Source: a virus. From it: 23,542 nt of DNA. Both the position numbers and the translations under genes were made by a program. The notes under the pieces are model-generated. The model had not been told where the DNA came from and did not search any database. It saw nothing but the letters and a program-made list of their open reading frames with translations. The stretch is taken from positions 1 through 23,542 of the IMG/VR virus record IMGVR_UViG_3300027917_003858; one strand, written 5' to 3'. Positions 1 to 23,542 of the stretch are shown here, one piece after another; the stretch's first letter is position 1, and every line of letters begins with the position of its first letter.

Positions 1-1077
1 CTGCAGAAGGTGGCTCAGGGTCGGGGCCTTCAGCTCGGCAAGCCCGAGGGAGGAAGAGGTCTCGGGCCGGGAAAAGGTAAGGGCCCCTTCCGGGGAACCG
101 GTGAGGGACCGGGGACCGGAGAGTGTGCGAAGAAGACCGCCGCCAAAAATGAGTGGGAGCTTGGTCCCATAGGGGATATGCAGAACACCAAGTTTTCAAG
201 GTATTTGGAAGCTACGGGAAGAGTAAAGCATTTAGAAAGTCCTCCAAAGAAGGGCACGCCCGAGTACGAGGATTTGGCCAAGGCACATAAGAGGTGGATG
301 GCCGGAGATAGCGTGCCGGTGAAGCAGGGACCCCAAAGGCTGTCGTATCGTGACGAGCAGCGGCAGAAGGTGAAAAGCTTTTTGGGGTTGGGCAAGAAAG
401 CAGCCGCGGAGGTGACGGTCAGCCGCGCCCCAAAAGTCCGTAAGCGCCAACTGGAGGCGCTGAAGTCCAGAGGGATGGAGGGGCCGACGAAGACTGCGGT
501 TTCGCGCGAGTGGGTAATCGAGCGCGTGGCGGAAGGTGCACGCAAGGCACTGGCACAGAAGGGTGGGCACACTCGCGTCCGTAGATTTGCAGAGAAGATG
601 GAAGCCTTAGGTGATGTCTCCAGAAGTCGAGCGCGGGAGATAGCCCGTGAGACTAAGTCAGTTCCTCCGATACCTGAGAAGTATCTGGCTGCGCACCGAC
701 GCGCGTCGAAAGCAAACATCGCGAGCATGGCGGCGCAAGAGCATCTAGGTTACTTTCCTTGGAAGAGGATCAGCCCCGGTGGTCCTAAATCTAAGTACAG
801 GACCGAAGGGCGTCCGTTTTTTGGGCCCGAGGTTTCTCGGGGCACGCACAGTACGCCAGAGAGGCTTACACAGAAAGTACTGGTCAAAGCAAGTGCTGTC
901 CGTCGCGCTTTGATCAAGCAAGCCATCGGCGTGATGCCTCTGGCTGTGAGCGCGATGGTGCTGCCCAGCGCACTCAGCGAATCAAAGAAGAATCTGCGGG
1001 CTGCCCGCGGTGCGGGTGGCGGTGTCGTGACTCCTCAACAGATGAAACTGCAGAGGCAACGAATGGGGTTGGTGTGA
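1..1077 (+). CDS. Unknown basic phage protein, 5' end outside window
   Basis: The reading frame is open from the first base, so the gene probably starts upstream; a GTG at position 10 is the first possible start inside the window. The visible product is about 358 residues and strongly basic. It opens with a Gly/Pro/Lys low-complexity stretch (about the first 45 residues) and continues with Arg/Lys-rich, probably helical sequence. A short hydrophobic segment lies near residues 300-325 (IGVMPLAVSAMVLPSAL), followed by a Gly-rich tail. No enzyme motif was recognised. It is the first of five rightward genes ending in the portal, and its TGA overlaps the next start codon, so it is co-expressed with head genes. 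A virion or DNA-associated internal protein is a reasonable inference, but the function is unknown. Codon use looks slightly more AT-rich than in the downstream genes. Confidence 0.6.
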   Translation: MQKVAQGRGLQLGKPEGGRGLGPGKGKGPFRGTGEGPGTGECAKKTAAKNEWELGPIGDMQNTKFSRYLEATGRVKHLESPPKKGTPEYEDLAKAHKRWMAGDSVPVKQGPQRLSYRDEQRQKVKSFLGLGKKAAAEVTVSRAPKVRKRQLEALKSRGMEGPTKTAVSREWVIERVAEGARKALAQKGGHTRVRRFAEKMEALGDVSRSRAREIARETKSVPPIPEKYLAAHRRASKANIASMAAQEHLGYFPWKRISPGGPKSKYRTEGRPFFGPEVSRGTHSTPERLTQKVLVKASAVRRALIKQAIGVMPLAVSAMVLPSALSESKKNLRAARGAGGGVVTPQQMKLQRQRMGLV

Positions 1078-2012
1078 TGACCGATATCGTTACGAGACAA
1101 CAGTACTGGGGCAGTTTCCAGCCGAAGCAAGCAGAAGCTGCGGGCACTCACGCGATGCCGCATGGTGCTCCAATAGGCAAGCCCAAGGTTCCGAAGGCGA
1201 TCCGAAAGACAGGGGCGGCTGGCCCGGAGGAGAAGGTCGCTCCGCCTCCCGCGGGTGTGGAGCCCGCTGTCGGCGGCGAACAGCCCGAGAAGAACCCTCA
1301 GGCGGCTCCGATCAACCCTCGGGTGAACGTGGCTGGCAAGGAGCCGCCGGCGCCCACGCCGGAAAAGAAGGCCAGCGCCTACGCACTACCGTCGCTGCAG
1401 CGGTACCCACTCGACAGCTTCGATGAAGTCGAGAAGGCTGCCGAATACTTCGATACCTGGCGCGGCCATTTTGCCCCGGTGCACCGGCGGGAGTACTGCC
1501 TCAACCTGGTGAAGAGGGCCTCAGTGCTGGGCATCCCGCTCAGCGACACGATCCGGAAGTACGGTTCGGCCGAGCGCGCACCGGCGGAGGAAGTGAAGAT
1601 CGCCATCGACACTCGAAAGGGTGTGGTGCTGGACGAGATTCATGCTGGTGCGCTCACCAAGCTTGCGGAGTCCTGGCCGGCCATCCCACCGGAGGTCCTC
1701 GCCGAGGTCCTGAGCGAGTTCGACAAGACCGCGGGCATCGACCACCTATACGACGAGCAGATTCCAGATCCGTACTGGTCGGTGTTCGGCGAGAAGACCG
1801 CTCAGGAAGAGACGCATGTCATCGGCAACGAGATCGTCTCGGACAAACAGCTGACGCTGCTGGCGCAGTCGCCCAGTCAGGGGCTGATCGATTTGTACGG
1901 CAAGGACTTCGCCAAGGAGTTCAAGGAAGATCCGAAGGGCATTTTCGAGTCGCTGCCGATGGACCAGAAAAAAGTCCTGGCGCGTATGGCAAACGACATC
2001 CAAAGCCCTTAG
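1077..2012 (+). CDS. Unknown phage protein, probable virion component
   Basis: The gene encodes 311 aa from ATG at 1077; a GTG one codon earlier (1074) is an equal candidate. The previous gene's TGA shares its last base with this ATG, which implies translational coupling. The first roughly 100 residues are Pro/Ala/Lys-rich and look disordered (repeated APPPAG, PEKNPQ-like segments). The remainder looks folded and helical, with aromatic and acidic residues. Several short KxA-type segments recur (EKKASA, VEKAAE, VKRASV, TKLAES, DKTAGI, EKTAQE). There is no catalytic motif, signal peptide or membrane segment. It sits in the pre-portal gene cluster, so a scaffold-like, internal head or adaptor role is possible but cannot be shown. 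The coding call is secure from the unbroken frame and tight packing. Confidence 0.72.
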   Translation: MTDIVTRQQYWGSFQPKQAEAAGTHAMPHGAPIGKPKVPKAIRKTGAAGPEEKVAPPPAGVEPAVGGEQPEKNPQAAPINPRVNVAGKEPPAPTPEKKASAYALPSLQRYPLDSFDEVEKAAEYFDTWRGHFAPVHRREYCLNLVKRASVLGIPLSDTIRKYGSAERAPAEEVKIAIDTRKGVVLDEIHAGALTKLAESWPAIPPEVLAEVLSEFDKTAGIDHLYDEQIPDPYWSVFGEKTAQEETHVIGNEIVSDKQLTLLAQSPSQGLIDLYGKDFAKEFKEDPKGIFESLPMDQKKVLARMANDIQSP

Positions 2013-2021
2013 GATGTATAC

Positions 2022-2825
2022 GTGGCCGAGCACACTGACTTCGAGAAGCGGTTTCATGACGCCCTAGAAGCCATCGGCGCCGTGAAGCCAGCTCCGCCTG
2101 ACGAGCCGGCGGATGAAGCAGTTGAGGGTCTTGAAGTCGCGGAATCGGACACTGAGGTCGCCAAGCTCTCCACGCCCACGGCCATCAATCTGTTTCAGCA
2201 CCCGGACATCCACCCGGTGGTCCTGGACTTGTGCCTGCTGAAGAAGTACGGGCCGGACTGGCTGTACTGGGAAACGGAGACCCTGCGCCATCACATACCA
2301 CAGGACTTCCGTACTTCCTTCAGCGACAGGGAGTCCTCAGTCAGCGATCTCAACATCGGCAAGGTGCAGGCTATGAAAGTCCTGCACTACAACGATACGT
2401 ACTGGCAGCGATGGGAAGTCTTCAACTGGTGCACGCAGCCCTTCAACTATCTGTATGTGGACTTCGAGATCATGCAGCCGCCCTCGGCCGCGCAGATGAT
2501 GGTGTCGGTGGACACAGCGCGCCACGTGCGGTCGGATGTAGAATGGACCGATGAGGTGAAGAACTTCATCCAGGAGGCCTGCAGATTCGACGGCGTGTTC
2601 TGCCCTCCCATACCTTTGGACTTCGTCGAGGTGGGCACGAAGCATGGTCTGCTGGACTGTGAGGACGTGCAGGCCCGGTGGCCGGACGTCCGAAAGACGG
2701 GTCGGCTGCCGCCTGAGGAGACCCCGGAAAACGAACAGCTGCGAAGGAACCTGGAGTCCCACCGTTACATGCTCCGCAACCAGGATCGGCTGCAGAGCCA
2801 GATGCACCTGGTGCTGAATGTTTGA
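2022..2825 (+). CDS. Unknown conserved-looking phage protein upstream of portal
   Basis: The gene encodes 267 aa from GTG at 2022, nine nt after the preceding stop, with an AGGA purine stretch 7-8 nt upstream. The first roughly 50 residues are acidic and Pro-rich. The body is aromatic-rich and looks globular: LKKYGPDWLYWETETL near residues 73-88, then a region with several Trp, Tyr and Cys residues (YWQRWEVFNWCTQPFNYLY). The C-terminal 40 residues are charged and probably helical. No known motif was recognised. Its 3' end overlaps the start of the next gene by 8 nt. Location in the portal operon suggests a virion or virion-assembly role, which is inference only. Confidence 0.72.
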   Translation: MAEHTDFEKRFHDALEAIGAVKPAPPDEPADEAVEGLEVAESDTEVAKLSTPTAINLFQHPDIHPVVLDLCLLKKYGPDWLYWETETLRHHIPQDFRTSFSDRESSVSDLNIGKVQAMKVLHYNDTYWQRWEVFNWCTQPFNYLYVDFEIMQPPSAAQMMVSVDTARHVRSDVEWTDEVKNFIQEACRFDGVFCPPIPLDFVEVGTKHGLLDCEDVQARWPDVRKTGRLPPEETPENEQLRRNLESHRYMLRNQDRLQSQMHLVLNV

Positions 2826-3822
2826 CGCTGCTCCATTTTTGCACAGTTTCCAGGAGGAGCTCACCAAGGAGGCGCTCGCGCCCTTGCTGCGCCGGGTCGC
2901 GCCCGCGCTCGGGTCGGGCGTTGGGATCGGCGGCACGCTGGGCGGTGTGGGCGGCGCGCTGCATGGCGGGGTGAAGGGTTACCGTGAGGCGCGCAGGGAA
3001 GGCGCTGGTGGCGGGCTGGCGACGATACAGGGGTTGGAGCGCGCACTTGGCAGCGGGGCCAAGGGTGCCCTCCTGGGCGCCACAACGGGCGCTGCCGGGC
3101 TAGCCGGCGCTCGGGCGCTCGGGTCTACCGCAGGGGCCGGTCTGGCTGCGCGTGAGGGCTTCTTCCCGGCCCTGGCCCGTTTTGGGCAGAGGCAGCTCCA
3201 CGGCTTCACCGGGTGGAAGCCCCAGGCCGTTCGTGGGAAGGGAGGCCTCCGGTCCATCCGCGGAGGTGCCTGGGATGCGGAGAAGCGCTTGGCTACTATG
3301 CAGCAAGCGTACAAGGAGGCACCGACCCCTGCGAACCTGCGGAAGATGCAGCGAGCCGAGAAGTACCGCAATCTCGCCCTCGAGTCGGAGGCTATGGGCC
3401 TGACCAGCATTCCAGGCTACGCCAAGTCGCTGGTCCGCCAGCCGGGGAAGACGCTACGTACGGGCATGGGCGAGGTGTGGCATGGCATGGAGCCCATCGG
3501 GCGTGGGCTGATTTTCGGCCTGCCGGCCTACGGTACCGCGCGGGCGCTGACGACCGAGGGCGCTCCCGGCGAAGGAGGTAGGCTGGAGCGAGCAGGCGAG
3601 CAGCTGGGGATGCTGGCCTATGGGCTGGGCCCGATGCCCATCATGTCCCAGCTCGCGCTGCAACCAGCGATCAGCGGTGGGCTGAAGCGAGTCGGGAGGC
3701 TGGCACAGCGGCGGCGGCGGCCGGCCGAGCCCCCGAGCCCTCCTGGGCCGGTGGAGCCGGGGGGCGGGATGACACAAGCGGAGGATCGTGTGTACACTGA
3801 CCGGGCGGCGGCAAATCTATGA
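2818..3822 (+). CDS. Gly/Ala-rich putative membrane-active virion protein
   Basis: The gene encodes 334 aa from ATG at 2818, inside the end of the previous gene (8-nt overlap). After an amphipathic N-terminus (SFQEELTKEAL, residues 10-20) there are two long Gly/Ala-rich hydrophobic stretches at about residues 31-55 and 77-112. Both have glycine-zipper spacing (repeated GxxxG). A third hydrophobic patch lies near residues 230-280. The C-terminus is a run of arginines followed by a Pro/Gly-rich tail. Glycine-zipper segments of this kind occur in membrane-inserting peptides and in some internal head or ejection proteins of tailed phages, so a membrane-active injected protein is a plausible inference. 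No signal peptide is evident. The stop codon overlaps the portal ATG by 4 nt (ATGA), so the two are coupled. Confidence 0.68.
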   Translation: MFDAAPFLHSFQEELTKEALAPLLRRVAPALGSGVGIGGTLGGVGGALHGGVKGYREARREGAGGGLATIQGLERALGSGAKGALLGATTGAAGLAGARALGSTAGAGLAAREGFFPALARFGQRQLHGFTGWKPQAVRGKGGLRSIRGGAWDAEKRLATMQQAYKEAPTPANLRKMQRAEKYRNLALESEAMGLTSIPGYAKSLVRQPGKTLRTGMGEVWHGMEPIGRGLIFGLPAYGTARALTTEGAPGEGGRLERAGEQLGMLAYGLGPMPIMSQLALQPAISGGLKRVGRLAQRRRRPAEPPSPPGPVEPGGGMTQAEDRVYTDRAAANL

Positions 3823-5813
3823 TTGGTGGACTCGGCATAGGGCCCTCGACAGCGGTCAATCGTTTCGCCATTACCCGCGGGCGTTTGCACGGCGGGGTCA
3901 TCACACAGGGTGTCAACTACCCGCATCCCTTCTTCGACATCGCTCACACGTATCTGCCGGTCAGCATCAAGCAGCTGTTCCGCTGGTGTCGCTACTACTT
4001 CCTGACCAATCCACTTATCAACGCCACGGTCTTCAAGCTCAGCGAGTATCCGATCACCGACATCACGGTAGTGCATGACAACCCCAAGGTGGTCGAGCGC
4101 TGGACGGAGTACTTCCAGGAGCACCTGCGCTACCGTCCGTGGCAGGTGGAGTGCGGTCTTGACTACCACGCGCTGGGCAACTGCTCGGTGAGCATCGGCT
4201 TTCCATTCCACAAGTACCTGAAGTGTCAGTACTGCGGGTTCATGGAGCAGGCGAACCGTATTCGCTCTCAGTGGGTGTTCACGAACTTGGCATTCCGTCT
4301 GACCTGCCCGAAGTGCGGTACTACTTCCGAGGCGGGAGTGGAGGACTTCTACTACCGAGATGCCAACGGCATCAGGCTCATCCGCTGGAACTGCGAGTTC
4401 ATGGAGATCTCGTATAACGAGGTCACGGGCGACTCGACGTACTTCTACAACATCCCGCCGATGGTCAAGAACGATATCGTCATCGGCAAGAAGGATATCG
4501 TCGAGACCACACCGCAAGTCTTCATCCAGGCGCTGAAGCAGAACAAGGGCATCATCTTCGCCAAGGACAACTTCTTCCACATGAAGCGCCCTACGCTGGC
4601 GCAGCAGGACCGCGGATGGGGGATCCCCATCATCCTGCCGGTGCTCAAGGACACCTTCTACCTGCAGATCATGAAGAAGGCTCAGGAGGCCATCCTGCTC
4701 GAGCACATCGTCCCACTGCGCGTGCTCTTCCCACAGGCGGGCTCGGGCACCAGCGATCCGTACACGACGATCAACCTGGTGGAGTGGCGCGACCACGTCG
4801 CCACGGAGATCGCCCGGTGGCGCTATGACAACAACTACATTCCCATCATGCCCATCCCTCTTGGAAATCAGACCATCGGAGGGGATGGACGTGCTCTGCT
4901 ACTCACCCCGGAGATTCAGGCGTGGTCAGAGCACATCATGTCCGGTCTTGGGGTGCCAAGGGAGTTCCTGCTCGGAGGGATGTCTTACGCCGGGACTAAC
5001 GTCTCCATGCGTATGCTCGAGAACCAGTTCATCGGGTTCATCCTTCGGCACAAGCAGCTGGCAAACTGGGTGATGAAGCAGGTCGCCAGTTACATGGACT
5101 GGCCGGAGGCGGAGATCCGCTTCAAGCCCTTCAAGATGGCCGACGACATTCAGCGCAAGGCCTACCTCTTCCAGCTCAACCAGGCGCAGAAGGTCTCTGA
5201 CAGCACGCTGTTGGCCGACGCCGACCTGGATCAGATTCAGGAAGACGAAATCATGCTCAAGGAGACGGCCAAGCGCTTGGAGGCCAGCAAGAAGCAGCAG
5301 CTGGCCATGGCTGAGATTCAGGGCGAAGCGCAAGTGGTCATGGCCAAGTCTCAGGCCAAGGCGCAGCAGACCCTCATGAAGGCACAGCAGTCTCCGCCGG
5401 CGGAGGGCGAGCCTGGGCACGATGCACTGCAGCAGATGGGCAGCCCCATGAGCGCGCAGCAGCAGATACAGCAGCAGGGACCACAGCTCGGTGGAGACAG
5501 CCAGCAGACTACCGTGGGCATGGACATCCATCAGTACGCGCAGGCGCTGGCACAGCAGTTCGTGATGCTGACGCCGGAGCAGCAACAGATGGCCCTGCAG
5601 AATCTACAGCAGCAGAGTCCTGAGCTGGCACAGTTGGTGATGCAGTACGCCAAGCAGCTGATGTCGCAGCAACAGCAGGGCGCGCAGGTGCAGACGCCTC
5701 CCATGCTCGGGCCCGGTCAGGCGCAGCCGGCAGCGATGCGTGCGGCCACTCAGGTTGACATGCGTCCGCAACCGCAACAGCTTCCGCCACGAAGGGCAGC
5801 GGCATCAGTTTAG
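3819..5813 (+). CDS. Portal protein with inserted zinc ribbon
   Basis: The gene encodes 664 aa from ATG at 3819, in an ATGA overlap with the preceding gene. The portal is the dodecameric ring at one head vertex through which DNA is packaged and ejected. The call rests on size, position, and the overall pattern. An alpha/beta N-terminal body includes a DYHALGNCSVS segment like the 'YDYHVLGNA' region of many portals. A central region (PIMPIPLGNQTIGGDGRALLLTPE, about 344-367, then a GLGVPREFLLGG segment near 380) matches portal clip/stem-type sequence. The C-terminus is a long helical, Gln-rich tail. Two CxxC pairs at residues 136/139 and 163/166 form a probable zinc ribbon. Residues about 460-520 are Lys/Glu/Ala/Gln-rich and coiled-coil-like, and residues about 520-640 are Gln-rich and low in complexity. 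It is the last gene of its operon, followed by a terminator hairpin. Confidence 0.82.
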   Translation: MIGGLGIGPSTAVNRFAITRGRLHGGVITQGVNYPHPFFDIAHTYLPVSIKQLFRWCRYYFLTNPLINATVFKLSEYPITDITVVHDNPKVVERWTEYFQEHLRYRPWQVECGLDYHALGNCSVSIGFPFHKYLKCQYCGFMEQANRIRSQWVFTNLAFRLTCPKCGTTSEAGVEDFYYRDANGIRLIRWNCEFMEISYNEVTGDSTYFYNIPPMVKNDIVIGKKDIVETTPQVFIQALKQNKGIIFAKDNFFHMKRPTLAQQDRGWGIPIILPVLKDTFYLQIMKKAQEAILLEHIVPLRVLFPQAGSGTSDPYTTINLVEWRDHVATEIARWRYDNNYIPIMPIPLGNQTIGGDGRALLLTPEIQAWSEHIMSGLGVPREFLLGGMSYAGTNVSMRMLENQFIGFILRHKQLANWVMKQVASYMDWPEAEIRFKPFKMADDIQRKAYLFQLNQAQKVSDSTLLADADLDQIQEDEIMLKETAKRLEASKKQQLAMAEIQGEAQVVMAKSQAKAQQTLMKAQQSPPAEGEPGHDALQQMGSPMSAQQQIQQQGPQLGGDSQQTTVGMDIHQYAQALAQQFVMLTPEQQQMALQNLQQQSPELAQLVMQYAKQLMSQQQQGAQVQTPPMLGPGQAQPAAMRAATQVDMRPQPQQLPPRRAAASV

Positions 5814-5816
5814 GCT

Positions 5817-5850
5817 AGGAAAAGAGCGGGGAAGTGCCCCCGCTCCTTTC
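5817..5850. terminator. Bidirectional hairpin terminator between convergent genes
   Basis: A perfect 8-bp GC-rich stem, GAGCGGGG (5824-5831) with CCCCGCTC (5838-5845), closes a 6-nt loop. It has an A-rich flank on the left (GGAAAA) and CCTTTCC on the right. It lies 10 nt after the portal stop and 35 nt past the stop of the leftward gene. That is the expected place for a shared terminator between convergent genes. The T-tracts are short, so efficiency is uncertain. Confidence 0.7.
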
Positions 5851-5880
5851 CCTGTCGGGATGGCGTCGTTCTCTTGCGCG

Positions 5881-6315
5881 TCAGCCCTGGGGATGGAACA
5901 CGGTGTAGTTGTCGAATCCCTGGTCGGCGCAGCACACCGGTTTGGGATCGGACCCCGGCTGTCCCGTGGGCTGCGGGGGAGCGACCTCGGCTTGCGCCTT
6001 GGCGATCTCCGCCTCGACCATCTCCCAGGTGAGGTGCCCCGCCTGGTCGCGCTGCTTCTTCAGAACCTCCGCCAGGTTTTTCGCGAGCTTGTTGTAGTCC
6101 GTGAGGTAGTAGCCGACCACCTCGGTCGCCGCGGCGGCGGCCTGGGTGACGACGACGGCAGCGCTCAACACGGCCTGCGTGGGGCGGAAGAACTGCTTCA
6201 TGCAAGCCTTGTCGAGCCCGAGGGCCTCGACGAAGCAGTTCTTGATGCCGATCGAGTTGCGCTTCACGACGAGAGCCGCTGCGACGATCGCACGGATGTG
6301 CACGTTCGTATTCAT
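5881..6315 (-). CDS. Small Ala-rich phage protein of unknown function
   Basis: The gene encodes 144 aa and starts at ATG 6315, preceded by a strong ribosome-binding site (GAGGTG, 4 nt spacing). The N-terminal 17 residues are hydrophobic (RAIVAAALVV) but followed at once by Lys-Arg. A second hydrophobic Ala/Val stretch at about residues 47-71 could be a membrane segment or a buried helix. Residues 72-112 are charged and helical, coiled-coil-like. The last 30 residues are Pro/Gly-rich with a CC pair (128-129). It stands alone as a leftward unit with its own promoter-like motif upstream and a terminator downstream. The layout and a potential membrane helix would fit a small lysis or membrane protein, but nothing specific supports that. 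Confidence 0.68.
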   Translation of the reverse strand: MNTNVHIRAIVAAALVVKRNSIGIKNCFVEALGLDKACMKQFFRPTQAVLSAAVVVTQAAAAATEVVGYYLTDYNKLAKNLAEVLKKQRDQAGHLTWEMVEAEIAKAQAEVAPPQPTGQPGSDPKPVCCADQGFDNYTVFHPQG

Positions 6316-6319
6316 CTTT

Positions 6320-6325
6320 CACCTC
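6320..6325 (-). promoter_or_regulatory. Shine-Dalgarno site fixing the 6315 start
   Basis: GAGGTG on the minus strand, four nt before the ATG at 6315, is a near-consensus anti-16S match. It is one of the clearest ribosome-binding sites in the window. Confidence 0.75.
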
Positions 6326-6359
6326 GTGTGCGAAGAGAAGCGTGACTGCTCCTCTTACT

Positions 6360-6378
6360 ATTATTCTTATCCCCGTTT
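6360..6378 (-). promoter_or_regulatory. Candidate phage promoter motif, copy 1
   Basis: Read on the minus strand the element is AAACGGGGATAAGAATAAT. It lies about 44 nt before the ATG at 6315 and just downstream of the terminator of the preceding leftward operon. It matches 15 of 19 positions of the element before the other leftward unit (10566-10584), with GATAAGAA fully conserved. The position suits a promoter, and AATAAT resembles a -10 box, but no good -35 box sits 16-18 bp upstream. That leaves a phage-specific promoter as a possibility. Confidence 0.5.
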
Positions 6379-6403
6379 TCAGGGCGTTTTTGAGGCTAAG
6401 GAA

Positions 6404-6427
6404 ACCCCGCCGGGTTTCCCCGGCGGC
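6404..6427 (-). terminator. Hairpin terminator of the leftward operon
   Basis: A perfect 8-bp stem, CCGCCGGG (6407-6414) with CCCGGCGG (6419-6426), closes a GAAA tetraloop when read leftward. It is followed by GGTTTCCTT on the minus strand. It starts 3 nt after the stop of the VWA-type gene. The stable GNRA-type loop and the position support an intrinsic terminator, although the T-tract is interrupted. Confidence 0.72.
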
Positions 6428-6429
6428 CC

Positions 6430-7857
6430 CTACCGTTCGTAAGGATCGCGTAGCTTTTGGTCATCGCTGACCACCACAAGGTGCCCCCATCTGGCGGGCC
6501 TGCGTCCGTTGGGCGTGGGCACGATGCACCACACCACTTCCATGTCCTGCGGAGGGTTCTCTGGCGCCACTCCGTCGCCGTCGGTGAAGTAGATACAGAT
6601 GTCCGGTTTCGGTTTGAGCTTCCGGACTGCTTCGAGTGCAGGTCTGAAATCAGTACCTCCTCTACCATACACAGGAAGGGTAGCTACATCTCTCATGCGT
6701 ATTCTCTTGGGCTCGATTGACACCTTGGAGTCGGCATCGAACCACCAGGCATCGTCGATGCCCAGCTGCTTGAATACGCCCACTGTCTCGGCTCGCGCCG
6801 GCAACAGCTGTTCCGCTCCCATTGAGCCGGAGCTGTCTTCAACGATCACCACTACTACTTTTCGGTCCACCATCCCCGGACGGATGATGCCTCTGGTGTA
6901 AGACTTCTTGGACGGGTACCGCATGGAATAGTCGGCTTGCCCGCACACGATGCGTCCCGTCGCTCGGCGTATGACTCGGCTGAGCGTCATGCGCCACGGC
7001 ACGACGGACGGTCCGGGCTTCTCCTGCAGGAGTTCTTCCAGGCTGCCCGGGATATCCCCGCGCCCCATGGACGCGGACTCTTTCACTGCCTGTAGCGTCT
7101 CATCGCGTAGACGCTTCACATCAGCAGGTGTTCTGCCTATCGCAGCGTCGAGCTGCTCTTCAAGGCTTCTGCTCAGCGGGCTTCCAGCGCAGCTGCCGCA
7201 GTGGCCCGCGGCGGGCCCACGTTGATCTTGGTGCTGGCCCGCACCGTTTCCGGGATCGCCTTTCTTGTCTCCCTTGCCATTCCCTGTGCTGTCACCATCT
7301 CCGTGCCCGCTCTGGCCGAAGCGGCCGCCACAATACTCGTGCACCTGGGGCATTTTATTCTGCAGCAGTTCATAGTACTGCTCGCCAGTGAGCCCAGGCT
7401 TCAGGCCAAAAGTGCGCGGGTAGCACCCACCCTCAGGCAGTTTGAACGCAGCTTTCTCTAGGTCGTGGTTGATGGGCAAGTCGAAAGCGATGTTGGCCAA
7501 CTCTTGGTTGGGCATGGCTTCGATTCGTTCCATATCCCGAAGGACGTGCATTACCTCGTGAGCCAGTAGACCACCACGTCTTTCAGTGGCTTCTTTACGC
7601 CTGTCGGTCGTGCTGAGATTGGTATCCAGTTTGTCCTCGATGCCCAGGAACCATTCTGGATCCATGTACAGGACCATGCCCCGTGTCACGCCGAACCCAC
7701 CTTTTCCGCCAGTCTGGGCCAGCATGCCGGGCAGGACTTTCGGCACGAGACCATAGAGAGTCGCGGAGAAGTATGGTGCTCTGTGCAGAAGATACGCCCT
7801 GGCCGCGGCCAGGGCATCCAAGCACTTCAGCTCTAGTTCTTCAGGAGTATTACTCAT
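6430..7857 (-). CDS. VWA-like protein with metallopeptidase-like N-terminus
   Basis: The gene encodes 475 aa. Residues 100-104 are HEVMH, an HExxH zinc-metallopeptidase signature, followed near 121-133 by NIAFDLPINHDL, the usual companion segment in DUF2201-type proteins. Residues about 180-225 form a Gly/Asp/Gln-rich linker with a CxxC. The C-terminal domain (about 330-475) is a von Willebrand A fold with a complete MIDAS: DSSGSM at 341-346, Thr402 in GGTDF, and Asp426 in TDGDG. Such VWA proteins pair with MoxR AAA+ ATPases as metal-dependent chaperone or remodelling systems. The pairing holds here: the ATPase gene lies directly upstream with an 8-nt overlap (ATGAGTAA). It is the last gene of the operon and is followed by a terminator. 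Whether the HEVMH domain is an active protease is unknown. Confidence 0.88.
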   Translation of the reverse strand: MSNTPEELELKCLDALAAARAYLLHRAPYFSATLYGLVPKVLPGMLAQTGGKGGFGVTRGMVLYMDPEWFLGIEDKLDTNLSTTDRRKEATERRGGLLAHEVMHVLRDMERIEAMPNQELANIAFDLPINHDLEKAAFKLPEGGCYPRTFGLKPGLTGEQYYELLQNKMPQVHEYCGGRFGQSGHGDGDSTGNGKGDKKGDPGNGAGQHQDQRGPAAGHCGSCAGSPLSRSLEEQLDAAIGRTPADVKRLRDETLQAVKESASMGRGDIPGSLEELLQEKPGPSVVPWRMTLSRVIRRATGRIVCGQADYSMRYPSKKSYTRGIIRPGMVDRKVVVVIVEDSSGSMGAEQLLPARAETVGVFKQLGIDDAWWFDADSKVSIEPKRIRMRDVATLPVYGRGGTDFRPALEAVRKLKPKPDICIYFTDGDGVAPENPPQDMEVVWCIVPTPNGRRPARWGHLVVVSDDQKLRDPYER

Positions 7858-9130
7858 CGATGTAATCTGTTAGACCCTTCTCGGAGTCGGACAGTGTCTG
7901 GATAATAGGCTGGGATGCGGCTTTCAGTGTCGGGGGAGCGCCCCTGACATCGAATCCGCAGCCTTGAGTGCACAGTATCTGTGCGTGCGTCATAGCCATA
8001 TCGGACATGCCCGCATCGATGAGATTCTGCAGTCTGTTCCAGGCCAGCGTGGCCATCTGATACTTTTCTTTGTTGTCCGGAATGTTGGTGACGTAAGTGG
8101 TGATGGAGCTGTAGACCGCCATCACTCGATCCAGGCGCGTGCGGTCGATGGGCCAACCGTTGACCAGGGCGTCTTTCGGGTTGGGCAGATCTGCGTTGGC
8201 GCGCCAGCTGATCCACTCCTGCGCAGGGCCCAGGCCCACACACGCTTCGACGAAGAACTGCTCCAGGTCCTCACTCATCTCAAGGCAGCGCACGGTGGCC
8301 ATGGCACGGCCGGCCATCCACCATGTGCGCGGTGAGGGCCAGCAGTAGCCAGCTTGCGGCTGGTCGGGAGCGGGCTGAGCGTGCAGTCTGCTCTGGTGGC
8401 TTTCCATGAAGCCGATCAGCAGTCCGCGGATGTACGCCCACTGTGCGGGCCAGTTCGTCCGTAGTTTCTGCATCGGTCCTTCGATAGGCGTGAACTGATC
8501 GGAGTGCTCTACCATCAGCCACTTGACCCAGGCACTTACTGGTGGGCACCGAACGTAGAAGTGGGCCAGGCGGTTGGCCATCGGAGGCTCCAGCCCCCAG
8601 CCGCCTGCGGCGTACGACGGGGGATTCGCAGCTAGGAGTATTCTGACACCAGGCATGATGGGCGTGGCTCCAACCATCCGGTCGAGAACCATGCCCAGCA
8701 TCGCGGCTTGCGTGGCGGGGGTGGCGCAACTGACCTCGTCGACGAAGAGCACTCCGTACATGAGCTTGTTCAGCTCGTTGACCTGGCTGAGCATGCAGGC
8801 TGACATGAGCTGCTGCTTGCCTTCCCCAGTTGGATCCATGACGACGGGTACGTCGCCGAACTCCTCGGGCTGTTTCTGACCCGGAAAAACGATTCTCACT
8901 GGCAGTCCGACGCGCCCGGCGCCCTGCTTCACCTTGTCGCTTTTCGCGATACCGGAGAGTCCCCAGAAGAGAGAAGGAAGACCCATGACGCATTGGGGGT
9001 CCAGCGGTCCCCGGGTGCCCATGGGCACCATCAGCGCGGCGCTGATGATCTCGTCAAACTTGAGCGTGACATCGGGGATGACTGCTCCCCCGGTGTCACG
9101 TTCTACTTGCGACTGTTGTGGTCTAGGCAT
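7850..9130 (-). CDS. MoxR-family AAA+ ATPase
   Basis: The gene encodes 426 aa. It has an AAA+ core with a P-loop at about residues 57-64 (GLSGIAKS, with Ala where the usual Gly precedes Lys) and Walker B LFVDE at 128-132. Sensor 1 is in LLAANPP (Asn169), and an arginine-finger-type ANRL lies at 185-188. A segment near 91-105 (FGDVPVVMDPTGEG) resembles the MoxR substrate-loop region. The C-terminal 200 residues look helical, as in MoxR lid domains. MoxR ATPases form hexamers that remodel protein or metal-centre targets together with VWA partners, and the downstream gene encodes such a partner. The start at 9130 lies inside the end of the upstream zinc-protein gene (8-nt overlap), with a modest GGAA ribosome site. 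The bacteriophage target is unknown. Confidence 0.86.
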   Translation of the reverse strand: MPRPQQSQVERDTGGAVIPDVTLKFDEIISAALMVPMGTRGPLDPQCVMGLPSLFWGLSGIAKSDKVKQGAGRVGLPVRIVFPGQKQPEEFGDVPVVMDPTGEGKQQLMSACMLSQVNELNKLMYGVLFVDEVSCATPATQAAMLGMVLDRMVGATPIMPGVRILLAANPPSYAAGGWGLEPPMANRLAHFYVRCPPVSAWVKWLMVEHSDQFTPIEGPMQKLRTNWPAQWAYIRGLLIGFMESHQSRLHAQPAPDQPQAGYCWPSPRTWWMAGRAMATVRCLEMSEDLEQFFVEACVGLGPAQEWISWRANADLPNPKDALVNGWPIDRTRLDRVMAVYSSITTYVTNIPDNKEKYQMATLAWNRLQNLIDAGMSDMAMTHAQILCTQGCGFDVRGAPPTLKAASQPIIQTLSDSEKGLTDYIDE

Positions 9131-9731
9131 TCTTTATTTCCATAGGATGTACATGCACACAGTGGCCGTCAGCGGAACAGCCGTGCCGCCAACAGCGTAG
9201 GTTGGTTCCTTCTTCGCACTCGCTGCACTGGACAATGCGGCCGCCCCACATTTCTGCGACGTCCTTCTCGACGATGTTCAGGCATGAGATGCAGATCAGC
9301 AACGGTTTCGGGTCGGGGCTGACGAAGCTGGCTGAGTATTCGCCATTGGGGCAGCGCTGCGACATCTCCAGCATTCCCATTACAGCCACGCCAAACAGCT
9401 CCCCGGTCCTTATACCGCTTTTGCAGACCTGACATTCAAAGGCAGCCTGGTCGTCGAAGACGGGAGGCTGATCACGGGTGTAGTCTCGGAGCTCCTCTTC
9501 TACTTGTGACCAGCACTCAGCGCAGAAGTAGCAGGGCTCGTAAAGGTAGTCACCATCATCTGCAGGGATGGGAGCGTACTGTAACCCGTTCTCTGTATAC
9601 CCGGCGCTGTGGACGGTGACCACCACCACATCCTCAGCGAAGGGTATTGGATCCTGGCAGAACGGGGCAGAGCAGCTGAAGTTGGTTACTGGCCACTCAT
9701 CTACGGGATCCATGGGTCGGCATATCTCCAT
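9123..9731 (-). CDS. Cys-rich multi-zinc-ribbon protein
   Basis: The gene encodes 202 aa from ATG 9731. The frame is open to 9824, but that extension lies entirely inside the upstream gene and reads as random Arg/His-rich sequence, so it was not used; ATG 9713 is another candidate. There are about 15 cysteines, most in CxxC-type pairs: 67/70/73, 100/103, 147/150, 169/172, plus 20/25, 127, 180, 185 and 191. This is enough for two to four structural zinc sites of ribbon or treble-clef type. The spacing resembles zinc ribbons of nucleic-acid- or ubiquitin-type binding proteins, but no named family was recognised. It sits directly before the MoxR ATPase gene, so it may be an adaptor or substrate of that system. 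Confidence 0.72.
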   Translation of the reverse strand: MEICRPMDPVDEWPVTNFSCSAPFCQDPIPFAEDVVVVTVHSAGYTENGLQYAPIPADDGDYLYEPCYFCAECWSQVEEELRDYTRDQPPVFDDQAAFECQVCKSGIRTGELFGVAVMGMLEMSQRCPNGEYSASFVSPDPKPLLICISCLNIVEKDVAEMWGGRIVQCSECEEGTNLRCWRHGCSADGHCVHVHPMEIKNA

Positions 9732-10240
9732 TTCAGTGGTTTCCTCTCTACACGCACCCAGCGACAGTCGATGGTCTCGAGTCGGGTGTCCGGCCCGAGT
9801 CCGGTGCGCTTGTCCATATCCCACAGTAGTAGGTTCAGCTCTTCGGCGTCCGCGCCGCCGTCGTGGATTCGTCTCACTATTTCAAGGTGGGGAGGTAGTA
9901 TTCCCGGAAACTGTTGGCGGAGTCTCAGCTCTCGTTCGTGCAAGTCATCGGCGAGATCTTCTTCGTCCACGCAGAACCCATACCAGTCTCCCTCGCCGAT
10001 CTCTGGGTACTCTTTGTCAGCCCAGTAGCAAAGTTCTCCTGGCTGCCCCACGCCTAAAAGGATCTCCAAATCCCTTTGGTTGCAGAAAGTCACGTAGCCT
10101 TTGTCGTCGACGAGCTTGGCACGGACTCCACTCAGGGCACGACCAGGAATAGGGGCGAAAAGATACTGGAGGGTCCAGACGCGACCTGGGGTGGCCGGGT
10201 CGGGATAACGGAACCCGGCCAGTCCCAGATCAGTCGTCAA
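9701..10240 (-). CDS. Unknown phage protein, start uncertain
   Basis: The C-terminal part of this frame is convincing coding sequence. It includes YLFAPIPGRALSGVRAKLV, then an acidic region with DWYGFCVDEEDLADDL, a helical EELNLLLWDMDKR segment, and a Trp-rich end. The start is not clear. TTG at 10240 gives 179 aa, begins just after the 49-aa gene ends (10245), and has AGGA a few nt upstream. TTG at 10384 would give 227 aa but overlaps the whole 49-aa gene in another frame and has no ribosome site. The stop overlaps the next gene by about 30 nt. No domain was recognised. Operon position links it to the zinc protein and MoxR/VWA genes. Confidence 0.6.
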   Translation of the reverse strand: MTTDLGLAGFRYPDPATPGRVWTLQYLFAPIPGRALSGVRAKLVDDKGYVTFCNQRDLEILLGVGQPGELCYWADKEYPEIGEGDWYGFCVDEEDLADDLHERELRLRQQFPGILPPHLEIVRRIHDGGADAEELNLLLWDMDKRTGLGPDTRLETIDCRWVRVERKPLKWRYADPWIP

Positions 10241-10244
10241 GATC

Positions 10245-10394
10245 CTAGTCCCCGGTATCGTCTCGAGGCGAGTCTTGTACGGGTTGAGTAACAAGACGCC
10301 ACCATCGCTGCTGTTCGCGGACGTAGCAGTCACGTACCCAGAACAACAGTCCCGAACCGACACCGGTGATGAAGGACAACCCAAACAGATGCAC
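10245..10394 (-). CDS. 49-aa putative single-span membrane peptide
   Basis: A GTG start at 10394 shares its first base with the stop of the upstream micro-gene (TAGTG), a typical coupled arrangement. The product is 49 residues: one hydrophobic segment at about residues 3-20 (LFGLSFITGVGSGLLFWV), then an Arg/Trp-rich stretch and an acidic tail ending DDTGD. The pattern fits a small inner-membrane protein with its positive side in the cytoplasm. It overlaps the possible N-terminal extension of the next gene in a different frame, so only one of the two readings may be used. No homologue was recognised. Confidence 0.5.
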   Translation of the reverse strand: MHLFGLSFITGVGSGLLFWVRDCYVREQQRWWRLVTQPVQDSPRDDTGD

Positions 10395-10531
10395 TAGGTT
10401 TGTTCACTCCCGTCTTCTTGCTCCGTGGTTTGCGTCTGCGCTTCGTCGCCGGCATCCTTTTCGGCGTACAAAGCATCCTGGTCTTCCTGCTCCAGACTGC
10501 CCGAGTTGTCCTTGTCTCTCGGTCCTTTCAT
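10394..10531 (-). CDS. 45-aa acidic, disordered peptide
   Basis: ATG at 10531 is preceded by a strong ribosome-binding site (AGAGAGGT, 10535-10542), and the frame runs 45 codons to a TAG that overlaps the next start. The product is very hydrophilic, with about a third Asp/Glu plus Gln, Thr and Ser (EQEDQDALYAEKD). It lacks hydrophobic residues and is probably disordered. It is the first gene of the leftward operon. Small acidic phage proteins of this type can be inhibitors or DNA mimics of host proteins, but that is speculation here. An in-frame upstream ATG with a poor ribosome site would add 12 residues. Confidence 0.55.
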   Translation of the reverse strand: MKGPRDKDNSGSLEQEDQDALYAEKDAGDEAQTQTTEQEDGSEQT

Positions 10532-10534
10532 AGC

Positions 10535-10542
10535 ACCTCTCT
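10535..10542 (-). promoter_or_regulatory. Shine-Dalgarno site of the 45-aa micro-gene
   Basis: AGAGAGGT on the minus strand, three nt before ATG 10531, is the main evidence that translation of the leftward operon begins at this short frame. Confidence 0.65.
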
Positions 10543-10565
10543 TTCTGAGCCTGGTTCTGGCTCTC

Positions 10566-10584
10566 ATAGTTCTTATCTCTGTTT
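10566..10584 (-). promoter_or_regulatory. Candidate phage promoter motif, copy 2
   Basis: Read on the minus strand the element is AAACAGAGATAAGAACTAT. It lies about 34 nt upstream of the first leftward start codon (10531), inside the divergent control region. It shares 15 of 19 positions with the element at 6360-6378. Both precede the first gene of a leftward unit at similar distance, and both lack a clear bacterial -35 box. It is the best candidate for the promoter of the six-gene leftward operon. Confidence 0.5.
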
Positions 10585-10638
10585 CGTTTGGTACCTTGCG
10601 GCCGCTGCAAAATGTGCGCTACTCTGGGGTCACTGCGG

Positions 10639-10644
10639 TACAAT
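10639..10644 (+). promoter_or_regulatory. -10-like box just before the RNA polymerase start
   Basis: TACAAT ends 7 nt before the ATG at 10652. With normal -10 geometry, transcription would start at or one base before that ATG and give a leaderless mRNA. This fits the absence of any Shine-Dalgarno sequence before the gene. No convincing -35 box is seen 16-18 bp upstream, so the promoter is tentative. Confidence 0.4.
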
Positions 10645-10651
10645 AGCGGGC

Positions 10652-13600
10652 ATGGCTTACCTGGACCACGATGAGGCCTACGAGGCCTTCAAAGAGAGAA
10701 CCCTCGAGGGTGTCAAAGAACACTTCCCCATCCAGACTCCCTACCGGACCATCGAACTGAACGGTCTGGAAGTGGATGAGAAGGGACTTCATCCGGACGA
10801 TATTCGGAGTCAGCTGGCCGCGCGCATGAATGGGCGGACGTGGGCCTCTACACTCATGGGGGACATCTCTCTGAAGGACACCAAGACGGGCAAGGTGCTG
10901 GACCGCCAAAAGGTGCGTCTTGCCGACCTCCCCCGGGTGACCAAGCGTCGCAGCTTCATCATCGACGGCAAGGAGTACCAGGTCGAGAACCAGTGGCAGT
11001 TGAAGCCGGGCATCTACTCCCGGCGCAACGTCGCTGGGCAGATTGAGGCGCACTTCAATGTTCCAAACAAACGGGAGTTCGACATCACATTCGACCCGGA
11101 CTCCAAGCAGTTCATGATGGCCCGAGGGGGCTCCAAGGCCATTCCCGTGTACCCGCTCATGAAGACTATGGGCATCGATGACGATACCCTGGAACGTGAC
11201 TGGGGGCCGGAGATCCTGCAGGCCAACAAGCAAGCCAAGGGACTTACAGGTGCGCTGGCCAAGTTCTTTCGTGTGGACCGCCGGCGCCAGCCCAAGACGG
11301 ATGAGGAAGCAGAAACCTACTTCCGCACCACAATGGAAGAATCTCTGCTTCGGCCGGAGGCTACAGCACTGACTACCGGGAAGCCTTATACCAATGTCAC
11401 TAATGGCGCTTTGCGTGACGCCTCCAAGCGCTTGTTGGAGATTCAGGGAGGAGCGCCGGAGGACGATCGGGACTCCATCATCTTCAAGGACCTGCGCACT
11501 ACTGGTGACTATGCTTACGAAAAGTTGACTTCCAGGGACGTGAAGAACTCGGTGCGCAAGAGAGTAACTAGAAAGCTATTCAAGGCGCAGGGAGTACGGG
11601 ATCTCATCAAATCCGACATGTTCAACGATCCCATCCGCAAGACTTTCACGAAGAACTCCCTGTCGAACCACGCGACACAGATCAATCCCATCGCCATGCT
11701 GGCGGGCGCGCAGCAGACGACCATCATGGGCCCGGGTGGCATCCAGAGCCAGGACGCAGTCGACAACATGGTGGACGCGAAGTTCATCAATCCGTCACAT
11801 CTGGGGTATCTGGACCCAGTACGCACGCCCGAGAGTGAGAAGTCGGGTGTGGTGCTCAGGCTTCCGATGGGCCTGCGCAAGAAGGGCAGTGAGCCGGTAG
11901 TCTGGTTGTACAACACGAAGAAGAGCAAGGTGGAGCTCGTACCTCCTAACCAGTTCTTCAGCTCCACCGTGGTGCTGCCCGACCAGGTACGTTGGGAAGG
12001 AAAGAAGCCAGTACCGATAGGTGCAAAGGTAAAGGCGTCAGGTCCCCGAAATCAGTTGACGGAAGTCCGCATGTCTGACGCCGACTACGTGATGCGACAT
12101 CCTTCTCAAGTTTTTAGCCTCACTACTAATCTTATCCCGTTTTTGGGTAATAACTCCGGCAACCGTGCCACTTACGCAACGCAGCACCTGGAGCAGGCAA
12201 TCTCATTGAAGGATCGGGAAGTGCCCTACGTGCAGGTGGCGACCGGCCACGAGCAGGAGGGTCTCCGAACTTTCGAGGAACTGGTCGGCCGAGCAGCGTC
12301 ACACCCATCGCCGGTTTCAGGGGTGGTCACGCGCGTGAAGAAGAACGGCATTGTGATCAAGGGGCCGCAGGGACTGGAGACGGTGCAGCTCTACGAGAAC
12401 TTCCCTCTCAACGATCCCAAGGCCGTCATGCACTCGGAGCCCATAGTCAAGCCTGGGCAGACTGTGCAGCGCAGGCAAAGCATCGCTGACAGTAACTTCA
12501 CACGAGATGGCGTCTTGTCGCTGGGAGTCAATCTGCGGACAGCCTACGCACCCTACAAGGGTTACAACTTCGAGGATGGCGTTGTGATCGGCCAGGGTGC
12601 AGCAAGGAAACTCACCAGCGAGCACATGCACAAGCCTGAGCTACGGCTGGAGAAGAATACCGTCACCGATCCCAGGAAGTTCAAGATTCAGCATATCGAT
12701 GCCTACGGCAAAGAGCAGTACGGCAAGCTGGACGATGTTGGCGTGATCCGGGTGGGAGAGGAAGTACAGCCTGGGGATCCGCTGGTGTTGGCCATGCGCC
12801 CCTATCAGGTGAAGGACCAGTTGAGCCTACAGCAAATAGGCAAGGCGCTGGCGGGTAAGCAGGTCGATACGAGCCTGCGGTGGACTTCTGATTACCCAGG
12901 CAAGGTAGTGGGTGTGCACAAAGCCAGAGACAAAATGATCGTGCATGTGCGCACCGAGGAGCCCATGCAAGTGGGTGACAAGATCACTGGCAGGCACGGC
13001 AACAAGGGCATCGTCACCAAAATACTCCCGGACGAAGAGATGCCACACACGCCTGACGGACGGCCGGTGGATGTCCTGCTCAATCCACTCGGGGTCGTGG
13101 GGCGCATGAACGTCGGTCAGGTGCTGGAGACCGCCGCGGGCAAGATAACCGAGAAGACCGGCAAGACTTACGTGGTGGACAACTTCGCGAACGTGGATCA
13201 GCTGGCGAAGGTGAAGGCGGAGCTGCAGAGACATAAAATACCTGACAAGGAAGATCTCATAGACCCTACGTCGGGTAAGTCCTTGGGCGCGGCGCTCGTG
13301 GGCCCGCAGTACACGCTGAAGCTGACGCATCAGATAGATAAGAAAAACTCTGCGCGGTCCGGGATGGCGCTGCCTGGTGGTGAGGAAGATCCGGAACTCT
13401 ATGACCGGAACTTACTGCCTGCCGGTGGTGGAAAGACGGGTGGTCAATCCATCGGGGCGCTGGATCTGTATACACTGCTCGCCCATGGCGCCAAGGCCAA
13501 TATACGGGAGATGCAGACCTGGAAGAGTGAGGGGCCGGATGTACGGCACCCTGATCCAGCCAAGCAGTGGCCGACGCAGCATGATGATGTCTGGGAAGCC

Positions 13601-16600
13601 ATGCAGTTGGGGCATCCACTTCCGACGCCGAAACCCACGTTTTCCTATCGCAAGTTCGAGGACATGCTCCGCGCGACCGGAGTCAACGTGGAAAAGAGAG
13701 GTCACCACCTGCAGCTTCTGCCCATGACGGACAGGCAGATACTCAACATGTCCTCGGGCGAGATCAGGAAGCCCGGCGAGGTCGTCTATCCCAGCTTGGA
13801 CAAAAGCGGAGAGCCGAAGCCAATCAAAGGTGGCTTGTTCGATCCCGTGGCCACAGGTGGGCATGGCGGCAAGCGGTGGTCTCACGTCTCGCTGGCAGAG
13901 CCTGTACCTAACCCCATGTTCGAGAAGGCGATTCAAAGAGTCACAGGCTTGAAAGAAAAGGATTATCTCGCCGTGACCCGCGGTGAGAAGGCGGTGGACC
14001 GCGAGGGTAATATAGTGGAGCTGGGGACGACCGGCGCTGACACCGGCGGCGCTGCGATCGCCAAGATGCTGAAGAAGATCGACGTGTCTTCCAGCCTGAA
14101 GAAAGCGGAAGATGAACTGACGCAGATGACGCTGCCTTCCACTGCTGCACACAGGCCAACGCCAGCCAAGGTGGATAAACTGGTCAAGCAGGTCAAGACC
14201 CTGCGCGCATTAGAGCAGGCCAATCTTTCTCCGGACGAGGCCTACATCCTTCGGAACCTGCCGATAATCCCGCCCACCATGCGCGCGCCGTCCATTTTGC
14301 CCAACGGCAACATCAAGGCAGGGGACCTCAACCAGCTCTACAAGGACTTCGGGCACGTCAACACGACGATGAAAGACCCGGAGTTGATGCCCTATCTCGA
14401 CGACGAGGGCAAGAAAAGACTGCGAGGCAGTTTGTACGATGGCGTGCGAGCCCTGATGGGCATCGGCGTACCCTACGCTGACCAAAGGCACAAGGGCATC
14501 CTACATCAGATAGCAGGCGCACCAGCCAAAGAGGGCTACTTCCAGAATGTCTTGATGTCCCGCCGGCAGAATATGTCTTTGCGATCCACCATCGTGCCGG
14601 AGCCCGCACTGGATTTGGACGAGGTGGGATTGCCCAAAGAGAAAGCCCTCACGCTGTACAAACCGTTTGTAGTCAACAAGCTTATGGAACAAGGAGCCGC
14701 GCGCAATGTCCTGGAGGCGCGGGGGATGGTAACGGCTCAGGACAATGCTGTCTGGCGCGCTCTGGACGCTGTCGCACAGGAACGCCCCATTCTACTGAAG
14801 CGCGACCCCGTCCTGCACAAGCATGGCGTTCAGGCGTTTCGGCCCAAGCTGGTGGGAGGCAAGGCGATCCAGATCCACCCACTGGTGACAAGCGGCTATA
14901 ACGCGGACTTCGATGGCGACCAGATGAGTGCGTATGTGCCTATCAGCCGGGAAGCTGTAGAGGAAGCCAGGCGGATGATGCCGTCGCGCAACCTGTTCAA
15001 CGAAGCGTCGGGCAGGGTCGCCTATCCAACGAAGCACGAAATGTCTATGGGGCTGTTCAGCCTCAGCCGAGTTGTTGGGTCGAACAATCAAAGGTACACC
15101 AGCCCGGCGGCGGCAATCAAAGCTGTGGGTGATGGCAAGTTGAAACTGAACGAGTTGACGAACATCGGCGGTACCAAAACTACCGCTGGCCGTGTCTTGA
15201 TTGCTTCCGCTCTGCCGGAGCCGATGCGCGATTCTGTGCTCAAGGATCACAGAAAAGTTCTGGACGACGCTGGCGTCGAGACGTTGCTGGATACGGCAGC
15301 TAGGTCATACACGAATGAATACGGAGACATTGCGAACAGGCTGAAGGACATAGGCAACGGAGCCGCATCCGGCGCTATCCCAATCCCTCATGGTGCGTTG
15401 GGATTGGATGCCATCAATATAGCGGAGGGTAAGCAGCAATATCTTTCCGTTCCCATGCAGTCCTTCGGTCTCGATGACTTCGAGCCTGACCGTGCGGTTC
15501 GCGATCCCATCTTCCGTGCCGCGAAGGTACAGGCGGACGCCATAATGGCCAGTAAGACTATCCCCGCAGGTGACAAGGAACGGCGGGTAGCGGATTTATG
15601 GACGCGTGCCTCCGAAAAAATGATGGGCGCGCACCTGGCCAAAGCCGCCCGGAAGCCCAACGACCTGGATCTCATGCTGGCATCGGGTGCCAGACTCAAG
15701 CAGGATCAGTACAAGCAGATGATCATCTCTCCGGTTTTGATGGAGGATGCTGCAGGCAAACCGATCTTGCAGCCCATCGAGAAATCCTACTCTGAGGGCC
15801 TCGACCTTGCTGGTTACTGGACTCAGCAACAGGGCGCGCGTCGTGGGACGGTCATGAAGGTGCAGGAGGTGCGCGACCCGGGCACGTTTTCCAAGCGCAT
15901 GATTCAGACCACTATGAACTTGGTTGTGACTGGAGACGACTGTGGCACGGATCAGGGCATTGCCATGAATGTCGGCGACAGCAATATCTACGATCGTACA
16001 CTGGCCAAGGACTTCAATGCCAAGAACACCCACTTCAGCGCCGGCACCCTACTTACTCCCGATGTGGTCAGCAAGATACGGGCTGCGGATAAAGCGGCCA
16101 ACGTCATAATCCGAAGTCCACTAAAATGCGAGCACGGGACGGGCCTCTGCCAGAAGTGTGCTGGCCTGAAAGCCGATGGCAAGGAGTATGACCTGGGTAC
16201 AAACGTGGGGATTCTTGCTTCGCAATCAATGGGGGAGCGTTCGACGCAGTTGACCATGAAGCAGTTCCACACTGGAGGTGTGCGTACAACAGGCGGGGCG
16301 CGTGCAGTCAATGACTTCGAGCGCGTAGAGCAGCTGACCTACTTGAAGAAGAGTATTCCCGATGAGGCAGTGCTGGCCAAGAAGTCTGGGAGGGTCGAGA
16401 AGATTGAAGCTGACCCGACCGGCGTCAAAGTCTGGGTTGGGGGCGAGTCTCACCATGTAGGTAAGGACAAGGCAGGTATGCCGCTGCACGTCAACTTGCC
16501 GGGCGCGAGTAAGTACACTGGGTACAAAGGCTGGAAGCCACCGAAGGTGGGAACCAAGGTGAGCGCCGGCGATGTACTGTCCGATCCCAATCGGACGGTC

Positions 16601-17107
16601 ATCAACCCCAGAACTTTATACGAAGCCACCAACAACATGGAGAAGGTACAGAACTTTCTCGTGGATGAGCTGTCCGGTATCTATGGCAAGGATGTTCGGC
16701 GGCAGCATGTGGAGGCGGCCGTCAAGGCCATGGGCAATCTGACGAAGATCCGTGATCCTGGTGATGCCGAGGGTATTCTGAAGGGAGAGTTCCAGCCCGC
16801 TTCCGAGATCCGGGCCCTGAATCGGCGGCTGCTCAAGGAAGGCAAGCAGCCAGTGGAGCACTCTCCCGTACTGAAGGGCATCGATCAGATGCCGCTGGCA
16901 GTGCAGGAAGACTGGATGGCCAAGCTACAGCACCAGGAGCTGCGTGGGACTCTACTCGAGTCAGCGGCTATCGGCGCGCGCGCCAACCTGCACGGTATCC
17001 ATCCGGTGCCTGGGGCGGCTTATGGTGCCGAGTTCGGCTTGACTTCTGAGCATGCCAACAAGCCGGGCCTGTCCCATCTGAAAGACGTTCCGAGGTACGC
17101 GTACTGA
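10652..17107 (+). CDS. Single-chain RNA polymerase, fused beta and beta-prime
   Basis: The gene encodes 2151 aa. The open frame extends upstream to 10400, but that part is not RNAP-like and lies over the divergent operon; ATG 10652 begins a credible N-terminus. The beta-like part (about 1-970) has a GPGG rifampicin-region segment (about 338-363) and GYNFEDG (637-643). It also has GDKITGRHGNKG (775-786), with both active-site lysines (777, 785), and LNPLGVVGRMN. The beta-prime-like part (about 1020-2151) begins with SSGEIRKPGEVVYPS and has LPIIPPTMR. Its catalytic motif is NADFDGDQM (1417-1425), with three Mg-binding Asp. It also has a bridge helix (SGAR..), a zinc quartet Cys1764/1826/1833/1836, and a trigger loop with TQLTMKQFHTGG (1865-1876). 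The N-terminal beta-prime zinc finger is absent. It is shorter than bacterial beta plus beta-prime (about 2750 aa). The stop overlaps the spike-like gene's ATG by 1 nt. Confidence 0.96.
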   Translation: MAYLDHDEAYEAFKERTLEGVKEHFPIQTPYRTIELNGLEVDEKGLHPDDIRSQLAARMNGRTWASTLMGDISLKDTKTGKVLDRQKVRLADLPRVTKRRSFIIDGKEYQVENQWQLKPGIYSRRNVAGQIEAHFNVPNKREFDITFDPDSKQFMMARGGSKAIPVYPLMKTMGIDDDTLERDWGPEILQANKQAKGLTGALAKFFRVDRRRQPKTDEEAETYFRTTMEESLLRPEATALTTGKPYTNVTNGALRDASKRLLEIQGGAPEDDRDSIIFKDLRTTGDYAYEKLTSRDVKNSVRKRVTRKLFKAQGVRDLIKSDMFNDPIRKTFTKNSLSNHATQINPIAMLAGAQQTTIMGPGGIQSQDAVDNMVDAKFINPSHLGYLDPVRTPESEKSGVVLRLPMGLRKKGSEPVVWLYNTKKSKVELVPPNQFFSSTVVLPDQVRWEGKKPVPIGAKVKASGPRNQLTEVRMSDADYVMRHPSQVFSLTTNLIPFLGNNSGNRATYATQHLEQAISLKDREVPYVQVATGHEQEGLRTFEELVGRAASHPSPVSGVVTRVKKNGIVIKGPQGLETVQLYENFPLNDPKAVMHSEPIVKPGQTVQRRQSIADSNFTRDGVLSLGVNLRTAYAPYKGYNFEDGVVIGQGAARKLTSEHMHKPELRLEKNTVTDPRKFKIQHIDAYGKEQYGKLDDVGVIRVGEEVQPGDPLVLAMRPYQVKDQLSLQQIGKALAGKQVDTSLRWTSDYPGKVVGVHKARDKMIVHVRTEEPMQVGDKITGRHGNKGIVTKILPDEEMPHTPDGRPVDVLLNPLGVVGRMNVGQVLETAAGKITEKTGKTYVVDNFANVDQLAKVKAELQRHKIPDKEDLIDPTSGKSLGAALVGPQYTLKLTHQIDKKNSARSGMALPGGEEDPELYDRNLLPAGGGKTGGQSIGALDLYTLLAHGAKANIREMQTWKSEGPDVRHPDPAKQWPTQHDDVWEAMQLGHPLPTPKPTFSYRKFEDMLRATGVNVEKRGHHLQLLPMTDRQILNMSSGEIRKPGEVVYPSLDKSGEPKPIKGGLFDPVATGGHGGKRWSHVSLAEPVPNPMFEKAIQRVTGLKEKDYLAVTRGEKAVDREGNIVELGTTGADTGGAAIAKMLKKIDVSSSLKKAEDELTQMTLPSTAAHRPTPAKVDKLVKQVKTLRALEQANLSPDEAYILRNLPIIPPTMRAPSILPNGNIKAGDLNQLYKDFGHVNTTMKDPELMPYLDDEGKKRLRGSLYDGVRALMGIGVPYADQRHKGILHQIAGAPAKEGYFQNVLMSRRQNMSLRSTIVPEPALDLDEVGLPKEKALTLYKPFVVNKLMEQGAARNVLEARGMVTAQDNAVWRALDAVAQERPILLKRDPVLHKHGVQAFRPKLVGGKAIQIHPLVTSGYNADFDGDQMSAYVPISREAVEEARRMMPSRNLFNEASGRVAYPTKHEMSMGLFSLSRVVGSNNQRYTSPAAAIKAVGDGKLKLNELTNIGGTKTTAGRVLIASALPEPMRDSVLKDHRKVLDDAGVETLLDTAARSYTNEYGDIANRLKDIGNGAASGAIPIPHGALGLDAINIAEGKQQYLSVPMQSFGLDDFEPDRAVRDPIFRAAKVQADAIMASKTIPAGDKERRVADLWTRASEKMMGAHLAKAARKPNDLDLMLASGARLKQDQYKQMIISPVLMEDAAGKPILQPIEKSYSEGLDLAGYWTQQQGARRGTVMKVQEVRDPGTFSKRMIQTTMNLVVTGDDCGTDQGIAMNVGDSNIYDRTLAKDFNAKNTHFSAGTLLTPDVVSKIRAADKAANVIIRSPLKCEHGTGLCQKCAGLKADGKEYDLGTNVGILASQSMGERSTQLTMKQFHTGGVRTTGGARAVNDFERVEQLTYLKKSIPDEAVLAKKSGRVEKIEADPTGVKVWVGGESHHVGKDKAGMPLHVNLPGASKYTGYKGWKPPKVGTKVSAGDVLSDPNRTVINPRTLYEATNNMEKVQNFLVDELSGIYGKDVRRQHVEAAVKAMGNLTKIRDPGDAEGILKGEFQPASEIRALNRRLLKEGKQPVEHSPVLKGIDQMPLAVQEDWMAKLQHQELRGTLLESAAIGARANLHGIHPVPGAAYGAEFGLTSEHANKPGLSHLKDVPRYAY

Positions 17108-18393
17108 TGACGTCTGGAAGAGATACACTCGGGCGCCTCAACCGAGACACGCAGATCTCCCCCGATCAGCAGACGAAGAACATCAGCTTCTTTCAGCCGG
17201 AAGGGGTCATAGGTGCCATCATCATCGAGGGGCAGGTCGCAGATCTAAATATGGCGCTCTGGACCGTGGATGTCGTCTCGAAGTTCGACCACAAGTTCTA
17301 TCCCAACATCCAGGTCTCATCTCCGTACCAAGACCCAGTCAGTGGCGCTGGCATCTACGTGATGCCTGACATTGGAACGAAGTGTCACATCTGCATTCCT
17401 AGTGATGGTCCACCACCCTTCCTACTGGATTTCATCATGCCTTCTGAGCAGAACTTCGCGGAGGAGGAAGAGGAGGACGGAGATCCAGCAGTAGACAACT
17501 ATCCGGATAAGACTTTTAGTGGCGGTCGTCCCAAGCCCAAGCCTGGAGACATCTACATTCGGGGGCGGGATGGAAACTTTGCGATACTGCATCGCGGGGG
17601 TGTGCTGCAGATAGGCTGCTCCGAGCTCGCGCAGAGGATCTACATACCGCTCGAGAACCTGATCACGGACATCAGCCAGAACTACAGGCACTACAACACC
17701 GGCGGCGCCATCAACTGGTTCCTCGCCCCGGGCGAATCGAAGACTAACCCACACACGGTCAAGAAGGAGACCTACCGCATACGCGCGGCCGACAAGGAAG
17801 CCACGATCCGCGTGGCCATCGGTGAGCTACGCGACCCGGTACCCGAAACCATCAGCGAGGTCAGCTCGGACATGGGCCAGAACCAGATGGCGACGAAGGA
17901 CAGTCCCATCTACTGTGAGGTGACGTTGGCACCAGAGGGGTTCAAGGCCGACACCGGAGCGTCCGAGGAGAATGTAGGGGACTTGACTACCCTGCGCTAC
18001 TTCTTCGACAAGGCTGGCAACGTACTTCTGCGCACGCAGGGAAGCGTCGTCATGCACGCCGAGAGAAACCTCACGCTGCGTGCGAAGGAGATTATGAAGC
18101 TCGAGTCCGAGCAGCTGGTAGTCAATACCAAAGGCGCGACGATACAGGCGGAGGATTACCTTCAGATCTCAACCAAGGGCATGCGGGTAAACGCTGGGCA
18201 GAACCCAGCCGCGCACGTGGGCTCAGTGGTAGAAGTAGTACTCGGTCCCACAACTCCTCTACTGCTGGCGTTGCCTGTAGCTGGTGCCGCTGCTCCGCCC
18301 AACTGCACAATACCTCCGGGGACGCCGATCACAGTTCAGCCGACAATCCTTAGAGGCACTGTTACTACCGGCCAGACCAAGGTCCTCATCTGA
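17107..18393 (+). CDS. Baseplate/tail spike-like protein (OB fold plus beta repeats)
   Basis: The gene encodes 428 aa from ATG 17107, sharing one base with the RNAP stop (TGATG). Residues about 33-115 look like the OB-fold domain of gpV/gp5-type spike proteins: VIGAIIIEGQVADL, then VVSKFDHKFYPNIQVSSPY, PDIGTKCHICIPSDG and PFLLDFIMP. An acidic loop follows (EEEEEDGD). Residues about 150-390 are rich in short beta strands (GNFAILHRGGVLQIG, GNVLLRTQGSVVMHAERNLTLRAKEIMKLES). This is the pattern of a trimeric beta-helix shaft. The C-terminus is Pro/Thr-rich. This architecture suggests the membrane-piercing spike or baseplate hub of a contractile tail; a siphovirus tail-tip role is an alternative. 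It is co-expressed with the polymerase and overlaps the next ATG by one base. Confidence 0.68.
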   Translation: MTSGRDTLGRLNRDTQISPDQQTKNISFFQPEGVIGAIIIEGQVADLNMALWTVDVVSKFDHKFYPNIQVSSPYQDPVSGAGIYVMPDIGTKCHICIPSDGPPPFLLDFIMPSEQNFAEEEEEDGDPAVDNYPDKTFSGGRPKPKPGDIYIRGRDGNFAILHRGGVLQIGCSELAQRIYIPLENLITDISQNYRHYNTGGAINWFLAPGESKTNPHTVKKETYRIRAADKEATIRVAIGELRDPVPETISEVSSDMGQNQMATKDSPIYCEVTLAPEGFKADTGASEENVGDLTTLRYFFDKAGNVLLRTQGSVVMHAERNLTLRAKEIMKLESEQLVVNTKGATIQAEDYLQISTKGMRVNAGQNPAAHVGSVVEVVLGPTTPLLLALPVAGAAAPPNCTIPPGTPITVQPTILRGTVTTGQTKVLI

Positions 18394-19070
18394 TGGGCAC
18401 CACGGTAGACACCATCTACACTGGGTCACTGGGCTCCATCAACCTGGCAGTCGCGGACCTGTCGAGCATCATCAACCCGCTTGCCGCGCAGCTCGATGCC
18501 GCGATCTCTCTTGGGCTGGGCCCGTTACAGACGGATCTGGCCGCATCTCTGGACGCCAGTCTGGCGTTGCAGGCCAGTCTTAGTCTATCGGTGGCTGACC
18601 CGACTGCGTCCATTCGTGCGGCGTTGGCAGCCATCATTGACTTGCAGGCAGCACTGTCCGCGGCGTTGGCACTTCCTCCGCTGCAGCTGCCGCAGGTAGA
18701 CGCCGATATCAGCGCGGCCGCGGCATTGTCGGCGACGTTGTCTGCGCGGCTCGGCGCCATCCAGCTTCTCATCGACGCAATGCTGTCCGTCAAGATTCCG
18801 GCGTTGCAGCTCGCAGACGTTCCATTAGGGGCTGGGCCGATTGTTCTGTTAGTATTTGATGGGATAGGCGCGCTAGGGAGTCCGGGAACCATGACGCTGC
18901 AGGAGGCAGGAAACAAGATCAAGGCGGCGTTCGATGCTGGGGTGGGAGACTCTGGCAACCCTGACCCTGACTATTTCATTCAGCCTACCGAGTTCGCTTC
19001 GGGTATCATTATGGTGACTTCGGTGAGCTCTGCCATAGTGGCCCTGTCGGAAATCATCAAGACGATATAG
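18393..19070 (+). CDS. Ala/Leu/Ser-rich putative tail protein
   Basis: The gene encodes 225 aa, with its ATG sharing one base with the previous stop. Residues about 10-150 are an almost uninterrupted Ala/Leu/Ser/Ile sequence with Asp as the main charged residue and very few Lys. It has repeated DLxAxL / ALxAxL units, consistent with long amphipathic or hydrophobic helices. The C-terminal 75 residues look globular (TMTLQEAGNKIKAAFDAG; a DYFIQPTEFASGIIMV segment). No family was recognised. Its place between a spike-like and a 744-aa putative virion protein suggests a tail or baseplate component. A helical-bundle membrane-interacting protein is an alternative. Confidence 0.66.
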   Translation: MGTTVDTIYTGSLGSINLAVADLSSIINPLAAQLDAAISLGLGPLQTDLAASLDASLALQASLSLSVADPTASIRAALAAIIDLQAALSAALALPPLQLPQVDADISAAAALSATLSARLGAIQLLIDAMLSVKIPALQLADVPLGAGPIVLLVFDGIGALGSPGTMTLQEAGNKIKAAFDAGVGDSGNPDPDYFIQPTEFASGIIMVTSVSSAIVALSEIIKTI

Positions 19071-19073
19071 GAG
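19069..19073 (+). promoter_or_regulatory. Ribosome-binding site of the 744-aa virion gene
   Basis: AGGAG overlaps the preceding stop codon (tAGGAG) and stands 6 nt before ATG 19080, a consensus arrangement that fixes that start. Confidence 0.7.
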
Positions 19074-19079
19074 ACGCGC

Positions 19080-21314
19080 ATGGACCTGTTTCTTACTCCC
19101 AGACTCACGTTCGAGAAGATCGCGGCGGGCACGACTCTCTCCGAGGACCCCAATCAGTGGCCACAGGAAGTGCTGCAGGAACTGTTCAAGCAGGTCCCCT
19201 ACATCACAGACTTCTCGCCTCACGTCTCGATGCAGAAAGTCGACGGCGAGCGGGGGTACGGCCTCGGGTTCGTGCAGGTCTCCAACCAGTCCGAGATGCA
19301 GGCCACGTCCCCTCCCGGGGACCAGCGCGCGGCTGGCATCCGCCAGGTGCGCATTCCCGTCATCATCCGGGACGGGCAGCTCATGCCGTTCGACCTGCTG
19401 ATCACCGACAGCGCGCAGATCCTGCCGTTGACCGAGTCCCGGTTGCGCGCGGCCCTGTTCCGCCCGCAGGCTTTCGACGTCACCAGCAAAACCCCGGGCG
19501 ACCAGTCCATGATCGGCCAGCTCTACCCGCCCTACCGGCAGAACTACGGCATGGCCGGCGTCATCATGCCCAGCGGGGACATGGCCAAGGCGAGCTCGGC
19601 GCTGGAGGACTATCTGACGGAGGAGGAGCGAGAAAAAGCTGCAGGAGTCAAGCGTGTGCTGCGCATAGCGCGTTCCTGGGGAAAGAAGGTACGGGCCGGA
19701 GAGTCCCCAGGCTCCCTCGATGTAGCTGGTAGACGAGCCGGGGCGAAAGTGGAACGCCGTCTCAAGCAACTTGGTGTGCGAGGGACGTCCGGATACCAGA
19801 CCTACATGGCACAGCACATGGGCAAGTTCAGTTCCGTCCTTCAGTCCATTCTCCCCACCATCAACGCGAGCGATCTGGACGCTTTCGTGGACGCGCTTCA
19901 GGACCAGGACGTGCGCATGGCCTACGAGAAGAACGCCGCGGCGACGGTGAACGCTGTACAAACTTTGCTCAACGCGCCCCGCACGAAGCTCGCTAGCCCA
20001 CTCGAGCTTGTCGAGCCCACGGTGCTGCAGCTGGTGCGGACCGACGACGGGTACCGGCTCAAGATGGCCAGCCACAAGGCCTGGGAGCCCAGAATCATTC
20101 ACCTCGACCGTGGGCAGGCCCTGCAGAAGCTCGGGGCGAAGATCGTCATGGCAGCCGACGAGACGGGCGCTGTGACCCTCGCCGACGGTGCCGAAGCCGG
20201 AGAGCCGCCGGAGGCGCCGGCCGAGGCCGCCGCGGCGCAGGTGACCCTCCCCGGGGTCTACAAGGTTCAGAAGGACGATGGCGAGGAGCTGATCGGCGTC
20301 GTGCTGCCCTCCCTGATCGACATCGACGGCTCGGAGGTCCCCGTCGCCCTGTTCAGCAACGGCTCCCAGGCGGCGGTGCAGACGGACATCCTGGGCACGC
20401 CGGTGTCAGGCGAGATGGATCTGCCAGCCGGGGACGTGCCGCAGGGCTACGGCGTGTTCTTCACCAACGAGGGAGGGATGCTGAAGGCGACCATCCCGCT
20501 GGATATCCAGGGATCCGTGTCGGGGCCCGAACAGGGAGAGCCCCCGGTGTTCGCCGCCGAGACCTACGACGGCAACCCGGTGCAGGTCTCAGTGCAGCCG
20601 GCCATCCAGGCCGTGACGGGCTCCCCGGACGGACGGATGCTGGTCCCTGCACATTGGCAGTGGTCTCCGCTGGCGCGCGCCGGCAGCGTGTCCCTCGCCA
20701 GCGCCGAGCCCGAGGTGAACAAGCAGGCGTCGGCCATGCGCAGGTTCGCCTCCGTGGAAATCCGTTCAGGTGGGAGCAGCTTCTCGATTTCCGGCCCGGC
20801 GGTCGAAAAGTTGGCCAGTGCGGAGCGGGAGTTCATCGGCCTCAACGATGCCATGTTCCTGCTGGCCGGACTGGGTGTGGAAGCTCAGTACGGCATCCGC
20901 AAGCTCGGCGAGGCGTCAGCGGCCAGCGCGCCGGTGCAGGTGCGGATCGGCCGCTTCATCAAGACCGCCGCGGAACAGGAGCACGCCGCGCGCAAGACTG
21001 CGGAGGCTCGGCTGTCCCGGTTGCCGGTGCTGCGCCGGCAGCTCTTCAAGGAGGCGGCCGTCATCAGCGATCCCGACGCGGTCGACACCGTTCTATCTCT
21101 GGGCTTCATCAACCCGGAGAACCTCGTGGCGTTCATAGGCTACATCCCTCATCTGAACGAGACGCAGGGCAAGCTCTGCGAACTCTTGATGGCTTCTCGT
21201 CTCGGACTGAACGATGTACCGGAAGGTGCTCTGGAAAGGGCCGTGCGCGCCACGGAGGAAGTCATCGAAGGCTTGAAGACTGTCGCCTTCCAAGAGCCAG
21301 CCGAATACAACTGA
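19080..21314 (+). CDS. Large putative virion protein
   Basis: The gene encodes 744 aa from ATG 19080 with a consensus ribosome site. The N-terminal half (about 1-370) looks globular: a DPNQWPQEVLQELFKQVPYI region, then LGFVQVSNQSEM and IRQVRIPVIIRDGQLMPFDLLI beta segments, and a helical domain around 180-300. Residues about 370-400 form an Ala/Glu/Pro linker. Residues about 400-560 are beta-rich with Gly/Asp turns. The C-terminus (about 560-744) is helical. Short KxA segments recur (EKIAAG, NKQASA, EKLASA, IKTAAE, FKEAAV). No catalytic motif, signal or membrane segment was seen. The length, co-expression with tail genes and domain mixture suggest a structural protein. The segment from about 20100 to 21060 is visibly more GC-rich than its neighbours. 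Confidence 0.72.
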   Translation: MDLFLTPRLTFEKIAAGTTLSEDPNQWPQEVLQELFKQVPYITDFSPHVSMQKVDGERGYGLGFVQVSNQSEMQATSPPGDQRAAGIRQVRIPVIIRDGQLMPFDLLITDSAQILPLTESRLRAALFRPQAFDVTSKTPGDQSMIGQLYPPYRQNYGMAGVIMPSGDMAKASSALEDYLTEEEREKAAGVKRVLRIARSWGKKVRAGESPGSLDVAGRRAGAKVERRLKQLGVRGTSGYQTYMAQHMGKFSSVLQSILPTINASDLDAFVDALQDQDVRMAYEKNAAATVNAVQTLLNAPRTKLASPLELVEPTVLQLVRTDDGYRLKMASHKAWEPRIIHLDRGQALQKLGAKIVMAADETGAVTLADGAEAGEPPEAPAEAAAAQVTLPGVYKVQKDDGEELIGVVLPSLIDIDGSEVPVALFSNGSQAAVQTDILGTPVSGEMDLPAGDVPQGYGVFFTNEGGMLKATIPLDIQGSVSGPEQGEPPVFAAETYDGNPVQVSVQPAIQAVTGSPDGRMLVPAHWQWSPLARAGSVSLASAEPEVNKQASAMRRFASVEIRSGGSSFSISGPAVEKLASAEREFIGLNDAMFLLAGLGVEAQYGIRKLGEASAASAPVQVRIGRFIKTAAEQEHAARKTAEARLSRLPVLRRQLFKEAAVISDPDAVDTVLSLGFINPENLVAFIGYIPHLNETQGKLCELLMASRLGLNDVPEGALERAVRATEEVIEGLKTVAFQEPAEYN

Positions 21315-21317
21315 CTC

Positions 21318-21344
21318 TTGACAGTCGTGTAGGAATCCTACACT
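21318..21344 (+). promoter_or_regulatory. Promoter-like site overlaid by a perfect palindrome
   Basis: In the 38-bp gap after the 744-aa gene, TTGACA (21318-21323) and TACACT (21339-21344) are separated by 15 bp, a short spacer for a sigma70-type promoter. Within it GTGTAGGA (21327-21334) and TCCTACAC (21336-21343) form a perfect 8-bp inverted repeat around one base. It covers the spacer and most of the -10 box, as an operator would. A hairpin in the RNA is an alternative reading. Confidence 0.45.
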
Positions 21345-21352
21345 TTCAGTAA

Positions 21353-22318
21353 GTGCCCAAGCGTTCTCCGTGTGAGTACTACCTCAAGTATCTGGTAGTG
21401 CATCCGGACCGTCTGACCGACGATGACATCGGCAAGCTGGTCCGGGCGCAGCAGTTGGACTACATCGGGCCCACCTACTTGGGACAGCTGCGAGCGCGTT
21501 GCAAGCCGCCCAATCCCTTCTATCCGGAGAAGAAGTCCCACCGCCAGTCCACCCGCTTCCTGCTGAAAGAGAAGCTCGACACTATCTTCAGGCCAGACCA
21601 GGACATGTTCCGCGCGATGCGCTTCCTGGACGAGGCTCGAGCGAAGGAGCTCATCGAAGCAATGGCATTGGCTGGCTCCACCACCCAGTGGATCCACGTC
21701 AGCCTGAAGCGCATGGGTTTCGATTCCACGGGGCAGGCGGTGGAATACTACTTGTTCTACTACTTCAATCTGGGTCTTGTGGATAGAGAAGAACTGCAGG
21801 CCTTCATGATGAATCGGGCGTACCAGCCGGTCAGCATGGATCCTGGTGAGCAGCGCCTGAATGAGTGCTACGCTCGCGCGGTATCGCGCGGCGAGCGGTT
21901 GCAGGCGGCGAACATGCCTGTGACTCCCTACGCCGGACTGCTCAGCTTGCTGCGTCGAGGCATCATGCCCTCCAACGTACAGATCTCTCGCATCGTCAGT
22001 GCAACGAGGCTCACGGCAACCATCAAAGCTGATGAGGCATTGCTGGAAGGTAAATCGGGTATGAGCAGAGACTACGCTATTGTGGCCAAGGCCATGAGCG
22101 AGATCCTGCAAGAGACCGGAGAAGTGGAAGAGGGATTGCAGGAAGGACTCAGCAGGCTAGTGCTGAAAACGGATGAGCGGCGCCTGCCTAATGTAAAGCA
22201 ACTATCCGGGGGACATCACACGTTGGATTTGCAACCACCAATCGAAACGGAAGGAGAACCAGTTCATGGAAAACCAGTCGGAGCAGCAGCCCCACGAAAA
22301 GACGATAGTTCTGAATGA
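21353..22318 (+). CDS. Unknown helical phage protein
   Basis: The gene encodes 321 aa from GTG 21353; no in-frame ATG lies near and the ribosome site is poor. The N-terminus (KRSPCEYYLKYLVVHPDRL) and the following 200 residues look largely helical and basic. An aromatic segment GQAVEYYLFYYFNLGLVDREEL lies near residues 127-148, and a mixed-charge helix near 210-270. The last 40 residues are hydrophilic and disordered. No known motif was recognised. It follows the promoter/operator-like site and lies two genes before the terminase, so a terminase-small-subunit or regulatory role is possible; nothing specific supports it. Its end overlaps the next gene by 53 nt. Confidence 0.68.
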   Translation: MPKRSPCEYYLKYLVVHPDRLTDDDIGKLVRAQQLDYIGPTYLGQLRARCKPPNPFYPEKKSHRQSTRFLLKEKLDTIFRPDQDMFRAMRFLDEARAKELIEAMALAGSTTQWIHVSLKRMGFDSTGQAVEYYLFYYFNLGLVDREELQAFMMNRAYQPVSMDPGEQRLNECYARAVSRGERLQAANMPVTPYAGLLSLLRRGIMPSNVQISRIVSATRLTATIKADEALLEGKSGMSRDYAIVAKAMSEILQETGEVEEGLQEGLSRLVLKTDERRLPNVKQLSGGHHTLDLQPPIETEGEPVHGKPVGAAAPRKDDSSE

Positions 22319-22754
22319 GGTCTCCAACGAGGAGGCCGGCGCGCTGATGAAAGAAGCGCCCGAAGCAATCAAGGACATCAGGAAGGGGATCCCGCAGTTC
22401 AAGAAGGTGGATGGCTTCACCACGTTCAGGGCCGAATATGCGTTGGTGCACGCGGCCAGCTCGGACGATCTGGTCATACACTTCTTCGAAACGCCCGAGC
22501 ACCCGTTTACTGACGATCCCAATCACAAGTGGTACTGGTTGGTGTACTTCCCGAACTGTCTGGAAGAGGTCGGTCAGTCATACTTCCATGCGACGCGACC
22601 GAGGCTGACCGCGAAGTACACGGAGGAGATGAAGTCCTGGTTTTTCAGGGCGCGTGGGTACAGTCACCTTCCCGAGTTCGACACCTTCGTGATGCGCTTC
22701 TTCGAAAAACTGGACAAGGTATTGGAGGAGGCACAGAAGCGGAAGTCAGAGTAG
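22266..22754 (+). CDS. Unknown small acidic phage protein
   Basis: The gene encodes 162 aa from ATG 22266 with AAGGAGA 8-9 nt upstream. The first 53 nt lie inside the end of the previous gene in another frame. Later in-frame starts would remove the overlap, but the ribosome site favours this one. After a hydrophilic N-terminus (about 35 residues), the body is an aromatic-rich alpha/beta domain (DDLVIHFFETPEHPF, HKWYWLVYFPNCLEEVGQSY). It ends in a charged helix (FFEKLDKVLEEAQKRK). It is not recognised. It converges on the leftward 86-aa gene with a 9-nt overlap. Confidence 0.7.
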   Translation: MENQSEQQPHEKTIVLNEVSNEEAGALMKEAPEAIKDIRKGIPQFKKVDGFTTFRAEYALVHAASSDDLVIHFFETPEHPFTDDPNHKWYWLVYFPNCLEEVGQSYFHATRPRLTAKYTEEMKSWFFRARGYSHLPEFDTFVMRFFEKLDKVLEEAQKRKSE

Positions 22755-23006
22755 GGGAGCGGCAGTTACTTCGATAGCGAACTTCTTGTGCGTTATTTTT
22801 TGTACCTGCCACCCATGTGCCTTGGCGAAACCTCGGATGTAGGCCGTAATATGTGCCTTCGTCCCTGTTGGGAGTTGATGCCACAACCGATATACAAAGA
22901 CGTTACTTCCGCCGTCCGGACTATTCCAGTGGAGGGTTTCTTTGCTTTCGGCGATGTGATCCCCCGCACGCAGTAACGAGGCCCGCAGTTCTTCTACCCA
23001 ATCCAT
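22746..23006 (-). CDS. Small leftward phage gene of unknown function
   Basis: This frame encodes 86 aa on the minus strand, filling a 250-bp stretch that has no credible rightward gene. The product reads like a folded alpha/beta domain: a helical N-terminus (DWVEELRASLLRAGDHI), then FVYRLWHQLP, ITAYIRGFAKAHGWQVQKIT and a final strand KKFAIEVTAAP. It is the only leftward gene in this arm. Its ATG (23006) overlaps the terminase ATG (23005) on the other strand, and its end overlaps the upstream rightward gene by 9 nt. No ribosome site is obvious, and the in-frame stop a few codons upstream leaves no other start. Its orientation suggests a moron-type insertion with separate expression. Confidence 0.55.
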   Translation of the reverse strand: MDWVEELRASLLRAGDHIAESKETLHWNSPDGGSNVFVYRLWHQLPTGTKAHITAYIRGFAKAHGWQVQKITHKKFAIEVTAAPLL

Positions 23007-23542
23007 GGCTGCAGAAGAAATATATCAGGAACCAGAGGAGTTAGAAGAGGAGCTGACCGACGAGGAAATCTACGCGGCGGAGATGGGCAGGCCCATCTGG
23101 ACACCTGAACCCGATCTCGTAGAGGACCCGATAGTTCTGCAGGAGGCTCAGCGGCACCTACCGAAGATCCCGCACGTACTCCCATCTCAGTTCACTCAGT
23201 ACGCTTTCAGAATGCCAGACGACGAGGGGGAGTACAAGCCCTTCTCGTTCGAGGGCAGGCGGCACATGGAGCGCATCTACGACACGCCAGCGCGCCGCGT
23301 GCTCTTGGTTTGCGGTCGGCAGGTAGAGAAGTCGACGCTGCTCGGCAACATCGCGCTCTGCTACATCTGCATGGTGCCTGCTTTCCAGGTACTGTACGTC
23401 TCCCCATCAGCGACGCAGACGACGACGTTCTCCAATGACAGAATCAAGGAGCCGATCGAGACCAGCCCGGTACTGAAGAACTTTACCACCAGGATGCTCT
23501 CGCAGAACATCCTGGTGAAGCAGTTCGTCAACCGCTCCAAGA
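23005..23542 (+). CDS. Terminase large subunit, N-terminal part (runs off window)
   Basis: The first 179 residues are visible. Large terminases are the ATP-driven motors that pump DNA through the portal and cut it. After an acidic N-terminus (about 25 residues, with repeated Glu), residues 79-95 (PFSFEGRRHMERIYD) precede the ATPase core. The P-loop-like motif is CGRQVEKST at about 103-111, with Glu where Gly is usual before the Lys. A segment near 129-155 (VLYVSPSATQTTTFSNDRI) matches the region that follows the P-loop in many large terminases. Walker B and the nuclease domain lie beyond the edge. The ATG at 23005 is the first start after an in-frame TGA at 22957; no Shine-Dalgarno sequence is visible, so a downstream start (ATG about 26 codons later) is possible. 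Confidence 0.85.
   Translation, partial: MAAEEIYQEPEELEEELTDEEIYAAEMGRPIWTPEPDLVEDPIVLQEAQRHLPKIPHVLPSQFTQYAFRMPDDEGEYKPFSFEGRRHMERIYDTPARRVLLVCGRQVEKSTLLGNIALCYICMVPAFQVLYVSPSATQTTTFSNDRIKEPIETSPVLKNFTTRMLSQNILVKQFVNRSK

Follow-up and report, generated by a model that had tools for sequence, protein, structure and literature searches.

A conserved six-gene MoxR/metallopeptidase-VWA cassette lies head to head with a fused RNA polymerase gene in one clade of phages

The viral DNA analysed here, a 23,542-bp IMG/VR record (the "window"), exhibits six collinear leftward ORFs running from position 10531 to position 6430, with neighbouring ORFs overlapping by 1-50 nt. A sequence-only reading had proposed a six-gene leftward operon opposite the polymerase gene, and the operon was found at that place, position 10531 corresponding to the ATG of its first gene, which encodes an acidic peptide. 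The polymerase gene, encoding a fused multisubunit-type RNA polymerase (RNAP), is divergent: its ATG at position 10652 lies 120 bp from the cassette, head to head on the opposite strand. The locus contains the following features:

3819..5813, + strand: portal-like protein, 664 aa, left neighbour of the cassette (phrog_16240 portal match, E-value = 2.6e-5)
6430..7857, - strand: DUF2201-type metallopeptidase-VWA protein, 475 aa, putative adaptor/co-chaperone (PF13203, PF09967, phrog_1314, hhalign)
7850..9130, - strand: MoxR-type AAA+ ATPase, 426 aa (phrog_1297, hhalign to N4 gp24, motifs)
9123..9731, - strand: Cys-rich, probably zinc-binding protein, 202 aa
9701..10294, - strand: orphan protein, 197 aa, TTG start, conserved in 11 homologues
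10245..10394, - strand: micropeptide with a single transmembrane (TM) segment, GTG start, motif FxxFxxGxxNGLLxW
10394..10531, - strand: acidic micropeptide, 45 aa, motif FExDVDELFG and a mostly acidic tail
10569..10599, - strand: GCAAG-N17-GATAAG, a promoter-like element ahead of the cassette (putative promoter)
10652..17107, + strand: fused beta-beta' multisubunit-type RNAP, 2,151 aa (Pfam Rpb2_6 5e-60, Rpb1_2 3e-28, Rpb1_5 2e-16)
17107..18393, + strand: probable baseplate-spike-like protein, right neighbour of the RNAP

Across six relatives the portal-like protein is 56-66% identical. The spike-like protein was assigned by synteny and through a homologue with a weak match to the baseplate assembly family phrog_9992 (E-value = 0.0075).

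The VWA protein exhibits high scoring Pfam matches to DUF2201_N (PF13203; E-value = 1.1e-21, 78.1 bits against a cut-off of 23.2) and to the DUF2201 VWA-like domain (PF09967; 2.5e-16, 60.3 bits against a cut-off of 26.4), and matches phrog_1314 (4e-51). Alignments by hhalign relate it to gp25 of phage N4 (1.3e-23) and to gp029 of phage AR9 (8e-23). An HEVMH motif and a full MIDAS had been noticed from the letters of the DNA, and both are present: HEVMH occupies residues 100-104, with H100, E101 and H104 invariant across 10 homologues, and the five MIDAS positions (D341-x-S343-x-S345, T402 and D426) are likewise all invariant in the 10 homologues. Its domain matches and motifs make the protein a fusion of a DUF2201 metallopeptidase with a VWA-like domain. 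PHROG labels it an "HNH endonuclease"; this label was dropped as a mislabel, because both Pfam and the motifs indicate metallopeptidase plus VWA.

The ATPase matches the phage ATPase family phrog_1297 (E-value = 2.1e-29) and N4 gp24 (3.7e-17, hhalign). It stays under the Pfam cut-offs (AAA_3: E-value = 0.24, 11.7 bits against 27), its homologue in contig L003 scores 20.6 bits for AAA_5 against a cut-off of 22, and its profile weakly matches PspF, midasin and RavA. Residues G57, G60 and K63 of the Walker A motif are invariant in 11 homologues, as are D131-E132 of Walker B, N169 of sensor 1 and the ANR arginine R187. The Walker A motif of the window reads GLSGIAKS; its last glycine is replaced by alanine in the window, L093 and L095, a change that could lower ATPase activity. 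The family match, the N4 gp24 alignment and the invariant motifs agree with the proposed MoxR-type AAA+ ATPase, as a divergent member. The ATPase and VWA genes overlap on one strand, in the same order in relatives whose contigs span both. Pfam, PHROG, motif conservation and the N4 alignments thus all favour reading the two as a MoxR/VWA remodelling pair.

The remaining four genes encode smaller proteins. The Cys-rich protein had been described as a zinc protein with about 15 cysteines; the count is corrected to 16, seven of them invariant, and the pattern CxxC..[H/C]xxCW..CxxC..CxxC recurs in 12 homologues, so that zinc binding is probable. Its AF2 model reaches a pLDDT of 82.5, and PDB profile and fold searches returned no significant match. 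The orphan protein of the window shares 46-58% identity with its 11 homologues, and its gene is the most conserved non-enzymatic gene of the cassette. Its AF2 model is confident (pLDDT 90.7); no Pfam, PHROG or PDB match was found, including by PDB profile and fold searches, and a scan of bacterial and archaeal genome contigs gave no relative. Among the records tested, AR9 included, the family is absent outside the phage clade described below.

The two micro-ORFs are real as well. The TM micropeptide is present in 12 of 12 clade members (read from the frames in L101 and L105), with FxxFxxGxxNGLLxW or a close variant and hydropathy peaks of 1.3-2.2. The slot of the acidic micropeptide holds an ORF in all clade members and the motif FExDVDELFG in most. 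The net charge of the peptide is -10 in the window; the slot ORFs of L099, L101, L104 and L105 and of the outgroups L009 and L010 are weak examples, with charges from +4 to -4. The two conserved micropeptides and the orphan protein would escape annotation here.

With the RNAP as bait, 80 loci were recovered from viral contigs; further cassette carriers came from scans with orphan-protein and VWA-protein alignments. Alignments were needed, as viral-contig scans with a single VWA or ATPase protein gave zero relatives. The four larger cassette genes are found in the same order and orientation beside the RNAP gene in 11 further contigs, whose RNAPs are 50-56% identical (contig L008 is cut off before the VWA gene is complete, and contig L100 within the ATPase gene). 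Such conservation is far beyond chance; the locus is real and well conserved. In every contig obtained with the orphan or VWA alignments the RNAP gene is head to head with the cassette and the gene order is constant. A phylogenetic analysis of the RNAPs, excluding the near-duplicate L100 and same-phage copies, places all 12 cassette carriers, including the window, in one clade with a support of 1.000. The comparison with close relatives relies on metagenomic contigs, some of which are incomplete; the clade's records reach up to 190 kb, and no cultured member was found. Record G028 (120 kb) shows the wider setting: its replication genes (UvsX, PolA, primase, DnaB, helicase) form a leftward module, after which come rightward genes up to the portal-like one, the leftward cassette and, rightward again, the genes for RNAP, spike-like, terminase, protease-like, capsid and tail-sheath proteins. 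This layout identifies the phage as a large myovirus. The cassette forms an island on the replication strand within the structural region.

The promoter-like element has the form GCAAG-N17-[GC]ATAAG and lies, with fixed spacing, upstream of the cassette in 12 of 12 clade members (L105 carries the variant GCAAC, then CATAAC). In its strict form the element occurs 11 times across the window and six related records, without exception on the cassette strand, whereas a Markov model predicts about 0.2 occurrences. A weight matrix built from the cassette sites gave 60 matches of at least 10 bits, these sites included, of which 53 are on the cassette/replication strand, against 14 matches in one simulated set. 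The element lies directly before dnaB in G028; G002 exhibits a variant with a 16-base spacer before dnaB, and the element itself 172 bp before a Ro60/TROVE gene. The strand bias and the dnaB and Ro60 sites suggest that the cassette is expressed early or in the middle phase. Two cultured phages point the same way. In AR9, an annotated early promoter stands just upstream of the ATPase gene of the homologous pair; the early promoters of this phage have been mapped (PMC5312081), although gp028 and gp029 are not named in the portion of that report available to us. In N4, gp24 and gp25 are middle genes (PMC4193335). The element is a candidate promoter class for the clade as a whole.

The phages branching outside the clade retain the portal-RNAP-spike order, several with a portal-RNAP gap of just 0.4-1.4 kb. 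No VWA match was found in these outgroup records, including the 202-kb G004. The gaps are nevertheless occupied. L005, L006 and L021 carry, on the strand that does not encode the RNAP, an acidic ORF, immediately followed by a short TM ORF and then by genes for Cys-rich proteins that have CxxC and HxxC motifs; in L009 and L010 there are a short ORF with the end DDVEEALGGSSK and a zinc-type protein. ATAAG-type elements, read by eye, stand upstream of several of these micro-operons. Between the zinc proteins of L005, L006 and L021 and the Cys-rich protein of the cassette, hhalign gives probabilities of 4-57%, so that homology is no more than suggestive. The outgroup peptides are not found by a profile of the acidic peptide; they are equated with it by their position, their charge and a short motif recognised by eye. 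The acidic and TM peptides are apparently older partners of the RNAP than the ATPase, and the zinc protein is probably an old companion as well. The cassette carriers being monophyletic in the RNAP tree, and the outgroups with gaps of 0.4-1.4 kb lacking the pair, a single gain in this lineage is probable. In the simplest history, an older small operon already faced the RNAP gene when the orphan, ATPase and VWA genes were inserted into it, probably once and in this clade.

How far the pair is tied to this type of polymerase can be judged from its distribution. The sequence-only reading had suggested a role in assembling phage machinery, perhaps the giant RNAP, or in disabling a host complex, and had named co-occurrence with the fused RNAP as a check. 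Co-occurrence holds throughout the clade, and recurs elsewhere. In another multisubunit-RNAP lineage the pair is present in 18 of the 20 records that reach 70 kb (a co-occurrence count, not an enrichment test), and in eight loci of that lineage the VWA gene is at most about 10 kb downstream of an RNAP gene. AR9 also carries the pair, and LPJP1 a broken copy. Co-occurrence fails in G004 and in two complete phages, Arash and D69: all three have a related RNAP but no pair. In a first set of RNAP-baited records of at least 70 kb, a clear VWA match was seen in 4 of 11, and in G014 and G026 the pair is far from the RNAP gene. The expectation that the pair would not spread among phages without such an RNAP largely failed for the core pair: a VWA homologue was found in 187 phage records, many of them N4-like, and N4 has no multisubunit RNAP. 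The pair is therefore neither necessary for nor exclusive to multisubunit RNAPs, though in some lineages it may be functionally linked to them.

These data bear directly on the idea that the pair serves to fold, load or process the giant fused polymerase. The head-to-head arrangement in all clade members speaks for it, as do the other RNAP lineage, with its nearby VWA genes, and AR9. However, since all neighbours are syntenic clade-wide, the linkage within the clade is one event, not 12. The pair is not generally needed for such an RNAP, because G004, Arash and D69 lack it, G004 in a syntenic setting, and a dedicated role is further weakened by its abundance in N4-like phages and by its distance from the RNAP gene in G014 and G026. 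We regard a role in RNAP assembly or regulation as very unlikely. A related and still doubtful proposal, a little less remote, starts from the small genes: the acidic/TM/zinc micro-operon would be an ancient partner of the RNAP, for example as accessory subunits of the polymerase or as a membrane tether for it, and in one clade it would have recruited the MoxR-VWA-peptidase, whose MIDAS would bind the acidic peptide, to act on the polymerase complex. If so, the machine would remodel or release the RNAP complex. The ligand assignment is a guess, and it would probably not be the sole role of the acidic peptide, because this peptide occurs in phages without the pair.

Building on what is directly observed, namely gene order, homology, catalytic motifs, conservation and phylogenetic distribution, we favour, with a probability of roughly 55%, the reading that the pair is an early/middle ATP-driven protein-remodelling, possibly proteolytic, machine. 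Experiments on NorQ/NorD support MIDAS docking to acidic residues of the target and remodelling by AAA+/VWA pairs (PMC9976466). By analogy, one would expect the phage pair to remodel proteins at the expense of ATP, with zincin cleavage as a possible further step. The MIDAS metal of the VWA protein would grip the target via an acidic residue, the AAA+ protein, presumably as a ring, would pull or reshape it, and cleavage by the HExxH zincin domain could follow. From the dnaB and Ro60 sites, the strand bias, the AR9 early promoter and the N4 middle class, the cassette is most likely expressed with the replication genes; given this timing, its main job would probably be on a phage or host complex in takeover, replication or transcription, and not just in late assembly. 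Such a machine would be neither confined to virion assembly nor an obligate factor of RNAP assembly.

A different view is that the pair is a chaperone and processing protease of the virion, remodelling and cutting head or tail proteins, as put forward for homologous MoxR and metallopeptidase-vWA pairs by Iyer et al. 2021 in the part of their text available to us (PMC7824862). The cassette does lie between the portal-like and the baseplate/terminase genes in six relatives, and phage RPP1 has a mid-phase second structural module near the N4-like homologues (PMC4193335). On the other hand, the cassette is on the strand opposite to the structural genes, it has a promoter-like element in common with dnaB, and the pair is missing in relatives with the same portal, RNAP and spike genes. 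With the AR9 early promoter and the N4 middle class (PMC4193335), timing leans towards a role earlier than assembly, and we consider the virion role rather unlikely. The same timing suits a host-takeover or anti-defence function, in which an early AAA+/VWA/peptidase takes apart or disables a complex of the host or of a defence system; so do the patchy occurrence of the pair across phage groups and the membrane and acidic micropeptides within the same operon. The TM peptide would then serve for membrane targeting and the acidic peptide as a decoy. Yet gp24 and gp25 are core genes in all 25 N4-like phages compared (PMC4193335), which is unusual for an anti-host accessory, and such a function seems improbable. 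Two features sit uneasily with the early/middle machine that we prefer: the Walker A alanine, and the physical position of the cassette amid portal, spike and terminase genes, which also fits virion assembly.

The core ATPase/VWA pair is already known from N4, AR9 and jumbo phages, and such pairs belong to the core genes of entire phage families. What is new is the set of companion genes and the order in which they lie, together with the promoter-like element and the history of insertion. In the literature as accessible to us, no experimental function was found for MoxR-VWA pairs in a tailed bacterial phage. With six genes, one promoter-like element, a fixed RNAP neighbour and relatives lacking the pair, the clade provides a compact setting for hypotheses on the target.

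The closest comparison is with gp24/gp25 of N4, core genes of the Schitoviridae, which encode a homologous ATPase and metallopeptidase-VWA protein with the ATPase gene first. Their expression class is not late (PMC4193335), in line with the early/middle expression suggested for the cassette. In contrast, no acidic, TM, zinc or orphan companions are seen in the N4 locus as annotated, N4 has phage-type RNAPs, and the Walker A motif of its ATPase is intact. AR9/PBS1 gp028/gp029 are a homologous adjacent pair in a multisubunit-RNAP phage, with an annotated early promoter directly upstream; there, however, the pair is away from the RNAP gene found, and the orphan family is absent. The jumbo-phage pair of Iyer et al. 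2021 has the same domain architecture and gene pairing, whereas it was assigned to virion assembly, and the accessible portion of that work describes no micro-operon or RNAP linkage (PMC7824862). The bacterial systems NorQ/NorD, CbbQ/CbbO and RavA/ViaA also combine a MoxR AAA+ protein with a VWA-MIDAS adaptor (PMC9976466). They differ in acting on respiratory or Rubisco targets; the N-terminal domain of NorD is unlike that of the phage VWA protein, and the profile match of RavA to the ATPase is weak. Finally, the Acidianus two-tailed virus possesses a viral MoxR-VWA pair reported as a chaperone; this archaeal virus uses it, according to the part of PMC7824862 available, in tail assembly and without a peptidase domain.

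The RNA polymerase (RNAP) reading frames of three related viral contigs (L102, L103 and L104) contain in-frame inserts with LAGLIDADG homing-endonuclease domains. An intein-splicing match was identified in one of these inserts, and it is weak. The inserts are probably inteins. Vibrio phage D69 (L173) and Salmonella phage Arash (L174) are cultured phages possessing a partly fused RNAP, in which beta is joined to the N-terminal portion of beta'. The C-terminal part of the D69 enzyme is encoded by a separate gene downstream.

In L003, a related contig, the cassette is followed, downstream of the VWA gene, by a Ro60/TROVE gene, and a cassette-type promoter-like element lies 172 bp upstream of this gene.

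L003 3730-5577, minus strand: Ro60/TROVE RNA-binding protein gene (TROVE, 8e-44; vWA_Ro60, 4e-55)

A separate small leftward ORF in the window has a second promoter-like element directly before it. Among the six records used for comparison, none held a relative of the overlapping ORF that was called in this region.

Window 6363-6393, minus strand: second promoter-like element (18.4 bits)
Window 5881-6315, minus strand: separate small leftward ORF

The outgroup contigs L009 and L010 each encode a small Cys-rich protein opposite the RNAP gene, preceded by a short ORF with the same end (DDVEEALGGSSK) in both.

L009 3399-3656, minus strand: small Cys-rich protein
L010 3163-3414, minus strand: small Cys-rich protein

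In Listeria phage LPJP1 (MZ422438.1, 7180-9950), the ATPase/VWA pair is apparently split over several frames, with stops present.
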